Below are positions 1-64,000 of a stretch of DNA of 64,000 nucleotides, in pieces. The position numbers and the translations under genes are program-made. The stretch is from NCBI GenBank assembly GCA_012727435.1, contig JAAYHB010000021.1, positions 124,001 to 188,000 on the forward strand. The letters run 5' to 3'. Below the pieces are notes generated by a model, which saw only the letters and a list, made by a program, of their open reading frames with translations, ran no database searches and had not been told where the DNA came from. Source of the DNA: Clostridiales bacterium. Lineage in GTDB: Bacteria > Bacillota > Clostridia > Oscillospirales > CAG-272. Every line of letters starts with the position of its first letter. Position 1 is the stretch's first letter.

Positions 1-637
1 GCTCGTGCGGATACATCGAGTAAACCCCTTCGGCATTCGCAATGCCGACAAGGTTTATCATCTCCAGCGTTCTGGCCTTTACCTCCTCTTTTGACATTTT
101 GGGGTTATGGAGCTTTATCACCTCGTCCACCTGCGGACCTACTCGGAAGACCGGGTTGAGCGAAGTCATAGGCTCCTGAAATATCATTGAAACCTGATTG
201 CCGCGGATCTCCATCATTTTGGAGGTCGGGGTGTTGACAATGTTGTAAGCCTGCCCGGCCCCCATGTTAAAGCGGATCTCGCCGCCCACGACCTGGCCGG
301 CCGGACGCTGCAGCAGCTGCATGAGCGAGAGCGATAAAACGCTCTTCCCGCAGCCCGATTCGCCGACTACCCCGACGGTTTTGCATTTGGGTATGTCAAA
401 ACTCACGCCGTCAACCGCCTTGACGGTTCCGATATCGGTAAAGAAATATGTGCAGACATTGTCAAATTCGACTATGTTGTTCTCGTCGCGCATCCTGGTA
501 ATATAGGTCGACGGGTCCTTCTTGGAGTTGTTCCGCTCGCGCTCGAGTTTTCTGAGCAGTTTTCTGTTAAACCGGGAAATTGCCCGTGATTCGGCACCCG
601 AGATATACCAGGTCTTCTTTTTTGTTTTTTCAGACAT
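1..637 (-). CDS. oppD: Oligopeptide ABC transporter ATP-binding protein, OppD-like (cut by window start)
   Basis: This is the cytoplasmic ATPase that drives oligopeptide import with the permeases encoded next to it. It is missing from the ORF track because it runs off the left edge. Translating the minus strand from the ATG at 637 gives about 212 residues, with a basic N-terminal extension of about 50 residues, a Walker A motif GESGCGKS and a Q-loop MIFQEPMTSLNP. The frame ends at YPHE, just before the expected LSGG signature. It follows oppC by 19 bp with an AGGAGAAGGAGG ribosome binding site in the gap, so it is the last visible gene of the opp operon; oppF may lie beyond the edge. The OppD family is clear, and the peptide specificity is inferred from context. 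Confidence 0.93.
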   Translation of the reverse strand, partial: MSEKTKKKTWYISGAESRAISRFNRKLLRKLERERNNSKKDPSTYITRMRDENNIVEFDNVCTYFFTDIGTVKAVDGVSFDIPKCKTVGVVGESGCGKSVLSLSLMQLLQRPAGQVVGGEIRFNMGAGQAYNIVNTPTSKMMEIRGNQVSMIFQEPMTSLNPVFRVGPQVDEVIKLHNPKMSKEEVKARTLEMINLVGIANAEGVYSMYPHE

Positions 638-656
638 AATACTGCGCCTCCTTCTC

Positions 657-2741
657 CTAACTTTTCATCTTGGGGTCGAAGGCATCGCGCAGTCCGTCGC
701 CTACAAAGTTGAAGGCTATGACCGTAAGACAAATCAGAAGCCCGACCGGTATCCAGATATATGTGTAGTTGACCATGCTGTTATAGTCAGAAACCGAGTT
801 TATCATGGTACCCCATGTAGCAAGCGGGTGCTTAACCCCAAGTCCGAGGAATGACAGTGTCGATTCAAGCAGAATAACCGAACCGAGCCCGGCGGTCGCG
901 GTAACTATCAGCTGGGGCATAACATTCGGAATTAAGTGGCGGAATATTCTTCTCGAAACCCTGAGCCCTTCAACCTCGGTTGCCAACATGAATTCCTGCT
1001 CGCGCAGCGAAAGAATCTGTCCGCGGACAAGTCTTGCCACCGAAGCCCAGCCCAAAAATCCAAGAACGGCCATAAGCCATATCAAACGGATATAGGGGTT
1101 TACCTGCTCGGCATCAAGATATGCGCCGATGATTATCATAATCGGCAGACTGGGTATGCAGTAGAATATTTCGACAAGCCGCATGATAAGCGTATCCACC
1201 CAGCCGCCGAAGTATCCCGATATACCTCCCATGATGATACCGAGAATTGTTTCGATGATAACCACCACAAAACCGACCATCAGCGAAATCCGCCCGCCGT
1301 ACATTATGCGTGCAAAAATATCAAAGCCGTCTCCGTCGGTACCCAGAATGTGAACGTCAGTCGAGACTTCACTGAACGGCGGCGCATATCTATCAATCAA
1401 ATACCTGAAGCGGTCGCAGGTAATAGTATAGTTGTCGCCCTTGCGGGTAATAGTGACCTTTGTGTCCTCGTAGATGACATTTCCGTCCTCGTCGACCATG
1501 ACCGAGCCGTCAGATGCCTGCTTTTCAACCTTGGTAATCAGAGTGTCGACACTCTTGCCCTGCTCGATCATTTCCTCTATCTTGCGCCGCACGTCTTCCT
1601 TAAACTCAATCGTCAGGTCGCCCGAGCCGCTGTGACGGCTTACCGAGAAGGTGGTAAACCGCGCATAGGGATTTTTTGTTTCACCCAAACGATATATATT
1701 GACTACAGTGTCTCGGTTCTCAATTTCTTCGGAAATTACATAGTCAATCCCATTATAACTGAAAGCGCCGCCTCTGCAATATCCTATCAACGCCGCTTTG
1801 ACGAAATCCGCCGGCACCGCCGCGCCGCTAAGTATGTCGACCGAATAGGTCGAGCAGACAAAAAGGATGTCGCCAATGGCAAATTTATATATGTCATAGG
1901 CGCCGGGAGCGGCCTGATCTAACAGATACCGGCTGCCGCCGAACTCAAAGGTTTTTTCTCCTTCGGTAATCGCCGCAAGCACAGCATCCTCAAAGCCCCC
2001 GCCGGGATTTTCTGCGATGTACTGAATCCCCGAATCCGCATAATATTTCACGGCATATTTCTTGCGGCCGGTATTCTCCACCGCATAAGTCTTCCCGTCA
2101 TAGACAAACTTATCAAGATTGTCCATGGCCGCAGTCTTTGCCATTTCTCCGAAAGCTTCATCCATAACAATACCTTCGGAATAGGTAAGCGTCTGGGTAA
2201 GCATATCAAATTCGCAAATGAGCAGCTCCGAGGCATGGACGCCTATGCGGTTCAAATTGCTGACGTTGAGGGTATATACATTATCTGCCTGGTATTGAAC
2301 AAGGTATTTTTCTCCCGAATCGCTCTTGACCAACATGATATCGTCGCCGGTTTTTTTCATTTCGTTGATGTAATAATTCATCATGTTGGTTACCGAATAA
2401 TGAACAGACACCGATTCGTCAACCTTTATGATTGAGTATTCCGTGCGCTTCTGTGCCGCGGCATAATCCGCGTTCTCCAAAATATCGGTTTTATAGAACT
2501 TGTCTGTCTGCTCGTAGGGGTAGAAGATCGGTCCTATAAAGCAAAAGACAAACATGAAAATAAGTATACAGGAACCGACAATCGCCAGACGGTTGCGGAT
2601 AAACCGCTTGAATACCAGCCTGCCGGGACTCAACACCTTCACCCGCTGGGTGTCGTCCAGATGGTCGACGCCCCCCTCTGCATGGAGACGGCTTTTGGAC
2701 TCCATCTCTTTGAGCATCTCATTTAAATCTCTCTCTGCCAT
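657..2741 (-). CDS. oppC: OppC-like permease with a very large extracytoplasmic insertion
   Basis: Membrane permease subunit of the peptide importer. At 694 aa it is about twice the usual OppC length of 300-350 aa. A first membrane segment lies near residues 48-72, followed by about 390 residues of soluble sequence with several degenerate DGxxYxV/FGGSRYLL-like units. The ordinary permease domain starts near 465 with GTDGDGFDIFARIMYGGRIS and carries the EAA-loop EVEGLRVSRRIFRHLIPN. The ATG at 2741 has AGGAGG seven bases upstream, overlapping the stop region of oppB, so the two are translationally close. The insertion sits between TM1 and TM2, where it would face outward and could contact the equally enlarged binding protein. 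The family is certain; the role of the insertion is unknown. Confidence 0.9.
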   Translation of the reverse strand: MAERDLNEMLKEMESKSRLHAEGGVDHLDDTQRVKVLSPGRLVFKRFIRNRLAIVGSCILIFMFVFCFIGPIFYPYEQTDKFYKTDILENADYAAAQKRTEYSIIKVDESVSVHYSVTNMMNYYINEMKKTGDDIMLVKSDSGEKYLVQYQADNVYTLNVSNLNRIGVHASELLICEFDMLTQTLTYSEGIVMDEAFGEMAKTAAMDNLDKFVYDGKTYAVENTGRKKYAVKYYADSGIQYIAENPGGGFEDAVLAAITEGEKTFEFGGSRYLLDQAAPGAYDIYKFAIGDILFVCSTYSVDILSGAAVPADFVKAALIGYCRGGAFSYNGIDYVISEEIENRDTVVNIYRLGETKNPYARFTTFSVSRHSGSGDLTIEFKEDVRRKIEEMIEQGKSVDTLITKVEKQASDGSVMVDEDGNVIYEDTKVTITRKGDNYTITCDRFRYLIDRYAPPFSEVSTDVHILGTDGDGFDIFARIMYGGRISLMVGFVVVIIETILGIIMGGISGYFGGWVDTLIMRLVEIFYCIPSLPIMIIIGAYLDAEQVNPYIRLIWLMAVLGFLGWASVARLVRGQILSLREQEFMLATEVEGLRVSRRIFRHLIPNVMPQLIVTATAGLGSVILLESTLSFLGLGVKHPLATWGTMINSVSDYNSMVNYTYIWIPVGLLICLTVIAFNFVGDGLRDAFDPKMKS

Positions 2742-2750
2742 GCCGACCTC

Positions 2751-3743
2751 CTAATTAACCCTGACTCTCGGGTCGACCACCGCATAAAGGATATCCGCGA
2801 TAAGCGTGCCGAGCAGCGTAAGTATTGTGCTGAAAGCAAGGTAGAACATTGTAAAGGGGATATCCCCGTTTATCATGGAGTAATACGAGGTGTAGCCTAT
2901 CCCGCGTATTGAAAAAAGAGTCTCGGTAATCAGCGCTCCCGAAAAAAGACCCGGCAATGAACCGCCGAGTATTGTGACCAGCGGAATAAGCGTGTTTCTG
3001 AACGCATGATACCCGATTACCTTGTTCTCGGGCAGCCCCTTGGCGCGGGCGGTCCGTATATAATCGGCGTTCAGGACTTCAAGTGTATTTGTTCTGGTAT
3101 AGCGCATAAGGCTGCCTATACCGATTATTGTCAATGTCATAGCGGGCAGTACAAAATGCCATGCGACATCAAGCAGCCAGGCAAATCCGGTCAGCTTGCC
3201 GGCAAGCCGGGCCGTCACCATGCCGAAGGGCTCAAACCACCCGAGCTTGGCCGCAAAAACATATTTCAGGACAGTCGCCACAAAAAAGGTCGGCATTGAA
3301 ATGCCTATCAGAGCGATAACTGTTACGGTATAATCGGTTACGCTGTACTGCTTGGTTGCGGCCAGCACGCCGAGCGGAACCGCAATCACTATTTCAAGAA
3401 TAAAGGCGATAAGCGCCAAAAAGAAGCTGTACCAGATAACCTCCGAGAATTTTTCGGTGACGTCTACAGTCCACTGCCAGCTCTCACCGAACTCCCCCTG
3501 TATCGCATGGCTGAGCCATGTGAAAAAGCCGGGAATCACTCCCTTGTCCAGACCATACTGTTTGTTTAGTTCCTCAATCCATTGCTGAGCGCTTTTCTGG
3601 CTTCCCGGCTGGGTTGCAAGCTCTCTTGCGGTTCTCTCGACATAGCTTGTCGGGAGGTTGTTCATCAGAAGATATATAAGAAACATCGAGAAAAAGAGAA
3701 TTACGACACTCAGCAGCAGCCGCTTTACAATAAATTTCAACAT
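2751..3743 (-). CDS. oppB: Oligopeptide ABC transporter permease, OppB-like
   Basis: Partner permease of OppC, with six predicted membrane segments and a C-terminal EAA-type loop (TARAKGLPENKVIGYHAFRN). The ORF track opens at a TTG at 3827, but that start and the ATG at 3821 lie inside or beside a 15-bp hairpin and have no ribosome binding site. The ATG at 3743 gives the usual OppB beginning MLKFIVKRLLL, preceded by GGTGTGGTG, and is preferred; it yields 330 aa, normal for the family. A short palindrome (GCCGCCAAATGGCGG) lies just upstream. The order oppA-oppB-oppC-oppD is that of a standard peptide importer operon. Confidence 0.9.
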   Translation of the reverse strand: MLKFIVKRLLLSVVILFFSMFLIYLLMNNLPTSYVERTARELATQPGSQKSAQQWIEELNKQYGLDKGVIPGFFTWLSHAIQGEFGESWQWTVDVTEKFSEVIWYSFFLALIAFILEIVIAVPLGVLAATKQYSVTDYTVTVIALIGISMPTFFVATVLKYVFAAKLGWFEPFGMVTARLAGKLTGFAWLLDVAWHFVLPAMTLTIIGIGSLMRYTRTNTLEVLNADYIRTARAKGLPENKVIGYHAFRNTLIPLVTILGGSLPGLFSGALITETLFSIRGIGYTSYYSMINGDIPFTMFYLAFSTILTLLGTLIADILYAVVDPRVRVN

Positions 3744-3820
3744 TTTTATCACCACACCGCCATTTGGCGGCAAAAAAACTTGGTTGATTTGATATAAATT
3801 AGATGTTTTTTTCTTCTTCA

Positions 3821-3855
3821 TAAGCAAGAGTCTGCTTAGGGCAGACTCTTGCTTA
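3821..3855 (-). terminator. Perfect 15-bp hairpin between oppA and oppB
   Basis: TAAGCAAGAGTCTGC and its exact reverse complement are separated by TTAGG. There is no T-run after it on the minus strand, so it is more likely a partial terminator or an mRNA-protecting 3' structure that keeps oppA transcript in excess over the permeases than a full stop. Confidence 0.6.
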
Positions 3856-3881
3856 CAAAGTTATAACCAAAATCCCGGAAA

Positions 3882-6275
3882 TCAGTTCATCTCAAGAAGT
3901 TCAATGTCATTAGCCCAACCCCAGAATGTCGTGATGTCAGGGGTCAGAGTGTCAAGATTTATTCTGGCTGTGCTGAAGATGACACAATTCTGTCTCTGAT
4001 ATGTCGGAACCTCGACGCCCCAGTCAAGAATTATATCAAGGCATTGCTTATATGTGGTCTTTCTGAAGGAGGTGTCGCTCGACTTCCTTGCGGCCATAAT
4101 AAGCTCGTCAAGCCGGCTGTCGGCTATGGCGTAATGGTTGGAATCCGTGCCACCCTTGCCGACCACATTGCTGCTGTGATAGATCTGATACATATCCGGG
4201 TCTGCAGTAGCCTGCCATGCAGCGGCCCAAATCTCGCCGGTACCGGCCTCCAGTGCGGTCCAAAGCACGTTGGAATCGGACGGGTCGTTAATGTTCAGGG
4301 TGATACCGATGGTCTCAAGCGCCGACTTGGCCGAGGTCAAAATTCCGTATGCCGGATGGTCTCCGATGCCGTCGCCCGGGACAATGGCTTCATATGTCAT
4401 TTTTGCTCCGGCAGGTGCCGCAGTAAATTTCTTGGCAGCGTCATCCCAGGTATATCCGGCTGCCTTGAAGAAGTCGATAGCGGCATTGAGGGCGGCCTCA
4501 TACTTCTGGGTTTCGGTCATGCTGTCGTTGTAAATCGGGTTACCGTTTACATCCTTGGAGTATGCTATTTCATAGTCTGCATCAGCGGGTCTCGGTGCCG
4601 CCCAGGAAGTGTTGGAAATCGGGTACTGGATAACCTGAGCCCTCTCTCCGTAATAAGAGGCAATCACGGCATCCCTGTAAACCGCAAAGAGGGTGGCAAA
4701 GCCTTTTCTGAGGTTCTTGGAAGCATCGCTTCCCGGATCATTGCCGACCTTTACGTTGTCGGCGCATATGCCGATGTAGCCGTAGCCGAGATTGTCAACC
4801 GCGTTATAGGTAATGACATCGCCGGTGAGCTGGCCGTTTGAGTTTGCATTCTTGATTGCCTGAAGAATATCGTCATTAACAGACGGGTTGGCAATATCTA
4901 TGGTGCCGCTTCCAATACCGGCAACCTTATCGGCTGCGGTGGTTATCTCCTGGAATTTGATATACTTAATCTTCGGTGCGCCCTTGTAGTAGTATTCATT
5001 GCGCTCGAAGAGGACGATACCGTTCTCAAAGCTCACGAACTTATAGGGACCCGCGCCCATGGGCTTGGTAGTCTTGGCTCTCACGCTGGACAGGTCGCCT
5101 TTCGGGAAGCCGAACATATTTTTGTCGTAATCGTATTTGGCTTTGTCGCCGTAGTAGTGCATCGGAGCAACCGAGAGAGCTAACTTGTAAATCGCGGTGG
5201 CGTCAAACTCGGTCATGGTCACTTTGAGCGAGTAGTTGCCGGTCTTCTCTATGCCTTCGATTTTGGCGGCAGACTCACCGGTAACGACGCCGGCGTTGTA
5301 CTTGGCGGCGTCATCGCCGAGCTTCTCGTCGACCAGTTCAAACAAATCGGTATCGGCAGCCTCGGTAGCATTGAGGGTCACATAATCACCGCCATATGCA
5401 GCGTCAATATTATCCCAATAGTCCTGTGCGGTCGGGAAAGTGGTTACGCAGTCGTAAACCTTTCCGTTCAGATCCTTGAACTCGCCTGTGAATTCTCCGG
5501 CATCATTCTTGACCCAGCTTCCGAAGCCCCACAAACGCATTCCGAATGCCACGGCATAGTTTGAGTCGGCTGTGATTGCTTCGCCCCATTTGCCGCCGTA
5601 CGCCGTGGTAACGTACTCCGCATAATTGGCGAAAACATAATCTACGATACTCTGAGCAAAGGCCACGCCGGCCTCATCAACTGCCGCCCAATACTTGTCT
5701 GCTTCTTCCTTGGTGAAGTACTTGTATTCGGCTGCGTCGCGCCCGGCCTCAAGTATTAATTTGTTCAGGGCGGTCATTCCGGCTCTGTACTCTTCCATCC
5801 CCTTTATCGGAAGGGTGTAAAAAGTTGAAGAACCATTATATGTCGGATCGCTAAACACATACATCGAGAAGATAACGTCATCTGCCGTGAGCCTTTCGCC
5901 GTCGCTGAACCTGACGTTCCTGCGAAGGTCAAACTCATAGACAACCGTGCCGTCTTGGTTTTGTGTAATTGTACAGTCGGCAATACCCTTGTATTCGTAT
6001 GCTTTTCCGTTGTACTCGATGGTTTCGCCGGTCTTGCCTTTCAGGACGATATTGCCTTCTCTGTCGCCTGTCAGGAGTCCTACCTGAGTCATGTCCGCAA
6101 CATCCATGTCATATCCGGTCTTGGCGAAAAACGGGCTGAACTTTTCCGAAAAAGGATCATACCCGACAACAAGGGTGTCCCCGCCGGTGTACTTTTTCCC
6201 GCATGACGCCATGACAGGCAGCATCAAGCATAGGACAAGCACTACGGCGAGAAACTTGAATAACGTGCTTTTCAT
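3882..6275 (-). CDS. oppA: Oligopeptide-binding lipoprotein, OppA-like, enlarged
   Basis: Extracellular substrate-binding protein (SBP_bac_5 type) that delivers peptides to OppBC. The signal peptide ends in the lipobox VMASC, and typical family segments follow: FSDGERLTADDVIFS, GPYKFVSFENGIVLFERNEYYYKG and TADPDMYQIYHSSN. At 797 aa it is well above the usual 520-600; extra sequence lies around residues 150-310. The track starts at the ATG at 6281, only one base after GGAGGA. The ATG at 6275 has seven bases of spacing and is the better start. It heads the operon, behind a TTGACA-N17-TAAAAT promoter and a leader hairpin. Confidence 0.93.
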   Translation of the reverse strand: MKSTLFKFLAVVLVLCLMLPVMASCGKKYTGGDTLVVGYDPFSEKFSPFFAKTGYDMDVADMTQVGLLTGDREGNIVLKGKTGETIEYNGKAYEYKGIADCTITQNQDGTVVYEFDLRRNVRFSDGERLTADDVIFSMYVFSDPTYNGSSTFYTLPIKGMEEYRAGMTALNKLILEAGRDAAEYKYFTKEEADKYWAAVDEAGVAFAQSIVDYVFANYAEYVTTAYGGKWGEAITADSNYAVAFGMRLWGFGSWVKNDAGEFTGEFKDLNGKVYDCVTTFPTAQDYWDNIDAAYGGDYVTLNATEAADTDLFELVDEKLGDDAAKYNAGVVTGESAAKIEGIEKTGNYSLKVTMTEFDATAIYKLALSVAPMHYYGDKAKYDYDKNMFGFPKGDLSSVRAKTTKPMGAGPYKFVSFENGIVLFERNEYYYKGAPKIKYIKFQEITTAADKVAGIGSGTIDIANPSVNDDILQAIKNANSNGQLTGDVITYNAVDNLGYGYIGICADNVKVGNDPGSDASKNLRKGFATLFAVYRDAVIASYYGERAQVIQYPISNTSWAAPRPADADYEIAYSKDVNGNPIYNDSMTETQKYEAALNAAIDFFKAAGYTWDDAAKKFTAAPAGAKMTYEAIVPGDGIGDHPAYGILTSAKSALETIGITLNINDPSDSNVLWTALEAGTGEIWAAAWQATADPDMYQIYHSSNVVGKGGTDSNHYAIADSRLDELIMAARKSSDTSFRKTTYKQCLDIILDWGVEVPTYQRQNCVIFSTARINLDTLTPDITTFWGWANDIELLEMN

Positions 6276-6348
6276 TTTCATTCCTCCGTAAAATTAAAAA
6301 GTTATTAATAGTAGCCTTGCTACAAAACAAGACTGCATAAAAACCCGG

Positions 6349-6381
6349 TAAAAAGCACGTCGGACATGACCGGCGCTTTTT
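6349..6381 (-). terminator. Leader hairpin upstream of oppA (possible attenuator)
   Basis: On the minus strand AAAAAGCGC-CGG pairs with CCG-GTGCTTTTT (with G-T and one unpaired base), ending in a T-run. It lies between the oppA promoter and the oppA start, so it could attenuate transcription. No anti-terminator arm was worked out. Confidence 0.4.
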
Positions 6382-6412
6382 AATATTTAGTATAAAATCA
6401 TCTTATGCATGA

Positions 6413-6441
6413 ATTTTACAATAAATTGTACACATTGTCAA
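6413..6441 (-). promoter_or_regulatory. oppA operon promoter
   Basis: TTGACA-N17-TAAAAT on the minus strand, about 135 bases upstream of the oppA start. Confidence 0.75.
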
Positions 6442-6489
6442 TGGTTTTAACGAAATAAAAGTGAAATAAACTTAATGGAATATTTGTAA

Positions 6490-7047
6490 TTATGGAATTA
6501 CCTGCGTTTTGGTGTGTTTTCTGGCACTAAACACCACTGCGGTTGATATAATCATGGTAAAAGCCGAAACAACTGCCAGTATATCCCCGAAACCCGCATA
6601 ACCCTCGGCGCCGAGCAGGTAATAAATTACAAGTCCCGCTGCCGCGAGCGCGCCGAACAGAAGCATGGTAAATGAACATTGAGATATCCGGGTGTAGAGC
6701 CTGTCCTTCTGCTCGCGGGTCAACCCGGGAGCGGGGGGCTTCAGCGTGTACAGCCAGAGGTAGTAAAGCGAGCCGGTGAGAAAGGCTGCCGGCAGAAAGC
6801 CGCAAAAGTAGGGCAGCGAAACATACCATTGCTTCATCGCACCAGACCTAAAGCACAAGCCGGCCCAGAAAAAGACCCAGTAGACGGCCGCCGATAGGGT
6901 CATGGAAAGGCGCGCGCGGCGCACATTGTGAGGATCTGCCGAAAAGCCGTAATACTTCCCGCAGTAGACCGGCCGGGAAACCACCCGGCCATCAGGAAGC
7001 AGGACATTTTCAATTTTGTAATCATTGGTATACTTCTTTGATATCAC
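6490..7047 (-). CDS. Conserved-looking small membrane protein of unknown function
   Basis: A 185-aa protein that I do not recognise. It has about 45 polar N-terminal residues containing LLPDGRVVSRPVYCGKYYGF, two hydrophobic segments around 48-66 and 76-100, a charged cytoplasmic-looking loop (TREQKDRLYTRIS), then two more around 123-145 and 152-175, with a basic tail. The start is a GTG with AGAGGA seven bases upstream. It sits between pepF and oppA on the same strand and has its own promoter-like sequence, so a link to peptide uptake is only positional. Confidence 0.7.
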   Translation of the reverse strand: MISKKYTNDYKIENVLLPDGRVVSRPVYCGKYYGFSADPHNVRRARLSMTLSAAVYWVFFWAGLCFRSGAMKQWYVSLPYFCGFLPAAFLTGSLYYLWLYTLKPPAPGLTREQKDRLYTRISQCSFTMLLFGALAAAGLVIYYLLGAEGYAGFGDILAVVSAFTMIISTAVVFSARKHTKTQVIP

Positions 7048-7083
7048 CGGCAGATCCTCTCGGCACCAAATCGGCTTGACAAA

Positions 7084-7112
7084 ATTTTATCACAGTCAGG
7101 GACAAAAATCAA
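7084..7112 (-). promoter_or_regulatory. Promoter for the small membrane protein
   Basis: TTGATT-N17-TAAAAT on the minus strand, about 40 bases upstream of the GTG start. Confidence 0.55.
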
Positions 7113-7132
7113 CAGAAACCGATTTGGAAATA

Positions 7133-8959
7133 TCAGTTTTTTTCAGAGACCTTTATCATCCCGAGCCGACCCGCAATCTCGCGGAACTGCCTGACTGTTT
7201 CGGCAAATACCGAGACCGCGTCTTCGATGACCACGGGCTTTGTCATGTCGATTTCGGCCACCATAAGGCTTTCAAGCGGGCTTTTCGAGTTGCCGCATTT
7301 GAGAAAATCAATGTATTTATTGATATATTCGTCCCCCCGCTCGTTTATCTTCTTCATCACGCTCGAGGCGGCCGAGATGCAGGTCGCATACTTGTAAACA
7401 TAAAAATTATAGTAGAAATGCGGAATGCGCATCCATTCCATTGAAATCTGCTTATCGACCACCACCCGCGGGCCGAAATACTTTTTGACCAGCGCGTAAT
7501 ATTTCTCACAGAGAACCTCGCGGGTGAGCGGCTCGTTGGCCTCGACCAGTGCATAGATGTCCCGCTCAAACTCGGCGAACATTGTCTGCCTGAACAGGGT
7601 GCCCTTAAAAGTCTCCATAATGTGGTTTAAGACCGAAAGCTTTTCCAGGTCGTTTTCTGACTCCCTGAGCTTTTTTGCGGCCAGTACCAGCTCGTTGACC
7701 GTCGAAGCGACTTCCGCGACGAAAATCGTATAGTTCGAGAGGTGGAACTCGTTGCTCTTGTGCGAAAAATACGAGTGCATCGAATGACCGACTTCGTGGG
7801 CCAGGGTCAGCACGTCGTCAAACTTTCCGTTGAAGTTGAGCAGGATATATGGCTCGGTGTCGTAGCTGCCGCCACTGTAAGCACCGCCCCGCTTGCCCTT
7901 GTTCGGATAGACATCCACCCAGCCCCGCTCAAGCAGCCCGGCTCTCAGCGTCTCGTAGTACTCCTCGCCGAATATTTTCGTGGCCTCTAGCACTTCGTCC
8001 CGGGCTTCCTCGTAGGAGTAATCCCTGTCGTAGTCGGCGATAAGCGGCGCGTAGACGTCGTACATGTGGAGCTTCGAGACCCCGAGCACCTCGCGCTTGA
8101 GGTCGTAATAATCAAAGAGAACCTCAAGATTGCGGTTTACCGTATCAATCAGGTTGTTGTAGATTTCCGGGGTCACCTCGTCGGCAAAGGTCGAGGCAAA
8201 AAGACTGTTCTCATACCCGCGGAGCTTTGTCAGCGTGGCCTTTTCTTTGATGAAGCCGTTGAGTATCGTGGCTATCGTATTCCCGAACTGCCCGTACACA
8301 CGATATAGCTTAGTGAAGGCCGCACGGCGCACCCTACGGTTTTTGCTCATCAGAAATTTGACATAGGACGAGTCGGTAAGCTCGACCAGCTTGCCCTCCT
8401 CGTCGCGGATTTTCCCGAACTGCATATCGCAGTCTGTCAGGATGCTGTAAATACCGTCATGCGTGTCAAGCCCCTGGCTCATGCCGGCAAGCAGCTTCTC
8501 GCACTCATCCGAAAGCATATAGGGTTTGCGGCGCAGCTCGACCTCGATTATCCGGCGGTATTTCTCAAGTTCGGGGTATTCGCGGTACCATTCCTCAAGT
8601 GTTGTGGCATCGAGCTTTAAGATATAGGGCGAGACAAAATATGACGCCGCCGTAAAACGGCTGTTTAAATTGATTACCTTTGCGACCTGTGCCTGCCAGC
8701 TGTTGACCGAGGTGTCGACGTCGAAGTTGCGCGCCGCATATTCATACAGCTTGGCCAACTTCCGGTCGATTGCAAAGTGGTCGGCAAGGGCCGCTGCCAG
8801 CGCCTGCGGGCTGCCGAGCATGGTGCTCTCATGTTTCGGGTACTCGGCAATCAATTTCTCGGTCTCCGAAAACTCGGCTGAAAATGCCGCCTCGTCGCGG
8901 TAAATTGCAGACAGGTCCCACTTGTACTTTGCCGGTATGCCGGCTCTTTCTGTTGTCAT
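7133..8959 (-). CDS. pepF: Oligoendopeptidase F (M3B zinc metallopeptidase)
   Basis: Cytoplasmic peptidase that cuts imported peptides of medium length. The 608-aa length is typical of the family. The zinc motif HEVGH lies near residue 387 in the context LTLAHEVGHSMHSYFS, and the third ligand is in the following TIFVAEVASTVNE helix. The N-terminal PepF domain (KYDWDL-like KYKWDLSAIY) is present. The ATG has CAGGAG eight bases upstream. The gene sits upstream of the opp operon on the same strand, so it likely works with OppABCD in peptide nutrition, although it has its own promoter. Confidence 0.96.
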   Translation of the reverse strand: MTTERAGIPAKYKWDLSAIYRDEAAFSAEFSETEKLIAEYPKHESTMLGSPQALAAALADHFAIDRKLAKLYEYAARNFDVDTSVNSWQAQVAKVINLNSRFTAASYFVSPYILKLDATTLEEWYREYPELEKYRRIIEVELRRKPYMLSDECEKLLAGMSQGLDTHDGIYSILTDCDMQFGKIRDEEGKLVELTDSSYVKFLMSKNRRVRRAAFTKLYRVYGQFGNTIATILNGFIKEKATLTKLRGYENSLFASTFADEVTPEIYNNLIDTVNRNLEVLFDYYDLKREVLGVSKLHMYDVYAPLIADYDRDYSYEEARDEVLEATKIFGEEYYETLRAGLLERGWVDVYPNKGKRGGAYSGGSYDTEPYILLNFNGKFDDVLTLAHEVGHSMHSYFSHKSNEFHLSNYTIFVAEVASTVNELVLAAKKLRESENDLEKLSVLNHIMETFKGTLFRQTMFAEFERDIYALVEANEPLTREVLCEKYYALVKKYFGPRVVVDKQISMEWMRIPHFYYNFYVYKYATCISAASSVMKKINERGDEYINKYIDFLKCGNSKSPLESLMVAEIDMTKPVVIEDAVSVFAETVRQFREIAGRLGMIKVSEKN

Positions 8960-9100
8960 TTACCAAATCTCCTGATTTTTCACCATGATTTGCGTATCCG
9001 GCTGCCAGACTGCCCCTGTCCCTTGTCGCCTGAAGCATCTGTCAGGTTGCCCAACGGGACATCTATCGCAGCTACGTTTTCCTACGGCTGCGTTTTACTC

Positions 9101-9129
9101 ATTATAGCACAGGACCCCAAAACATTCAA
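9101..9129 (-). promoter_or_regulatory. pepF promoter
   Basis: TTGAAT-N17-TATAAT on the minus strand, giving a leader of about 130 bases. The rest of the 8960-9271 gap shows small GC-rich inverted repeats (GCAGC...GCTGC) but no riboswitch that I can name. Confidence 0.75.
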
Positions 9130-9271
9130 GGGAAATCTCCCCGACCGCCCTTTATTTTGAGCCACATATTAAAATGTCGGTCATCTGTTGCATCTGCAAC
9201 ATCACCGGCCGGGGAAACGGTATATACTATATGCGCAAGCAAAATTCAGGCAAATGAAAGAAGGTTTTGTT

Positions 9272-10270
9272 ATGAAGCTGCACAAAACAATTTCCGCAAT
9301 TCTTGCGGCGCTCCTAATATCACTGCCAATCGCCGGTTGCGCGGGCGACAAGGGGGGCAAGGTTGACGATGTGACAATCCGTATCGGCGGGCTTGCCGGG
9401 CCGACCTCAATCGGGCTTGTCAAGCTCATGGAGGACAACGAGGCCGGCAAGACCACAAACAAATATGAATTTTCGGTCGACGCCTCCCCCGATGTAATCA
9501 CGCCGAAGCTCGTGCAGGGCAATCTCGACATCGCCGCCGTACCAGCTAATCTTGCTTCGGTGCTCTACAACAACACCGACGGCAAAATCCAGCTTCTGGC
9601 GATCAACACGCTCGGCGTGCTCTATATCCTGACCAGAAATGTTCAGATAAACTCGGTCGCTGACCTTCGAGGAAAAACCATCTACGCCTCGGGCAAGGGC
9701 GCGACCCCCGAGTTCTCGCTGCGCTATATCTTAAGCGAAAACGGTATCTACCCCGACAAAGACGTGACAATCGAATGGAAGAGCGAGCACTCCGAGGTGG
9801 TGGCGGCGCTGAGCACCGCCGGCAGCGGGATAGCCATGCTGCCCCAGCCTTTTGTCACCATCGCCCGGAACACCCTGTCCGACCTTGTCGTCGCTCTCGA
9901 CCTGACCGAGGAGTGGAATAAAATCGGAGGCGGCACCGAAATGCTGACCGGAGTGCTTGTCGTGCGCCGCGAGTTTGCTGAGGCACACCCCGCCGCCCTT
10001 GCCGCATTCCTTGACGAGTACGCCGCCTCCACCGAGTATGTCAACAAAAACGTTTCAGAAGCGGCACAACTTGTCGGGAAGTTCAATATTTTCAATGCAG
10101 CGGTAGCCGAAGCTGCCATACCCCATTGCAATATTACATTCATAGGCGGCGAGAACATGAAACCACTCATGGAGGGCTACCTCAAGGTCCTCTACGACCA
10201 AAAACCGGCCTCGGTCGGCGGCAAGCTGCCGGGCGACGATTTTTACTATGTCTCTAAAGTCTCTGATTAA
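9272..10270 (+). CDS. ABC transporter substrate-binding lipoprotein, NMT1/SsuA-like
   Basis: Extracellular binding protein of the NMT1/THI5-like/SsuA group. The lipobox is IAGC after the leader KTISAILAALLISLP. The core has the family pattern LAGPTSIGLVKLMED, an early QGNLDIAAVPANLASVLYN segment and a late GVLVVRREFAEAHPAALAAFLDEY. The track starts at 9188, but AAGAAGG seven bases before the ATG at 9272 sets the real start (332 aa). It overlaps the permease gene by 23 bp. The substrate cannot be told from sequence; the family covers sulfonates, nitrate, taurine and pyrimidine precursors. Confidence 0.88.
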   Translation: MKLHKTISAILAALLISLPIAGCAGDKGGKVDDVTIRIGGLAGPTSIGLVKLMEDNEAGKTTNKYEFSVDASPDVITPKLVQGNLDIAAVPANLASVLYNNTDGKIQLLAINTLGVLYILTRNVQINSVADLRGKTIYASGKGATPEFSLRYILSENGIYPDKDVTIEWKSEHSEVVAALSTAGSGIAMLPQPFVTIARNTLSDLVVALDLTEEWNKIGGGTEMLTGVLVVRREFAEAHPAALAAFLDEYAASTEYVNKNVSEAAQLVGKFNIFNAAVAEAAIPHCNITFIGGENMKPLMEGYLKVLYDQKPASVGGKLPGDDFYYVSKVSD

Positions 10271-11015
10271 AAACAAGCGCATAGCGACCGCCGTTTCGGT
10301 TCTTCTGGCGCTTGGCATCTGGCAGGCCGCCGCCTTTATTGTGGGCGAGAAGATTCTGCTGGCTTCTCCGGTTGAAGTTATTGTCCGGCTTGCGACAATC
10401 TGGACCGAGCCCGGCTTTTTCGGGGCCATAGGATTTAGTTTCTCGCGCATTGTCGGCGGGTTTCTGCTCGGTCTGCTCGTCGGCTCGCTCCTTGCGGTCG
10501 CCGCCGGGCGCTTTGAGGTTGTCGATACTTTGCTCAAACCTCTGATGGTGACAGTCAAAACCGTGCCGGTAGCCTCATTTATCGTAATCGCCCTGATATG
10601 GCTCTCCCCCGCCCGGCTCTCGGTCTTTATTTCCTTCCTTATTGTACTGCCGGTAGTTTACTCAAACGTGCTCGGCGGCATACGCAGCATTCCGAAAAAC
10701 ATGACTGTAATGGCCGATGTATTTCATATGCCCTGGCACCGGCGCTTTGTCTACATTTGGCTGCCGGCCGTCCGGCCTTACCTCACCTCTGCCTGTGCCT
10801 CGGCGCTCGGCATGTCCTGGAAGGCCGGCGTCGCTGCCGAGGTCATCGGGCTGCCGCAGGGCTCCATGGGCGAGGCGCTGTATGACGCGAAAATCTTCTT
10901 CAACACAACCGACCTGCTCGCATGGACGGTGATTATCGTCGTTGTGAGTGTCCTCTTTGAGCGGCTCTTCATGGCGCTGCTGAAGTTCGGCTTCGGAAGG
11001 TTGGTGCGGCTATGA
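10248..11015 (+). CDS. ABC transporter permease, SsuC/TauC-like
   Basis: Membrane subunit of the importer with about six hydrophobic segments and the EAA loop MADVFHMPWHRRFVYIWLPAVRPYL near residues 152-178. Its 255 aa match the SsuC family. The ATG lies inside the end of the binding-protein gene (23-bp overlap), and its own stop overlaps the next start by 4 bp, so the three genes form one translationally coupled operon. Confidence 0.9.
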   Translation: MSLKSLIKNKRIATAVSVLLALGIWQAAAFIVGEKILLASPVEVIVRLATIWTEPGFFGAIGFSFSRIVGGFLLGLLVGSLLAVAAGRFEVVDTLLKPLMVTVKTVPVASFIVIALIWLSPARLSVFISFLIVLPVVYSNVLGGIRSIPKNMTVMADVFHMPWHRRFVYIWLPAVRPYLTSACASALGMSWKAGVAAEVIGLPQGSMGEALYDAKIFFNTTDLLAWTVIIVVVSVLFERLFMALLKFGFGRLVRL

Positions 11016-11602
11016 TTATTAAAATGGAAGATATTCGGGTCGAAAGCCTCTACAAGAGCTTCGGCTCAAAGCCGGTGCTCAAGGACTTCTCCGCAACCTT
11101 CACTGCCGGGCAGGTGAGTATTATCATGGGCGAGTCGGGCTGCGGCAAAACTACGTTGCTCAATATTGTCCTCGGTATCGAAAAGCCCGACGGCGGAAGA
11201 ATTTTAGGCGTACCCGCGCGCGTGTCCGCGGTTTTTCAGGAAGACAGGCTCTGCGAGGACTTTTCAGCCGGAACCAATGTGCGCATTACCGCCGCGAAGG
11301 GTATCACTCAAAAGGATATAAGCGACGCGCTCACAGCCCTCGGCCTTGGCGACAATATAAAAACCCCGGTGCGCGAGCTGTCGGGCGGCATGAAGCGGCG
11401 GGTGGCAATCGCGCGGGCAATGCTGGCCGAAAGTGCTCTCGTCGTCCTTGACGAGCCCTTTACCGGCCTTGACTCTGCCAACCGCGCTGCAGCCGCCGCC
11501 TTTATTCTCTCCAGACTGAACGGCCGCACCCTGATTGCCGTCACACATTCGACCGCCGATGCCGATCTCCTCGGTGCATGTCAGATAATCAGAATGACTT
11601 AA
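11012..11602 (+). CDS. ABC transporter ATPase, SsuB/TauB-like, compact
   Basis: Cytoplasmic ATPase of the three-gene importer. Walker A is GESGCGKT, the Q-loop is AVFQEDRL, the signature is LSGGMKRR, Walker B is LVVLDEP and the H-loop is AVTHS. It is complete but only 196 aa against the usual 240-260: it stops soon after the H-loop, and the stretch between Walker A and the Q-loop is short. The start overlaps the permease stop (ATGA). No promoter was seen before it. Confidence 0.92.
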   Translation: MIIKMEDIRVESLYKSFGSKPVLKDFSATFTAGQVSIIMGESGCGKTTLLNIVLGIEKPDGGRILGVPARVSAVFQEDRLCEDFSAGTNVRITAAKGITQKDISDALTALGLGDNIKTPVRELSGGMKRRVAIARAMLAESALVVLDEPFTGLDSANRAAAAAFILSRLNGRTLIAVTHSTADADLLGACQIIRMT

Positions 11603-11605
11603 TTT

Positions 11606-11700
11606 GCGGGGCTCTGCCCCGCTTTTCTTCGGGGGCGCTGCCCCCGAACCCCGCTTAAGGAGCTTTTTGAAAAAGTTCCTTAAGAATCCTCAAAAACTTT
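11606..11700 (+). repeat. Double-hairpin intergenic repeat, copy A
   Basis: Contains GCGGGGC-TCT-GCCCCGC, then TTCGGGGGC-GCT-GCCCCCGAA, then the palindrome CTTAAGGAGCTTTTTGAA and its partner GTTCCTTAAG, ending AATCCTCAAAAACTTT. Copies B (24612) and C (54817) share the order and flanks but carry different, compensated stem bases. It lies directly after the ABC ATPase gene and may act as a 3' end structure. Confidence 0.75.
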
Positions 11701-11724
11701 AATCCTATCTTGCTAATACCATAG

Positions 11725-11748
11725 CGCGGGCACAATATCCCGCGTTTT
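11725..11748 (+). terminator. Hairpin with short T-run
   Basis: CGCGGG-N8-CCCGCG followed by TTTT; a likely intrinsic terminator before the transketolase promoter. Confidence 0.5.
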
Positions 11749-11802
11749 GCCGCCTTTATAATGCCTAAGACATTCCAAACCGTGCACCCGCAAAGCTAAT
11801 TC

Positions 11803-11831
11803 TTGACAACCGCCCCTTCTTATTATATAAT
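11803..11831 (+). promoter_or_regulatory. Transketolase operon promoter
   Basis: Exact TTGACA-N17-TATAAT, 48 bases before the start codon. Confidence 0.9.
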
Positions 11832-11840
11832 GTACCTACC

Positions 11841-11861
11841 TGTGCAATAATTGATTGCACA
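11841..11861 (+). promoter_or_regulatory. Perfect inverted repeat, possible operator
   Basis: TGTGCAAT-AATTG-ATTGCACA lies at about +3 to +23 relative to the predicted transcription start, a position where a bound repressor would block transcription. The regulator is unknown. Confidence 0.5.
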
Positions 11862-11878
11862 TACAAAGGAGGACCACA

Positions 11879-12709
11879 ATGGAACAGGAAAAGCTTGAAT
11901 TCCTGAAGCGGACCACCGCAAACATCAGGCTGGGAATACTTGAGGCGACCTATTCTGCGGCCTCGGGCCATCCCGGCGGCTCGCTTTCAATCGCCGAAAT
12001 ACTGGCCTATCTTTATTTTGAGGAAATGAATATCGACCCGAAAAACCCGAAGTGGGAGGACCGCGACCGGCTCGTTCTCTCCAAGGGTCACACCACCCCC
12101 GCGCTTTACGCCGCACTTGCCGAGAGGGGCTTCTTTCCGCGCGAGGAGCTGAAAAAATTCCGTCAGGCCGACTCATACCTTGAAGGCCATCCCGACATGA
12201 AGGGCACCCCCGGTGTCGACATGACCACCGGCTCGCTCGGTCTCGGCATCTCAGCCGCCTGCGGCATGGCGCTGGCCGGAAAAATTGCCGGCAAGTCTTA
12301 CCGTGTTTATGCAATTGTGGGCGACGGCGAAGCCGAAGAAGGACAGGTCTGGGAGGCTTCGATGTTCGCCAATCATTATAAACTCGACAACCTCTGCGTA
12401 ATACTCGACTGGAACGGCCTTCAGATCGACGGCCGCGTGACCGATGTCATGAACCCCACCCCCTTTGACAAGAAGTTTGAAGCTTTCGGATATAATGTTG
12501 TGATGGTAGACGCGCACGATTTCAACTCGATAGAATCAGGCTTTGCCGCAGCCCGCGCCTGCCGAGGCAGACCTACCGCCATTATTGCGGTATCGACCAA
12601 AGGCAAGGGCGTCTCCTTCATGGAAAATCAGGCATCCTGGCACGGGTCTGCTCCGAATGCCGAGCAGTACGCGCAGGCAGTCGCCGAAATCAAGGCCACG
12701 CTCAACTGA
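11879..12709 (+). CDS. tktA: Transketolase, N-terminal (thiamine diphosphate) subunit
   Basis: First half of a split transketolase of the pentose phosphate pathway, transferring two-carbon units between sugar phosphates. Family motifs include GHPGGSLSIAEILAYLYF near residue 27, SKGHTTPALYAAL and the thiamine-diphosphate/metal motif GDGEAEEGQVWEA near 148. The 276 aa are normal for the half subunit. The ATG at 11879 follows AAAGGAGGACCACA; the track start at 11855 lies upstream of that site. The C-terminal half follows 15 bp later in the same operon. Confidence 0.95.
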   Translation: MEQEKLEFLKRTTANIRLGILEATYSAASGHPGGSLSIAEILAYLYFEEMNIDPKNPKWEDRDRLVLSKGHTTPALYAALAERGFFPREELKKFRQADSYLEGHPDMKGTPGVDMTTGSLGLGISAACGMALAGKIAGKSYRVYAIVGDGEAEEGQVWEASMFANHYKLDNLCVILDWNGLQIDGRVTDVMNPTPFDKKFEAFGYNVVMVDAHDFNSIESGFAAARACRGRPTAIIAVSTKGKGVSFMENQASWHGSAPNAEQYAQAVAEIKATLN

Positions 12710-12724
12710 TTGGAGGACAAAAAA

Positions 12725-13666
12725 ATGGCAGAAAAGATAGCAACCCGCGAAGCCTACGGGAATGCCCTCGCCGAGCTCGGCGAAAAATATGATTTTGTGG
12801 TGCTTGACGCCGACCTTTCGGCTGCCACAAAGACCGGTATATTCAAAAAGAAGTTCCCCGACAGGTTTTTCAACTGCGGCATTGCCGAGGGCAACATGCA
12901 CTCGGTGGCTGCCGGTATAGCGTCGACCGGCAGGGTGGTTTTTGTCTCAACCTTTGCGATGTTCTCGGCCGGGCGCGCCTTTGAGCAGATACGCAACAGC
13001 ATCGGCTACCCGCACTTAAATGTCAAAATCGGCGCTACACACGCCGGAATCACGGTCGGTGAGGACGGCGCCACCCACCAGTGCCTTGAGGACCTTGCCA
13101 CAATGCGGGTTATCCCGGGTATGGCTGTAGTCAACCCGGCAGATGCCGTCGAGACCCGCGCCGCCGTGGAATGGGCGATAAACTACTACGGCCCGACCTA
13201 TCTGCGTTTCGGCAGGATGGCAACCCCGGTAATTTTCGACCCCGCCACCTATAAATTCGAGTTCGGCAAGGCAATGACGCTTGCCGAGGGTAGCGACGTG
13301 ATGATAATCGCCACCGGAATCATGGTCGCCCAGGCGCTCGAAGCCCGCGAACTGCTGAAAAACGAGGGAATTTCGGCCGGCGTTATCAATATGCACACAA
13401 TAAAACCGATTGACCGCGACGCCATCGTCCGCGCCGCCGCCGCGACCGGCGCGATTGTCACCGCCGAGGAGCATAACATCATCGGCGGGCTAGGTTCGGC
13501 GGTCGCCGAGGTTGTCTGCGAGACCAAGCCGGTCCCGGTGCTCCGGGTCGGCGTTGAGGACAAGTTCGGCAAGTCGGGGAAGGTTCCGGCGCTGCTTGAG
13601 ATGTACGGTCTCACCCCGGCCCACATCGCCGCCAAGGCCAAGCAGGCTGTGGAAATGAAAAAATAA
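12725..13666 (+). CDS. tktB: Transketolase, C-terminal (pyrimidine-binding) subunit
   Basis: Second half of the split transketolase. It has the pyrimidine-binding segment FFNCGIAEGNMHSVAAG near residue 54, the GVTVGEDGATHQ-like element ITVGEDGATHQCLEDLA near 113 and a C-terminal transketolase fold (IINMHTIKPIDRDAI-like). It is 313 aa. The start at 12725 is set by TGGAGG with good spacing; the track start at 12710 lies over that site. Stoichiometric expression with the N-half is expected from the tight spacing. Confidence 0.95.
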   Translation: MAEKIATREAYGNALAELGEKYDFVVLDADLSAATKTGIFKKKFPDRFFNCGIAEGNMHSVAAGIASTGRVVFVSTFAMFSAGRAFEQIRNSIGYPHLNVKIGATHAGITVGEDGATHQCLEDLATMRVIPGMAVVNPADAVETRAAVEWAINYYGPTYLRFGRMATPVIFDPATYKFEFGKAMTLAEGSDVMIIATGIMVAQALEARELLKNEGISAGVINMHTIKPIDRDAIVRAAAATGAIVTAEEHNIIGGLGSAVAEVVCETKPVPVLRVGVEDKFGKSGKVPALLEMYGLTPAHIAAKAKQAVEMKK

Positions 13667-13683
13667 AGATGTGCCAGAGATAT

Positions 13684-13707
13684 TCGGGGGCTTTTTGAAG
13701 CCCCCGA
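13684..13707 (+). terminator. Hairpin after transketolase
   Basis: TCGGGGGCTT-TTTG-AAGCCCCCGA, a 10-bp perfect stem 18 bases after the stop. It has no T-run, so termination may be partial. Confidence 0.5.
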
Positions 13708-13806
13708 GACTCCTGCATACATCAAAAAACCTGATAGTATTGCAATCTGCTGCAAAAACTAAGATGGGGCGCTTTATTTTACGGCAGGCAGGCCGGGAGG
13801 GCAGAT

Positions 13807-14145
13807 ATGGAAACCAAGCGCTTTGCCAAAAATGACGCCGGCTTTGTCTGCGCCAGATGCGGGGCAGAAGTCAGGCCTCTCGGCTACTCCTCGCGGAATC
13901 ACTGCCCCTTTTGCCTCTGGTCTTTGCATATCGACAACTTCCCCGGCGACCGCTCCTGTTGCTGCGGCGGGCTGATGGAGCCTGTCGGTGCCCTGCCCGA
14001 CCCGAAAAAGGGGTATATAATCATACACCGCTGCATAAAATGCGGCGCTCTCCGGCGCTGCCGCGCCGCACATGACGCAAAGATTCAGCCCGACGACATC
14101 GGGCTGATAATAAAGCTGACCGCCGGCGAGCAGCCCGACAAGTAG
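13807..14145 (+). CDS. RNHCP-domain zinc protein
   Basis: A 112-aa protein with the signature SSRNHCPFCLWSLHID that names the RNHCP family, preceded by a CARCG pair and followed by SCCCGG and RCIKCGALRRCR; in total four cysteine pairs able to bind zinc. The ribosome binding site GGGAGG lies nine bases before the ATG. The biochemical role of the family is not known to me. It is not obviously part of the transketolase operon, being separated by a hairpin. Confidence 0.85.
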   Translation: METKRFAKNDAGFVCARCGAEVRPLGYSSRNHCPFCLWSLHIDNFPGDRSCCCGGLMEPVGALPDPKKGYIIIHRCIKCGALRRCRAAHDAKIQPDDIGLIIKLTAGEQPDK

Positions 14146-14297
14146 GACAAAATCACAAAACCCCCGAATACACAAAATCGTCACGATATTTTCACGCCCC
14201 GGGCACCCGGCTTCACATTCCGATAAAACTTCTTAATTAGAATATTATCAGGGCATTATACATTCCGGACATATAAGGAAAGGAAACCAGAAGAAAA

Positions 14298-15377
14298 ATG
14301 ATAAAAATTGACCATCTTGTAAAAACCTACGGGACAAACTATGCGGTGGACGATATCAGCTTCGAGATAAAGCGGGGCGAGGTAGTAGGCTTCCTCGGCC
14401 CGAACGGAGCCGGAAAGTCTACCGTTATGAATATTATTACAGGTTATCTTTCCTCGACCTCCGGGACCGTAACGATAGACGGAATTGACGTGCTCGAAAA
14501 CCCGCTCGCCACCAAAAAAATGGTCGGATATCTGCCCGAGCAGCCGCCGCTTTACCTTGAGCTCACGGTTGAGGAATATCTCAACTTCACTTATGAACTC
14601 AAGGGCTGCACTTTCAACCGCGAAAAGCACCTGCGCGAAATCTGCGACATAGTAAAAATCACCGATGTTTACAAGCGCGTAATCAGAAACCTCTCAAAGG
14701 GCTACAGGCAGCGGGTAGGCATAGCGCAGGCGCTGGTCGGAAATCCCGAAATCATTATTTTCGACGAACCCACAATCGGGCTTGACCCGAAACAAATAAT
14801 AGAAATCCGCAACCTTATCCGCACACTCGGCCGTGACCACACCGTCATCCTCTCCACTCATATTCTTCAGGAGGTACAGGCCTGCTGCGACAGGATAATC
14901 ATCATAAACAAGGGGCGCATTGTTGCCGACGAGCTGACCGAGAACATCTCGCGCGCCGTCGGGGCCAACCGGAGATTCAATGTAAAGATCTGCGGCCCGC
15001 AGCGCGAGGTGCTTGCCATGCTCAAATCCAAACCCGGCATAGTTTATGCCGAAGCACTGACGACACGCGACGGCGACGCCAATGTCTATATGATCGAAAG
15101 CGACGTCGGGATCGACATCCGCAAGAGCCTGTTCTATACGCTGGCCGAGAAAAACTGGCCGCTGGTCGGTCTTGAGTCGCTCGGGATGAACCTTGAAGAC
15201 ATCTTCATCACGATTGTGGACAAGTCGAGCGAGGTAAGAGGCCGCCGCGACGTAAAGAAGAAAAAGGCGCCCGGCAAAGCCACGATTGAAACAGAGGTTG
15301 CCGAGGCAATGCTTGAAAAAACCGCAAAAACAAAGCCCTCCGAAATTGCCGGCAAATCCCCGGGGGAGAAAAAATAA
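14298..15377 (+). CDS. ABC-2 type exporter ATPase, GldA-like
   Basis: First gene of a four-gene module resembling the Gld ABC system. Walker A is GPNGAGKS near residue 38, the signature is LSKGYRQRVGIAQALVG, Walker B is IIIFDEPTIGLDP and the H-loop is ILSTHILQEV. The 359-aa length includes a C-terminal DUF4162-like extension and then a Lys/Ala-rich tail of about 50 residues (RRDVKKKKAPGK onward) that is unusual. The start follows AAGGAAAGG. Function in Firmicutes is unknown; the family name comes from gliding bacteria and does not imply gliding here. Confidence 0.9.
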   Translation: MIKIDHLVKTYGTNYAVDDISFEIKRGEVVGFLGPNGAGKSTVMNIITGYLSSTSGTVTIDGIDVLENPLATKKMVGYLPEQPPLYLELTVEEYLNFTYELKGCTFNREKHLREICDIVKITDVYKRVIRNLSKGYRQRVGIAQALVGNPEIIIFDEPTIGLDPKQIIEIRNLIRTLGRDHTVILSTHILQEVQACCDRIIIINKGRIVADELTENISRAVGANRRFNVKICGPQREVLAMLKSKPGIVYAEALTTRDGDANVYMIESDVGIDIRKSLFYTLAEKNWPLVGLESLGMNLEDIFITIVDKSSEVRGRRDVKKKKAPGKATIETEVAEAMLEKTAKTKPSEIAGKSPGEKK

Positions 15378-15451
15378 TCCCGCCGCATGATCGCGGATTT
15401 ACCCCGGTGTCAATATAAACGAAAGGAGAACGGCCAGGTCCGTTTGTGCCA

Positions 15452-16240
15452 ATGTTTGCAATTTACAAAAAAGAGCTGCGCTCGTACTTTATAGGAGCAA
15501 CCGGGTACGTTTATACCGGGATTTTTCTCGCCCTCTCGGCGCTGCTTTTGTGCTACACCACGCTCCAGGCGAAAACCTATAAAACCTCCGAATATTTTAC
15601 CTTTATGATTTTTGCGCTCATCATCCTATTGCCGCTGCTTACAATGCGGCTTTTCGCCGAGGAGCGCAAGATGAGAACCGAGCAGTTTCTGCTCACCGCG
15701 CCGGTGACGATAACCGGCATGGTGCTCGGCAAATTTTTTGCAGCCTTCACGATTTTCACCGGCACAATGCTTTTTTCCTGTATTAACTTTTTCCCGCTGT
15801 TCAGCATTGGTCGGCGGGAACTCAGAACCGCTTACCCCGACGTTAAGGACTTATCAAAGTTTCCGCACATCGGGCCGGTTGCCGGCCAGATCTTCGGCAG
15901 CTTTGTCGGTCTTTTACTTATCGGAGCAACTTTTCTTGCCATCGGGGTGTTCCTCTCGGCGCTGACCGAGAGCCAGCTTGCCGCCGCGGTCGCCACCATC
16001 GCTACAATACTGGTAATGGTCACCTGCGGGCTGCTGACCCAAATAACCGACAAGGACGGGCAGTACCTCATCAACAGTTATGCGGTGCGCTTTGTGCTCA
16101 ACTGGTTTTCGGTGCTCAGCCGCTACACGCCCTTTACCTACGGACAATTTGACCTGGCGGCGGTTGTCTACTATCTGTCGCTGACAGCGGTATTTTTGTT
16201 CCTCACGGTGCGCGTTTACGACAAGCGCCGCTGGGCCTGA
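15452..16240 (+). CDS. ABC-2 type permease, GldF-like
   Basis: Membrane component with six hydrophobic segments and the family N-terminus MFAIYKKELRSYFIGATGYVYTGIF. The cytoplasmic motif RLFAEERKMRTEQFLLTAPVT near residue 70 is typical of ABC-2 permeases. The track starts at a GTG at 15446; the ATG two codons later matches the family start better. The AAAGGAG at 15423 is too far away to decide. It is followed 16 bp later by the GldG-like gene with a strong ribosome binding site, consistent with one operon. Confidence 0.88.
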   Translation: MFAIYKKELRSYFIGATGYVYTGIFLALSALLLCYTTLQAKTYKTSEYFTFMIFALIILLPLLTMRLFAEERKMRTEQFLLTAPVTITGMVLGKFFAAFTIFTGTMLFSCINFFPLFSIGRRELRTAYPDVKDLSKFPHIGPVAGQIFGSFVGLLLIGATFLAIGVFLSALTESQLAAAVATIATILVMVTCGLLTQITDKDGQYLINSYAVRFVLNWFSVLSRYTPFTYGQFDLAAVVYYLSLTAVFLFLTVRVYDKRRWA

Positions 16241-16256
16241 CGAAAGGAGGAACCAG

Positions 16257-18593
16257 ATGAAGACCGGTAGCTTTTTTTACAGCCGCAAATTCAGACACGG
16301 CAGCCTGTCAATAACTCTGACCGCCATTGTAATAGCGCTTGTTGTAATGTTCAACGCCGGCATCTCGGCGCTCTCTGCCAAATACGGCCTGTATATTGAC
16401 ACGACCGCCGAGCAGATCTATACCCTCTCGGACGCCTGCCGGGAACTGCTCGACACGAATTTTAAAACCGCCGCAGCAGAACGCGCGGAATTCAACAAAA
16501 ACCTCCCTCAGACCAACCTCAAGGTCGCCCAGACCAATGAGAACCGCACCGCCGACTCGAAAAAAATCGCCGAGAAGAATGTGGAGCTGGCCGAGCGGAA
16601 TATTGCAATAATCCAGCGCAACCTTGAGCTTTTCTCAAAGAGCATGGCGCTTGCCGAGAGCAACCTTGCCATCGCTCAGGACAACCTTGAGCTTGCACAA
16701 AAACTTCACGACTATGTAAGCGCAAGAGAGGGCGAGGACAGTCAAAATACGCTTGCCGCAGCCGCGATTCTTGCCGCAGCCGAGGAAAACCTGGCTATTG
16801 CCGAGTCCAACATCGACATTGTCGCGGCAAACCGCGCCGCAGCCTCGGGATATACCCCGCTTGCCGACTACAATACCCTCGAGCAGCTTGAGGGATATAA
16901 ATTTTTTGAGCCATTCACCCCTCATATAATCTACGAGGACGGCAGAATTGCCGCCGAGAACAAGGCGATTGCCGAAGAAAATCTGGCCATTGCCGCCCAG
17001 AATATTGAAATTGCTGCCTCAAACCTTGAGATTGCAAGTGAAAACGCCGAGGCCGGCGCGGTCCCCGGGGACACAAACTACAAGGCGCCTTTGGCTTTTC
17101 TGCCCTACAAGCCTTTTTTGAAATTTACCACATATCAAAAAATCAACGGGGCTGAAACCCCCCGCGAATACGAGTCATACCTTGAAAATGAGTCCGAAAA
17201 AAAACCGGTCGGCGAAATAAAGGTCAATATTATTTTCTGCGACGACCGCGACGCGATACTCGAAAACTCGCTGCGCCGTTATGTGCTCGAGACCGCCGAA
17301 GACCTTGAACGCGCCTTCCCGGACATAATCAAGGTAAAATTCATCAATGTGTGGAAGAACCCCTCTGCGGTCCAGAAGTACAGGGGGACCTCACTTTCAC
17401 AGATTTATTCGACAAACGTCATAATCGAGAGCGGCACCGAATGGCGGGTGTATGCCTTAAACGCCTTTTTTGTCTTCTCGAGCAACGAAGCTACCACCCC
17501 GTGGTCATATAACGGCGAAAAAAAGTTTGCCGCCGCAATTCTCTCGGTAATCAAGGCCGAATCACCTGTTGCCTGCGTCACAATAAACCACGGCGAGTCT
17601 TTTACCGACTATGAGCTGCTCGGACTGCTTACTGACGCCGGATATATTGTCCAGCCTCTTGACCTTGCGAACCAGGAAATCCCCGAAGACTGCCGTCTGA
17701 TTGTGGTATATAACCCAACCTCGGATTTTCTGGTCAAGGACAATGTCTCGGACATCTCCGAAATTGCAAAGCTCAATGCATGGCTTGATAAGTTCAATTC
17801 GCTGATCGTCTTCATGTCGCCCTCAAGTCCGGTGCTCCCGAACCTCGAGGAATACCTTGAGGAATGGGGGATTGTCTTCGACCGCACACGCAACCCCGAC
17901 ACCGGCGAGGTTTTTCCGCATATGATAAAGGACTCGAGCCAGTCGCTCACCGCCGACGGCATGACCATCATAGCCGAGTACACCGAAAGGGGGCTGGGTG
18001 CCTCGATTCACACCGATATGCGCAGCGTGCCCTACCCCGCCAAGGTGGTTTTCAAAGACACGATGTCGATTTCCTATGCTCCTGCCTACAGCATCGTGAC
18101 CTATGAGGACGAGGAGGACCCGGCCAACACCTTCCGCTACGGCAGTTACTACTCAAACGGCGTCTCAAGAAGCATATATGACGTCTTTGTTTCCTCCCCC
18201 AACGCCGTTGCGCTGGCCGGAGGAGAGCAGGTTGCGGCTGCCAATTCGCTTGAACCCTTCAAGCTGATGACAATTACCCGTGAAACCCAGATGGTGTCAA
18301 ACGACGATGCGGATTATTCCTATGTGATTGCCTGTGCCTCAACCGCCTTTGCCTCCCGCGAGCTGCTCCAGTCAAATGTATACGGGAACTCGGACGCCCT
18401 GATTTCGGTGCTGAGGCAGGTGAGTAAGGAAACGATAGTGGTGGACCTTCCTCATAAGCCCTTTACTAAAACCGATATCGAGAGCATCACCACCGCCGAG
18501 GCCAACCAGTATACCGCAATTCTCACGATAGTCCCGGCCACGGCTGTACTTGGAATCGGAACTTATGTTACCGTCAGGAGACGATATTCATGA
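16257..18593 (+). CDS. GldG-like auxiliary protein with Asn-containing heptad repeats
   Basis: A 778-aa protein of the ABC_transp_aux/GldG type. It has an N-terminal membrane segment (ITLTAIVIALVVMFNAGISAL) and a C-terminal one (YTAILTIVPATAVLGIGTYVTVRRR). A soluble region holds the GldG core (FADAILENSLRRYVLETAEDL-like, later VACVTINHGESFTDYELLGLL). Inserted after TM1 are two tracts of strict heptads such as LAERNIA-IIQRNLE and IAEENLA-IAAQNIE, around residues 95-150 and 225-262, predicting long helices or coiled coils with repeated Asn. The start follows AAAGGAGGAACCAG. The stop overlaps the next start by 4 bp. Confidence 0.85.
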   Translation: MKTGSFFYSRKFRHGSLSITLTAIVIALVVMFNAGISALSAKYGLYIDTTAEQIYTLSDACRELLDTNFKTAAAERAEFNKNLPQTNLKVAQTNENRTADSKKIAEKNVELAERNIAIIQRNLELFSKSMALAESNLAIAQDNLELAQKLHDYVSAREGEDSQNTLAAAAILAAAEENLAIAESNIDIVAANRAAASGYTPLADYNTLEQLEGYKFFEPFTPHIIYEDGRIAAENKAIAEENLAIAAQNIEIAASNLEIASENAEAGAVPGDTNYKAPLAFLPYKPFLKFTTYQKINGAETPREYESYLENESEKKPVGEIKVNIIFCDDRDAILENSLRRYVLETAEDLERAFPDIIKVKFINVWKNPSAVQKYRGTSLSQIYSTNVIIESGTEWRVYALNAFFVFSSNEATTPWSYNGEKKFAAAILSVIKAESPVACVTINHGESFTDYELLGLLTDAGYIVQPLDLANQEIPEDCRLIVVYNPTSDFLVKDNVSDISEIAKLNAWLDKFNSLIVFMSPSSPVLPNLEEYLEEWGIVFDRTRNPDTGEVFPHMIKDSSQSLTADGMTIIAEYTERGLGASIHTDMRSVPYPAKVVFKDTMSISYAPAYSIVTYEDEEDPANTFRYGSYYSNGVSRSIYDVFVSSPNAVALAGGEQVAAANSLEPFKLMTITRETQMVSNDDADYSYVIACASTAFASRELLQSNVYGNSDALISVLRQVSKETIVVDLPHKPFTKTDIESITTAEANQYTAILTIVPATAVLGIGTYVTVRRRYS

Positions 18594-21007
18594 TGAAAAA
18601 TTACGTTACCGTCATATTCGACCCGAACGGAGGCGGGGTAACCACCTCCAGCAAGCGGGTGTGTGTCGGTGAGCCCTACGGCGAGCTGCCGAACCCCGTT
18701 AGATTCGGATATGAATTTGACGGCTGGTTCACCGCCGAGGAGGGCGGTGAGCCTATTGACGCCGAGACTATTGTCACAATCGAACACAGCCACGCCGTAT
18801 ATGCTCACTGGACAAAAAACACAGTGATTGACGAAAAGCTTGAGACATACCGGCGCAGAAAAGCGGTGTCAAAACGCCAGCGGATGCTGATAATTGCCGG
18901 CGTCATCCTCATGCTTATGCTGATAGCCGCGCTTTGCGTTGTCTTCTATTTCGTCAACCGAACCAACATCACAGACCCCTATGACGGCAAGGTTTATAAG
19001 ATTATCAAGAAAGACGGGGTCTACATCCTCTGCGACGAGAACGAAAACAAGCTCCCGATGACCGAGGACGGTAAGTATTACGTCACCAAAGCCGGCTCGC
19101 AGATAAAACTTGACGCCCAGACCGGCGAGTGCTCAATTTATGCAGTCGTCGATACGGTGGGTCACGAGCTTGTCGGAAACATCGTCACCGCCCGCATCCT
19201 TGCCTTCCCGCAGATAGAGCGGGCAAGAATGGCACGGCTTGAGGTTCACAATCAATACGGCAGCTATGCCTTCATCGGCAAGCATATCGACACCGACGGG
19301 GACGGAAAAATCGAGCATTACTATTATATCGAGGGGCACGAGAACACGGCCTACAACCAGGAGATGTTTGCTTCTCTTATAGTCAGCTGCGGATATGTGC
19401 TGGCGATGGACAAAATCCGCGACCCGATAGCCGACGAAAACGGCGAATACACAGAATACGGGCTTGCCCCCCAGATCAGGTACAACCCCGATGGAAGCTC
19501 ATATCAGTATACGCCGGCATGGTATACCCTGACCGACGTCGACGGCAAGGAATATACCGTAATCGTCGGCGATCCCATAGTGTCGAGCGCCGGGTATTAT
19601 GTGCAGTATTTAAACCCCGATTATCCCGATATACCTTTTATCTACATTGTCAGCAATGAAATCGAAAAAACCGTGTTGCAGCCGATTGAAGCGCTCGTCC
19701 AGCCGATGATCGTCTACCCGGTGTCGCTCTCCACATATTTTGACGTGCAGAACTTCACCTTCGCCTCTGCCGACAGCGATATCGTCATAAAATTCTCGTA
19801 TATTCCGCTCGAGAATCGCCAAGGCACACAGCTGACCACGGTTCCGTATATTTTCTTGAATGAGGATTTCAAATACTTCAACCCCTCGTCAACAAATATT
19901 GATACCTGCCTGCAGAGCTTTTTGAATATGCAGTACATGCGGGTAGTCAAGCTGGCTCCCGGCGACGAGGAAATTATCAAGTATGGACTTGACGACCCGA
20001 AATACCTCATTTACTTCGACCGCAACGTGAAAGAGGAGGAATTCTCGGGTACAATAAGCGTGCTCCTGTCGATAAGCAAAATGACCTCATCGGGATCCTA
20101 CTATATTTACTCCTCGCTCTTTGACATGATCGTCGAGGTAGACAGGACCTACCTTCCTTTCCTCGAATGGGACCCGGTTGACTGGATTGACAAGACGGCA
20201 TACTCCTACAATCTTGCCTGCACGAGCGAAATAACTCTATCATCGGGCGGAAAAAATATCCTCTTTGAGATCGACAACTCGGATTCCTCGCAGTTCAAGT
20301 ACACGGCGCTCAGCCGCTCCTCATATACCCGCACCGACAGAGAGGGCAAGAAAACAAGCTATTATCTGGTGCAGAAGGACGGCAAATATGCGGTAGCCGT
20401 GGGCTCCGCCTCGGGAGACGAACCCGCCGTGTTTGCCGCAAACACTCGCTATCTTCTGACCGCCGAGAACAAGCTCTACCTCATCAAAGACCCCTCGACC
20501 ACCGCGCTTGATTTAAGTTCCGGCACCACCGGCATCGGCACGCTTTATGTCACCGACTACGACGCCGAGTTTGACGCCGTGCTTTATATCTTTGTCGACC
20601 AGAACACCGGCAGGTGGGGACGGGTCAAGCGTGACCTCTCCTCGGATGCGGTGAGAATAACCGCAACAGTTGACGGCGGAGACCCCGTGCTGCTCAACAC
20701 CACTTATTTCAGACATTTCTTCCAGACTATCCTCTACGCCTCTGCCGACGGCGAATGCAACCTTTCCGACGAGGAGATGGCAAACCTGCGCGCGCTGCCA
20801 GACAACCAGGCGCAGCTTGTGATGACCATTAAGGCCGAGACCGGTGTCGATACCTTTAAGTTCTACAGATACTCCGAGCGGCGGTCATATATGGTCATCA
20901 ACGGCACAGGAAGTCTTTATGTGCTGTCCGACCGTGTAGAGAAAATCTTCTGTGATGCCGAAAAGGTCATCGCCGGCGAGGATGTCACGGCGACAAGCAA
21001 GTATTGA
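18590..21007 (+). CDS. DUF4340-like protein with N-terminal InlB B-repeat
   Basis: Last gene of the Gld-like module (805 aa). Residues 5-75 read as a Listeria-Bacteroides (InlB B) repeat: VTVIFDPNGGG, YGELPNPVRFGYEFDGWFT and AHW at its end. A single membrane segment follows near residues 100-123 (MLIIAGVILMLMLIAALCVVFYF), then a long extracytoplasmic region resembling DUF4340 proteins that accompany GldG (YGLDDPKYLIYF, TVYVTDYDAEFD-like). If TM1 is a start-transfer anchor, the InlB repeat would face the cytoplasm, which is unusual. The ATG overlaps the GldG stop; AGGAG lies nine bases upstream. Confidence 0.8.
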   Translation: MMKNYVTVIFDPNGGGVTTSSKRVCVGEPYGELPNPVRFGYEFDGWFTAEEGGEPIDAETIVTIEHSHAVYAHWTKNTVIDEKLETYRRRKAVSKRQRMLIIAGVILMLMLIAALCVVFYFVNRTNITDPYDGKVYKIIKKDGVYILCDENENKLPMTEDGKYYVTKAGSQIKLDAQTGECSIYAVVDTVGHELVGNIVTARILAFPQIERARMARLEVHNQYGSYAFIGKHIDTDGDGKIEHYYYIEGHENTAYNQEMFASLIVSCGYVLAMDKIRDPIADENGEYTEYGLAPQIRYNPDGSSYQYTPAWYTLTDVDGKEYTVIVGDPIVSSAGYYVQYLNPDYPDIPFIYIVSNEIEKTVLQPIEALVQPMIVYPVSLSTYFDVQNFTFASADSDIVIKFSYIPLENRQGTQLTTVPYIFLNEDFKYFNPSSTNIDTCLQSFLNMQYMRVVKLAPGDEEIIKYGLDDPKYLIYFDRNVKEEEFSGTISVLLSISKMTSSGSYYIYSSLFDMIVEVDRTYLPFLEWDPVDWIDKTAYSYNLACTSEITLSSGGKNILFEIDNSDSSQFKYTALSRSSYTRTDREGKKTSYYLVQKDGKYAVAVGSASGDEPAVFAANTRYLLTAENKLYLIKDPSTTALDLSSGTTGIGTLYVTDYDAEFDAVLYIFVDQNTGRWGRVKRDLSSDAVRITATVDGGDPVLLNTTYFRHFFQTILYASADGECNLSDEEMANLRALPDNQAQLVMTIKAETGVDTFKFYRYSERRSYMVINGTGSLYVLSDRVEKIFCDAEKVIAGEDVTATSKY

Positions 21008-21035
21008 TACCTTTGAGAATTCGAGCAAGTGGACT

Positions 21036-21899
21036 ATGAATAATACGACCCGCAGAAACGACCCGCCGCGTATTGCGGCAATACACGACCTCTCCTGCTT
21101 CGGGCGCTGCGCACTGACCGTAGTGCTCCCGGTGCTCTCTGCAATGGGCAGCCAGGCAATACCGATTCCGACCGCGCTGCTCTCCACCCATACCGGCGGT
21201 TTTGAGTCGCCTTATTTCCATGACCTCACCCGCGATATGCGCGAAATAATCGACCACTTCGGGCGGCTGGGCATAAGATTTGACGCGATTTACAGCGGTT
21301 TTTTAGGCAGCGCCGAGCAGATTGAAATCGTGTCGGACTTCATCGACCGCTTCGGCTCCGAAATCCCGGTGCTGGTTGACCCGGTGATGGGTGACGGAGG
21401 CGTCCTCTACAGCACCTATACCGCCGAAATGGTAGAGGGCATGACACAGCTATGCACCAAAGCCGATATCATCACCCCGAACCTGACCGAGGCCTGCTTT
21501 CTGACCGGCACATCTCACCCGACAGAACACCCCGAAAGCAAGCAAGAAGCGCTTTCGCTGGCCTCAGGGCTCTGCGACAGGCTGCGCGAAACTGTCGGCG
21601 ATAAAAAACTCGTCATCACCGGCATCAGGTATGGCAGCATGATTGCAAATGCCTTCAAAATCCCCGGCGAGGACTGCCGGCTTGCCGACACGCCCTACTC
21701 CGGGCGGGATTTTCCGGGTGCGGGCGAGCTGTTTGCCTCGGTTCTTCTGGGAAGTATAGTGCGGAACACTCCCTTTGAGTCGGCAGTCAAACGGGCAGCC
21801 GACTTTACCTTCCGGGTAATCTCCGAAACCCAAAAGGCCATGACCCCCGCCCGTGAGGGCGTGCTTTTCGAAAAATTCCTCGGCGGGCTTGCCGAATGA
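21036..21899 (+). CDS. pdxK: Pyridoxamine/pyridoxal kinase
   Basis: Ribokinase-fold kinase of the vitamin B6 salvage pathway that phosphorylates pyridoxal or pyridoxamine. The opening AAIHDLSCFGRCALTVVLPVLSAMG and TALLSTHTGGF are typical of Firmicutes pyridoxamine kinases; LVDPVMGDGG and DIITPNLTEACFLTG are present, and the catalytic region reads YSGRDFPGAGELFASV. The track begins at 20952 inside the upstream gene; the ATG at 21036 gives the family start (287 aa), although its ribosome binding site (AAGTGG) is weak. It is followed by a strong terminator. Confidence 0.9.
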   Translation: MNNTTRRNDPPRIAAIHDLSCFGRCALTVVLPVLSAMGSQAIPIPTALLSTHTGGFESPYFHDLTRDMREIIDHFGRLGIRFDAIYSGFLGSAEQIEIVSDFIDRFGSEIPVLVDPVMGDGGVLYSTYTAEMVEGMTQLCTKADIITPNLTEACFLTGTSHPTEHPESKQEALSLASGLCDRLRETVGDKKLVITGIRYGSMIANAFKIPGEDCRLADTPYSGRDFPGAGELFASVLLGSIVRNTPFESAVKRAADFTFRVISETQKAMTPAREGVLFEKFLGGLAE

Positions 21900-21955
21900 A
21901 GCCCGGGGGCGCTGCCCCCCTGGCTCCCGCCCAAGAAATTTAAACTTATAAACAA

Positions 21956-21996
21956 TTTTAAGGCGCGAGTTCCACACTCGCGCCTTAAAATTTTTT
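21956..21996 (+). terminator. Strong intrinsic terminator after pdxK
   Basis: TTTTAAGGCGCGAGT-TCCAC-ACTCGCGCCTTAAAA followed by TTTTTT. A GGGGGC-GCT-GCCCCC hairpin (21904-21920) just before it resembles part of the double-hairpin repeat. Confidence 0.92.
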
Positions 21997-22022
21997 CCCG
22001 CGATAAAAATCTGTCCGTGTCC

Positions 22023-22051
22023 TTGATATATTCTGACTGATATGTTAAAAT
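22023..22051 (+). promoter_or_regulatory. Promoter for the PqqD-like gene
   Basis: TTGATA-N17-TAAAAT, about 40 bases before the start. Confidence 0.65.
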
Positions 22052-22089
22052 ATTCATATCAAATCATATAATTTAGGCTGGTGCGGAAT

Positions 22090-22362
22090 ATGAAAATCAA
22101 GGGCGGTTTTATTCTGTCGAAGGTGGGGGAGGATTTCGTAGCCATGCCCGCCGGGGAGCTGTCAGGCGAATTTACAAATCTTATTATCCTGAATAGTACC
22201 GGCGCTTTCCTTTGGGAGCGTCTTGCAACAGAAAACGGAACCGACGAGGAAAGCCTTTTGCAAGCCTTGCTCGCCGAATACGAAATCGATGAGCAAACAG
22301 CACAGACCGATATCTCAAACTTCTTGAAAAAGCTTGGTTCCGCCGGGATACTTGATAACTGA
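22090..22362 (+). CDS. PqqD-like (RiPP recognition element) small protein
   Basis: A 90-aa protein of the PqqD family, which binds leader peptides in PQQ and many RiPP pathways. The pattern ILNSTGAFLWERL near residues 35-47 followed by LLAEYEIDEQTAQTDISNFLKKL is characteristic. The track starts at a GTG (22081); the ATG at 22090 is chosen, but the ribosome binding site is weak for both. It stands alone between a promoter and a terminator, and no radical SAM enzyme or precursor peptide is evident nearby, so its partner must be elsewhere or it has another role. Confidence 0.85.
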   Translation: MKIKGGFILSKVGEDFVAMPAGELSGEFTNLIILNSTGAFLWERLATENGTDEESLLQALLAEYEIDEQTAQTDISNFLKKLGSAGILDN

Positions 22363-22409
22363 GTTCCAAGTCAACCGCGGTCCCAGACTTGCCGGTGAGT
22401 AATGGCAGC

Positions 22410-22441
22410 AAAGTGCGGACATGGTGTCCGCACTTTGTTTT
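22410..22441 (+). terminator. Intrinsic terminator after the PqqD-like gene
   Basis: AAAGTGCGGACA-TGG-TGTCCGCACTTT followed by GTTTTG. Confidence 0.85.
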
Positions 22442-22496
22442 GCGATATGTTTTGTAAGTTTTGAGGTTTCTGAAAAATCTTTTTTCAAGAAGGGGC

Positions 22497-22724
22497 ATGA
22501 ACGAGGACACATTGGGCGAGATTGTCCTGGCCAAGCACTACTCGCCGGTGTTCTCCGAAATGCTGCTCTGGATTATAAGGCATAACGCCGAAAATATCAC
22601 ACATGAGGGAACTTTATCCCGGGTCCTGCGTCATAATATACTGTCGCCGGCAGGATTTATCCGACCGGCACCGGTATATACGGCAGGAGCGGGTGTTAAA
22701 ATCATATATCATTGCAAATTGTAA
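22497..22724 (+). CDS. Doubtful small ORF
   Basis: A 75-aa reading frame starting MNEDTLGEIVLAKHYS with no recognisable domain. AGAAGGGG lies directly against the ATG, too close for good initiation. It fills part of the 500-base gap between the PqqD-like gene and the LRR lipoprotein and could be a gene remnant. Apart from this, the gap holds the terminator at 22410 and the promoter at 22764. Confidence 0.25.
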   Translation: MNEDTLGEIVLAKHYSPVFSEMLLWIIRHNAENITHEGTLSRVLRHNILSPAGFIRPAPVYTAGAGVKIIYHCKL

Positions 22725-22763
22725 AATTTTTACGAAAATACGGTGATATTTTTTTTAACACGC

Positions 22764-22792
22764 TTGTATTGTATGGAATTGTATGATATACT
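22764..22792 (+). promoter_or_regulatory. Promoter for the LRR lipoprotein
   Basis: TTGTAT-N17-TATACT, about 70 bases before the start. Confidence 0.6.
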
Positions 22793-22865
22793 ATGCAATA
22801 CTCAAAAGGCGATTTGCCGTAAATACCATTACAATTTCGGTAGATCAGGATCAAAGGAGAGAACC

Positions 22866-24560
22866 ATGAAAAGAATTTTACCTTCATTCGCATTGGTCAT
22901 CCTCGCGATGACACTGTTGCTGGCGCTTGCCTCATGTGATAAGGGACCGGGCGACGCGCCCTCCCTCATCAACACCACGCCTGAGGAGACTACGACGCCG
23001 GCTCCCGAAACAACAACCGAGCCCCCGCATGAACATTCCTACACCGAGGTTGTTACCCCGCCGACCTGTACCGAGGGCGGATACACCACCTACACCTGCT
23101 CATGCGGCGATACATATGTTGACAATCAGACCGACCCGCTCGGCCACGACTGGGGTGAGTGGAAAACGACTGTGGCAGCCACCTGCACTGCCGTGGGGAC
23201 CGAGACCCGCTCCTGCTCGCGGGGTGACGCCACCGAAACACGCGAAATACCTTTAGCCGCCCATAATTATGTGGATACCGTGATTCCTCCCGGAAGGACC
23301 ACACAGGGCTACACCAAGCATGTCTGCTCTGTCTGCGGCGACTCCTACAACGACAACTACACCAATCCGACCGGTTCTGTCGGCCTTGATTTCACGGTCA
23401 ACCCCGACGATACCATCACAATTACCGGAATCGGCACCTGCACCGATGAGGATATCATAATTTACTCCACTTATTATGTGGACAGCCAGGGCAACAGCAA
23501 GGTGGTGTCAGGCATTGCCGCCAATGCCTTCAGGGATAACACCAATATCAAGACCATCTCGATTCCCGCCAGCGTGACAAGCATAGGCGACGGCGCCTTT
23601 GCGGGCTGCACCAAGCTCACCGCCTTCACAGTCGAGAGCGAAAACAAGAATTACTCGACGGTCGGCGGAGTGCTTATGAGCAAAGACGGCTCGACCATTG
23701 TCGCATACCCCGCGGGACTGAACCTGACTACCTATACGGTATCGGCCTCGATTACAACAATCAGCCCTTCGGCCTTTGCGGGCTGCACCAATCTGACCGC
23801 CTTCGAGGTTGCTGCGGGCAATGCTCGCTTCACTGCTGTTGACGGCGTACTTTATGACAGCGATAAAACCACCCTTATCGCATACCCGGCCGGCAAGACC
23901 GCAACCACCTTCACGGTTCCCAATACCGTTGAGAAAATAGGCGACTACGCCTTCTTCAGAACTGCAAAGCTTGCCGAAATTATTCTGCCCGACCGCACCT
24001 ACAAGTCTGACGGCGTAACTGTCGATGTCCCCGGTATTTCCTCAATCGGAAGTTATGCCTTCTACGGCTGTGCCGAGCTTAAAAAGATTACCATCCCGAA
24101 CGTCACCACCTCGGTCAACACATATGCCTTTGCAAACTGCACCAAGCTTGACGAGGTCAATATCGGCTCGGGTCTGAAAACCATCAGCACCCACTGCTTT
24201 GAGGGCTGCACCGCAATTCAATACCTTGTGATACCCGAAACCGTAGAGGTTATCGACGATTACGCCTTCTACAACTGCACCAATATGACAACCCTGGTCC
24301 TCCGCTCGGGCGTGAAGAAAATCAACTACAAGGCCTTCACCAACTGCCTAAATAAGGGTACCGATTCAAACGGCAAGAATATTGCCAGAGTCTATTTCGA
24401 AGGCGCCGCCAGCAAGTGGAACAGTTCAGATATATCCATCGACGCTTCCAACTGGATGTATCTGACCATGTACGCCGATCTCTACTTCTACAGCGAGACC
24501 GACCCCGGCTCGGGCAACTACTGGCGCTTTGTCGACGGTGTTGCCACACCATACAGATAA
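22866..24560 (+). CDS. BspA-type leucine-rich repeat surface lipoprotein
   Basis: Surface lipoprotein of 564 aa. A signal peptide with lipobox LASC is followed by a Thr/Glu/Pro linker, then three cysteine-bearing repeats of about 40 residues (GGYTTYTCSCGDTYVDN, GTETRSCSRGD, GYTKHVCSVCGDSYNDN), then BspA-like LRR_5 units (IGDGAFAGCTKLTAF, ISPSAFAGCTNLTAF, IDDYAFYNCTNMTTL). Such proteins mediate adhesion or carbohydrate contact in gut and digester Firmicutes; the ligand here is unknown. The start at 22866 is fixed by AAAGGAG seven bases away; the track start at 22743 has none. Confidence 0.92.
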   Translation: MKRILPSFALVILAMTLLLALASCDKGPGDAPSLINTTPEETTTPAPETTTEPPHEHSYTEVVTPPTCTEGGYTTYTCSCGDTYVDNQTDPLGHDWGEWKTTVAATCTAVGTETRSCSRGDATETREIPLAAHNYVDTVIPPGRTTQGYTKHVCSVCGDSYNDNYTNPTGSVGLDFTVNPDDTITITGIGTCTDEDIIIYSTYYVDSQGNSKVVSGIAANAFRDNTNIKTISIPASVTSIGDGAFAGCTKLTAFTVESENKNYSTVGGVLMSKDGSTIVAYPAGLNLTTYTVSASITTISPSAFAGCTNLTAFEVAAGNARFTAVDGVLYDSDKTTLIAYPAGKTATTFTVPNTVEKIGDYAFFRTAKLAEIILPDRTYKSDGVTVDVPGISSIGSYAFYGCAELKKITIPNVTTSVNTYAFANCTKLDEVNIGSGLKTISTHCFEGCTAIQYLVIPETVEVIDDYAFYNCTNMTTLVLRSGVKKINYKAFTNCLNKGTDSNGKNIARVYFEGAASKWNSSDISIDASNWMYLTMYADLYFYSETDPGSGNYWRFVDGVATPYR

Positions 24561-24573
24561 TCAACTAAACAAA

Positions 24574-24610
24574 CCGGGACTGCCGAAATCGGCAGTTCCG
24601 GCGTTTTTTT
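24574..24610 (+). terminator. Intrinsic terminator after the LRR lipoprotein
   Basis: CCGGGACTGCCGA-AA-TCGGCAGTTCCGG followed by CGTTTTTTT. Confidence 0.9.
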
Positions 24611-24611
24611 G

Positions 24612-24716
24612 CCGGGGCTCTGCTTCTCACCCCGTTTATACTTCGGGGGACTCTGCCCCCGAACCTCCGCTCAAGGAACTTTTTAAAAAAGTTCCTTGAG
24701 AATCTTCAATAACTTT
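24612..24716 (+). repeat. Double-hairpin intergenic repeat, copy B
   Basis: GGGGCTCTGC..., CTTCGGGGGACTCTGCCCCCGAA, then CTCAAGGAACTTTTTAAA pairing with GTTCCTTGAG, ending AATCTTCAATAACTTT. The outer pair CTC/GAG replaces CTT/AAG of copy A, a compensatory change. Confidence 0.75.
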
Positions 24717-24804
24717 CAAAGCCTAAATTTTTCTAAACTTATGTCCGGAAAACCCCTTTTCGTTTGTTTATTATAGTGGAAGCCAAAAGGAAGGGGGCAT
24801 ATGG

Positions 24805-24995
24805 ATGCCGGCGAATCTTAAGATCGCCGCCCTGCTCGTCATCAGACTTTCGGCCTGTGAGAAATAGTACCGCATCGGGGTCCTCTACTGCTACTCGTTC
24901 GAGCCCGGCACAAAGCCGACAGACGAAGACCTGCTCGGCTTAAACTTCGAAACCATCTGGGTTATCAAAAAACGGCGAGGCCAGACCAAAAATAT
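24805..24995 (+). pseudogene. Decayed small lipoprotein gene
   Basis: An AGGAAGGGGG site precedes an ATG whose frame reads a lipoprotein leader (LKIAALLVIRLSAC) and then a TAG at 24865. The same frame continues with YRIGVLYCYSFEPGTKPTDE and NFETIWVIKKRR. This looks like a small lipoprotein interrupted by a nonsense codon and missing its end. No family is recognised. Confidence 0.45.
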
Positions 24996-25002
24996 TCGAG
25001 TC

Positions 25003-25031
25003 TTGACAATACCCCCGCCCGGCACTACAAT
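25003..25031 (+). promoter_or_regulatory. Promoter for nth, overlapping a terminator hairpin
   Basis: TTGACA-N17-TACAAT. The -10 element lies in the apical part of the hairpin at 25017-25054. Confidence 0.7.
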
Positions 25032-25054
25032 TAATTGTGGTGCCGGGCTTTTTT
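25017..25054 (+). terminator. Intrinsic terminator upstream of nth
   Basis: GCCCGGCAC-T-ACAATT pairs with AATTGT-G-GTGCCGGGC, followed by TTTTTT. It would stop read-through from upstream, while the overlapping promoter starts near its 3' arm. Confidence 0.75.
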
Positions 25055-25084
25055 GTTCCGGCAAAAAAGTACGAAAGGTTCTAT

Positions 25085-25747
25085 ATGACAGAGAACGAAA
25101 AAAAGCTGCGCATGGCCGCAATTGTCGCCCGCCTCAAGGAAGTATACCCCGAGGCGGCCTGCGCCTTAAAATACGAGGGCGACCCGTGGCGGCTGCTGGT
25201 GATGGGGCGGCTGTCTGCCCAGTGCACCGACGCGAGGGTCAATATCGTAAGCCGTGATTTGTTTAAAAAATACCCGAACGCCGCGGCCATGGCCGCCGCC
25301 GAAATAGCCGATCTTGAGGAGGCAGTCCGCCCCTGCGGGCTTTTCAGAACCAAAGCCCGGGACATAAAGGCGGCCAGCGCCGCCATCTGCGAGCGCTTTG
25401 GCGGGCGGCTGCCCGACAACATGGAGGACCTGCTCACCCTGCCCGGTGTCGGGCGGAAGCTGGCAAACCTTCTGCTCGGCGACATTTACGGAATCCCCGG
25501 CATTGTAGCCGATACACACTGTATCAGGCTCTGCGGCCGCTTCGGGATGTATCCCGAAACCCTGAAAAATCCGCTGAAAGTCGAAAAGATACTTTCCGGG
25601 CTTGTCGAGCCGGCCGAGCAGAGTGACCTCTGTCACCGGCTGGTCTTTTTCGGCCGCGAATACTGCCGGGCGCGCGCGCCGAGATGTTCCGAGTGCCCTC
25701 TTTCAGATATATGCGAGCACAATCTTAAAAAGCAGGAAAGTCAATAA
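25085..25747 (+). CDS. nth: Endonuclease III (DNA glycosylase/AP lyase)
   Basis: Base-excision repair enzyme that removes oxidised pyrimidines. The helix-hairpin-helix LPGVGRKLANLLLGD near residue 119 carries the catalytic Lys, the Asp is in IVADTHCIRL near 141, and the C-terminal C-X6-C-X2-C-X5-C cluster (CRARAPRCSECPLSDIC) binds 4Fe-4S. It is 220 aa, normal for the family. The ATG at 25085 is preceded by AAAGG; the track start at 25037 falls inside the terminator hairpin. Confidence 0.96.
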   Translation: MTENEKKLRMAAIVARLKEVYPEAACALKYEGDPWRLLVMGRLSAQCTDARVNIVSRDLFKKYPNAAAMAAAEIADLEEAVRPCGLFRTKARDIKAASAAICERFGGRLPDNMEDLLTLPGVGRKLANLLLGDIYGIPGIVADTHCIRLCGRFGMYPETLKNPLKVEKILSGLVEPAEQSDLCHRLVFFGREYCRARAPRCSECPLSDICEHNLKKQESQ

Positions 25748-25868
25748 AACCAATAACCAAGCGCTATATTGCAGGCAAGCCGCATCAATGCCGGTCATTC
25801 CGGCCCGGGTTAATAGTATCGCCGGCGTCTTGTTTTGACGGGTTTTTATGCTAAATCATATAAAAACC

Positions 25869-25897
25869 TTGACACGCCGATAAAAGTATTATATAAT
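25869..25897 (+). promoter_or_regulatory. tRNA-Ser promoter
   Basis: Exact TTGACA-N17-TATAAT, 43 bases before the tRNA. The rest of the gap after nth shows nothing else. Confidence 0.9.
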
Positions 25898-25939
25898 AAA
25901 GTCCGCGTCGGGTATTTTCGGCCCCCTCGCGGAGTATTA

Positions 25940-26033
25940 GGAGAAGTACTCAAGTTGGCCGAAGAGGCGCCCCTGCTAAGGGCGTAGGCCGGCTTTAACC
26001 GGCGCGAGGGTTCAAATCCCTCCTTCTCCGCCA
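25940..26033 (+). tRNA. tRNA-Ser (anticodon GCT)
   Basis: Acceptor GGAGAAG/CTTCTCC with discriminator G and encoded CCA. The anticodon stem-loop is CCCCT-GCT-AAGGG, and there is a long variable arm (GGCCGGCTTTAACCGGC) as expected for serine. It reads AGC/AGT codons. Fragments of its 3' end recur near 33.4 and 34.8 kb. Confidence 0.97.
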
Positions 26034-26036
26034 TTC

Positions 26037-26070
26037 AAGTCCACAACAGCAATGTTGTGGACTTGTTTTT
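26037..26070 (+). terminator. tRNA-Ser terminator
   Basis: AAGTCCACAAC-AGCAAT-GTTGTGGACTT followed by GTTTTT. Confidence 0.85.
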
Positions 26071-26147
26071 GTCATTTACAGATTTTATATAAGTCATTTG
26101 TGACAATTCTGTCGAAAAAACAACTATGTTTTTTTAACTTTCCTTCT

Positions 26148-26963
26148 CTATAAAGCAGTCGGCTGCTTTTTGCAGCTCCCCGGCGATGTGTCGAAAAAAG
26201 CCACATAATTGCGGTAGAAGGTCGAATAAGAACCAAAACCGCACTTTCGGCATGCGCTTGCCGCGCTTTCCCCGTTTGCGATCATCTCCTTTGCAGCAAG
26301 CAGGCGCTTGGCGCGGATGTACTCAAAGACCGTGGTCCCGAGCTGTTCCCTGAACAACCGGCAGAGCTGAGAACGACTCAGGTATGCCGCCCGCGCAACA
26401 TCATCAAGAGAGATATCGTCAAATATATGCAGGCTTATGTAACCGAGCGCGTTTTGTATCGGATTCTCCGGGACACACACCTTATAATCGGTAGTCCGAT
26501 GCGCCGCCGCAAGGTCGCAGAGGAAAGCAAGAAGGCGGGCGATAATAAAAGTCCTCAGTTGTTCCCCTCTGTAATGATCAGGAATTGCCGTCATCAGGTT
26601 TGCAGACGGCGCAAGCCTGTCAAAATCATATGCATTGTTTGTGCCAAGGCGGCGGTTTTTGAGCGGCGCCAACAAAAAAGCAGCATACCCGGGGATAAGC
26701 GCCTTTGAAAAATGAACAGCGACCCGCTCATAGGGCTGATCAGCAGAGAACTGCATTACATGCGTCTCCCCGGGCATGGTCACAAAAATCCTGCGGGAGC
26801 TGAAGGGGTAGAAGTTGCCCTCCACGCAGAAATTACCCTCTCCCGAGAGGACAAAAAGCACTTCGTACATATCATGAAAATGCGCGTTGAAGGCTTTTTT
26901 TGACTCATCAATGCTGTGATGATATAATATTTCGTTGTCCCGATAAAAGTTTAAAATGCCCAT
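26148..26963 (-). CDS. AraC-family transcriptional regulator
   Basis: A 271-aa regulator with an N-terminal cupin-like sensor (AHFHDMYEVLFVLSGEG near residue 27, then MPGETHVMQF) and a C-terminal double helix-turn-helix (DISLDDVARAAYLSRSQLCRLFREQLG near 183 and CGFGSYSTFYRNYVAFFDTSPG). It is divergent from the uronate operon across a 159-bp gap containing both promoters, so it most likely activates that operon in response to a sugar acid. The ligand is not known. The ribosome binding site AGGGGA is 10 bases away. Confidence 0.92.
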   Translation of the reverse strand: MGILNFYRDNEILYHHSIDESKKAFNAHFHDMYEVLFVLSGEGNFCVEGNFYPFSSRRIFVTMPGETHVMQFSADQPYERVAVHFSKALIPGYAAFLLAPLKNRRLGTNNAYDFDRLAPSANLMTAIPDHYRGEQLRTFIIARLLAFLCDLAAAHRTTDYKVCVPENPIQNALGYISLHIFDDISLDDVARAAYLSRSQLCRLFREQLGTTVFEYIRAKRLLAAKEMIANGESAASACRKCGFGSYSTFYRNYVAFFDTSPGSCKKQPTAL

Positions 26964-26995
26964 TTTTTGAAGTTCCCCTGTTATCTGTCAGTCCG

Positions 26996-27024
26996 ATTAT
27001 ATAATAAAATACGACTACTTGCAA
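26996..27024 (-). promoter_or_regulatory. araC-type regulator promoter
   Basis: TTGCAA-N17-TATAAT on the minus strand. Confidence 0.65.
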
Positions 27025-27045
27025 TACATAATAAGAATTTCTGCA

Positions 27046-27074
27046 AAACATTTGCATGCAATTTCGTGTATAAT
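27046..27074 (+). promoter_or_regulatory. Uronate operon promoter with weak -35 and TTGCATGCAA palindrome
   Basis: The -10 element is TATAAT at 27069, but the -35 position reads AAACAT, as expected for an activator-dependent promoter. A perfect palindrome TTGCATGCAA (27052-27061) lies in the spacer, and further TGCAA words occur at 27020 and 27042. Confidence 0.55.
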
Positions 27075-27122
27075 AATTCTGATCGTAGAAAGACTCGCAA
27101 CACAGGGCAGGAGAAAACATCC

Positions 27123-27956
27123 ATGAAGCTTCCGTTCAAAGTCGACTTATCAAACAAAATTGTTGTCATCACCGGCGGGGGCGGCGTGCTCATGAGCGAG
27201 TTCGGCCGCGCGCTTGCCGCCTGCGGGGCAAAGGTTGCACTGCTTGACATCAACGAAGAGGCCGCGAGGGCCGTCGCCGGGTCAATCGGAGAGAGGGCCA
27301 TGGCAGTGAAGGCCGACTGCCTGAACAAGGAATCGCTGGTGTCCGCAAAGGGGGCAGTCGAGGAGAGGTTCGGAAAGGTTAATTTCCTTATCAACGGCGC
27401 CGGGGGGAACAGCCCGAAGGCGACCTGTGATAACGAATTTATGACACCAGAATTCCCGGAGGACATAAAAACCTTCTTTGACCTGGAGGAGGCCGGCCTG
27501 AAATATGTCTTTGACCTGAATATCCTCTCGGCTTTCCTCACTACCCAAGTATTTGCTGCCGGCATGGTAAAGACCGGCGGGACTATAATCAATGTTTCAT
27601 CAATGAACGCATACCGCCCGCTGACCAAAATCCCGGCCTACAGCGCCGCAAAGGCCGGAATCTCAAATTTTACACAATGGCTTGCAGTGTACTTCGCTCC
27701 TGCGGGCATCCGTGTCAATGCCATAGCCCCCGGTTTTTTCGTGACTAACCAGAACCGCAACCTGCTCTTCAGCAAAGACGGAACTCCGACTGCGAGGACA
27801 GAAAAGATACTTGCGCACACCCCTCTCGGGCGGTTCGGCGAGGTATCAGACCTCATCGGCACGCTGCTCTGGCTCGCCGACGACGAGTCGAGCGGGTTTG
27901 TCACCGGCGCGGTAATCCCGGTCGACGGGGGATTCTCTGCTTATTCGGGAGTGTAA
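27123..27956 (+). CDS. uxuB: D-mannonate oxidoreductase (fructuronate reductase), SDR type
   Basis: Short-chain dehydrogenase interconverting D-fructuronate and D-mannonate with NAD(P)H. It has the nucleotide motif TGGGGVLM near residue 17, NGAGGN, the catalytic Ser in INVSSMNAY and Y-X3-K in PAYSAAKAG. The C-terminal WLADDESSGFVTGAVIPVDGGFSAYSGV matches the uxuB/YjmF subgroup known from Bacillus uronate operons. The ATG at 27123 follows CAGGAGAAAACATCC. It is first in the five-gene operon, which ends in uronate isomerase, supporting the uronate assignment. Confidence 0.88.
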   Translation: MKLPFKVDLSNKIVVITGGGGVLMSEFGRALAACGAKVALLDINEEAARAVAGSIGERAMAVKADCLNKESLVSAKGAVEERFGKVNFLINGAGGNSPKATCDNEFMTPEFPEDIKTFFDLEEAGLKYVFDLNILSAFLTTQVFAAGMVKTGGTIINVSSMNAYRPLTKIPAYSAAKAGISNFTQWLAVYFAPAGIRVNAIAPGFFVTNQNRNLLFSKDGTPTARTEKILAHTPLGRFGEVSDLIGTLLWLADDESSGFVTGAVIPVDGGFSAYSGV

Positions 27957-27957
27957 A

Positions 27958-29214
27958 ATGTACATAATAAGCGAAACACCGATAACCGATATAGAGTTGA
28001 GAGCGGCGATATTAAAGTCGCTTGAGGGGCTCTCACCGAAAAAAGTGCTGATATTGCCTCCCGACTACACCCGTATGCACTCGGGAGCCGGGAAAATAAC
28101 GGCAATCTATTATGAACTGCTCAAAGACAACTGTGCGGTCGACATAATGCCGGCGCTCGGCACTCATGCCCCGATGACAAAAGAGGAGTGCGAGGCTTTT
28201 TTCCTCGGCGTCGTGCCATACGAAAAGCTGATTGTTCATAACTGGCGCACGGATATAATAAAGCTCGGCGAGGTGTCCGCGGAGTTTGTTTCTGAGGTCT
28301 CCGAGGGGCTTGTCAACGAAAAAATTGACGTCGAGGTCAATCACCTGCTGATTGACGGCGGCTACGACCTGATAATCTCGGTGGGGCAGGTGGTCCCGCA
28401 CGAGGTGGTCGGGATGGCTAACTACACCAAAAACATACTTGTGGGCTGCGGCGGCGCGTCGATGATCAACGCCTCGCACATGCTCGGTGCGGTGTTCGGC
28501 ATGGAGCGGATTATGGGCAAGGACTTCTCGCCCGTGCGCCGGGTGCTCGACTATGCCGAGGAGCATTTCCTGAAAAACCTCCCGCTGACCTATGTTCTGA
28601 CGGTCACGACGAGCGGCGGTGACGAGGTGCAGCTTTACGGCCTGTTTATCGAAAGGAACCGCAGGCTCTTTGAGCTGGCGGTGGCTGAAAGTCAGAAAAG
28701 GAATATGATACACCTTTCAAGGCCGCTTGAAAAAGTGGTCGTTTACCTTGACGGGCGCGAATTCAAATCGACTTGGCTTGGCAACAAGGCAATCTACCGC
28801 ACAAGAATGGCAATTGCCGCCGGTGGGGAGCTTATCATTCTTGCGCCGGGGGTAAAAATGTTCGGAGAAGACCCAGAAAACGACAGGCTTATCCGAAAGT
28901 ACGGCTATCGGGGCAGGAAAAAGATACTTGAACTCCTAAGGGAGAATTGCGATCTTAAGGACAACTTGTCGGTGGCAGCGCATCTGATTCACGGATCGTC
29001 AGACGGGCGGTTCTCCATCACATACTGCACGAGGCTGCTGACAAGGCACGAGGTCGAAAGTGTAAATTTCAGTTGCATGCCATATGAAGATGCGATAAAA
29101 AAATACGACCCGTCGGCACTTGTGGACGGATTTAACGAGGTTTGCGGCGAAGAATTATTTTACATATCCAATCCCGCACTGGGGCTTTGGACTGCTCAAG
29201 AGGTAAAAAAATGA
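27958..29214 (+). CDS. LarA-family nickel-pincer racemase/epimerase, possible mannonate/gluconate 2-epimerase
   Basis: A 418-aa member of the lactate racemase (LarA, DUF2088) superfamily. Catalytic-site spacing matches Lactiplantibacillus LarA: D36-R39 (PDYTR), H70 (GTH), then H148, K158 and H174, with the 10- and 16-residue gaps seen for H174-K184-H200. LarA enzymes racemise alpha-hydroxy acids, and some members act on C2 of aldonates. Starting one base after the SDR stop and overlapping the 6-phosphogluconate dehydrogenase start by 4 bp, it is placed to convert D-mannonate to D-gluconate. That substrate is inference. The cofactor genes larB, larC and larE are not in the window. Confidence 0.85.
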   Translation: MYIISETPITDIELRAAILKSLEGLSPKKVLILPPDYTRMHSGAGKITAIYYELLKDNCAVDIMPALGTHAPMTKEECEAFFLGVVPYEKLIVHNWRTDIIKLGEVSAEFVSEVSEGLVNEKIDVEVNHLLIDGGYDLIISVGQVVPHEVVGMANYTKNILVGCGGASMINASHMLGAVFGMERIMGKDFSPVRRVLDYAEEHFLKNLPLTYVLTVTTSGGDEVQLYGLFIERNRRLFELAVAESQKRNMIHLSRPLEKVVVYLDGREFKSTWLGNKAIYRTRMAIAAGGELIILAPGVKMFGEDPENDRLIRKYGYRGRKKILELLRENCDLKDNLSVAAHLIHGSSDGRFSITYCTRLLTRHEVESVNFSCMPYEDAIKKYDPSALVDGFNEVCGEELFYISNPALGLWTAQEVKK

Positions 29215-30659
29215 AAACCGACATCGGAATTTTAGGACTTGCGGTCATGGGAGAAAACCTTGCAATCAATATAGAAAGCAAAGGTTTTAGGGTTTCGGTT
29301 TTTGACGTGCGCGAAGGGGTTGTCGACAATTTCATCCAAGGCCGCGGGAAAGGCAGGAATTTTTGCGGCGCGCATTCGTTTGAAGATTTCGTGCAGAGCA
29401 TCGAGCCGCCGAGAAAAATCATGCTGATGATCCGCGCGGGGGCGCCGGTTGACGAGGTCGTCGGCAAGCTCCTGCCCCTGCTCGACAGGGGCGACGTGAT
29501 AATCGACGGCGGCAACAGCCATTTTGCCGACACGGCAAGGAGAGTCGAGCTTGCCGAGAGCTGTGGTATTCTGTATGTCGGCGCCGGGGTGTCGGGCGGC
29601 GAGGAGGGGGCTCTGCACGGCCCCTCCATAATGCCGGGCGGCTCACCCGCAGCATGGCCGCTGATAAAGCCTATCCTGCAGGCGATAAGCGCTAAAACCC
29701 GAGACGGGACACCCTGCTGCGACTGGGTAGGCGAGGGCGGCGCCGGACATTTTGTGAAAATGGTTCATAACGGCATAGAATACGGGGACATGCAGCTTAT
29801 CTGCGAAGCCTATCATATTATGAAGGACTATCTCGGAATGACCTGCGATGAAATGCACGCCGTATTTGAAAAATGGAATAAAGGTAAGCTTGACAGCTAC
29901 CTGATAAAGATAACCGCAGACATTCTTGCTTTCAGGGATACCGACGGCGCGCCGCTTATTGATCACATCCTCGATACGGCCGGGCAGAAAGGCACCGGGA
30001 AATGGACGGTTATCACCGCTCTGGACGAGGGTGTTCCGCTGACGCTGATAGGCGAGGCGGTATTTGCCCGCTGCCTGTCGGCCGCAAAAGAGGAGCGGGT
30101 TGCCGCATCGGAGGTGCTAAAAATGGACCTGCCGGAGTTTGACGGCGACCGCGAGGCATTCCTTGAAGACCTCGAGGGAGCGCTGTATGCCTCAAAAATA
30201 GTGTCATATGCGCAAGGGTTCAGCCTGATGCGTTCGGCGGCGAAAACTTACGGCTGGAATCTGAACTACGGCGGTATTGCGCTGATGTGGAGAGGCGGCT
30301 GCATTATCCGCAGCGCATTTCTCGGAAAGATAAAGGAGGCTTTTGAGAGGAACCCTGAGCTGACAAACCTTTTGCTTGACCGGTATTTTGCCAAAGCAGT
30401 GGCAGATGCAGAGACAGGCTGGCGCAGGGTCTGCGCTTGTGCGCTCACAGCCGGGATTCCGGTCCCCGCCATGTGCGCGGCGCTCACCTACCTTGACGGC
30501 TACCGATGCAAGAGGCTGCCGGCAAACCTGCTACAGGCTCAGCGCGACTATTTCGGCGCGCACACCTATGAGCGCACAGACGCCCCGAGAGGGAAGTACT
30601 TTCACACAAACTGGACCGGTGAGGGCGGCAGTACGGCCTCAACAAAATACAACGTGTAA
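29211..30659 (+). CDS. gnd: 6-phosphogluconate dehydrogenase, decarboxylating
   Basis: Oxidises 6-phosphogluconate to ribulose-5-phosphate and CO2. Family motifs are GILGLAVMGENLAINIES near residue 5, GAGVSGGEEGALHGPSIMPGG near 126, the active-site Lys in GHFVKMVHNGIEYGDMQ near 180, and a C-terminal tail with HTNWTGEGG. At 482 aa it is full length. The track start at 29142 lies inside the previous gene; the ATG at 29211 overlaps its stop (ATGA) and is preceded by AAGAGG. Its position inside a uronate operon is unusual and suggests that the pathway passes through gluconate. Cofactor preference cannot be read with confidence. Confidence 0.95.
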   Translation: MKTDIGILGLAVMGENLAINIESKGFRVSVFDVREGVVDNFIQGRGKGRNFCGAHSFEDFVQSIEPPRKIMLMIRAGAPVDEVVGKLLPLLDRGDVIIDGGNSHFADTARRVELAESCGILYVGAGVSGGEEGALHGPSIMPGGSPAAWPLIKPILQAISAKTRDGTPCCDWVGEGGAGHFVKMVHNGIEYGDMQLICEAYHIMKDYLGMTCDEMHAVFEKWNKGKLDSYLIKITADILAFRDTDGAPLIDHILDTAGQKGTGKWTVITALDEGVPLTLIGEAVFARCLSAAKEERVAASEVLKMDLPEFDGDREAFLEDLEGALYASKIVSYAQGFSLMRSAAKTYGWNLNYGGIALMWRGGCIIRSAFLGKIKEAFERNPELTNLLLDRYFAKAVADAETGWRRVCACALTAGIPVPAMCAALTYLDGYRCKRLPANLLQAQRDYFGAHTYERTDAPRGKYFHTNWTGEGGSTASTKYNV

Positions 30660-30692
30660 AACGAAAACCTGACAAAGAAAGGCATGCTGAAT

Positions 30693-31754
30693 ATGAAGCT
30701 GAGGGAAAACTATAAATACGCGATTGTCGTCCCGACAAGCATGGGGGTGCGGATCACACCCGTCAACCGGCAACCGGTGTACTGCTCCGACACCTTCATC
30801 ATGCAGGCGACAAGCGCCGAGACCAATGTGGCAAGCATAGCCTCTTATCTCGGAATGCCGGTAAAGGTCCTGACAACCTTCGTCAAGGACAGCCCGATTG
30901 CCGAATTCATCAAGGCAAACCTCAGGGCAAGAGGAATGGAGTACGAGGGCAAAGAAGTCGAGCAGGGCGGCCCGTGGGGGTACCGGCACCAGTTCAACAT
31001 CGCCGACTCGGGCTTCGGCGGCAGAGGGCCACGGGTTCTCAACGACCGCGCGGGCGAGGTAGGCAGGATTCTCAGCGCCAAAGATTTTGATCTGGAAAAG
31101 CTTTTCGGGACAGACGGTGTCGGAATCCTGCACATGTCGGGGCTGATTGCCGCACTCTCCCCCGGGACCGGGGAATTTTGTCTTGAGCTTGCGGGCGTGG
31201 CGAAAAAATACGGCACACTTGTCTCTTTTGACTTAAATTACCGTGCTTCCTTCTGGCAGGGACGGAAGACAGATCTGTGCGAAATCTTTACAAAAATTGC
31301 TTCAATGACCGATATACTTATCGGCGGCAAAGAACACTTTGAACTCTGTCTGGGAATAAAGGTACCGGATACAATATCGGGTAGAATCCATGATAATATT
31401 GAAGCAATAAAAAAAGTGCGTGAAAGATACCCGGACACCAAGGTAATTGCCGCTACATTGCGCGAGGAAAAGAGCGCAAACCTGCACAACTGGGGGGCGG
31501 TCCTGCTCTCTGGCGAGGATTGGCAGGTAATCGAGCCGCGTGAAATCGAGGTGCTTGACCGCATCGGCGGAGGCGACGGTTTTGTCGGAGGACTGCTTTA
31601 TGCCATACTCAAAGGCTGGGACGCCGAAAAGCAGGCTCAATTTGCCTGGGCAGCCGGCGCGCTTGCGGTGACCTTCCTGACCGATTACGCACAGCCTGCC
31701 GACGAAGAACAGGTCTGGTCGGTATGGGAAGAAAACGCAAGGGTTAAACGGTGA
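30693..31754 (+). CDS. PfkB-family sugar-acid kinase (2-keto-3-deoxygluconate kinase-like)
   Basis: Ribokinase-fold kinase of about 353 aa. The catalytic loop is DRIGGGDGFVGGLLYAI near residue 293 (GGGDGF in place of the common GAGDAF), and FDLNYRASFW near 180 resembles KDG kinases. By similarity it would be annotated as KDG kinase, but the operon lacks mannonate dehydratase and KDPG aldolase and contains 6-phosphogluconate dehydrogenase, so phosphorylation of gluconate is the alternative. The ATG at 30693 has AAAGG ten bases upstream; the track ATG at 30684 is one base from it. Confidence 0.85.
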   Translation: MKLRENYKYAIVVPTSMGVRITPVNRQPVYCSDTFIMQATSAETNVASIASYLGMPVKVLTTFVKDSPIAEFIKANLRARGMEYEGKEVEQGGPWGYRHQFNIADSGFGGRGPRVLNDRAGEVGRILSAKDFDLEKLFGTDGVGILHMSGLIAALSPGTGEFCLELAGVAKKYGTLVSFDLNYRASFWQGRKTDLCEIFTKIASMTDILIGGKEHFELCLGIKVPDTISGRIHDNIEAIKKVRERYPDTKVIAATLREEKSANLHNWGAVLLSGEDWQVIEPREIEVLDRIGGGDGFVGGLLYAILKGWDAEKQAQFAWAAGALAVTFLTDYAQPADEEQVWSVWEENARVKR

Positions 31755-31809
31755 AAATTCAGGTTGTCTGTTGCAGAACACAAGGCAAAGTTGAGCAAGG
31801 AGCAGGCTG

Positions 31810-33165
31810 ATGAGAAATCCCGACTTTTTACTCGAATCCAAAACCGCAAAAAGCCTCCACGAACACTGCAAAAACCTACCTGTCATCGACTACCACTGCC
31901 ACCTCTCGCCAAAGGAAATATACGAGGACAAGGAATTTGACAATATCGGCGAGATGTGGCTCAGATATGACCACTACAAATGGCGCCTGATGCGCATATG
32001 CGGCATTCCCGAGGAAAAGATAACCGGAAATGCACCGTGGCAGGAGAAATTCAGAGCGTACGCCTCGGCACTGCAGTACGCGGCAGGCAATCCGCTCTAT
32101 CATTGGTCGCACATGGAGCTCTCGGAATACTTCGGAATAGACAAAACCCTCAGTGAAAACACCGCCGACGAAATCTGGAACGAGGCAAACAGGCACATAG
32201 CAGAGGAGCATCTCTCGCCGGTAAAACTCCTTGTCCGCTCGGGTGTTGAAATAGTATGCACCACCGACGAGCCGACAGACCCGCTTGAGTGGCATATAAA
32301 ACTCCGCGAAAAAGGACTCCCCTTCAGGGTGCTGCCAACCTTCAGAACAGACAAAATACTACTGATGAAAGCAGAGGGGTATCCTGCCTATATAAAGAAG
32401 CTCTCGGAGATCTCCGGAGTCGAGATAAGCGATCTTGATACACTCAAGCAAGCCATAGAGCGCCGCCTTTTGTTCTTTATTGAAAACAACTGCAGATTTA
32501 CCGACCTGGGAATTCAGTACTTCCCCGACCGCATATACGAGGACGGGAAATCCGACGAAATTTTCAAAACTCTGCTATCAGGGGGCTTCATTTCGGATGA
32601 GGATTATCTCGGAGTTCTCGGCAACCTTATTGTCTTCCTCGGAGGATTGTATAAAAAATATAACCTTGTAATGCAGTGGCATTTCGCGGTGGCAAGAAAC
32701 GTAAACACAAAGCTATATTCAGAGCTTGGGGCAGACTCGGGGCTTGATTGTGTGGCTGATCCGATCAAAGGTCGCGACCTGATCGGCATACTCGACGCCA
32801 TAAACAATAGGAGCGGCATGCCGGATATGATCCTCTATAGCCTCAACAGTTCAAACTCCGCCCAGATTGCCTCAATTGCCGGTGCTTTCCCGAATACCCG
32901 GCTCGGCGCGGCCTGGTGGTTCTGCGACCACAAGCGCGGGATTGTCGAGCAGCTCCAGGTTGTCTCCGAGTATGGCTCTCTCGGCAGCTTCCCCGGCATG
33001 GTCACCGATTCAAGGAGCTTTCTCTCATATGTAAGGCACGACTATTTCCGCAGGATACTCTGCAGCTATGTCGCCAGCCTCACTGAAAAAAATGAATACG
33101 ATATAAATCTCGCATACCGGCTTGTTGAGAAAATATGCTATTATAACATTAAACAACTAATTTAG
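31810..33165 (+). CDS. uxaC: Uronate (glucuronate/galacturonate) isomerase
   Basis: Amidohydrolase-superfamily isomerase converting D-glucuronate to D-fructuronate (and galacturonate to tagaturonate). The metal motif YHCHLSPKEI is near residue 28, followed by WLRYDHYKWRLMRICG. Mid-protein motifs are CTTDEPTDPLEWH near 152 and MQWHFAVARN near 293, and the C-terminal part contains AWWFCDHKRGI and MVTDSRSFLSYVRHDYFRR. At 451 aa it is slightly shorter than the 465-470 usual. AAGGAG precedes the ATG. It closes the operon but performs the first step of the proposed route. Confidence 0.95.
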   Translation: MRNPDFLLESKTAKSLHEHCKNLPVIDYHCHLSPKEIYEDKEFDNIGEMWLRYDHYKWRLMRICGIPEEKITGNAPWQEKFRAYASALQYAAGNPLYHWSHMELSEYFGIDKTLSENTADEIWNEANRHIAEEHLSPVKLLVRSGVEIVCTTDEPTDPLEWHIKLREKGLPFRVLPTFRTDKILLMKAEGYPAYIKKLSEISGVEISDLDTLKQAIERRLLFFIENNCRFTDLGIQYFPDRIYEDGKSDEIFKTLLSGGFISDEDYLGVLGNLIVFLGGLYKKYNLVMQWHFAVARNVNTKLYSELGADSGLDCVADPIKGRDLIGILDAINNRSGMPDMILYSLNSSNSAQIASIAGAFPNTRLGAAWWFCDHKRGIVEQLQVVSEYGSLGSFPGMVTDSRSFLSYVRHDYFRRILCSYVASLTEKNEYDINLAYRLVEKICYYNIKQLI

Positions 33166-33358
33166 GAGTTAGAAGACCTTCAGACCTGCAGCCTTTGCCG
33201 ACAAATCCCAAGACGTTTGCCGGGCAGTCTGAGACAACGAAGTGTAATGGTATATTCGACAATTATTTGTTTTTATATAATATTTGCCTAAAACCCTTGG
33301 CAAAGTAAAAGCGAAACCATATTTCAGACTTCGCTCGGGAACCATTGATATTCAGCAC

Positions 33359-33426
33359 AATCCCTCTGAAACGCACTTTCTCCGCCATTCTGGTAAGTCT
33401 GCAACAGCGATGGCGTGGACTTTTTT
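33359..33426 (+). repeat. Degenerate duplicate of the tRNA-Ser 3' end and terminator
   Basis: AATCCCT, then TTCTCCGCCATTC (33378-33390, identical to the tRNA-Ser end at 26024-26036), then AAGTC...CAACAGC...ATGGCGTGGACTTTTTT, which mirrors the tRNA-Ser terminator. The body of the tRNA is missing. It lies before the acyltransferase gene, in a 330-base gap otherwise holding only promoter-like AT-rich sequence. Confidence 0.55.
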
Positions 33427-33436
33427 CGCCATATTG

Positions 33437-33465
33437 TTGTATTTTATACTGCCTTATGATATTAT
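33437..33465 (+). promoter_or_regulatory. Promoter for the acyltransferase gene
   Basis: TTGTAT-N17-TATTAT, about 30 bases before the start codon. Confidence 0.6.
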
Positions 33466-33496
33466 ATGATTAATTCTTACACGGCGGGGGTAATCA

Positions 33497-34768
33497 ATGA
33501 AAAAAGAATTCGAACGTTTTGATATGACTATACCTCCGCGACCGACAAAATGGTATCTCAGACCCCTTACATACCTCCTCAGCATAACCGATGTTTTGAA
33601 ACATCGTGTCGTCATCAGGAAAACGGGCACCGAAAATTTAAAACCGCCTTATCTGCTTCTTTGCAATCACAATGCTTTTCTTGATTTCAAGGTCGCCACA
33701 ATAGCGATTTTTCCCGCACGGGCAAATTATGTCGTGGCAATCGACGGATTCATCGGAAGAGAAAAACTCCTGCGCGACGTCGGATGTATCTGCAAGCGCA
33801 AATTCACAAACGATGTACTCCTGATACGGCATCTTATGAGAACAATAAAAAACGGGGACATTGCCGTAATATACCCCGAGGCAAGATATTCGCTTTGCGG
33901 AACGACCGCGGTCCCTCCCGAATCGCTCGGAGCTTTCTGCAAACTGCTCAGGGTTCCGGTTGTCACCTTAATCTGCCACGGGCATCATGTCAATTCCCCG
34001 TTCTGGAACCCGGGCGACCGCGGAGTCAGACCCATAGAAGCCGAATTTACTTTGCAGTATGATTCCGAACAGTTGAAATCGGCGACCGCGGATGAAATCA
34101 ACCGGAAACTGGTGAAGGCCTTCGAATACGACGACTATCGTTGGCAGAAAGAAAAAGGCATCCGCGTTGACTGCAAAAAAAGAGCCGAAGGGCTCCATAA
34201 AGTTCTTTATCAGTGTCCCGCCTGCGGCAAGGAATATAAAATGTCCTCGTCCGGGACTCAAATATACTGCAACAACTGCGGCAAGCGCTGGACCATGACT
34301 CCTCTTGGCGAATTGTGCGCCGACGAGGGGGAAACCGAGTTTTCGCATATTCCCGACTGGTACGAATGGCAGCGCGCAAACGTCCGGCGGGAAATCGAGG
34401 CCGGAACATATTCGAGCGGACCTCTGCCTGTCCGCGTCGACACCCTGCCGAATGCGAAAAAATTCATCCGGCTCGGCTACGGCACGATGGTGCGCGATAT
34501 GACCGGATTTCACGTAAGCGGAATCGACGTCGACGGCGATGACTTTGAAATGGAGAAAAGCGTACCATCGCTTTATTCGTGTCATATCGAGTATAACTAC
34601 CTCGGGAAACACGGCGACTGCGTTGACCTGAATACCCTCGAGGATACATGGTACATCTACCCGTATGACTGCGAGTTTTCGGTAACAAAGATGGCGCTGG
34701 CAACCGAAGAACTTTATTTCGCGCACAGAAGAAAATCGGGCAAACCCTGCAAACCGGGTCTTGCATGA
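33497..34768 (+). CDS. PlsC-like acyltransferase fused to a zinc ribbon
   Basis: A 423-aa protein. Residues 40-200 form a 1-acylglycerol-3-phosphate acyltransferase-like domain with the NHXXXXD motif in LLLCNHNAFLDFK near residue 57 and a substrate motif IAVIYPEARYS near 124, so it probably acylates a glycerolipid at the membrane. Residues 235-265 form a zinc ribbon (CPACGKEYKMSSSG, CNNCGKRW), and the remaining 150 residues are unassigned. The combination is unusual for PlsC. The ribosome binding site is GGGGG before the ATG. The gene is flanked by tRNA-Ser 3'-end fragments on both sides. Confidence 0.85.
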   Translation: MKKEFERFDMTIPPRPTKWYLRPLTYLLSITDVLKHRVVIRKTGTENLKPPYLLLCNHNAFLDFKVATIAIFPARANYVVAIDGFIGREKLLRDVGCICKRKFTNDVLLIRHLMRTIKNGDIAVIYPEARYSLCGTTAVPPESLGAFCKLLRVPVVTLICHGHHVNSPFWNPGDRGVRPIEAEFTLQYDSEQLKSATADEINRKLVKAFEYDDYRWQKEKGIRVDCKKRAEGLHKVLYQCPACGKEYKMSSSGTQIYCNNCGKRWTMTPLGELCADEGETEFSHIPDWYEWQRANVRREIEAGTYSSGPLPVRVDTLPNAKKFIRLGYGTMVRDMTGFHVSGIDVDGDDFEMEKSVPSLYSCHIEYNYLGKHGDCVDLNTLEDTWYIYPYDCEFSVTKMALATEELYFAHRRKSGKPCKPGLA

Positions 34769-34811
34769 TAAGCGGAATATATAAAAAATGTTGTGTACTT
34801 GAATGGCGGCA

Positions 34812-34826
34812 CTCCTTCTCCGCCAT
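34812..34826 (+). repeat. tRNA-Ser 3'-end fragment
   Basis: CTCCTTCTCCGCCAT is identical to 26020-26034 at the end of tRNA-Ser. The preceding GTACTTGAATGGCGGC resembles the tRNA 5' part GTACTCAAGTTGGC, so this may be a tRNA-Ser with its middle deleted. Confidence 0.55.
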
Positions 34827-34828
34827 AT

Positions 34829-34878
34829 AAGAACGCTAATATCGACACAGTAAGTGTCAAGGTTAGCGTTCTTGTTTT
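34829..34878 (+). terminator. Intrinsic terminator after the acyltransferase
   Basis: AAGAACGCTAA pairs with TTAGCGTTCTT around a 23-base loop containing its own ACAC/GTGT stem, followed by GTTTT. Confidence 0.75.
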
Positions 34879-35025
34879 ATGTCAAAAACGCCTGTAATCC
34901 TCGGGCGCCTGTTCCCGTCTTTCTTGCGTTTCGGTTGACATAAAAGCCGGCAAGTAGTAGAATGATTAAGGCATTGAACACGCAAAGCGCTTTGCCGAGC
35001 GGAAATTTATCACATGGGGGTCAGC

Positions 35026-36138
35026 ATGAACAGCATTCCTGATGCTTTTCTTACAAAGCCTATTGTCTACGCCATACGGGACAGCTACCAGATCATGGTT
35101 CCGGTCACCTGCGAGTGTGTCATGTGGGTGAGGGTCGGCGAGCGGAATTATTACGACGACTCAGGCGGAATCCTTCGTTCGGATACCACCATCCACCGCA
35201 TGATAGTTCCGATGTCGGAGCTCGACCGCGAGAGGCAATATACAGTGTGCTTCCGCAGGATGCCTGAGCGCAAGCCGTATTTTACCGAACCCGGCGAGGT
35301 CGAGTGCTACACCTCGGCCTTTCGCCCGGTCACTTCATCTCCGATACGTATATACCACATTGCCGACGCACACAATCAGGTCGAGAAGCCGGTTGCGGCC
35401 GGGAAATTCTTCGGGAATCAGCTTGACCTTTTGATACTCAACGGCGACATACCAAACCACAGCGGGAAAATCGAGTATTTCACTTCAATTCACCAGATAG
35501 CCTCGCAGATAACCGGGGGCGAAATCCCGGTCGTCTTCTCCCGCGGCAACCACGACATGCGCGGAGTCTGTGCCGAAAAGCTTGCCGACCACACCCCGAC
35601 GGACAACCGAAGAACCTACTATTCTTTCAGGCTTGGCAGGCTCTGGGGACTGGTTCTCGACTGCGGTGAAGATAAGCCCGACGAAAATCCCGAATACGGA
35701 CATACCATCTGCTGCGAGGACCTGCGCCGCCGTGAGACCGAGTACATAGAGTCGATTATCGCCTCAAGCGAGAAAGAATATGCCGCCGAGGGCGTCGAGA
35801 ACAGGATTGTCATAGTACATATTCCCTTCACCTACACCCCCAAACCGCCCTTCGATATCGAAATCGACACCTATACACACTGGGCAAAACTGCTGCGCGA
35901 GCATATAAAACCCCAGCTCATGATCTGCGGTCACATTCACAAGTGCGTTATCAGTCCGACAGGCGGTCCTCTTGACAATAAAGGGCAACCATGCACACTC
36001 GTCTGTGCCTCGAGACCTGTCAAGGACGGGCCTTTCTGGGGCGGAGCCTTTACCCTCTACCCCGACCGCTGCAATGTCAAATTTACAAACAGCGAGGGCG
36101 AGATATCCGAGGACAGCGACATAATCTTTGAACCATAA
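35026..36138 (+). CDS. Calcineurin-like metallophosphoesterase
   Basis: A 370-aa metallophosphatase with an N-terminal beta-sandwich-like region (residues 1-105) resembling purple acid phosphatase leaders and a catalytic domain with the dinuclear metal motifs HIADAHNQ near 110, LILNGDIPNH near 136, FSRGNHDMRG near 170, IVHIPF near 264 and CGHIH near 301. The first motif has DAH where DTH/DLH is common. The start is either the ATG at 35014 or, preferred, 35026, which has GGGGG five bases away. No signal peptide is seen, so it is likely cytoplasmic. The substrate is unknown. Confidence 0.87.
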   Translation: MNSIPDAFLTKPIVYAIRDSYQIMVPVTCECVMWVRVGERNYYDDSGGILRSDTTIHRMIVPMSELDRERQYTVCFRRMPERKPYFTEPGEVECYTSAFRPVTSSPIRIYHIADAHNQVEKPVAAGKFFGNQLDLLILNGDIPNHSGKIEYFTSIHQIASQITGGEIPVVFSRGNHDMRGVCAEKLADHTPTDNRRTYYSFRLGRLWGLVLDCGEDKPDENPEYGHTICCEDLRRRETEYIESIIASSEKEYAAEGVENRIVIVHIPFTYTPKPPFDIEIDTYTHWAKLLREHIKPQLMICGHIHKCVISPTGGPLDNKGQPCTLVCASRPVKDGPFWGGAFTLYPDRCNVKFTNSEGEISEDSDIIFEP

Positions 36139-36214
36139 AGATTTTCCTGCCTGCGCTTATGTGGTGCGGGAGTCTTTGAAACCCTGCTTTACTTATATCA
36201 GACGGCGTTTTTGC

Positions 36215-36243
36215 TTGACAATGAACCAAACTTGGGCTATAAT
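36215..36243 (+). promoter_or_regulatory. tmk promoter
   Basis: Exact TTGACA-N17-TATAAT, 50 bases before the tmk start. Confidence 0.88.
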
Positions 36244-36292
36244 CATAACATGGAAGGATGTCAAAATCGTCTTTGGGCGGCGCGAGGCTGAG

Positions 36293-36928
36293 ATGACCGA
36301 AAAAAACAACAGGACCGGAAAATTCATAGTATTCGAGGGGCTTGACGGCTCGGGCAAGACAAAGCATATAGGCCTGCTGAAGGAACATCTTGTACAACGT
36401 GGCCGGCGTATTCATGTCACCACCGAGCCGACAAATTCCCAGCTCGGCGGGATGCTGCGCGACGCCCTCTCGGGAATCACGCAACGCTCGCCCTGCGAGA
36501 TGGCGGCGCTATTCCTGCTCGACCGGATTTTCCACAATGTCAATCCGGTCTCGGGCATAAACAAAATGCTGTCAGACGGATATGATGTCATTTGCGACAG
36601 ATACTATTATTCGTCACTGGCATATCAGGGAACCGAGACCGATTTTGACTGGGTGCTGGCGATGAATATCAACTGCCCCGAAATCCGGCGCCCCGATCTC
36701 TGCATTTTCCTTGACCTTGACCCCGACATCTGCATCAAGCGCCTGCAGAGACGGACCACGACCGACATTTACGAAACAAAGGAAAGGCTTGAAAAATACC
36801 GGGCGGCCTATTTTCGTGTCTTCGACCTGCTCGACGACCGGGTGATTGTTGTCAACACGGCCGATGAAATAGTGGTTGCCGCGGAGAAGATTGCCAAGGC
36901 GGCCGACGATATCTGTAATATTACCTAA
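36293..36928 (+). CDS. tmk: Thymidylate kinase-like protein
   Basis: P-loop kinase that phosphorylates dTMP to dTDP. The P-loop is FEGLDGSGKTKH near residue 13, the DR(Y/H) motif is ICDRYYYSSLAYQG near 104, and the LID region LQRRTTTDIYETKERLEKYRAAYF is near 154. At 211 aa the size is normal. The track start at 36128 lies in the upstream gene and before the promoter; the ATG at 36293 gives the family N-terminus, with GAGGCTGAG as a modest ribosome binding site. It is followed 14 bp later by a small membrane protein. Confidence 0.9.
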   Translation: MTEKNNRTGKFIVFEGLDGSGKTKHIGLLKEHLVQRGRRIHVTTEPTNSQLGGMLRDALSGITQRSPCEMAALFLLDRIFHNVNPVSGINKMLSDGYDVICDRYYYSSLAYQGTETDFDWVLAMNINCPEIRRPDLCIFLDLDPDICIKRLQRRTTTDIYETKERLEKYRAAYFRVFDLLDDRVIVVNTADEIVVAAEKIAKAADDICNIT

Positions 36929-36942
36929 GGAGGTAGGATGAA

Positions 36943-37332
36943 ATGTATGACAGATGGAACCGCAAATACTATGCGCCTAAGAAAAAGAAGAGTGCTCTTG
37001 CATGGATTGTTGCCGTGCTGGCCTTTATTGCTCTCTGCCCGCTGGCGGTAAAGCGCGACAAGGAAAAGCGGGAATGGGGCATAGCATCGCTATTGCTCTT
37101 TGTCGGCTGCAAGCCGTCTGCGAAGAAAGAAGGCGGGCGTGAGCTGACAATCTCAATCCCGGGATATCCGCATATAAAGTCAATCTGCAAATCGATCTGC
37201 GGATGCAAAAAGAAGGCGCCTGATTCCGGTGAGACCGGAAATAACGGCGATGCCGAGGATTTTGACCTTTCCGAGCTGATGGGCGAGACCTCCGGCGACA
37301 TTACCCCCGATGTCACAATATCCGAGGAATAA
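36943..37332 (+). CDS. Small single-pass membrane protein of unknown function
   Basis: A 129-aa protein beginning with basic aromatic residues (WNRKYYAPKKKK), one membrane segment near 18-37 (ALAWIVAVLAFIALCPLAV), a second weak hydrophobic stretch GIASLLLFVGC near 47-57, a Cys-containing basic patch (KSICKSICGCKKK) and an acidic tail. I do not recognise a family. TAAGGAGG precedes the ATG, and the gene lies between tmk and cysS in an apparent operon. Orientation of the tail is not certain. Confidence 0.75.
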   Translation: MYDRWNRKYYAPKKKKSALAWIVAVLAFIALCPLAVKRDKEKREWGIASLLLFVGCKPSAKKEGGRELTISIPGYPHIKSICKSICGCKKKAPDSGETGNNGDAEDFDLSELMGETSGDITPDVTISEE

Positions 37333-37355
37333 TTAAAAGAAAGCCAATTCTCAGT

Positions 37356-38801
37356 ATGCAGATTTACAATTCGCTGACACGGAAAAAAGAAGAGCTGATA
37401 CCGGTCGAGCCCGGGGTTATACGCATGTATACCTGCGGGCCGACCGTATATCATTATGCCCACATAGGCAACCTCCGTACATACATTACGGAGGACGTGC
37501 TTGAAAAGTACCTGAGCTACTCGGGATACGAAGTCCGGCGCGTGATGAACATCACCGACGTCGGCCACCTGACAAGCGACGCCGACACCGGCGAGGACAA
37601 GATGCTCAAAGGCGCGCGCCGCGAAAAAAAGTCGGTGATGGAGATAGCAAAATTCTACACCGACGCCTTTTTTGCCGACTGCGCAAGGCTAAATATCAAA
37701 AAGCCCGCAATCGTCGTGCCGGCCACCTCCTGCATCGACGAGTTCATCAGGGTTATCTCGGCCTTAATTGACAAGGGCTATGCATACCTTGCCGGCGGGA
37801 ACGTCTATTTCGACATCTCAAAGCTCAGGCAATACCATGTTTTCCTCGACTTTAAGAAGGAGGACCTTGCGGTCGGCGTGCGCGAGGGGGTCGGGGAAGA
37901 CAAAAACAAGAAAAACCCCGCTGACTTTGTGCTCTGGTTTGCAAAATCAAAATTTGAGGACCAGGAGCTCAAATGGGAGAGCCCCTGGGGAACCGGTTAC
38001 CCCGGCTGGCATATCGAGTGCTCCTGCATTGCCATGAAATATCTCGGCGAGCGGCTCGACATCCACTGCGGCGGAATTGACAACGCCTTCCCGCACCACA
38101 CAAACGAAATCGCGCAGAGCGAGGCCTATCTCGGGCACAAGTGGTGCAGCTTTTGGGTTCACGGAGCGCACCTGGTCAGCTCTTCCGGAAAGATGAGCAA
38201 GTCGTCGGGCGAGTTCCTCACCGTCTCGCTGCTCGAGGAAAAGGGATATAACCCCCTGGCCTATCGGTTTTTCTGTCTCGGCTCGCACTACCGCAGGTCG
38301 CTGGCCTTCTCGTGGGAAAACCTCGATAACGCCCAGACGGCCTACAACAAGCTGATCTCCCGCATAGCCGCGCTTGTACCCGAAGAAGGCGAGGTAGTTG
38401 ATACTGCGGCATTTGAGGCGCTGCGCGCTGGGTTTGTCGCGGCGCTTGACAATGACCTCAACACCTCGCTTGCCATCACCGCGGTATACGACGTGCTCAA
38501 AGCCGACACAAATCCGGCGACCAAACTGGCGCTCATCTCGGATTTTGACCGCGTGCTCTCGCTCGACCTCATTTCGGCAGCCGAGAAACTCCGGGCAGAG
38601 GAGCGCGCCGCTGTCAAAGAAGAAGCGGCAGAAGACGACCCCTTTGTCGCCGAGATTCTGCGCCTGATTGCCGAGCGTGCCGAGGCCAAAAAGGCAAAGA
38701 ACTATTCAAAGGCCGACCAAATCCGCGCAGAGCTTGCCGCGCGGGGCGTGATTCTCACCGACACGCCGACCGGCACTACTTTTAAAATCACAAAACAATG
38801 A
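37356..38801 (+). CDS. cysS: Cysteinyl-tRNA synthetase
   Basis: Class I aminoacyl-tRNA synthetase charging tRNA-Cys. It has zinc/ATP motif CGPTVYHYAHIGNLRTY near residue 27, WHIECSCIAMKYLG near 218, and KMSKSSGEF near 281; the C-terminal anticodon-binding helical region ends with the typical ADQIRAELAARGVILTDTPTGTTF. At 481 aa it is full length. The ribosome binding site is weak (AAAGAAAG). It overlaps the GtrA gene by 4 bp. Confidence 0.96.
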   Translation: MQIYNSLTRKKEELIPVEPGVIRMYTCGPTVYHYAHIGNLRTYITEDVLEKYLSYSGYEVRRVMNITDVGHLTSDADTGEDKMLKGARREKKSVMEIAKFYTDAFFADCARLNIKKPAIVVPATSCIDEFIRVISALIDKGYAYLAGGNVYFDISKLRQYHVFLDFKKEDLAVGVREGVGEDKNKKNPADFVLWFAKSKFEDQELKWESPWGTGYPGWHIECSCIAMKYLGERLDIHCGGIDNAFPHHTNEIAQSEAYLGHKWCSFWVHGAHLVSSSGKMSKSSGEFLTVSLLEEKGYNPLAYRFFCLGSHYRRSLAFSWENLDNAQTAYNKLISRIAALVPEEGEVVDTAAFEALRAGFVAALDNDLNTSLAITAVYDVLKADTNPATKLALISDFDRVLSLDLISAAEKLRAEERAAVKEEAAEDDPFVAEILRLIAERAEAKKAKNYSKADQIRAELAARGVILTDTPTGTTFKITKQ

Positions 38802-39325
38802 GCGATATAAAAAAAGAGCCGTCGGGCCGGCTTTGCGGGGAAATTGCCCGCTACCTGTTCTTCGGGGTGCTGACCACGTTTGTCGGCTGGGCGGTCTATT
38901 TTACGCTGCTCTGGGGCGGCCGGGCGTTGTTTGATATCCCCGCCGACGACACGACAAGCGCAGCCTACTTGGGTGTATATACCGTGGCGCAGATCATACA
39001 GTGGGTCTGCGCGGTGCTTTTCGCCTTTTTTACCAACCGAAAATGGGTATTCACCTACGCCGACAGAAGTACGGGCGTCATGTCTCAGCTGGCGGTCTTC
39101 GCCGGGGGGCGGCTGCTCACTCTCGGGCTCGATTATCTGGTAACCCTCCTTGGCACCAACGGGCTGGCAGCGCTCTTGCCCGGTCTGTCGGGCGTCTATG
39201 TCGGCGCACTCGACAGGACCGTAAACTTCGCCGAGGTCCTCTCAAAGATTGCCGCGGCGGTTGTCGTTATAATCGTGAATTATATTTTCAGCAAACTTTT
39301 TGTCTTCCGGAAAAAAGGGAAGTAA
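38798..39325 (+). CDS. GtrA-family membrane protein
   Basis: A 175-aa protein with four membrane segments in the GtrA/DPMS pattern: RYLFFGVLTTFVGWAVYFTLLW, the middle motif VCAVLFAFFTNRKWVF near residue 70, and the C-terminal NYIFSKLFVFRKK. GtrA-like proteins help move lipid-linked sugars across the membrane for cell-surface glycosylation. It starts in the cysS stop (ATGA overlap), a coupling that says little about function. Confidence 0.9.
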   Translation: MSDIKKEPSGRLCGEIARYLFFGVLTTFVGWAVYFTLLWGGRALFDIPADDTTSAAYLGVYTVAQIIQWVCAVLFAFFTNRKWVFTYADRSTGVMSQLAVFAGGRLLTLGLDYLVTLLGTNGLAALLPGLSGVYVGALDRTVNFAEVLSKIAAAVVVIIVNYIFSKLFVFRKKGK

Positions 39326-39410
39326 AAAGCTCCCCCAGCGGGCGCATTTCCGGCGCCCGCAGCTTAGGTTCTCCATATAATCCTGCCGGGCGCTTGTCTG
39401 CAAATAATTC

Positions 39411-39445
39411 GGGGCAAAAATCAGACGATTTTTGCCCCTTTTTTT
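39411..39445 (+). terminator. Terminator after the GtrA gene
   Basis: GGGGCAAAAATC-AGAC-GATTTTTGCCCC followed by TTTTTTT on the plus strand. A further GC-rich hairpin (GCGGGCGC...GCGCCCGC, 39338-39360) precedes it. The convergent gene on the minus strand ends right beside it. Confidence 0.9.
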
Positions 39446-41042
39446 ATTTGTCCCACTTATCGGAGAGTGCATTTATCTGGGCTGTAAACTTTGCCAGGTC
39501 CTTGTTGGCGCCGCCGCGGTTTTTCTCTATTACCTCGAGCAGCCGCCGCCCGGCCAGAAGCAGCCGTTCAAAGGCCGCCTGATTCCTTGCCGCCGCGATC
39601 TCCTTCTTTATCTTGACCATGTTGCCGGGTGCTGTCAGCCGGTCGGCTGCAAGGTCATATTCGGCGCCGTTGTAGGGTGCGAGGGTCCTGTACCCCAGTC
39701 TGTCCGAGATGGTCTGCGCAAAAACATCGCAGACGTCGTCGCTGCAGTGGTTGACAAACACGCGTTGCGGCGCGGAGCTGAGGCTGCCGAGCCAGTCGAG
39801 CAGAATCCCCACGTCGGCGTGTGCGCTGATACCCCTGAGGGTCTCAATTCTGGCCCTGACCGCAATTTTCTCTCCGAAGAGCTTCACGGTCTTGGCGCCG
39901 TCCTGCAATATCCTGCCGAGCGAGCCCTCGGTCTGATATCCGACAAAGAGCACCGTGCACTCCTGCCGCCAGAGGTTGTGCTTTAAGTGATGCCGTATGC
40001 GGCCGGCCTCGCACATTCCTGAGGCTGAAATAATTATTTTCGGTGTTTTATCCTCGTTTATCAGTTTGGATTCGTCGCTTGTGACCGAAAGCCTCAACCC
40101 CGGGAAACTTATCGGATTGATACCCGCTTCGACCAGCGCGAGCGTTTCGGCGTCATAGTATTCGGTCATGTCGTCGGTGTATATGTGGGTCGCCTCGATG
40201 GCAAGCGGACTGTCGAGCCAGACCGGGAAGTCGCCGTGACCCTTTATGAGCTGCCGTTCCTTGATTATCCTTAAGAGATACAAAATCTCCTGCGTCCGCC
40301 CGACCGCAAACGCGGGGATGACGACATTTCCGCCCCGGTCGAGCGTGCTCTGTATTATTTCGGTGAGCTGTCCGACGTAGTCGGGGCGCTCGCCGTGCGA
40401 GCGGTCTCCGTATGTACCTTCTATCACCACATAATCGGCAAACCGGGGCTTTACGGGATTGCGGAGCAACGGCCGGTCGACATTTCCGAGGTCGCCCGAA
40501 AAGAGCAGAACTATGGTTTTGCCGCCCTCGGTGATCGTCAGCTCGATTGAAGCCGAGCCGAGCAGGTGCCCTGCATCAATAAACCGTGCCGAAATACCGT
40601 CGGCTATCTTTACCTGCTCCCCGTAGCTGCAGGTCGAGAAAAGCGGCATGGTTTTTTCAACATCGGCAATGGTATAAAGCGGGGTATACGGTGGATCGCC
40701 GGCGCGCGCCGCCTTGCGGTTTCGCCACTCGGCTTCAAGTCCCTGAATGTATGCCGAATCAAGCAGCATAATACTGCAAAGCCGCCTTGTCGCCTCGGTC
40801 GAATATATCGGCCCCGAGTAGCCGTTTGCCACAAGATAGGGGATTTTCCCCGAATGATCGATATGCGCGTGGGTCAGCAGGATGCAGTCGATGTCTGCCG
40901 GATTTACCGGGCAGTCGCAATTCTCGTAAATATCGGGCCCCTGCTCAAGCCCGCAGTCGATCAGGATGTTCTTCCCGCAGGCAGAAAGCATCGTCGACGA
41001 GCCGGTAACCTCGCGGGCCGCGCCCAGAAATGTAAGTTTCAC
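39444..41042 (-). CDS. MBL-fold/beta-CASP RNA-processing nuclease
   Basis: A 532-aa metallo-beta-lactamase of the CPSF73/YSH1-like beta-CASP family. The zinc motif is THAHIDHSGKIP near residue 56, DAGHLLGSASIEL is near 157, FSGDLGN is near 184, the beta-CASP block includes VIEGTYGDRSHGERP and VIPAFAVGRTQEIL, and the C-terminal RMMBL part contains GISAHADVGILLDWL and VFVNHC. Such proteins are bacterial RNases or exonucleases. The start is GTG with GGGGG seven bases upstream. It has no obvious operon partner. Confidence 0.92.
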   Translation of the reverse strand: MKLTFLGAAREVTGSSTMLSACGKNILIDCGLEQGPDIYENCDCPVNPADIDCILLTHAHIDHSGKIPYLVANGYSGPIYSTEATRRLCSIMLLDSAYIQGLEAEWRNRKAARAGDPPYTPLYTIADVEKTMPLFSTCSYGEQVKIADGISARFIDAGHLLGSASIELTITEGGKTIVLLFSGDLGNVDRPLLRNPVKPRFADYVVIEGTYGDRSHGERPDYVGQLTEIIQSTLDRGGNVVIPAFAVGRTQEILYLLRIIKERQLIKGHGDFPVWLDSPLAIEATHIYTDDMTEYYDAETLALVEAGINPISFPGLRLSVTSDESKLINEDKTPKIIISASGMCEAGRIRHHLKHNLWRQECTVLFVGYQTEGSLGRILQDGAKTVKLFGEKIAVRARIETLRGISAHADVGILLDWLGSLSSAPQRVFVNHCSDDVCDVFAQTISDRLGYRTLAPYNGAEYDLAADRLTAPGNMVKIKKEIAAARNQAAFERLLLAGRRLLEVIEKNRGGANKDLAKFTAQINALSDKWDK

Positions 41043-41145
41043 AAAAAAGCCCCCAAAAGATTATTTTCTTTATTTTGATTATATCATCTTTCGGGCGAAG
41101 TGGCAAGGAATTTTAGGATTCTGCCGCCCTTTTGCCGAAAAATTG

Positions 41146-41174
41146 TTGCTTTTTTTGCAGCGGGTGGCTATAAT
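41146..41174 (+). promoter_or_regulatory. Promoter for the DgoK-like gene
   Basis: TTGCTT-N17-TATAAT, 36 bases before the start codon. Confidence 0.7.
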
Positions 41175-41210
41175 TTCAGGTGAACAAAAAACCGTGAGGT
41201 GACTGAACAT

Positions 41211-42212
41211 ATGTTTATTGCTGTGGACTGCGGGGCCACCAACATGCGCTGCCGGCTGTTTGACGGGTACGAGATTCTCGACGAAACCCGACGGGAGGCC
41301 GGAGCCCGCAACACCGCCTTTGAGGGAACCTCCGCCCCCCTCAAGGCCGCGCTTATCTCCTCGGTAAAAGAGCTGCTCGAGCGCAACTCGCTCAAGGAAA
41401 ACGACATTGAAGTAGTCCTCTCCTCGGGGGTCCTTGCCTCGGATATGGGTATATATAACTTGGCCCACGCCAAGGCGCCGGCCGGCATCAAGGAGAGCGC
41501 CGCAGCCGCCCGGCTTGAGGTAATGGAGGAGATAACCAGAATCCCGATTTTCTTTATTCCCGGCGTAAAGACGCTTCCCGACCCCAACGAGCGTGACGAG
41601 GAGAAAAAGCTCTTTTTGCGCGACTCGATGAGCGGCGAGGAGTGCGAGACATACGGAATAATGGCTCAGCTCGGCCTTACCGGGAATTTTGTCATAACCC
41701 TGCCCGGCTCATACAACAAGGCCATCGAGGTTGACGGCACCGGCAGAATTGTATCGATTATCACCGGAATGTGCGGCGAATTTATCGCCGCCATGTCGGG
41801 GCACACGGTGCTGCGTCATTCTCTGCCCCAACCTGTGATAAGGACGATAATCCCCGAAAAGCTTGTATTGGGCTTTGACTACTGCTCGCGCCACGGCGTC
41901 TCACTCTCGCTGATCAAAGCCCGCATGGTGCAGACTCTCGGCGACTGGAGCTGCGACGAGGCGGCAAATTTCTTTGTCGGCGCCCTGTTGCGCGACGACA
42001 TACTTTCGGTAAAGATGACCTGCCGGCCTAAGACCCGCGACATAAAGGTAATTGTCGGAGGCGGCAGGCCGTTGCGCAAGATTTTCGTCATCCTGCTCCG
42101 GCATGCCGGAGTTGATAACATCGTCGAGGTCGATGACGAGACGGCGCGGCGCGCGCCGGCAATAGGCGCTCTTAAGGTTTACGAGGAGTATCTTGCCAAT
42201 CACCGAGGATAA
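41211..42212 (+). CDS. 2-dehydro-3-deoxygalactonokinase family protein
   Basis: A 333-aa ASKHA-fold sugar kinase of the DgoK family. The phosphate-1 motif is FIAVDCGATNMRCRLFDG at the N-terminus, TLPGSYNKAIEVDG is near residue 165, and a C-terminal IVGGGRPLRK is near 285. The family phosphorylates 2-keto-3-deoxygalactonate, but no aldolase or dehydratase is nearby, so the substrate is uncertain. The ATG at 41211 has GAGGTGA eight bases away; the track GTG at 41199 overlaps that site. It is a single-gene unit between a promoter and a terminator. Confidence 0.82.
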   Translation: MFIAVDCGATNMRCRLFDGYEILDETRREAGARNTAFEGTSAPLKAALISSVKELLERNSLKENDIEVVLSSGVLASDMGIYNLAHAKAPAGIKESAAAARLEVMEEITRIPIFFIPGVKTLPDPNERDEEKKLFLRDSMSGEECETYGIMAQLGLTGNFVITLPGSYNKAIEVDGTGRIVSIITGMCGEFIAAMSGHTVLRHSLPQPVIRTIIPEKLVLGFDYCSRHGVSLSLIKARMVQTLGDWSCDEAANFFVGALLRDDILSVKMTCRPKTRDIKVIVGGGRPLRKIFVILLRHAGVDNIVEVDDETARRAPAIGALKVYEEYLANHRG

Positions 42213-42226
42213 ATTTTATACACATC

Positions 42227-42260
42227 AAAAAGGCCGCATCAAACCTGATGCGGTCTTTTG
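42227..42260 (+). terminator. Intrinsic terminator after the DgoK-like gene
   Basis: AAAAGGCCGCATC-AAACCT-GATGCGGTCTTTT, a 13-bp stem with one G-T pair, then T-rich sequence. Confidence 0.85.
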
Positions 42261-42315
42261 TATTCGGTGTGTTGCGGAGTAAAACCTCTGCAAAACACAG
42301 CGTTTTTGGGGATTA

Positions 42316-43741
42316 TTATCGGGATTGCCGCCTTTTCTTCTGCTGCATCACAATGATCACAGCGGCAGATACTGTTGTAACGAGGCCGGCTCCCGGACTT
42401 AACACCGATTTGCAGCTCTTTTTGGTATCGTCGGTGGGTGCCGTCGTTGTATCCCCGGCTGTTGTGGTCTCGTCGGGCAAAGGCGCTGTGGTGGTATCCT
42501 CGGCGGTTGTGGTATCTTCGACCGGGGCGGTTGTGGTTTCATCTGGTTGAGCCGTTGTGGTCTCTGCCGGCGTGGTCTCGGCCGGTTTGTATTCGGTAGT
42601 GCTGACAGCGGCGGGCTTTGTCAGGTCGACGGCGGCCGCAAGCTCGCGGGCATCATAGTAATTATATGAGCTGAAGCCGTCACCCCAAAAGGTTTTGATG
42701 ATTATCGGATATATAGCCGAGTCGATGCCGGTGTTCGCGGCAAAGGCGTCTCCGAGTTTTGATATAATAGAGCTCACATTGTTCAGCGTAAACTCGGTTC
42801 CCTTTTCAAGCGAGGGGTTTATGACTGCGGTGTTTGTCTGGCAGCCGCTCAGATAGTAGCAGTTTTCAACCGAATTAATCGCGCTCTGGGTCGGGTTTCC
42901 GACTGTTGCCGAAAAACAGCACTTCCCTGTCAGCTGCCCGAAGGTAATGCTGTTTACGACCGGGCAGTTGTCTTTCTGGTAGTGCCCTACAATTCCTCCT
43001 ACCGAGCCGTGGGAATCGCTGTCGGTACAGGGCTCGGCGGTTATGTCTCCGTAGTTGATACAGTTGAGTATACAGTATTCGGCTCCGGTGTTGGTCTGTT
43101 GTGTCCCGACTATACCTCCGGCGCGGTTATGGGCGATGTTGATTGAGGCATAATTGACGCAGTTCTGTATCGTCCCCAAATCCCTGTTCTGTCCTACAAG
43201 CCCGCCTATATGGTATGCGGCCTTGATCGAGCCTGCCGTGGAGCAGTTTGTTATCGTTCCGTGGTTCAGCCCGCTGATCATTCCTACATATTGCGCGACC
43301 GGGTTGTTTATCGTGCCGTATACATGGCAGTTATTCTATTATGCCGTAGTTTACCCCGCATATCGCATCGACGTTGTCATACTGCACATCCTTTGCGGTT
43401 ATTGAAAAATTATACAGACATAAGTTCTTTATAGTCCCTTCATTTTGCATGAACAGGCCGCCGACGCGGTTCATATATGACTCGCAGGACAAATTCATAA
43501 TGATATATCCATTGCCGTCAAGAACCCCCTTGAACGGGTCGGTGCCAATAGAATCCCATTCAAAGCCGGTAAGGTCAATGTTTTGGGTAAGATAATAGTT
43601 ACCAGACAAATTTTTGCCGATATCGGCCAGATCCTGCGGCGTGGATATCGGTATCCACTCCTCTGCGGCGCTTGCCGGCAGCAATGTGAGAGACCAGGAT
43701 ATAAGTAAAAGCGACAAAATCACAGGTATCAACCTTTTCAT
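42316..43741 (-). pseudogene. GLUG-repeat surface protein interrupted by a one-base frameshift
   Basis: Two track ORFs (43331-43741 and 42316-43281) are one gene. The first has a signal peptide (LLISWSLTLLPASAAEEW) and GLUG-type units (DLTGFEWDSIGTDPFKGVLDG). After ...NYGIIE it hits TAA, but removing one T near 43333 restores ENCHVYGTINNPVAQYVGMISG and continues the repeats (HIGGLVGQN, RAGGIVGTQ, SVGGIVGHY). The C-terminus has a Thr/Glu/Pro stalk, then a Cys-Lys-Ser motif, a hydrophobic segment and a basic tail, a wall or membrane anchor. It could be a true pseudogene or an assembly/sequencing error. The ribosome binding site GGGAGG and a promoter look intact. Confidence 0.85.
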
Positions 43742-43776
43742 CTTTCAAGCCTCCCATGTTTTATTTTGACAATCAC

Positions 43777-43806
43777 ATTATAACAAACACCCCCCGAAAC
43801 TGTCAA
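43777..43806 (-). promoter_or_regulatory. Promoter of the GLUG-repeat gene
   Basis: TTGACA-N18-TATAAT on the minus strand, about 36 bases before the start. The rest of the 43742-44059 gap is AT-rich with no other clear signal. Confidence 0.75.
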
Positions 43807-44059
43807 ATCAGGCCGCGCTGGGAGGTTTTCTAAATAATATATCATTTTTGTGTAAAGCTTTGCGGCAGGCTGCGATTCTTCAGAATTATAGAGGCAAAAT
43901 AAACAAAAACAAGTCTTGTTCACAGAAATTCTATGAAAAATTTTAAATTAGTTAACTATTTAGCTACAGTTCAGAAATATTTCGTTCACATAAACTGCCG
44001 GGTTTGGTTTATTATAATAATGCCGGCAACAACCGGGGCTGTTAATTTGATATAACAAA

Positions 44060-45130
44060 TTACACAAGAGGAGCAGTTGAAAAGCCCTCTACAAGCGTGG
44101 GAGCAATTGCCAGCGACTCACATTCGGAGGCAGGCTTGCCCTCCATGCGCTCACACAAAATACGCACCGCGTGGGCGGCGATTCCCTCGGCATCCTGATG
44201 TATGTGCGTCGGCTCCTCGGCGGGATTGCCGAGTAGTCCAGAGCGGTCAACCGCAATTACCGAAACATCGCCGGGACAGCTTTGGCCGGCGGCGCTCAGC
44301 TCGCCGCGCAGGAGATTCCATGTGTAGGCATTAAGGCAGATATAGGCGGTGGCCAGCCGCCGGCGGACAATATCGCGCAGCCTCTGCATCTCCTCAGGGC
44401 GCCTCATCTCGGTGATTATAAGGGCGGGATTGACCATAATATTCCGATCGGCCATGGCGCCGAGAAAGCCCGAGATCCGGTCTGTCAGCGAAATCGTGTA
44501 GCTTGAGTTGTGCGAACAGAGGGCAATCTTGGTATGTCCGAGGTCGGCAAGATAGGATACCGCAAGCCGGGCTGCCATTTTATTGTCGGTCTGTACGCAC
44601 GGAATACCGAGGCCGGGCAGGTCATGGTCTACAAGTACAAGCGGAAATGACGCCTCGCTGAGCGATATAAGCCTGCGGTTATATGCTCCCAGACTGCAGG
44701 GATAAATCAAAATCCCCGCGGTCTGCCCATCAGAGAGAAATCCTATTATGTCTTCTTCTGTTGCAAGGTCGTTTTCGGAGTAATAAAGAGAGCAGACAAG
44801 TCCCCTTTTCCGGGCTTCGGCAATTGTGGCCTGGGCGAGATATGCCGAATAGGGCGTGAGAACCCGCGGGAGCACAAAGGCAATATTTCTTTTGGCACCG
44901 GCAGGGGGTTCGGGCGGATAGGCCACAAAGCTGCCGCGGCCCGACTTGCGGGTTATCTTCCCCTCCGCTGCAAGGCGCGACAGAGCGTTTACCGCGACAA
45001 TCCGGCTGACCTTATACATATCCGACAGTTCCTTCTCGGTAGGCAGCCTGCTGCCGGGACGAAGCTCGCCCGATTCTATCTTCTGACATATGTCATTTAT
45101 GATCTGCCGGTATTTCGGTGTAGTCTTCAT
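44060..45130 (-). CDS. GntR-type DNA-binding domain fused to a LacI-type sensor domain (AraR-like)
   Basis: A 356-aa sugar-responsive repressor. Residues 1-70 are a GntR winged helix (RQIINDICQKIESGELRPGSRLPTEKELSDMYKVSR), and residues 80-350 resemble the periplasmic-binding LacI sensor (NIAFVLPRVLTPYSAYLAQATIAEARKRG, PLVLVDHDLPGLGIPCVQTDN, GHTKIALCSHNSSY). The track starts at a TTG at 45142; the ATG at 45130 is preceded by TTGGAG with good spacing. It is divergent from the EEP hydrolase and the first solute-binding gene, which it probably controls. The effector is unknown. Confidence 0.92.
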   Translation of the reverse strand: MKTTPKYRQIINDICQKIESGELRPGSRLPTEKELSDMYKVSRIVAVNALSRLAAEGKITRKSGRGSFVAYPPEPPAGAKRNIAFVLPRVLTPYSAYLAQATIAEARKRGLVCSLYYSENDLATEEDIIGFLSDGQTAGILIYPCSLGAYNRRLISLSEASFPLVLVDHDLPGLGIPCVQTDNKMAARLAVSYLADLGHTKIALCSHNSSYTISLTDRISGFLGAMADRNIMVNPALIITEMRRPEEMQRLRDIVRRRLATAYICLNAYTWNLLRGELSAAGQSCPGDVSVIAVDRSGLLGNPAEEPTHIHQDAEGIAAHAVRILCERMEGKPASECESLAIAPTLVEGFSTAPLV

Positions 45131-45165
45131 AATATGCTCCAAATGACATGTTTTATATGAAAGTT

Positions 45166-45194
45166 ATTATATCATTTACAGCGATGGCTTGCAA
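45166..45194 (-). promoter_or_regulatory. Regulator promoter
   Basis: TTGCAA-N17-TATAAT on the minus strand. Confidence 0.65.
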
Positions 45195-45205
45195 CCGGTT
45201 TTTTG

Positions 45206-45234
45206 TTCCCTGTTGTGCAAAAGTGTGGTATAAT
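45206..45234 (+). promoter_or_regulatory. Promoter for the EEP/solute-binding genes
   Basis: Extended -10 TGGTATAAT at 45226-45234 with only a weak -35 (TTCCCT) 17 bases upstream. Only 11 bases separate it from the start codon of the first gene, so the leader is very short. Confidence 0.55.
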
Positions 45235-45245
45235 AGAGGTAGCCG

Positions 45246-46034
45246 ATGAGTGTAAAATTAAAGGTGATGTCCTTCAATCTCAGGATGAACACACAAAAGG
45301 ACGGCATCAACGCCTTCCCTAACAGAAAAGAGCGGATTCTTGATGTGATTGCCCGGGAATCCCCCGATATAATCGGTTTTCAGGAAGTGACCGACGAGAT
45401 TCGCCTCTGGCTGCGCGAGAAGCTGCAGGATTACATAATTGTCGGCTGCGGGCGCATGGCCGACCTTCACGGGGAATCTGTCCCGATTGCATACAAAAAG
45501 GATATCTTTGAGCTTCTCAAATACGAGGTTCACTGGCTGTCGCCGACGCCAAATATACCCGGCTCACGGTTTGAAAATCTCGGACAAAGCCGCTGGCCGC
45601 GGATTTTCACGGCAGCATACCTGAAGCACAATGACAAAAGCGGCATTTTCCTTGTTTGCAACGCCCACACAGACCACCTAAGTGCCGCCGCGCGGCTCAA
45701 ATCCGGCGAGCAGATTGCCAACTATATTTCGGCCTTTGGCGGCAGGGTGATACTCACCGGCGACTTCAACGCGCCGCCCGACGCCGAGGAGATAAAGGTT
45801 ATAACCCAAAATAAAAAATTCCCGCTCAAGGATGCAACTGCAGGAATCGGCGGCACATATCACGGGTTCGGTGAGCTTTCGGGAGACAAAAAAACCAAGA
45901 TTGACTATATCTTCACAAACTTCGAATATGTCGCCGCCGAGAGTCACACGGTACCCGACCCGCACGAGGGCGGCGTTTGGTATTCCGACCACCATGCGGC
46001 GGTGTCAAGTATAATTATAATGGAGGAGGGGTAA
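45246..46034 (+). CDS. Endonuclease/exonuclease/phosphatase (EEP) family hydrolase
   Basis: A 262-aa EEP-fold metal-dependent hydrolase. Motifs in order: FNLRMNTQKDG near residue 10, GFQEV near 42, NAHTDHLSAAARL near 140, LTGDFNAPPDAEEI near 170, KIDYIF near 218, and SDHHAAV near 248. Members cleave phosphodiesters in nucleic acids, lipids or inositides. No signal peptide is seen. It sits four bases before the lipoprotein gene and so is co-transcribed with a sugar-type binding protein, which hints at a role in substrate breakdown rather than DNA repair. AGAGG is its ribosome binding site. Confidence 0.9.
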   Translation: MSVKLKVMSFNLRMNTQKDGINAFPNRKERILDVIARESPDIIGFQEVTDEIRLWLREKLQDYIIVGCGRMADLHGESVPIAYKKDIFELLKYEVHWLSPTPNIPGSRFENLGQSRWPRIFTAAYLKHNDKSGIFLVCNAHTDHLSAAARLKSGEQIANYISAFGGRVILTGDFNAPPDAEEIKVITQNKKFPLKDATAGIGGTYHGFGELSGDKKTKIDYIFTNFEYVAAESHTVPDPHEGGVWYSDHHAAVSSIIIMEEG

Positions 46035-46038
46035 GGCT

Positions 46039-47532
46039 ATGAAAAAAAAGGTCAAGAGTCTAGCGCTGATTATGGTTTTGGCTATAATCTGCTCGCTTAC
46101 AGCCGCCTGCACGAACAACAGGGATGACGGCGGCGACATGTCAAACGTCGGAGACAACACCGAAGATACGGGTACCGCCCCGGACGAAAGCAGCGATAAC
46201 CTGCGCGACAACCTTCCGAAAGACCTTAACTTCAACAACCAGACGGTAAATATCCTTTACTGGAGCGACGTTGAACTTCCCGAATTTTTTGCCGACGGGG
46301 AACCCGGCGACAGGGTAAACGACGCGATATATCAAAGGAACCTTGAGACCGAGGAAAGAATCGGAGTTAAGCTTAATTTCATCGGCCAGCCCGGGCGGAA
46401 TACCGCCCTGAACGACTATACGAGAAGGGTGGGCAACAGCATTTCGGCGGGCGACCATGAGTTTGACATTATGGCCGCCTACAGCCAGACGGTCGCCAAC
46501 CTGACCTACAACGGCTACTGCTCCGATCTGTCGGACACACCATACATTGACCTTGACATGCCGTGGTGGCCGGCAACGCTTACAAACGAGGCCACTGTAG
46601 GCGGGAAACTTTATTTCGTGTCGGGCGACATTTCGACAAACCTGCTCTATTTCATGTACGCCACCTTCTTCAACAAAGACCTCATCGCACAGTTCAGCCT
46701 TGAAAACCCCTATGAGCTGGTTGCCGAAAACAAGTGGACGCTCGACAAATACATAGAAATGTGCAGCGGGCTATACAGCGATCTCAACGCCAACGGCATC
46801 AAGGACTACGGCGACAGGTTCGGCACAATAATTCCCTGGCTTTCGATTGACGCCTTTTTCTACGGTTCCGGGCTGCGGACCACCGACAAAAATAGCGACG
46901 GAACGCTGATTATCTCCCCGAGTTACTCAAGCGAAAAAGCAATAGACCTTGTGGTCAAGCTTAACGATATCCTGTTCCGCAGCGACGACGGCCTTTGGAT
47001 GAGGGAGGATACCGGAACAATAAACGAACAGTTCTCAAGCGGCCTGGTTCTGCTCTTTACCCAGCGCACCAAAGATGTTTTCTTGAACTTCTCGAAGGCA
47101 AGCGACCTGAGCTTCGGGGTCGTACCGGTACCCAAATATAATTCGACACAGGCAAATTACATTACCTGCGTCGGCAATCCCTTCACTCTCTATGCGGTAG
47201 CCATCAACATCAGGGACATGGATCTGGCAAGCGCGACGCTCGAAGCGCTGGCGTCGGCAGCCTACCGGACGACCACCCCCGCAATATTTGAGGTTACACT
47301 CAAAATCAAGTATTCGGACGACCCGACCGCGGCGGGCATGTATGACCTCGTCCGCGAGGGAGTCGTGTTTGACCTCGGCAGGATTTACGGAATGGTCCTC
47401 GATAACCTCACCCAGACAAGATTCCGCAACCTTGTGGGATCCGGCTCGACCTCCTGGGCATCCGAGTATGCAGGTTTTCAGAAAGCGCTGGACCGCCTGC
47501 TCGATTCGCTCAATAACAAGCTGGTCAACTGA
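46039..47532 (+). CDS. Extracellular solute-binding lipoprotein, family 1 type
   Basis: A 497-aa binding lipoprotein with signal peptide and lipobox TAAC. Features of large family-1 sugar-binding proteins include NKWTLDKYIEMCSGLY near residue 233, a calcium-loop-like DLNANGIKDYGDRFG just after it, and an acidic Asp/Glu-rich N-terminal linker. GGAGGAGGGG lies before the ATG. No permease or ATPase gene follows; a terminator does. It resembles the protein at 49984, which shares the NKWTLDK motif and a DNGDGVWNAADTYG loop. Confidence 0.9.
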   Translation: MKKKVKSLALIMVLAIICSLTAACTNNRDDGGDMSNVGDNTEDTGTAPDESSDNLRDNLPKDLNFNNQTVNILYWSDVELPEFFADGEPGDRVNDAIYQRNLETEERIGVKLNFIGQPGRNTALNDYTRRVGNSISAGDHEFDIMAAYSQTVANLTYNGYCSDLSDTPYIDLDMPWWPATLTNEATVGGKLYFVSGDISTNLLYFMYATFFNKDLIAQFSLENPYELVAENKWTLDKYIEMCSGLYSDLNANGIKDYGDRFGTIIPWLSIDAFFYGSGLRTTDKNSDGTLIISPSYSSEKAIDLVVKLNDILFRSDDGLWMREDTGTINEQFSSGLVLLFTQRTKDVFLNFSKASDLSFGVVPVPKYNSTQANYITCVGNPFTLYAVAINIRDMDLASATLEALASAAYRTTTPAIFEVTLKIKYSDDPTAAGMYDLVREGVVFDLGRIYGMVLDNLTQTRFRNLVGSGSTSWASEYAGFQKALDRLLDSLNNKLVN

Positions 47533-47556
47533 ACCAACATGAAGTAAAACAATCCT

Positions 47557-47613
47557 GACCTGTTGTCGTCACTTCGGATTATTTAGCCGGTTGTGGCTTC
47601 AACAGGTCTTTTT
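47557..47613 (+). terminator. Terminator after the first solute-binding gene
   Basis: GACCTGTTG pairs with CAACAGGTC across a 34-base loop, followed by TTTTT. Confidence 0.7.
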
Positions 47614-47624
47614 CCACATATTAC

Positions 47625-47653
47625 TTGAAAAATCGTGTGCGGCGGGGTATAAT
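47625..47653 (+). promoter_or_regulatory. Promoter for the deacetylase-GDPD-cutA group
   Basis: TTGAAA-N17-TATAAT, 25 bases before the start codon. Confidence 0.75.
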
Positions 47654-47677
47654 GAAGTCACATAAAAAAAGGAGGAA

Positions 47678-48547
47678 ATGCCAGAGAGCATCGTGACTTG
47701 TATGAGTGTGTATATGAGATTTCCGGGCGGACGCAAAAAGGCCTTTACAATGAGCTATGACGACGGCGTGGAGACCGATATCAGGCTTATTGAAATTATG
47801 CGGAAAAACGGCCTTAAGGGGACCTTCAACATCAACAGCGGCTTATTTGCACCGGAGGGCACAGTTTATCCCCCGGAGAAGTTTGCCCGCAGGATGAGCC
47901 GCTCGGCGGCATATGATACATATGTCAACAGCGGCATGGAGATAGCCTGCCACGGGCTGACTCACGCTTACCTCGACCAGCTCCCGCCCGAGCTTGCCAC
48001 CTACGAAGTCCTGCGCGACAGGGAAAACCTTGAGGAAATGTTTGACAGGCAAATCCGCGGCATGGCATATGCCTACGGGCGGTTCAATGACAATGCCGTC
48101 GAGACCCTGAAAAAATGCGGAATAGCCTATTCGCGGACGGTTATCTCAACAAACAGCTTCGATATCCCCGGCGACTGGCACCGGCTCCCCGCGACATGCC
48201 ATCATAACTCGGACAAACTGACAGCCCTTGCCAAAAAGTTCCTCGAAAAGTCCCCGACCGGCGACCCCTGGCTTTTCTACCTCTGGGGGCACAGCTATGA
48301 GTTTGAGCGGGACAACAACTGGGCCTTGATTGAAGAGTTTGCCTCATATATCGGCGGGCAGAGCGATATCTGGTACTGCACGAATATCGAATTGTACGAC
48401 TATATTGCGGCATACAGGGCGCTGAAGTTCAGCGTCAACGGCAAGATTGTCTTCAATCCGACCGCAATGCCGGTTTGCTTTGAGATGAATATGAATAAGA
48501 AGATTTATACCATATCGCCCGGGGAAACCGTCAGGATTTCCGATTGA
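47678..48547 (+). CDS. Polysaccharide deacetylase (NodB-like)
   Basis: A 289-aa carbohydrate esterase family 4-like protein. The metal-binding Asp lies in FTMSYDDGVETD near residue 27, and the HXXXH ligand pair is in ACHGLTH near 91; AYAYGRFNDNAVETLKKCG near 130 is the third motif. No secretion signal is seen, so it would act inside the cell, or the start is further upstream. The ATG at 47678 is only three to four bases from AGGAGG; ATGs at 47702 and 47714 are alternatives. It forms an operon with GDPD and cutA. Confidence 0.85.
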   Translation: MPESIVTCMSVYMRFPGGRKKAFTMSYDDGVETDIRLIEIMRKNGLKGTFNINSGLFAPEGTVYPPEKFARRMSRSAAYDTYVNSGMEIACHGLTHAYLDQLPPELATYEVLRDRENLEEMFDRQIRGMAYAYGRFNDNAVETLKKCGIAYSRTVISTNSFDIPGDWHRLPATCHHNSDKLTALAKKFLEKSPTGDPWLFYLWGHSYEFERDNNWALIEEFASYIGGQSDIWYCTNIELYDYIAAYRALKFSVNGKIVFNPTAMPVCFEMNMNKKIYTISPGETVRISD

Positions 48548-48573
48548 TTTCCGGGCAATACCGAGGTGTTGAC

Positions 48574-49365
48574 ATGAAAATCGAAGTAGCGGCGCATCGC
48601 GGCAATATGGCGCTCTTCCCCGAAAACACGCTCCCGGCGTTCCGCTCGGCGTGTGAGATCGGCGTTGACATGATAGAGCTCGACCTCCATATGACAAAGG
48701 ACGGCGAAATAATAATCGCTCATGACAGTGATTTTTTGCGCACCGCCGACAATCTCGGAAAAATACATGAGATGACTCTGGCCGAAATCAAAAAAATCGA
48801 TGTCGGCAGAAAGCGCGGGGAGGAATTTGCCGGTTACAGTGTTCCGACACTTGAAGAATTTCTTGATCTGATGAAGCAGATCGGGCAGAATGTGGCCTTC
48901 AATTTTGAATTCAAGGACTATATTCACGTGCTTGGCAGCGGGTTTGCGTGTAAAAGCGCCGACCGCGCGATAGGCCTTATTGACGAGTACGGGCTCTGGG
49001 ACAGGTCTGTTGCCAACAGCTTTGACGGCAGGCTGCTTGAATACATAGAAAAGAAATACGACGGCCGCTTCCGCCTGCATGGTTTTTACCCGTATGAAAT
49101 CGGGGGCAATACCAAGGCAAGGCTCTACTGCGCCTGCCTGTTCAATCAGCGTATTGTTGACGGCAAATGGGTGCGCGGCGACTCCCCGGTAAACCCCGCC
49201 GAGGATTTTGATAGAGTGAAGGCCGACGGCATTCACCCGTGGGTGGGTGCCGGAGTGCGCACCGAAACCGACGTCCTGCTGGCGGTTGAGCGCGGAGCCG
49301 AGCTCTTTACAAGCAACGACCCTGCCGGGCTCATCGGGATTCTGAAAAAGCACGGGTTGAGGTAA
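48574..49365 (+). CDS. ugpQ: Glycerophosphodiester phosphodiesterase
   Basis: Hydrolyses glycerophosphodiesters to glycerol-3-phosphate and an alcohol. The TIM-barrel motifs AHRGNMALFPENTLPAF near residue 7, IELDLHMTKDGEIIIAHD near 34, and a Glu in FNFEFKDY near 110 are present; the C-terminal part has GIHPWVGAGVRTETDV. It is 263 aa without a signal peptide. The start at 48574 follows CCGAGGTG; the track start 48544 overlaps the previous gene. It sits 26 bp after the deacetylase and 4 bp before cutA. Confidence 0.92.
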   Translation: MKIEVAAHRGNMALFPENTLPAFRSACEIGVDMIELDLHMTKDGEIIIAHDSDFLRTADNLGKIHEMTLAEIKKIDVGRKRGEEFAGYSVPTLEEFLDLMKQIGQNVAFNFEFKDYIHVLGSGFACKSADRAIGLIDEYGLWDRSVANSFDGRLLEYIEKKYDGRFRLHGFYPYEIGGNTKARLYCACLFNQRIVDGKWVRGDSPVNPAEDFDRVKADGIHPWVGAGVRTETDVLLAVERGAELFTSNDPAGLIGILKKHGLR

Positions 49366-49369
49366 AGAT

Positions 49370-49690
49370 ATGGGCAAATACGGAATGCTCATGACCACAT
49401 TTGCAAATAAAGAGCAGGCAGAACCTGTGATAAACGAGATTATCAGATGCGGGCTGGCGGCTTGCGTTCAGGAAATACCGATAAAGAGCCATTACACATG
49501 GAAGGGCGAGCTTTGCCACGACGACGAGGTTTTGGTGCTGTTCAAAACCAGAGGGGATCTGTATCCCGAACTCGAGCGAAAACTCCTTGAGCTTCATCCG
49601 TATGATACGCCCGAAATCCTGTTTTTGGATGCAGAAAAAGGGAGTGTCGCATATCTGTCCTGGATAGACGAGCAGACACGCGAAAAATAA
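49370..49690 (+). CDS. cutA: Divalent-cation tolerance protein CutA
   Basis: A 106-aa trimeric CutA1-like protein. The family pattern includes MTTFANKEQAEPVINEIIRCGLAACVQ at residues 8-34, SHYTWKGEL near 39, LVLFKTRGDLYPELERKLLELHPYDTPEI near 56, and YLSWI near the end. The physiological role of CutA is debated despite its name. GAGGTAAAGAT precedes the ATG. Its inclusion behind the GDPD gene is likely just operon sharing. Confidence 0.95.
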   Translation: MGKYGMLMTTFANKEQAEPVINEIIRCGLAACVQEIPIKSHYTWKGELCHDDEVLVLFKTRGDLYPELERKLLELHPYDTPEILFLDAEKGSVAYLSWIDEQTREK

Positions 49691-49900
49691 ACACGAAAAC
49701 CCGACATATTCAAGGTGTGTTGAGCCTGTTGCCCGCTGCCCAACACAGATCGCACCCCTTCCGCTGCCTTTTGCCGATGTTTTGCATTACAGCGGCCGGC
49801 GCAGACAGCAAAACCTTTTTCGTGTGCGGTAAATAATAGAAATGTGCAAAATTATGTGGCAGAAACCTTTAAGATTACATGGTGGGATTCTTCTCAATAC

Positions 49901-49927
49901 TTGACAAAAACATGTAACAAGTATAAT
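49901..49927 (+). promoter_or_regulatory. Promoter for the second solute-binding gene
   Basis: TTGACA followed after 15 bases by TATAAT (or after 17 by TAATAT). The 290-base gap before it also has GTTTTGC...GCAAAAC with CTTTTT, a possible terminator for cutA. Confidence 0.6.
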
Positions 49928-49983
49928 ATTTATATTAGGAGAAACCCCAAGGGGTAACATTTGTCTGAAAGGAAGGGGCCAAA

Positions 49984-51459
49984 ATGAAAATCAGGGTAGC
50001 AGCTTTTATTCTTACCCTACTTATGTTCGTCGCTGCAGCAGGCTGCACAACGAACAAGGAAACCGACACCGACACCAGCGTCCCGACAGCCTCAGATATC
50101 AACGAGGAAACCACAACCGACAACACCCCGGTGTTCCCGGATGCCGACTATGACGGAGCAGGTTTTGTCGTTTACGCAAGGTCCTCAGACGCCGGCTCAT
50201 ATAAAGGAATGTACATAGTCAGCGACAATGTTGTCGACACAATGTCCGAAGCGGTTTATCTGCGCAACCTTGCGGTCGAGGAAAAGTACGATGTAAAAAT
50301 ATCTACAATGGAGGAAGACAATCCTTACGAAAAAATCCGCGCTTATCTCCAATCAGGGGATGTCCCGTTTGACCTCGTGCTTGACCGGCGCAGCTATCTG
50401 GGGTCGCTCGCGCAGGAGGGCTGCTTTTATAATTTCAACCACCTCGAGCATGTGGATTTCACACAGAAATACTGGGATGCAAACTGCGCCCGGGACTACG
50501 AGGTTGCGGGCAAGCTCTTCTTTATGGCCAACGATATCAGCGTGAGCAACCTTGCCGGGGCACGCTTCTTCTATTTCAACAAGCAGCTGATAGCAGACTA
50601 CAACCTTGAGGATCCTTATGACCTGGTACATAACAATAAATGGACCCTCGACAAGTTTCTCAGCATGGTTCAGTCGGTATCAACCGATAATGGTGACGGA
50701 GTGTGGAACGCCGCAGACACCTACGGGCTGTTAGCCGAGGAGGGAGCATCAAACGGAAACATAATGCACCTTCTGGTGGGCTGCGGAATTAAATTCGTCG
50801 AGAAAAATCCCGACGGCACACTGACCACCAATGCATACAACGAAAAAACCCTCGATATCATGTCAAAAGTGGCAAGCGTGCTGCTCAACAATAATTATTC
50901 AATCACATATCAGCAAGCTTCAGCAGGCGCCGACACCTCGAATTTTGCAAATATTTATGACTACGGCCGCTCACTGTTTACACAGGACCATTTCCTCTTT
51001 ATTCAGGGCAATATGGGCGTCGCCCATCAATTCAAGGATATGAAATCCGACTACGGCGTGCTGCCCAACCCCAAGTATGACGAGGCCCAGGAAAGCTATT
51101 ATCACAAGATGGACAAATATTCGCTTATCTGGGCGATACCCAACTGCAACATGGACTACGAAAGGGTGGGCATCATCATGGAGTACTGGGCATATCAGTC
51201 AAGCCTGACTGTCATGCCGGCGTATTATGAGATTACAATAAAGACCAAGCGGGTTCACGAGGAAACCGCCTCGCAGATGCTCGACCTTATAAAGAGCACT
51301 ATTTTATACGACCTCTCGGAACCCTACGGCACAAACGTCGCAAGTATTCTCTACAACGGCTATACCTCGGGCAACCTGGCCTCTTCCTGGTCGTCAAACA
51401 AAAAATTAATCGACAAGGCGCTCATGGACCTGTATGACAAAATCACGAGCCTCGACTGA
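49984..51459 (+). CDS. Extracellular solute-binding lipoprotein, family 1 type
   Basis: A 491-aa lipoprotein with lipobox AAAGC and a Thr-rich linker. NKWTLDKFLSMVQSV near residue 220 with a calcium-loop-like DNGDGVWNAADTYG mirrors the protein at 46039, so the two are related binding proteins, possibly for oligosaccharides. AAAGGAAGGGG precedes the ATG. It is a single-gene unit with its own promoter and terminator; no permease is encoded next to it. It likely feeds a transporter elsewhere or acts as a sensor. Confidence 0.9.
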   Translation: MKIRVAAFILTLLMFVAAAGCTTNKETDTDTSVPTASDINEETTTDNTPVFPDADYDGAGFVVYARSSDAGSYKGMYIVSDNVVDTMSEAVYLRNLAVEEKYDVKISTMEEDNPYEKIRAYLQSGDVPFDLVLDRRSYLGSLAQEGCFYNFNHLEHVDFTQKYWDANCARDYEVAGKLFFMANDISVSNLAGARFFYFNKQLIADYNLEDPYDLVHNNKWTLDKFLSMVQSVSTDNGDGVWNAADTYGLLAEEGASNGNIMHLLVGCGIKFVEKNPDGTLTTNAYNEKTLDIMSKVASVLLNNNYSITYQQASAGADTSNFANIYDYGRSLFTQDHFLFIQGNMGVAHQFKDMKSDYGVLPNPKYDEAQESYYHKMDKYSLIWAIPNCNMDYERVGIIMEYWAYQSSLTVMPAYYEITIKTKRVHEETASQMLDLIKSTILYDLSEPYGTNVASILYNGYTSGNLASSWSSNKKLIDKALMDLYDKITSLD

Positions 51460-51515
51460 TTCAAACGGGCGCAGGGCCCTGTGTGCCCCGCGCTCCTGCC
51501 GCCAATGAATATACT

Positions 51516-51545
51516 ATACCCCCGGACGACACCGGGGGTAATTTT
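51516..51545 (+). terminator. Terminator after the second solute-binding gene
   Basis: TACCCCCGG-ACGACA-CCGGGGGTA followed by ATTTT. Confidence 0.75.
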
Positions 51546-51645
51546 GGTCGCGTATGTTTTTTACCTGAACTCGGGCAAATATTTATTGGTTTAATCTTGC
51601 CATAAGGATGTTTCTTCAATGTAATTAAGTCAAGAGAGGACAAGG

Positions 51646-51714
51646 GGCAAGGTCTTCAGAAGGGAAATGGGCATGAGCCCGCAGGAGTACCGGCGGCTAA
51701 AACAAAAATATTAG
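51646..51714 (+). pseudogene. C-terminal remnant of an AraC-family regulator
   Basis: The frame ending at the TAG at 51712 reads VFRREMGMSPQEYRRLKQ, the typical last helix of AraC-type regulators. In-frame stops appear about 30 codons upstream, and no helix-turn-helix is found. It sits directly before the ribosome binding site of the esterase gene, indicating that a regulator once preceded it and was deleted. Confidence 0.6.
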
Positions 51715-51726
51715 GGAGGAGAACAA

Positions 51727-52731
51727 ATGTTTCCTGCAGAGTACGAGCTTTGTCTGATGCGCAAAACAACGCCGTCCTTGCGTTATTCCAAAAGCGAGGA
51801 CTTCCTTACATGGCAAAAAAATGCCCGCGCAAAACTGCGCGAACTTCTCGGACTTGATAAAATGGGGTTTTGTGAGCCGCTTGTTCACGATTTTAAGAAA
51901 ACCGGGGAGTTGGCCTTTGAGGAGTACACATTTTCGGTAGAAACCGAGCCCGGCTTCCTTGTTCCCTGCCACTTCTGCCTGCCGCAGAACGCCAGGGCAA
52001 AAAACCCGCTGGTCATCTGCCTGCAGGGCCACACTACCGGGGCGCATATTTCTCTGGGCCGGGCGGTTTATCCGGGAGACAAAGGATACATTGAGGGCGG
52101 CGACCGGGACTTTGCGCTTCAGGTATTACGCGAAGGATATTGTGCGCTTGTCATTGAAATGCGCGGCTTCGGCGCCCTGGGCGGCACTCCCAAAGGTCCT
52201 GCCTGTCACATACCCGCAATGGCTGCGCTGCTGCTCGGAAGGACTATGCTCGGCGAGAGGGTTTGGGACGTCTCGCGCGTGCTCGACGCCGTATTAAACC
52301 GCTTTGATTGCATTGACCCTTCAGATATATACTGCATGGGAAACTCCGGCGGCGGGACGGTGACGTATTATGCCGCCTGCATGGATGAGCGCATAACCCT
52401 TGCAATGCCTTCCTGCTCGGTGTGTACATACCGTGACTCGATTGCCACAATAAGGCACTGCGTCTGCAACTTCATCCCGAAAATTGCAGAGTATTTCGAT
52501 ATGGGGGACCTTGCAGGACTTATCGCACCGCGAAAGCTGGTTGTCGTTCATGGTATAAATGACGAGATTTTCCCGAAGGAAGGGGTGTTTGAGGCTTATG
52601 AGACAATTAAGAAAATGTATGAAGCAGCCGGCGCCCCCGACAACTGCCGGCTTGTAACCGGCCCGGCGGGACACAGGTTTTATGCCGATGCTGCGTGGGC
52701 GACAGTAAAGGAAATGATATCCGGCGGATAA
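51727..52731 (+). CDS. Alpha/beta-hydrolase, probable carbohydrate esterase
   Basis: A 334-aa alpha/beta hydrolase of the acetyl-xylan-esterase-like/Abhydrolase_7 group. The oxyanion region is VICLQGHTTG near residue 97, the nucleophile elbow is CMGNSGGGTV near 202, an acid residue is likely in VVVHGINDEIFP near 277, and the catalytic His is in PAGHRFYAD near 318. It has no signal peptide, so it would deacylate imported oligosaccharides. AGGGAGGAG precedes the ATG. The remnant regulator upstream suggests it was part of an AraC-controlled sugar locus. Confidence 0.85.
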   Translation: MFPAEYELCLMRKTTPSLRYSKSEDFLTWQKNARAKLRELLGLDKMGFCEPLVHDFKKTGELAFEEYTFSVETEPGFLVPCHFCLPQNARAKNPLVICLQGHTTGAHISLGRAVYPGDKGYIEGGDRDFALQVLREGYCALVIEMRGFGALGGTPKGPACHIPAMAALLLGRTMLGERVWDVSRVLDAVLNRFDCIDPSDIYCMGNSGGGTVTYYAACMDERITLAMPSCSVCTYRDSIATIRHCVCNFIPKIAEYFDMGDLAGLIAPRKLVVVHGINDEIFPKEGVFEAYETIKKMYEAAGAPDNCRLVTGPAGHRFYADAAWATVKEMISGG

Positions 52732-52769
52732 GCAGTTTTGTCGTCATTTGCGCGTTGTCAATAAAAACC

Positions 52770-52814
52770 GAGGCTTATTCCGGGCTGACAAGCCACGGAA
52801 CAAGCCTCTTTTTT
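52770..52814. terminator. Bidirectional terminator between the esterase and tRNA-Pro
   Basis: GAGGCTTATTCCG pairs with CGGAACAAGCCTC (one mismatch), followed by TTTTTT on the plus strand and by GGTTTTTATTG on the minus strand. Confidence 0.8.
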
Positions 52815-52816
52815 GT

Positions 52817-52892
52817 TGGTCGGAGTGACTGGATTCGAACCAGCGGCCTCAACATCCCAAATGTCGCGCGCTACCAACTGCGCTACACCCCG
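52817..52892 (-). tRNA. tRNA-Pro (anticodon TGG)
   Basis: On the minus strand the acceptor CGGGGTG/CACTCCG with ACCA end, anticodon stem-loop CGACA-TTTGGGA-TGTTG and T-loop GGTTCGAATCC. The 76-nt length is standard. Confidence 0.97.
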
Positions 52893-52921
52893 AGCATCAG
52901 TGCGTACTTGCGCGCGAAGTC

Positions 52922-52950
52922 ATTATATCAAATAAACGCCGGAATGTCAA
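52922..52950 (-). promoter_or_regulatory. tRNA-Pro promoter
   Basis: Exact TTGACA-N17-TATAAT on the minus strand. Confidence 0.9.
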
Positions 52951-52965
52951 TATTATTGCGGGCGA

Positions 52966-52994
52966 TTGACAAACCGGCGCCGAGGTGGTAGTAT
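52966..52994 (+). promoter_or_regulatory. mscL promoter
   Basis: TTGACA-N17-TAGTAT, back to back with the tRNA-Pro promoter. Confidence 0.7.
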
Positions 52995-53029
52995 AGAGCC
53001 GGATTATTATGTCGATGGAGGGGAAATGC

Positions 53030-53677
53030 ATGTCGGCGAAAAAGAAAGAAAAAAAAGAAAAGAAAGAAAAGCTGAAAGAGGTTGTCAGCGTGACGCGCGA
53101 GGTCGGCGAGAAGGTTGAAAAACGCTCAAAGAGCTTCTGGCAGGAGTTTAAAAAGTTTGCTGTCCGGGGGAATATAGTAGATCTGGCGGTTGCTGTGGTC
53201 ATCGGCTCGGCATTCAATAAAATAGTCAGCACGCTTGTGTCAAGCATAATCACACCGCTTACCGGGCTGCTGCTGCGCACCGGAGACCTGTCGGGGCTCA
53301 AATGGGTGCTTGTGCCCGAGGTGCCGGCCGACGAGGTGGCGGGGATTGAGGGAACGCCCGAGGTGGCGGTGACCTACGGGCTGTTTTGGCAGAGCTTGAT
53401 TGACTTTTTGATAATCTCGCTGACAATATTCGTGATTGTCAAAATCCTCACCAAAATCAGGGAGGGGATAAACCGCAAGGAAACCGAAGCAGCTCTGGCA
53501 AAAGCCCGTGCCGAAGAGGAAAAGAAAAAGGCTGAGGAGGAGAAAAGGAAGGCCGAGGAGGAGCGGATCAACAAAATCAGAAGCGAGTTTGTTGCCGACG
53601 TGGCAGCTCAAACCGAGTTGCTTGCCGAAATCCGGGACATTATGCAGCGCCTTGAGAACAAACCGGCCGAAAAATAG
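53030..53677 (+). CDS. mscL: Large-conductance mechanosensitive channel, with extended tails
   Basis: Membrane safety valve that opens on osmotic downshock. The MscL core is clear: [42 protein letters not shown] near residues 42-84 and [20 protein letters not shown] near 118. At 215 aa it is longer than the usual 130-150: there is a Lys/Glu-rich N-terminal extension of about 40 residues and a long charged C-terminal helix ([18 protein letters not shown]). The start at 53030 follows GGAGGGG; the track start 53009 overlaps that site. A terminator follows. Confidence 0.93.
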
Positions 53678-53680
53678 AAA

Positions 53681-53702
53681 AAGGGGGAAATCCCCTTTTT
53701 TC
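53681..53702. terminator. Bidirectional terminator between mscL and zapA
   Basis: AAAAAGGGG-GAAAT-CCCCTTTTTT; both strands end in T-runs. Confidence 0.85.
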
Positions 53703-53712
53703 TTGCGGTCGC

Positions 53713-54390
53713 TTATACGTCGTTGAAGGTCAGGAGTTCGAACATCGAGCCGACCCTGCTCTTCCCCTTTCCCCGCGGCTCCTTCTTTGCATCATCTGCC
53801 GGTTGTCCGGTGTCGGTTGCTTCGGCTTTTTCGGGGGAGCCGGCATCGCTCTCGTCTTTTTTTTCTTCAGGCTCTACCGTGTCGGCATCTAACTCCATGC
53901 GAACCTGCCGGGATGCCGCCGCGCCGCCCTTTTTCAGCTCGTCGCATTTGGCCTTGAGGGAGTTTATGCGTGCCTCGTATTTTTCTTTCATTATTTGAAT
54001 GCGCTCTTCATCCTTTTCCTTTTGTATTGAGGCTGCCGACTCGTATTTTTCCTTCTGTGCTGCAATTTCTGCCTCGTACTTCTCTTTTTGAGCCTCGAGC
54101 TTTGACTCAAGCTTACTAATGTTATCTGCAAGCCTGGCATTTTCCTCTTTGAGCTTTTCAAATTCCTCGTCGGCAGTGCCGCGTTCTTTAGCCGCCATGT
54201 CGCGCTCTGAGCAAAATTCAAGCGCGCAAAGCAGTATCGCCTCGCTTTTTGTAATCCGGGGGCTGCGCAGGCAGATTTCGCGGATTCTGCGGTCCACCTT
54301 GTTTACTATCGCCTCAACCTCTTCGGCAGTTGCATCGCTCAGGATATTCATTTCAATATCGGCGACAGTGATTTTGTACTTTTGTTTCAT
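53713..54390 (-). CDS. zapA: ZapA-like cell-division protein with long coiled coil
   Basis: FtsZ-ring-associated protein. Residues 1-70 are the ZapA domain (KYKITVADIEMNILSDATAEEVEAIVNKVDRRI, SEAILLCALEFCSE). Residues 75-160 form a long coiled coil with repeats EKYEAEIAAQKEKYESAASIQKEK. An acidic linker leads to a terminal RVGSMFELLTFNDV that may be a short binding peptide. At 225 aa it is about twice the usual 85-110. GGAGGAGAAA precedes the ATG. It is monocistronic; an AT-rich region upstream has TATAAT-like sequence (54451) without a clear -35. Confidence 0.85.
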   Translation of the reverse strand: MKQKYKITVADIEMNILSDATAEEVEAIVNKVDRRIREICLRSPRITKSEAILLCALEFCSERDMAAKERGTADEEFEKLKEENARLADNISKLESKLEAQKEKYEAEIAAQKEKYESAASIQKEKDEERIQIMKEKYEARINSLKAKCDELKKGGAAASRQVRMELDADTVEPEEKKDESDAGSPEKAEATDTGQPADDAKKEPRGKGKSRVGSMFELLTFNDV

Positions 54391-54637
54391 TTTCTCCTCC
54401 GGTTTGTAAGATTCGGCCGGGCGGCGTTTTGAGATATCCTCTGATATTTAATTATAATACAAAACCAAATAAAAATAAAGTGTTTTTTTGTAAAAAATCA
54501 CATGGTGATAAAGATAAAATCAACATATAGTATTATTTATGCTTTTCGTGACTCAAAATGTGGCCCGGCAGGGCGGCCCCGCTTGTTTTTAACAGCGGCT
54601 ATGAAGCAAAACCTGCATTTTTTAATATATTTTCATC

Positions 54638-54666
54638 TTGACAAACCGGCCCCTTTTTGATATAAT
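54638..54666 (+). promoter_or_regulatory. tRNA-Gln promoter
   Basis: Exact TTGACA-N17-TATAAT, 23 bases before the tRNA. Confidence 0.9.
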
Positions 54667-54688
54667 ACGCCTTGCCTGAAGAATATTT

Positions 54689-54764
54689 TGCGGCATCGCC
54701 AAGCGGTAAGGCAACGGACTCTGACTCCGTCATTACCTAGGTTCGAATCCTAGTGCCGCAGCCA
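54689..54764 (+). tRNA. tRNA-Gln (anticodon CTG)
   Basis: Acceptor TGCGGCA/TGCCGCA, discriminator G, encoded CCA, anticodon stem-loop ACGGA-CTCTGAC-TCCGT, T-loop GGTTCGAATCC. 76 nt. Confidence 0.97.
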
Positions 54765-54768
54765 AAAG

Positions 54769-54796
54769 AAGCGGGGGACAGTTTTGTCCCCCGCTT
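54769..54796 (+). terminator. Hairpin after tRNA-Gln
   Basis: AAGCGGGGGACA-GTTT-TGTCCCCCGCTT, a perfect 12-bp stem with little T-run (TACTTG). Confidence 0.65.
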
Positions 54797-54816
54797 TACT
54801 TGTGGCCACTCTTTTT

Positions 54817-54886
54817 GTGGGGCTCTGCCCCACACCCCGCTTAAACCCCTTTTTGAAAAATGGGTTTAAGAATCCCCAAAAACTTA
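54817..54886 (+). repeat. Double-hairpin intergenic repeat, copy C
   Basis: GTGGGGC-TCT-GCCCCAC, then CACCCCGCTTAAACCCCTTT paired with TGGGTTTAAG, ending AATCCCCAAAAACTTAAA. The stem CTTAAACCC/GGGTTTAAG differs from copies A and B on both arms, keeping the pairing. The second GGGGGC hairpin of A and B is absent. Confidence 0.75.
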
Positions 54887-54973
54887 AAAACCAGATTTCA
54901 AATTAAGTAGTGAGGTGCCTGCTTCCCGCGCCAAAACCGGGGCGCTGTGTGCCATGACCGGGCAAATATCTGT

Positions 54974-56302
54974 TCATTTGACAACCTTGTTAATCTTCTT
55001 TTCAGCGGCGCGAAGCAATGCCTCCCGCTCATTAGGCAGTTTTCCGTCAATCACCTCATCGAGCAGCTCCGAGAGCAGCTTCCCGATCCTTCGACCCGGC
55101 CTCATGCCGAGCCTTATCAAATCCTCCCCGTCAATCGCAAGCTCGCTCAACGAAAGGCAGCACCCCGCACTCAGCACACCTTCAAGCAGCACCCCGGCTG
55201 TCGTGATTTTCTCAAGTTCAGCCTGAGCATTTCCGGATTTTTGCGCCAAGGCGGCACGGCGCAGGCTAAGGAGCCGGCGGGTATTTTGCTCCCCGAGCGA
55301 GGCCAACAACCGGCGCATTTCTCTCTCGTTTCCGGGTATTTCGGTATGGTAAGCCCGTATCAAGCATTTTACGGTTGAAATTGTGCGGTTGTCGGCGCGC
55401 AGCCGCCGCAGGACAGTCTCGGAAAGCTCGGCGCCATGGTCCTCGTGCCCCTGAGAACACCCGCCCTGCTGCTCCCAGGCACCGCAGGCAGCGATACCGT
55501 GGAAAAAGAGCGCAAGCCGCACATAAACATCCCCCCGCTCCTCGGCGGCAACAGCCCTGACAGAACGGGTGTATATATCAAGAGCGTTTTGCTCAAGCCC
55601 CTCTGCCGGTCTTATTTCGGGAATGAACTCGCTGATGACATCACGAAATTCAAGCAGCACCCGCCCGGCACCCGGACCGGTTATAAGCCTGAAAAACTCG
55701 TCGCGCACCCGCTCGGCCGCAATGTTTTTCAGAAGGCTGCGGTTCTCATGTATGCTGCGGGCAGTATCGGGTTCAATCGAAAAATCGAGCACAGAGGCAA
55801 AACGCAGGGCGCGCAGAATCCGCAGCCCGTCCTCGTGAAATCGCAGGTCGGGGCTTCCGACGCACCGGACGACCTTCTGCTCAATATCCTCCCTGCCTCC
55901 GAATATGTCGACAAGGCCATACCCGGGGGCGTATGCCATTGCATTTATGGTGAAGTCGCGCCTCGAGAGGTCGTCGCGAAGGTTTCGTGTGAAGTAGACC
56001 TCGGAGGGGCGGCGGTTGTCCTCATATTTTCCGTCGACTCGGTAGGTGGTGACCTCAAAACTCCTGCCGCCGGAGACAACCGTGAGTGTGCCGTGTTTGA
56101 TTCCGGTTTCAATTATCCGAAGCCCGGCAAAGCATTCTTTCATCTGCTCGGGGGTGGCGTTTGTGGTGATATCCCAGTCGTGCGGCGGGGTGCCGCGCAG
56201 GATATCGCGCACGCATCCGCCTACAAAAAAGGCCTCAAACCCGCGCGACACAAGCCGGTCAAAAACACTTACGGCCTCTTTGGGTATTACATCGAAGTTC
56301 AT
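54974..56302 (-). CDS. cca: CCA-adding tRNA nucleotidyltransferase
   Basis: Adds or repairs the 3' CCA of tRNAs. The class II nucleotidyltransferase core has FFVGGCVRDILRGTPPHDWDITTNA near residue 23 with the catalytic DWD, RRDFTINAMAY near 108, and RDGLRILRALRFASVLDF-like EDGLRILRALRFA near 155. At 442 aa it is full length for the Firmicutes form. The track start at 56449 is too early; the ATG at 56302 follows AGAGG. It is downstream of pfkA on the same strand but separated by a terminator. Confidence 0.93.
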   Translation of the reverse strand: MNFDVIPKEAVSVFDRLVSRGFEAFFVGGCVRDILRGTPPHDWDITTNATPEQMKECFAGLRIIETGIKHGTLTVVSGGRSFEVTTYRVDGKYEDNRRPSEVYFTRNLRDDLSRRDFTINAMAYAPGYGLVDIFGGREDIEQKVVRCVGSPDLRFHEDGLRILRALRFASVLDFSIEPDTARSIHENRSLLKNIAAERVRDEFFRLITGPGAGRVLLEFRDVISEFIPEIRPAEGLEQNALDIYTRSVRAVAAEERGDVYVRLALFFHGIAACGAWEQQGGCSQGHEDHGAELSETVLRRLRADNRTISTVKCLIRAYHTEIPGNEREMRRLLASLGEQNTRRLLSLRRAALAQKSGNAQAELEKITTAGVLLEGVLSAGCCLSLSELAIDGEDLIRLGMRPGRRIGKLLSELLDEVIDGKLPNEREALLRAAEKKINKVVK

Positions 56303-56446
56303 GCTCAAAACCTCTGTTCCGAAATCACTGTCACAACCCGGCCAACAGATAATCTGCAGGTTTTCGGGTAAGGTTTCATGTTTATTATAAAGCATCCCAG
56401 GGAATTTTAAAAGCCCGTGCGGTATTTTAACGCGAGTTTTCCGAAA

Positions 56447-56481
56447 CAAAAAAGGCGGCCCCCCTGGAAAGAGGCCGTCCT
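56447..56481 (-). terminator. pfkA terminator
   Basis: On the minus strand AGGACGGCC pairs with GGCCGCCT (one bulged A), followed by TTTTTT. Confidence 0.8.
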
Positions 56482-56488
56482 GATAGGT

Positions 56489-57751
56489 TTATATTTCAGA
56501 AAGTGCAGCGGCTGACTTAATCAGCTCTTCGGTGATTTTGACTCTGTTCTCGTACAGCTTTTTCTGCAACGGGTTGAACTTTGCAATCGCCTCGGTGTCA
56601 TGTACGCCGGTTTTGCGGTATTTGCGGTAAACCGAGTCGACATTGATGGCGTCCCAGATGTCCATCGAGGTTATTTTGCCGTCATGCACGCAGATGCAGC
56701 GGTTGGCTTTGTTTGCGGCGATAAGGTCAACCGCAAGCTCGCCCATCCGCGACGCGGTCACCCGGTCGTAAACCGTCGGGCTGCCGCCTCTTGCCACATG
56801 GGCAAAGCGGGCAAATTTGGTCTCAATGTATTCGTCCTTGAAACGGACATCGCCTGTCTCGGCATAATATCTTGCAAACTCCTCACGCGAGCGGCGCTGC
56901 AGCTTTGTGCGGAACTGCTCGCCGTAGGAGCTTATGTAGTTTTCATCTGCAATCTTCGCAAGGTCATGCCCGCTGATTTTGCCGCCCAAATATTTTTCGG
57001 CAGCGGTGTCAAGTGCGGCTTTCCTCACTTCGTCGGTGAGGCTCGTATCAAAGGCGCCCTCGGCAAATATTACAAGGAAGCTGCGCTTTCCTTTCTTACG
57101 GGCTTCAATCATTTTATCTATAACCCGGTCGGCGTCGAAAGCCTCGGGAGCCTCGGGAATGGCAACCGCCGAAGCACCGACGGCAAGTGCCGTCATGAGT
57201 GCAATTTGCCCGCAGTTGCGGCCCATAACCTCAATGACATTGCAGCGTTGATGCGAATTGCAGGTATCACGCAGCGCGTCGGCCATTTCTATTGTGTTGC
57301 GCAGCGCGGTGTCAAAACCGAGCGTGTATTCGGTTGAGGTTATGTCGTTGTCTATTGTCGAGGGTATGCCGATACAGGGGATGTTGCTGTGTTTGAGCAG
57401 ATCAAGGCCGCCGCGAAAGCTCCCGTCGCCACCGGCAATCACCAGGGCGTCGATACCTTCTTCCTGCATATTCTTGGCGGCAATTTTGACAACACTCTCC
57501 TGCCTGAACTCGTCAAACCTTGCCGAATTGAGTATAGTGCCTCCGCGGTTGATGATGTTTTCGACATCTTCAGCGCGCAGCACGCGGAAATCCCCGGGAC
57601 GGCGGTAGGTCATACCTAAAAAACCGTCCATGATTCCGACAGTTTCAATATTATATTTTCTTGCGGCAAGCACGACGGCACGCACCGTGGCGTTCATGGC
57701 CTGGCAGTCGCCGCCGCTTGTTATAACAGCGATTCTTTTAACCTTTGACAT
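56489..57751 (-). CDS. pfkA: 6-phosphofructokinase with internal insertion
   Basis: Glycolytic kinase converting fructose-6-phosphate to the 1,6-bisphosphate. GGDGSFRG near residue 107 with Gly after GGD points to ATP rather than PPi as donor, and the catalytic TIDND is in STIDNDITSTEYTLGFDTA near 130. RGGSPTVYDRVTASRMG near 324 closes the substrate site. At 420 aa it exceeds the usual 320: about 70 residues (around 240-310, YLGGKISGHDLAKIADENY onward) are inserted before AHVARGGSP. The nucleotide loop SGGDCQAMNA lacks the common PG. AAGGGTAAG precedes the ATG. Confidence 0.93.
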   Translation of the reverse strand: MSKVKRIAVITSGGDCQAMNATVRAVVLAARKYNIETVGIMDGFLGMTYRRPGDFRVLRAEDVENIINRGGTILNSARFDEFRQESVVKIAAKNMQEEGIDALVIAGGDGSFRGGLDLLKHSNIPCIGIPSTIDNDITSTEYTLGFDTALRNTIEMADALRDTCNSHQRCNVIEVMGRNCGQIALMTALAVGASAVAIPEAPEAFDADRVIDKMIEARKKGKRSFLVIFAEGAFDTSLTDEVRKAALDTAAEKYLGGKISGHDLAKIADENYISSYGEQFRTKLQRRSREEFARYYAETGDVRFKDEYIETKFARFAHVARGGSPTVYDRVTASRMGELAVDLIAANKANRCICVHDGKITSMDIWDAINVDSVYRKYRKTGVHDTEAIAKFNPLQKKLYENRVKITEELIKSAAALSEI

Positions 57752-57837
57752 TTTTCTTACCCTTGCCGTTTATGGCAAAAACATAAAATAGGCGTTCATC
57801 CCGCATATCTGCCGCGAGGGCTGAACATCCAAACTGT

Positions 57838-57866
57838 ATTATACATCATGAGTATGCCCTTGTCAA
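57838..57866 (-). promoter_or_regulatory. pfkA promoter
   Basis: Exact TTGACA-N17-TATAAT on the minus strand, with a leader of about 80 bases. The rest of the gap to tRNA-Ala shows only the tRNA promoter. Confidence 0.88.
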
Positions 57867-58017
57867 CATAATATGATAAATTTTTCACATCCGACAATTC
57901 CGGCGCGGTTACTGATGTTCCTCGTTGTTAAATTGCCGGACTCCAATTGATTTTTATTACAATTCTTCCGGAAATGCCATAACACATTTTGCCCCGATAA
58001 TAATTCGTCCACTCCAC

Positions 58018-58046
58018 TTGACAATAAATAAATGATGATATATAAT
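58018..58046 (+). promoter_or_regulatory. tRNA-Ala promoter
   Basis: Exact TTGACA-N17-TATAAT, 18 bases before the tRNA. Confidence 0.9.
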
Positions 58047-58063
58047 AGTGAAGGCTGTTCTTC

Positions 58064-58139
58064 GGGCTTGTAGCTCAGTTGGGAGAGCGCCGCGTTCGCA
58101 ACGCGGAGGTCAAGGGTTCGAATCCCTCCAGGTCCACCA
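58064..58139 (+). tRNA. tRNA-Ala (anticodon CGC)
   Basis: Acceptor GGGCTTG/CAGGTCC with the G3-U70 pair that identifies alanine tRNA and an encoded ACCA. The anticodon stem-loop is CCGCG-TTCGCAA-CGCGG. 76 nt. The last 21 bases are repeated exactly at 58292-58312. Confidence 0.97.
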
Positions 58140-58312
58140 GAAAGCAAAGCAGGGCGAGGTTGTCCGACCGAGCCCTGCATTTTGCTTTCTGATTTGAAGG
58201 GATTCGAAAAGGGCGGCTGCAAAGCAACAGAAACATGCCGGGGGCATGTTTCGGCGCCCGAGGGCGTGGTAGGGAGCGGGAGCGACCGGAGCGAATCCCT
58301 CCAGGTCCACCA
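58119..58312 (+). repeat. Duplicated tRNA-Ala 3' end with structured spacer
   Basis: CGAATCCCTCCAGGTCCACC plus A occurs at 58119-58139 (inside tRNA-Ala) and at 58292-58312, 173 bases apart. The spacer holds a hairpin AGAAAGCAAA-GCAGGGC...GCCCTGC (58139-58190), a 10-bp hairpin GAAACATGCC-GGG-GGCATGTTTC (58230-58252), and AGGGATTCG (58198-58206), the exact complement of CGAATCCCT at the second copy. It looks like an attachment-site duplication or a small structured element. Confidence 0.75.
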
Positions 58313-58353
58313 AAAAGGCAGCAGATTTCTAACAAAATCTGCTGCCTTTTTTC
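58313..58353. terminator. Terminator after the duplicated tRNA-Ala end
   Basis: AAAAAGGCAGCAGATTT-CTAAC-AAAATCTGCTGCCTTTTTTC; T-runs on both strands, so it also ends serA. Confidence 0.85.
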
Positions 58354-58389
58354 TATGCCGAAAAGCCTTGCAACCATCTCTGCAATCTG

Positions 58390-59553
58390 TCAGTCAAAAC
58401 GGGTGACTCGGATGACGCCATCCAGCGCCCGAAGGCCGCTGATCAACGGTTCCAAAGCGTCGGAATCCAGATCAATCATCGTGTAGGCGTATACCCCTTT
58501 GGAGCGGTTGACCAGGTTGGCAATATTGATTTGCGCGTCAGAGATCAGATTGGTGATGGCACCTAACATACCGCGTTTGTTGTAGTGGCAAATGGTGATT
58601 CGGCACTCACCGGTCCGCGGCGACGTGACATCCGGGTAGTTGACCGAATTGGTGATGTTGCCGTTTTCCAGAAAATCGATAAGCTGATTTGCAGCCATGA
58701 CGGCGCAGTTTTCATCGGCTTCCGGGGTACCGGCGCCCAGGTGGGGAGTTGCCAGCACATTCTCCAAGGCAAGCTGTTCCTTGGTGGGGAAATCAGTCAG
58801 GTAATAACGAACCTTTCCGCTCTTCAGACCTTCCACAATGGCCTCGTTGTTGACGACGGGGCCCCTCGCGTAATTGATGATCGTGACACCGAGCTTCATC
58901 ATATCAATGGCGGCTTTGTCGATATAGTCGTACGTGTCCTCCTTCAGCGGGACATGCAAAGAGATATAATCGCAGTTTCTGTAAATCTCGGTGGGGTCAT
59001 TCACAAAGTTGACATAAGGCTTGATGTTCTCAATGGCTTGCTTGGAGAGGAAAGGATCGTATCCGTAAACATGCATCCCCAAATTGGTGCATGCCTTGGC
59101 CATCCTGGAACCAATTGCGCCCACGCCGATGATGCCGATGGACTTGCCCATAATCTCGGGGCCGCGGAATTTCACTTTGCCCTTTTCCACCGCCTTTCCG
59201 GAGTCCACCTCATTTCCGAGCGTCTTTACCCACGCAGAGGCCGCTATTACGTTTCGGGCCGCCATGATCATGACGCCGAGAACAAGTTCCTTCACGGCAT
59301 TTGCGTTTCCGCCGGGCGTGTTGAAAACCACGATGCCAAGCTCGCTGCATTTATCCACCGGAATCGTATTGACCCCGGCGCCCACCCGCACGATGGCTTT
59401 CAGGTTTTCGGGGATCTCAATATCGTGCAGGGGATGAGAATGAACCATAATCGCGTCATAGGAGAGGGCAGAGTCGCTGATCTCATATCGGCTTTTATCG
59501 AAGAGATCAAGGCCTATGGGCGATATGTTGTCATAAGTTCTGATTGTTTTCAT
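58390..59553 (-). CDS. serA: D-3-phosphoglycerate dehydrogenase
   Basis: First step of serine synthesis, oxidising 3-phosphoglycerate. It has the 2-hydroxyacid dehydrogenase fold: NTPGGNANAVKELVLG near residue 78, the NAD loop GIIGVGAIGSRMAKA near 141, an Arg in INYARGPVVNNEAIVEGL near 225, and the catalytic His in LATPHLGAGTPEADEN near 266. A C-terminal ACT domain (CRITICHYNKRGMLGAITNLI) suggests serine feedback. It is 387 aa. GGAGG lies in the T-box leader's 3' end. No serC is next to it. It is flanked by the duplicated tRNA-Ala end, so it may have arrived on an inserted segment. Confidence 0.95.
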   Translation of the reverse strand: MKTIRTYDNISPIGLDLFDKSRYEISDSALSYDAIMVHSHPLHDIEIPENLKAIVRVGAGVNTIPVDKCSELGIVVFNTPGGNANAVKELVLGVMIMAARNVIAASAWVKTLGNEVDSGKAVEKGKVKFRGPEIMGKSIGIIGVGAIGSRMAKACTNLGMHVYGYDPFLSKQAIENIKPYVNFVNDPTEIYRNCDYISLHVPLKEDTYDYIDKAAIDMMKLGVTIINYARGPVVNNEAIVEGLKSGKVRYYLTDFPTKEQLALENVLATPHLGAGTPEADENCAVMAANQLIDFLENGNITNSVNYPDVTSPRTGECRITICHYNKRGMLGAITNLISDAQINIANLVNRSKGVYAYTMIDLDSDALEPLISGLRALDGVIRVTRFD

Positions 59554-59574
59554 ACTGTGTTACCTCCTAAAAAA

Positions 59575-59815
59575 GTATATCAAACAAAAAAGCTTTCCAT
59601 CCCAACCACTGGGACGGAAAGCGTTGATTTCCGCGGTGCCACCCGGTTTGCCGAAGAGCAGACTTCGACCTCTCGAAGGCTGTAACGGCGCCACCGTCAC
59701 CGCTCGTCGCGGGCCGCTCCGGGGCGGAAAGCTCCCGCAGGTACCGGCTCACACCAGCCGCCGGCTCTCTTTGAACCTGTCCGGGAACATGTTCCCCTTC
59801 AATGCGTTTGCAAAA
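59575..59815 (-). promoter_or_regulatory. T-box leader controlling serA
   Basis: On the minus strand: a Stem I with AGAGAGCCGGCGGCTGGTG and GAGCCGGT, a conserved T-box GGGTGGCACCGCGG (59631-59644) and a terminator GCTTTCC-GTCCC...GGGAT-GGAAAGC with TTTTTT. Candidate specifier triplets in GGGAGCTTTCCG are AGC and TCC, both serine codons, which fits serA. Uncharged tRNA-Ser would favour read-through. Confidence 0.9.
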
Positions 59816-59825
59816 GTTCTAATAA

Positions 59826-59854
59826 TATATAACACACTTCGATATAAAAAGCAA
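59826..59854 (-). promoter_or_regulatory. Promoter of the T-box/serA transcript
   Basis: TTGCTT-N17-TATATA on the minus strand. Confidence 0.6.
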
Positions 59855-59971
59855 GTGGTTATTAAGTTCAAACAAAATATTTATGTAGGATTACAATACG
59901 GGAGTACCACTGGCATCAGGTTTTCATCATGATTGACAAAAAGCATCTCGCGGTTTATATCACCAGAAAGC

Positions 59972-60005
59972 AAAATCCCGCGCCGGGCACCCGGCGCGGG
60001 ATTTT
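59972..60005. terminator. Terminator after hsp20
   Basis: AAAATCCCGCGCCGGG and its complement CCCGGCGCGGGATTTT around CA; near-symmetric and placed six bases after the hsp20 stop. Confidence 0.75.
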
Positions 60006-60009
60006 GTGT

Positions 60010-60453
60010 TTAGTCGATATCGATTCTTATTGATTTGTCGACCGTCTGTTTCTTCGGAACGGTTATCGTCAGCTCCCCGTTGTCGAGCTTTGCCTTGATC
60101 CCCTTGCCGTCGGCCTCTGCAAGGTAGATGCTGCGCTGCATTGAGCAGATGCGCCGCTCCCTGTGCAGGTAGTTCTTCTTTTCTTTTTCGGTTTTTTCGT
60201 CCCTCGTGACAGAGATGACCAACCTGTTGTCGTCAAAGGACAGGTTGATTTCATTCTTTTTCACGCCGGGCAGCTCGGCTTCGATGATATAGTGGTCATC
60301 CTCTTCGCTAACGTCGACTTTGAAGGTGTCGCAGTCGAAACGCCTTCTGAAGGGCCAGTCCGAAAAGAAGTCGTCGATCATATTGTTGAAAAGCTCAAAC
60401 TCCGGGAATCCCACGCTCTTATTCCATCTGTTGAAAGGTACTAAAACTCCCAT
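60010..60453 (-). CDS. hsp20: Small heat-shock protein, Hsp20/alpha-crystallin family
   Basis: ATP-independent holdase chaperone. The alpha-crystallin domain spans residues 40-140: KVDVSEEDDHYIIEAELPGVKKNEINLSFDDNRLVI and KLDNGELTITVPKK. At 147 aa the size is normal. The track start at 60474 gives a longer N-terminus, but AAAGGAG eight bases before the ATG at 60453 and the family start MGVLVPFNRW decide for 60453. Regulation by HrcA is likely because a CIRCE element lies between promoter and start. Confidence 0.95.
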   Translation of the reverse strand: MGVLVPFNRWNKSVGFPEFELFNNMIDDFFSDWPFRRRFDCDTFKVDVSEEDDHYIIEAELPGVKKNEINLSFDDNRLVISVTRDEKTEKEKKNYLHRERRICSMQRSIYLAEADGKGIKAKLDNGELTITVPKKQTVDKSIRIDID

Positions 60454-60478
60454 AACAACATCTCCTTTTCTCAATATT

Positions 60479-60505
60479 TTAGCACTCTTGGTGAGTAAGT
60501 GCTAA
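60479..60505 (-). promoter_or_regulatory. CIRCE operator (HrcA site) upstream of hsp20
   Basis: TTAGCACTC-N9-AAGTGCTAA, matching the consensus TTAGCACTC-N9-GAGTGCTAA with one mismatch. Confidence 0.92.
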
Positions 60506-60516
60506 CTTCTGTTATA

Positions 60517-60545
60517 AATATACTACATCAAAGCAGTTTTGTCAA
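60517..60545 (-). promoter_or_regulatory. hsp20 promoter
   Basis: TTGACA-N17-TATATT on the minus strand, directly upstream of the CIRCE element. Confidence 0.85.
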
Positions 60546-60745
60546 TACTATTTTGAAAAAATTTTTAAACTTTTTTCAGTTTTCGGGCAAGAGTGCCAAT
60601 TTTCTGTTGTGTTACGGCATATATTTGCTATGGTTGTCTCCACGCCCGGACACCCTGTGTCTTCTTTTTATATTTTACACTCCCAAAGGATTTTATCCCC
60701 TGCCGCCGAATATAAATTATATCAGAAAAACAAGGAGGCTCGAGT

Positions 60746-62023
60746 TTGAAAAAACACAGGGTCATCATAATCAAAGGGAAGACGGTCCTGCTCGCCCTGC
60801 TCACCGCCATGGCGTGCGCATTTTTCATCTCGGCGCTCTCAACTTATCTCTCACAGCCCGCCAAGTTCAAAAAAAGCAGCGCGGCCGGCGGTGATTATGT
60901 AATATTGGCGGCAAGCGAGCAGGGAATATATTTTTATCAGCGTGATTTTGACGCTTTTTTGCTGCTGCCGCCCGGGAATTCCTTTAGGGTACAGGTCTTC
61001 AGGCGAGCCGGCGGCGAGGTCGAGCTTGTCAATTCGGGGATTGACGTATACTACTCGATTGTCGACAACACCACCTCGGCGGATAAAATCAACTTCTGGG
61101 ATTATGCGGCCTACTACGGATATGACCTGGAGCCGGATATCGGCATTACCGGAAACGGCCTCTCGGGCAAAATGCAGCTCTCGGAGGACGGCAACTACTA
61201 TGTGGCCACCGCAATACCGCTGACCCCGTACAACGACGGCAGCAGGGTGGCCGACCCCTATCAGTTGGCGGTCATAACCGTGACCGACAGCCGGAGCGGA
61301 GAGATTCTCGCGCAAATCGGCGACGTGGTCGTATCGGTATCCGACGAGCTCGGCTGCCAGAACTGCCACGGGACTGTCGACACCAACCTCAATATCCTCT
61401 CGGCGCATGACAGGATATCGAATACCGATCTGCTCGAGCAGCTCTCGAACGGAATAAGGCATAAGTGCTCGGACTGCCACCGGGACAACGCGCTCGGCGA
61501 GCCGGGGATCCCGGGTGTTCCGCCGCTCTCGCAGGCTATACACCGGTTTCATGCCGACAGGATGCTGCCGCGCAGTGGTGTGCCTGAATGCTACAGGTGC
61601 CATCCAGGGCCGATAACCCAGTTCTACCGCGGCGCCATGTACGTGGCGGGGATCAGCTGCACCAACTCCAATTGCCACGGCGACATGCTGAATGTGGCGC
61701 TGACTCAGGCGGTAGGCCGGCAGGCCTGGCTGAACGAACCCGACTGTTCCAACTGCCACCGCGAGGTGTACAGCGTAAATCAGGGAAAGCTCTACAGCGA
61801 CTCGTATCTTCTGAACAGCCCCGACGAGGAGATGAACAATATAATCCTCTGCATTTCCTGCCACAACAGCGCCCACGCCGAATGGGTGTCGTCAAGAAAC
61901 CTCGACAACCTGCTGCCTATAAGCCTTATGGGATATCCCGATTACATCAGGCGCTGTACGGTCTGCCACGGAGCCGGAGTCCTCGGCCGGGCGCATGCGT
62001 ATTACATAGAAGAAACAAGGTAA
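60746..62023 (+). CDS. Membrane-anchored multiheme cytochrome c
   Basis: A 425-aa protein with an N-terminal membrane anchor (TVLLALLTAMACAFFISALS) and an extracytoplasmic region. Residues 45-200 resemble a beta-rich domain without hemes. From about 210 there are six CXXCH motifs (CQNCH, CSDCH, CYRCH, CSNCH, CISCH, CTVCH) and one CTNSNCH, so up to seven hemes, with His-rich spacing as in NapC/NrfH- or octaheme-like electron carriers. The start is TTG with AAGGAGG seven bases upstream. It is followed 14 bp later by ccmF, which attaches heme, so the two form a unit. The electron acceptor is not evident. Confidence 0.92.
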   Translation: MKKHRVIIIKGKTVLLALLTAMACAFFISALSTYLSQPAKFKKSSAAGGDYVILAASEQGIYFYQRDFDAFLLLPPGNSFRVQVFRRAGGEVELVNSGIDVYYSIVDNTTSADKINFWDYAAYYGYDLEPDIGITGNGLSGKMQLSEDGNYYVATAIPLTPYNDGSRVADPYQLAVITVTDSRSGEILAQIGDVVVSVSDELGCQNCHGTVDTNLNILSAHDRISNTDLLEQLSNGIRHKCSDCHRDNALGEPGIPGVPPLSQAIHRFHADRMLPRSGVPECYRCHPGPITQFYRGAMYVAGISCTNSNCHGDMLNVALTQAVGRQAWLNEPDCSNCHREVYSVNQGKLYSDSYLLNSPDEEMNNIILCISCHNSAHAEWVSSRNLDNLLPISLMGYPDYIRRCTVCHGAGVLGRAHAYYIEETR

Positions 62024-62037
62024 GGAGTCAAGTTAAA

Positions 62038-63732
62038 ATGAAAGGACTTGCCGTTTTTGAAAACCTGCTGCTCCCGGCGGCCGCCGGACTCTGCTTTGTC
62101 TGTGCGCTCTGGTCCTTCTTTCCGGGAAAGCAAAAAAACAGGACAAGAGCGCTGCCCTTTTTGTGGGGTGCGGCGACTCTGCTCGTCACACTGACGACGG
62201 CGCTGATGGTCTGCTACCTTGTAACCGTTAACTGCGAATACGGCTATGTGTACAGCCATACCAGCCGGGACACCCGGCTGATTTACCGGATTTCTGCCCT
62301 GTGGTCGGGACAGGAGGGCTCTTTTCTGCTCTGGGCGCTGATTATGTGCCTGACCGGCATTGTCCTGCTCGGCAGCGGCGTACGGAATTTCGGGCGGAGC
62401 TTCGGGATTTTTTCTGTCGTGTGCGCTGTCCTTTTGGTTTTGTGCCAGATTTCGCAGCCCTTTGCCAGGCTCACGCCGGTGCCGGCCGACGGGCTGGGGC
62501 TGAATGCAGCGCTGCTTGACCCGTTTATGGTAATCCACCCGCCGCTGGTTTTTGTCGCCTACAGCGCCATGGCGGCCTTGTTTTCGCTTGCGGGCGCGCC
62601 AAAGGATGACAAGGCAACGGCGGACAAGATACGGTTATGGACCCGGGTCGGCTGGTTTTTCCTCGGCATCGGGATTCTGAGCGGTAGCGTGTGGGCATAC
62701 CGGGCGCTGGGCTGGGGCGGATACTGGGCATGGGACCCGATTGAAAACGCCGCGTTTGTCCCCTGGCTAATACTCACAGGATACCTGCACCAGAGAGACC
62801 TGTCGGGAAAAAATACGTGTGTCGTGCCCTTTTTGCTGGCGTGCGTCGGGGTTTTCCTGACGCGCAGCGGGATACTCGCCTCAATGTCGGCACACGCCTA
62901 CACCGAGGGAGATATCCTGATTTCGGTCATTATCTCCTGTTCGGTGGTGAGCATTGCGGTATTTTTGTTAGTTTCTAAAATCAAAAAAGCCGATAAAAAG
63001 GAAACCGGCAAAAAAGCAAAAGCCGGCATCACCAAAATTTCGATATACATGATAAATACATATGCTGCGCTGGTTTTTCTCGGCACCGTCGCCCCGATTG
63101 TGCTGCGGACCACGACTCCGATGGCCTACTTCACAGCAATAAGTACCGCCTTTGCCCTCGCATATCCGGCGCTGCTGACGGCACGGGACTTTGCAATATT
63201 GAAGCGGCTGAATATCCCGATGATTCTCATCAGCGCGGCGCTCACCGCGGGTATTGCGGTACTCGTCCGCACAACCAACATTTTCTGGCTTTTTGTTATC
63301 TGGGCGGCGCTCATGCCTCTCTCTCTCTGGCTGGCAGACCGCTTCAGACAGTCGGACACGCGGTATTATCTGAGGCATCTGGGGGTTCTGCTCATAATTA
63401 TCGGCACTATAGCGTCGACTGCTTTTGCCGAGAATAAGTACGCCGTCGCCGAGTTTGACGGCAAAAACATCACGTTTGAGGGAGTGAGCATCAGCCGGGA
63501 AAAACTTTCGGAAAAGGAAATGATTATTATCACTCAGTTGCACCGGGATTTGATAATTCAAACCTCCCGGGTTCTGCCCTCGCCTACCGGCGGCCTTGTT
63601 GTCCACTATACCGAAAAGCCGCTGATTCTGTTGTTCTGGGTGGGGTGTGTCCTGGTGGTGATGCCGGTTTTTCAGCAGAAAACAAAAAAAGGAATGTCAT
63701 ACACAATAACTGCTTCTCACTCTTTGCCTTGA
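62038..63732 (+). CDS. ccmF: Cytochrome c heme lyase subunit CcmF
   Basis: Integral membrane heme handler of the cytochrome c maturation System I. A dozen or more membrane segments are present; the tryptophan-rich WGGYWAWDPIENA near residue 225 binds heme, HPPLVF near 167 and HRDLI near 500 provide histidines, and LTRSGILASMSAHAY near 274 is typical. At 564 aa it is shorter than proteobacterial CcmF (about 640). AAGGAG precedes the ATG at 62038; the track start at 61588 is inside the cytochrome gene. Possession of CcmF rather than ResBC is unusual in Firmicutes. Confidence 0.93.
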   Translation: MKGLAVFENLLLPAAAGLCFVCALWSFFPGKQKNRTRALPFLWGAATLLVTLTTALMVCYLVTVNCEYGYVYSHTSRDTRLIYRISALWSGQEGSFLLWALIMCLTGIVLLGSGVRNFGRSFGIFSVVCAVLLVLCQISQPFARLTPVPADGLGLNAALLDPFMVIHPPLVFVAYSAMAALFSLAGAPKDDKATADKIRLWTRVGWFFLGIGILSGSVWAYRALGWGGYWAWDPIENAAFVPWLILTGYLHQRDLSGKNTCVVPFLLACVGVFLTRSGILASMSAHAYTEGDILISVIISCSVVSIAVFLLVSKIKKADKKETGKKAKAGITKISIYMINTYAALVFLGTVAPIVLRTTTPMAYFTAISTAFALAYPALLTARDFAILKRLNIPMILISAALTAGIAVLVRTTNIFWLFVIWAALMPLSLWLADRFRQSDTRYYLRHLGVLLIIIGTIASTAFAENKYAVAEFDGKNITFEGVSISREKLSEKEMIIITQLHRDLIIQTSRVLPSPTGGLVVHYTEKPLILLFWVGCVLVVMPVFQQKTKKGMSYTITASHSLP

Positions 63733-63843
63733 TAAAACTTTTATTCTGGTTCATTTGACGGGCGCTCGGTCCCTCTGCGCCGCGTCCGCTCGCGCGGGGC
63801 GGAGCCCCCGAAAAAGCGCTCCGTGCGGTGATTTTTTGAAATA

Positions 63844-63872
63844 TTGCATATCATGTAAAACTGTGATATAAT
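63844..63872 (+). promoter_or_regulatory. Promoter for the ABC ATPase at the window end
   Basis: TTGCAT-N17-TATAAT. The region between ccmF and it is GC-rich with a small CGGAGC...GCTCCG hairpin and ATTTTTTG (63780-63840), a possible terminator. Confidence 0.7.
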
Positions 63873-63938
63873 ATTTATCATAAAATGTCAATTTCTCCGC
63901 CCATAAGGGCGAATTCTGTTGATGGGGCATGGCCGGAC

Positions 63939-64000
63939 ATGAGCGACACAGCTGTTCACATAGAAAATTTGTCGGTTTATTACGGGCATACAAAGGCGTT
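63939..64000 (+). CDS. ABC transporter ATP-binding protein, N-terminus only
   Basis: Twenty codons before the window ends, reading VHIENLSVYYGHTKA, the usual A-loop strand of an ABC ATPase. The pattern is like metal-ion (ZnuC/AdcC-type) ATPases but also fits others, including a CcmA, so the substrate is open. A GGGG lies before the ATG. Confidence 0.6.
   Translation, partial: MSDTAVHIENLSVYYGHTKA

Follow-up and report, generated by a model that had tools for sequence, protein, structure and literature searches.

The mark of genomic islands at tRNA genes is that the tRNA 3′ end, from the T-loop onward, is present as a direct repeat. The tyrosine-integrase islands and satellites found there target the T-loop, repeat the tRNA 3′ end on their far side and leave the tRNA intact. 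Ms6 is described as integrating at tRNA-Ala T-loops (PMC1762012). The RtT RNA, or 178-bp tyrT repeats, of Escherichia coli (RF00391) lies directly behind tRNA genes, often in tandem, and encloses small hairpins and tandem-GA-like pairs within a closing helix, in which an inverted arm pairs with a duplicate of the T-arm/acceptor 3′ half that terminates in CCA. For RtT, a tandem GA motif has been reported (PMC7657543); other papers describe the release of RtT RNAs from the transcripts of tRNA operons (PMC4986893) and their similarity to BIME repeats (PMC2965389). In E. coli K-12 we find that the RtT units at tyrT, lysT, and argVYZQ each end in the tail of their own tRNA; those at lysT (L184:1130-2309) and argVYZQ (L181) end in exact tRNA-Lys and tRNA-Arg 3′ ends and are absent as features from the RefSeq table examined. 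REP/BIME and MITE-type elements are short, non-coding, hairpin-rich, and dispersed, with direct repeats at insertion.

In the window, that is, the whole stretch of 64,000 nucleotides of a Clostridiales bacterium (genome G000) analyzed here, we consider it likely that positions 58140-58312, behind a tRNA-Ala gene, are a small non-coding insertion element from an uncatalogued, RtT-like family of tRNA-tail repeats. Like RtT, the element lies directly 3′ of a tRNA and has an outer helix with a tail copy ending in CCA, and its family shares with RtT the closing helix and the small hairpins with tandem-GA-like pairs. The cores, however, differ in sequence and structure, and the repeat starts at C56 (about 21 nt) in the Clostridial copy and at about position 59 (about 18 nt) in enteric RtT. 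RF00391 gave no match at E≤1 in the window between 55 and 64 kb and none over its cut-off in 147 order genomes or in 8 element-rich genomes (best 15 bits), with the E. coli control positive. As the RF00391 model does not match, the Clostridial family is a kind related to RtT and not a member of it; for the Clostridial family we show here that insertions are polymorphic and that elements match their targets at tmRNA and at many types of tRNA.

As in the integrative elements that target tRNA genes, a T-loop is the target, the tail is repeated beside an intact tRNA, and empty sites are found for family members; unlike tyrosine-integrase islands, the element has no genes and no integrase, measures 100-200 bp, and carries an inverted anti-T arm, with arms matched to the target. 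With REP/BIME and MITE-type elements the family shares all the properties listed above, but it is restricted to tRNA/tmRNA 3′ ends and its terminal arms follow the target, and G000 holds a single copy of the element instead of many dispersed ones. The T-arm GTTCGAA departs at position 4 from the core site GTTRRRY of integron cassette attC, and no Rfam family matched 58140-58300 at E≤1, so the element has no counterpart there among group I/II introns or other catalogued RNAs.

The tRNA-Ala locus of the window

The features of the locus are collected in Table 1. The initial annotation had noted that the last 21 bases of tRNA-Ala recur 173 bases downstream, and the repeat is indeed exact: the window contains two copies of the 21-mer CGAATCCCTCCAGGTCCACCA and no others, the bases flanking them differ, and when the 500 bases downstream were shuffled 2000 times the best match to the tRNA tail reached 11 nt. 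The strong hairpins and the 9-bp complement it had described in the spacer are equally borne out. The complement consists of AGGGATTCG at 58198-58206 with CGAATCCCT at 58292-58300, the first hairpin folds at -35.4 kcal/mol (z = -8.1), and fold z values are -3.5 for the element (58197-58304) and -8.6 from tRNA-Ala to the terminator.

Table 1. Features of the tRNA-Ala and serA locus, in window positions
Feature	Position	Strand	Basis or remark
tRNA-Ala promoter, TTGACA-17-TATAAT	58018-58046	+	consensus matches 12/12
tRNA-Ala (CGC), intact, CCA encoded	58064-58139	+	ARAGORN; Rfam 63.5 bits
21-nt direct repeat, copy 1 (tRNA positions C56 to A76)	58119-58139	+	
Strong hairpin after tRNA-Ala, without U tract	58138-58191	+	orthologous hairpin in G001
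5′ arm AGGGATTCG, inverted copy of T-arm 3′ half	58198-58206	+	
85-nt core: conserved hairpin and GGGCGTG...CGGAGCG motif	58207-58291	+	covariance model
10-bp hairpin with the family's CC-NGN-GG apex (GAAACATGCC GGG GGCATGTTTC)	58230-58252	+	fold
tRNA-Ala 3′ end, copy 2 (C56 to CCA)	58292-58312	+	exact match; CCA = 58310-58312
17-bp hairpin and U tract	58312-58351	+	fold z -10
serA, 2-hydroxyacid dehydrogenase with ACT domain	58390-59553	opposite to tRNA-Ala	
T-box leader upstream of serA	59607-59811	-	87.5 bits; just below Rfam gathering score 93

The arm at 58198-58206 has two alternative partners, 58292-58300, with which it forms the closing helix P0, and the T-arm of tRNA-Ala itself at 58119-58127; the fold of the whole transcript has two mutually exclusive states. 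One joins a normal T-stem to a closed element (-140 kcal/mol), and the other (-149.5) places the anti-T arm on the tRNA's own T-arm while the second tail is paired by the tRNA 5′ half. From these two exclusive folds we conjecture that the second tRNA tail could serve as a spare. The promoter and hairpins would also be compatible with the release of an RtT-like RNA. The hairpin at 58312-58351 is terminator-like both ways, for the tRNA transcript and for serA. The window holds one unit, and tandem arrays of at least two are found in relatives such as L038, L060, L080, and L104.

The initial annotation had left open whether the spacer itself is a small structured mobile element or serA sits on an inserted segment, and our analysis favors the former and not the latter. 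Orthologues of serA (45-51% identity) are present in eight of the nine relatives searched, the ninth having a weak 32% match alone; in the two same-genus genomes serA and the tRNA-Ala locus lie on separate contigs, and the GC and GC3 of serA are like those of neighboring genes. A role for serA as cargo is rejected given the orthologues elsewhere in relatives and this ordinary composition, and by these comparisons serA is an ordinary resident gene. Its T-box is unrelated to the tail repeat, the sole tie of serA and the T-box to the element being the common terminator-like hairpin. Between the T-box and the hsp20 gene lies another strong hairpin (59961-60007, CAAAATCCCGCGCCGG...CCGGCGCGGGATTTTG), to which weak His/Leu leader matches are due.

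A family of tail repeats in Clostridia

A gapped pattern in which 62-92 nt separate the arm from the T-arm copy gave 8 matches in 6 of 197 order genomes, and the reversed-pattern control gave none. A stricter pattern found 24 loci, mostly in Clostridia, in a collection of 84,980 species, and no match in viral contigs. Among the carriers are two cultured species, Lutispora thermophila and Lutispora saccharofermentans. One match, in Mycobacterium, has no tRNA nearby and looks like chance; another, in Patescibacteria (L041:4918-5074), is a unit behind tRNA-Arg(TCG) with the tail repeated, from which it appears that the tail-repeat layout may occur outside Bacillota. A covariance model (CM R1) built from 13 copies scores the window copy at 72.1 bits over 58196-58313 and matches at least 47 of 297 order, at least 24 of 292 class, and at least 7 of 250 phylum genomes, counts that are lower bounds because 12-14 candidates were scored per genome. 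As its training copies had GGGATTCG arms, the model favors paired copies.

About 126 distinct copies were collected in Clostridia, and similar units do stand beside other tRNAs: 106 of the copies follow a tRNA or tmRNA gene on the same strand (Ser 59, Arg 10, Gln 7, Tyr 7, Leu 6, tmRNA 5, Lys 4, Ala 3, Val 2, and Thr, Glu, and Trp 1 each). The others are mostly at contig ends or are separated units. The tRNA or tmRNA lies mostly 40-55 nt upstream. Each unit consists of the T-arm in inverted copy, then a core of hairpins, then the 3′ end of its own tRNA in direct copy, and in most units this last part is a 20-26 nt exact copy of the end of the upstream gene. Five to eight copies per genome are present in G017, G045, and G781. 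At 15 other loci no Rfam family reached its gathering score on the elements, and the open literature searched yielded no account of tRNA-tail repeats from clostridia.

Several loci carry further features. Units of the same type stand behind the tRNA-like 3′ end of the tmRNA genes in G105 (L158:1400-1800) and G045 (L078). In the array behind tRNA-Ser(GGA) of G228 (L080:695-4375), a type II restriction-modification pair, an N6/N4 methylase (PF01555) and a TdeIII-like endonuclease (PF09520), lies between units 3 and 4. Three units in G017 (L087, L035) stand apart from their tRNA or tmRNA and have a common upstream motif, ATCTTTTTCGTACCC, which probably marks where islands integrated at tRNA genes end. 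We considered and set aside cargo cassettes: the 3-kb inter-unit stretches in L080 and L108, like the orphan units in G017, are more probably insertions or islands that split the arrays at a later time.

Arms, cores, and insertion sites

The 8-mer complementary to the T-arm of the upstream gene is present in 82 of the 106 copies, compared with a mean of 37 and a maximum of 48 in 2000 shuffles, and beside T-loops that depart from the consensus the matching 8-mer is found in 28 of 36 copies and the common 8-mer in none. In G105, the elements that follow tRNA-Ser(GGA) and tRNA-Ser(GCT) share one and the same core and differ solely by a compensatory pair of changes in the arms, C>T and G>A. Core identity between different tRNAs within one genome has a median of 0.83 (38 pairs), and that between the same tRNA across genomes is 0.52 (434 pairs); when genome labels were permuted, the observed mean core identity was reached in 0 of 2000 trials. 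Judged by this identity, cores spread within genomes. Compensatory changes are present in the stems of the family, and its hairpins contain 1523 Watson-Crick pairs, 12 G.U pairs, and 1 A.C pair. The excess of G.U over A.C, a small count among related copies, suggests that the tRNA-sense strand folds, and the nearly complete Watson-Crick pairing fits DNA hairpins as well as RNA.

Filled and empty sites can be compared among close relatives. The closed genome G781 has two insertions, one of 128 bp at tRNA-Leu(GAG) and one of 131 bp at tRNA-Ser(TGA), bordered by direct repeats of 23 and 25 bp that run from C56 to 2-4 nt past CCA, and in G758 and G824, of the same genus, both sites are uninterrupted and single-copy. 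The upstream flanks of G781 share 97-98% identity with those of G758 and about 95.5% with those of G824. Because the less related G824 is also empty, gain in G781 is the simpler history, and the two elements would more parsimoniously be read as gained, deletion between the 23-25 bp repeats being the possible alternative. The new arm at the Leu site contains a single mismatch, having GGGCCTTG in place of GGGACTTG. For the tRNA-Ser(GCT) copy of genus g74, the locus is missing from the draft genomes.

An empty tRNA-Ala site had been suggested as a check on mobility; for other family members empty sites are found, but a clean empty counterpart of the window site is not. The tRNA-Ala site of G001, the nearest relative, keeps the 5′ arm remnant GGGGATTCGGAAAGG and has lost the rest, so that G001 is ruled out as an empty site. 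Since G001 has the arm without the core, the copy in the window genus is older than the split and decayed in G001.

Origin of the element

The layout that recurs at many tRNAs and the empty and filled sites of close relatives support the reading of the spacer as a mobile element. Under the insertion reading that we prefer, the element would insert at C56, within the T-loop of a tRNA or tmRNA gene, without disrupting the gene. Behind the original 3′ end there follow a short trailer, the inverted T-arm 3′ half, a hairpin core of 65-140 nt, and a direct copy of the gene's own 3′ end from C56 to CCA. Given the perfect promoter and a first hairpin without a U tract, the window element is presumably co-transcribed with tRNA-Ala, and its RNA would fold into a structure that the T-arm copy closes, like RtT RNA in E. 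coli. No transposase or integrase was seen traveling with the element, and the moving enzyme would act in trans. Re-matching of the arms may occur during insertion or shortly afterward, whether through copying, through correction inside the hairpin, or through selection for pairing. Copying from a mature CCA-tailed tRNA is unlikely: where a tRNA gene encodes no CCA, its right copy has none either (Trp in L020; Ser in L023, L030, and L032).

A vertically inherited structural RNA repeat could produce much of the same picture, through local tandem duplication of the tRNA 3′ end and retention of the duplicate by selection for an RtT-like RNA that the transcript of the tRNA releases, with the likeness within genomes explained by gene conversion and the empty sites by deletion between repeats. 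The 12:1 ratio of G.U to A.C, the compensatory stem changes, the copies inside tRNA operons, and the perfect tRNA promoter in front all agree with it, as does the remnant of the arm in G001, evidence that a copy was lost through decay. We nevertheless consider it rather unlikely, given two exact filled/empty pairs whose topology favors gain in G781, near-identical cores behind different tRNAs, and patchy presence at different tRNAs across relatives. The initial annotation had taken invariance of position in distant relatives as a sign against mobility; both position and presence vary.

That the repeat is the attR remnant of an ordinary tyrosine-integrase island at tRNA-Ala, possibly with serA, is suggested by the direct repeat from the T-loop, the mark of such islands. 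This appears very improbable, as the insert is about 130-175 bp with a core conserved at many tRNAs, serA is resident, no integrase ORF lies in the 173-bp interval or among the ORFs of 52-64 kb, and the inverted anti-T arm is superfluous for islands. The T-arm is itself nearly palindromic, which could invite an explanation by chance or as a simple palindrome, but an exact 21-mer where shuffles gave at most 11 nt, a core conserved in dozens of genomes, and the empty reversed-pattern control make the probability of this negligible.

Beyond the insertion reading, it is possible, if somewhat doubtful, that these elements form a new class of minimal mobile element, with inverted and direct arms derived from the target, a closing helix re-matched at insertion, and enteric RtT as a second branch. 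RtT repeats have so far been regarded as a peculiar by-product of a small number of tRNA operons in enteric bacteria. The RtT layout is here widespread in Clostridia, at many tRNA types and tmRNA, with clean insertion polymorphism and arms matched to the host tRNA. Two questions therefore become directly testable, namely, how a gene-free element of ~130 bp with target-matched ends moves and whether tRNA maturation is influenced by a second tRNA tail on the transcript.
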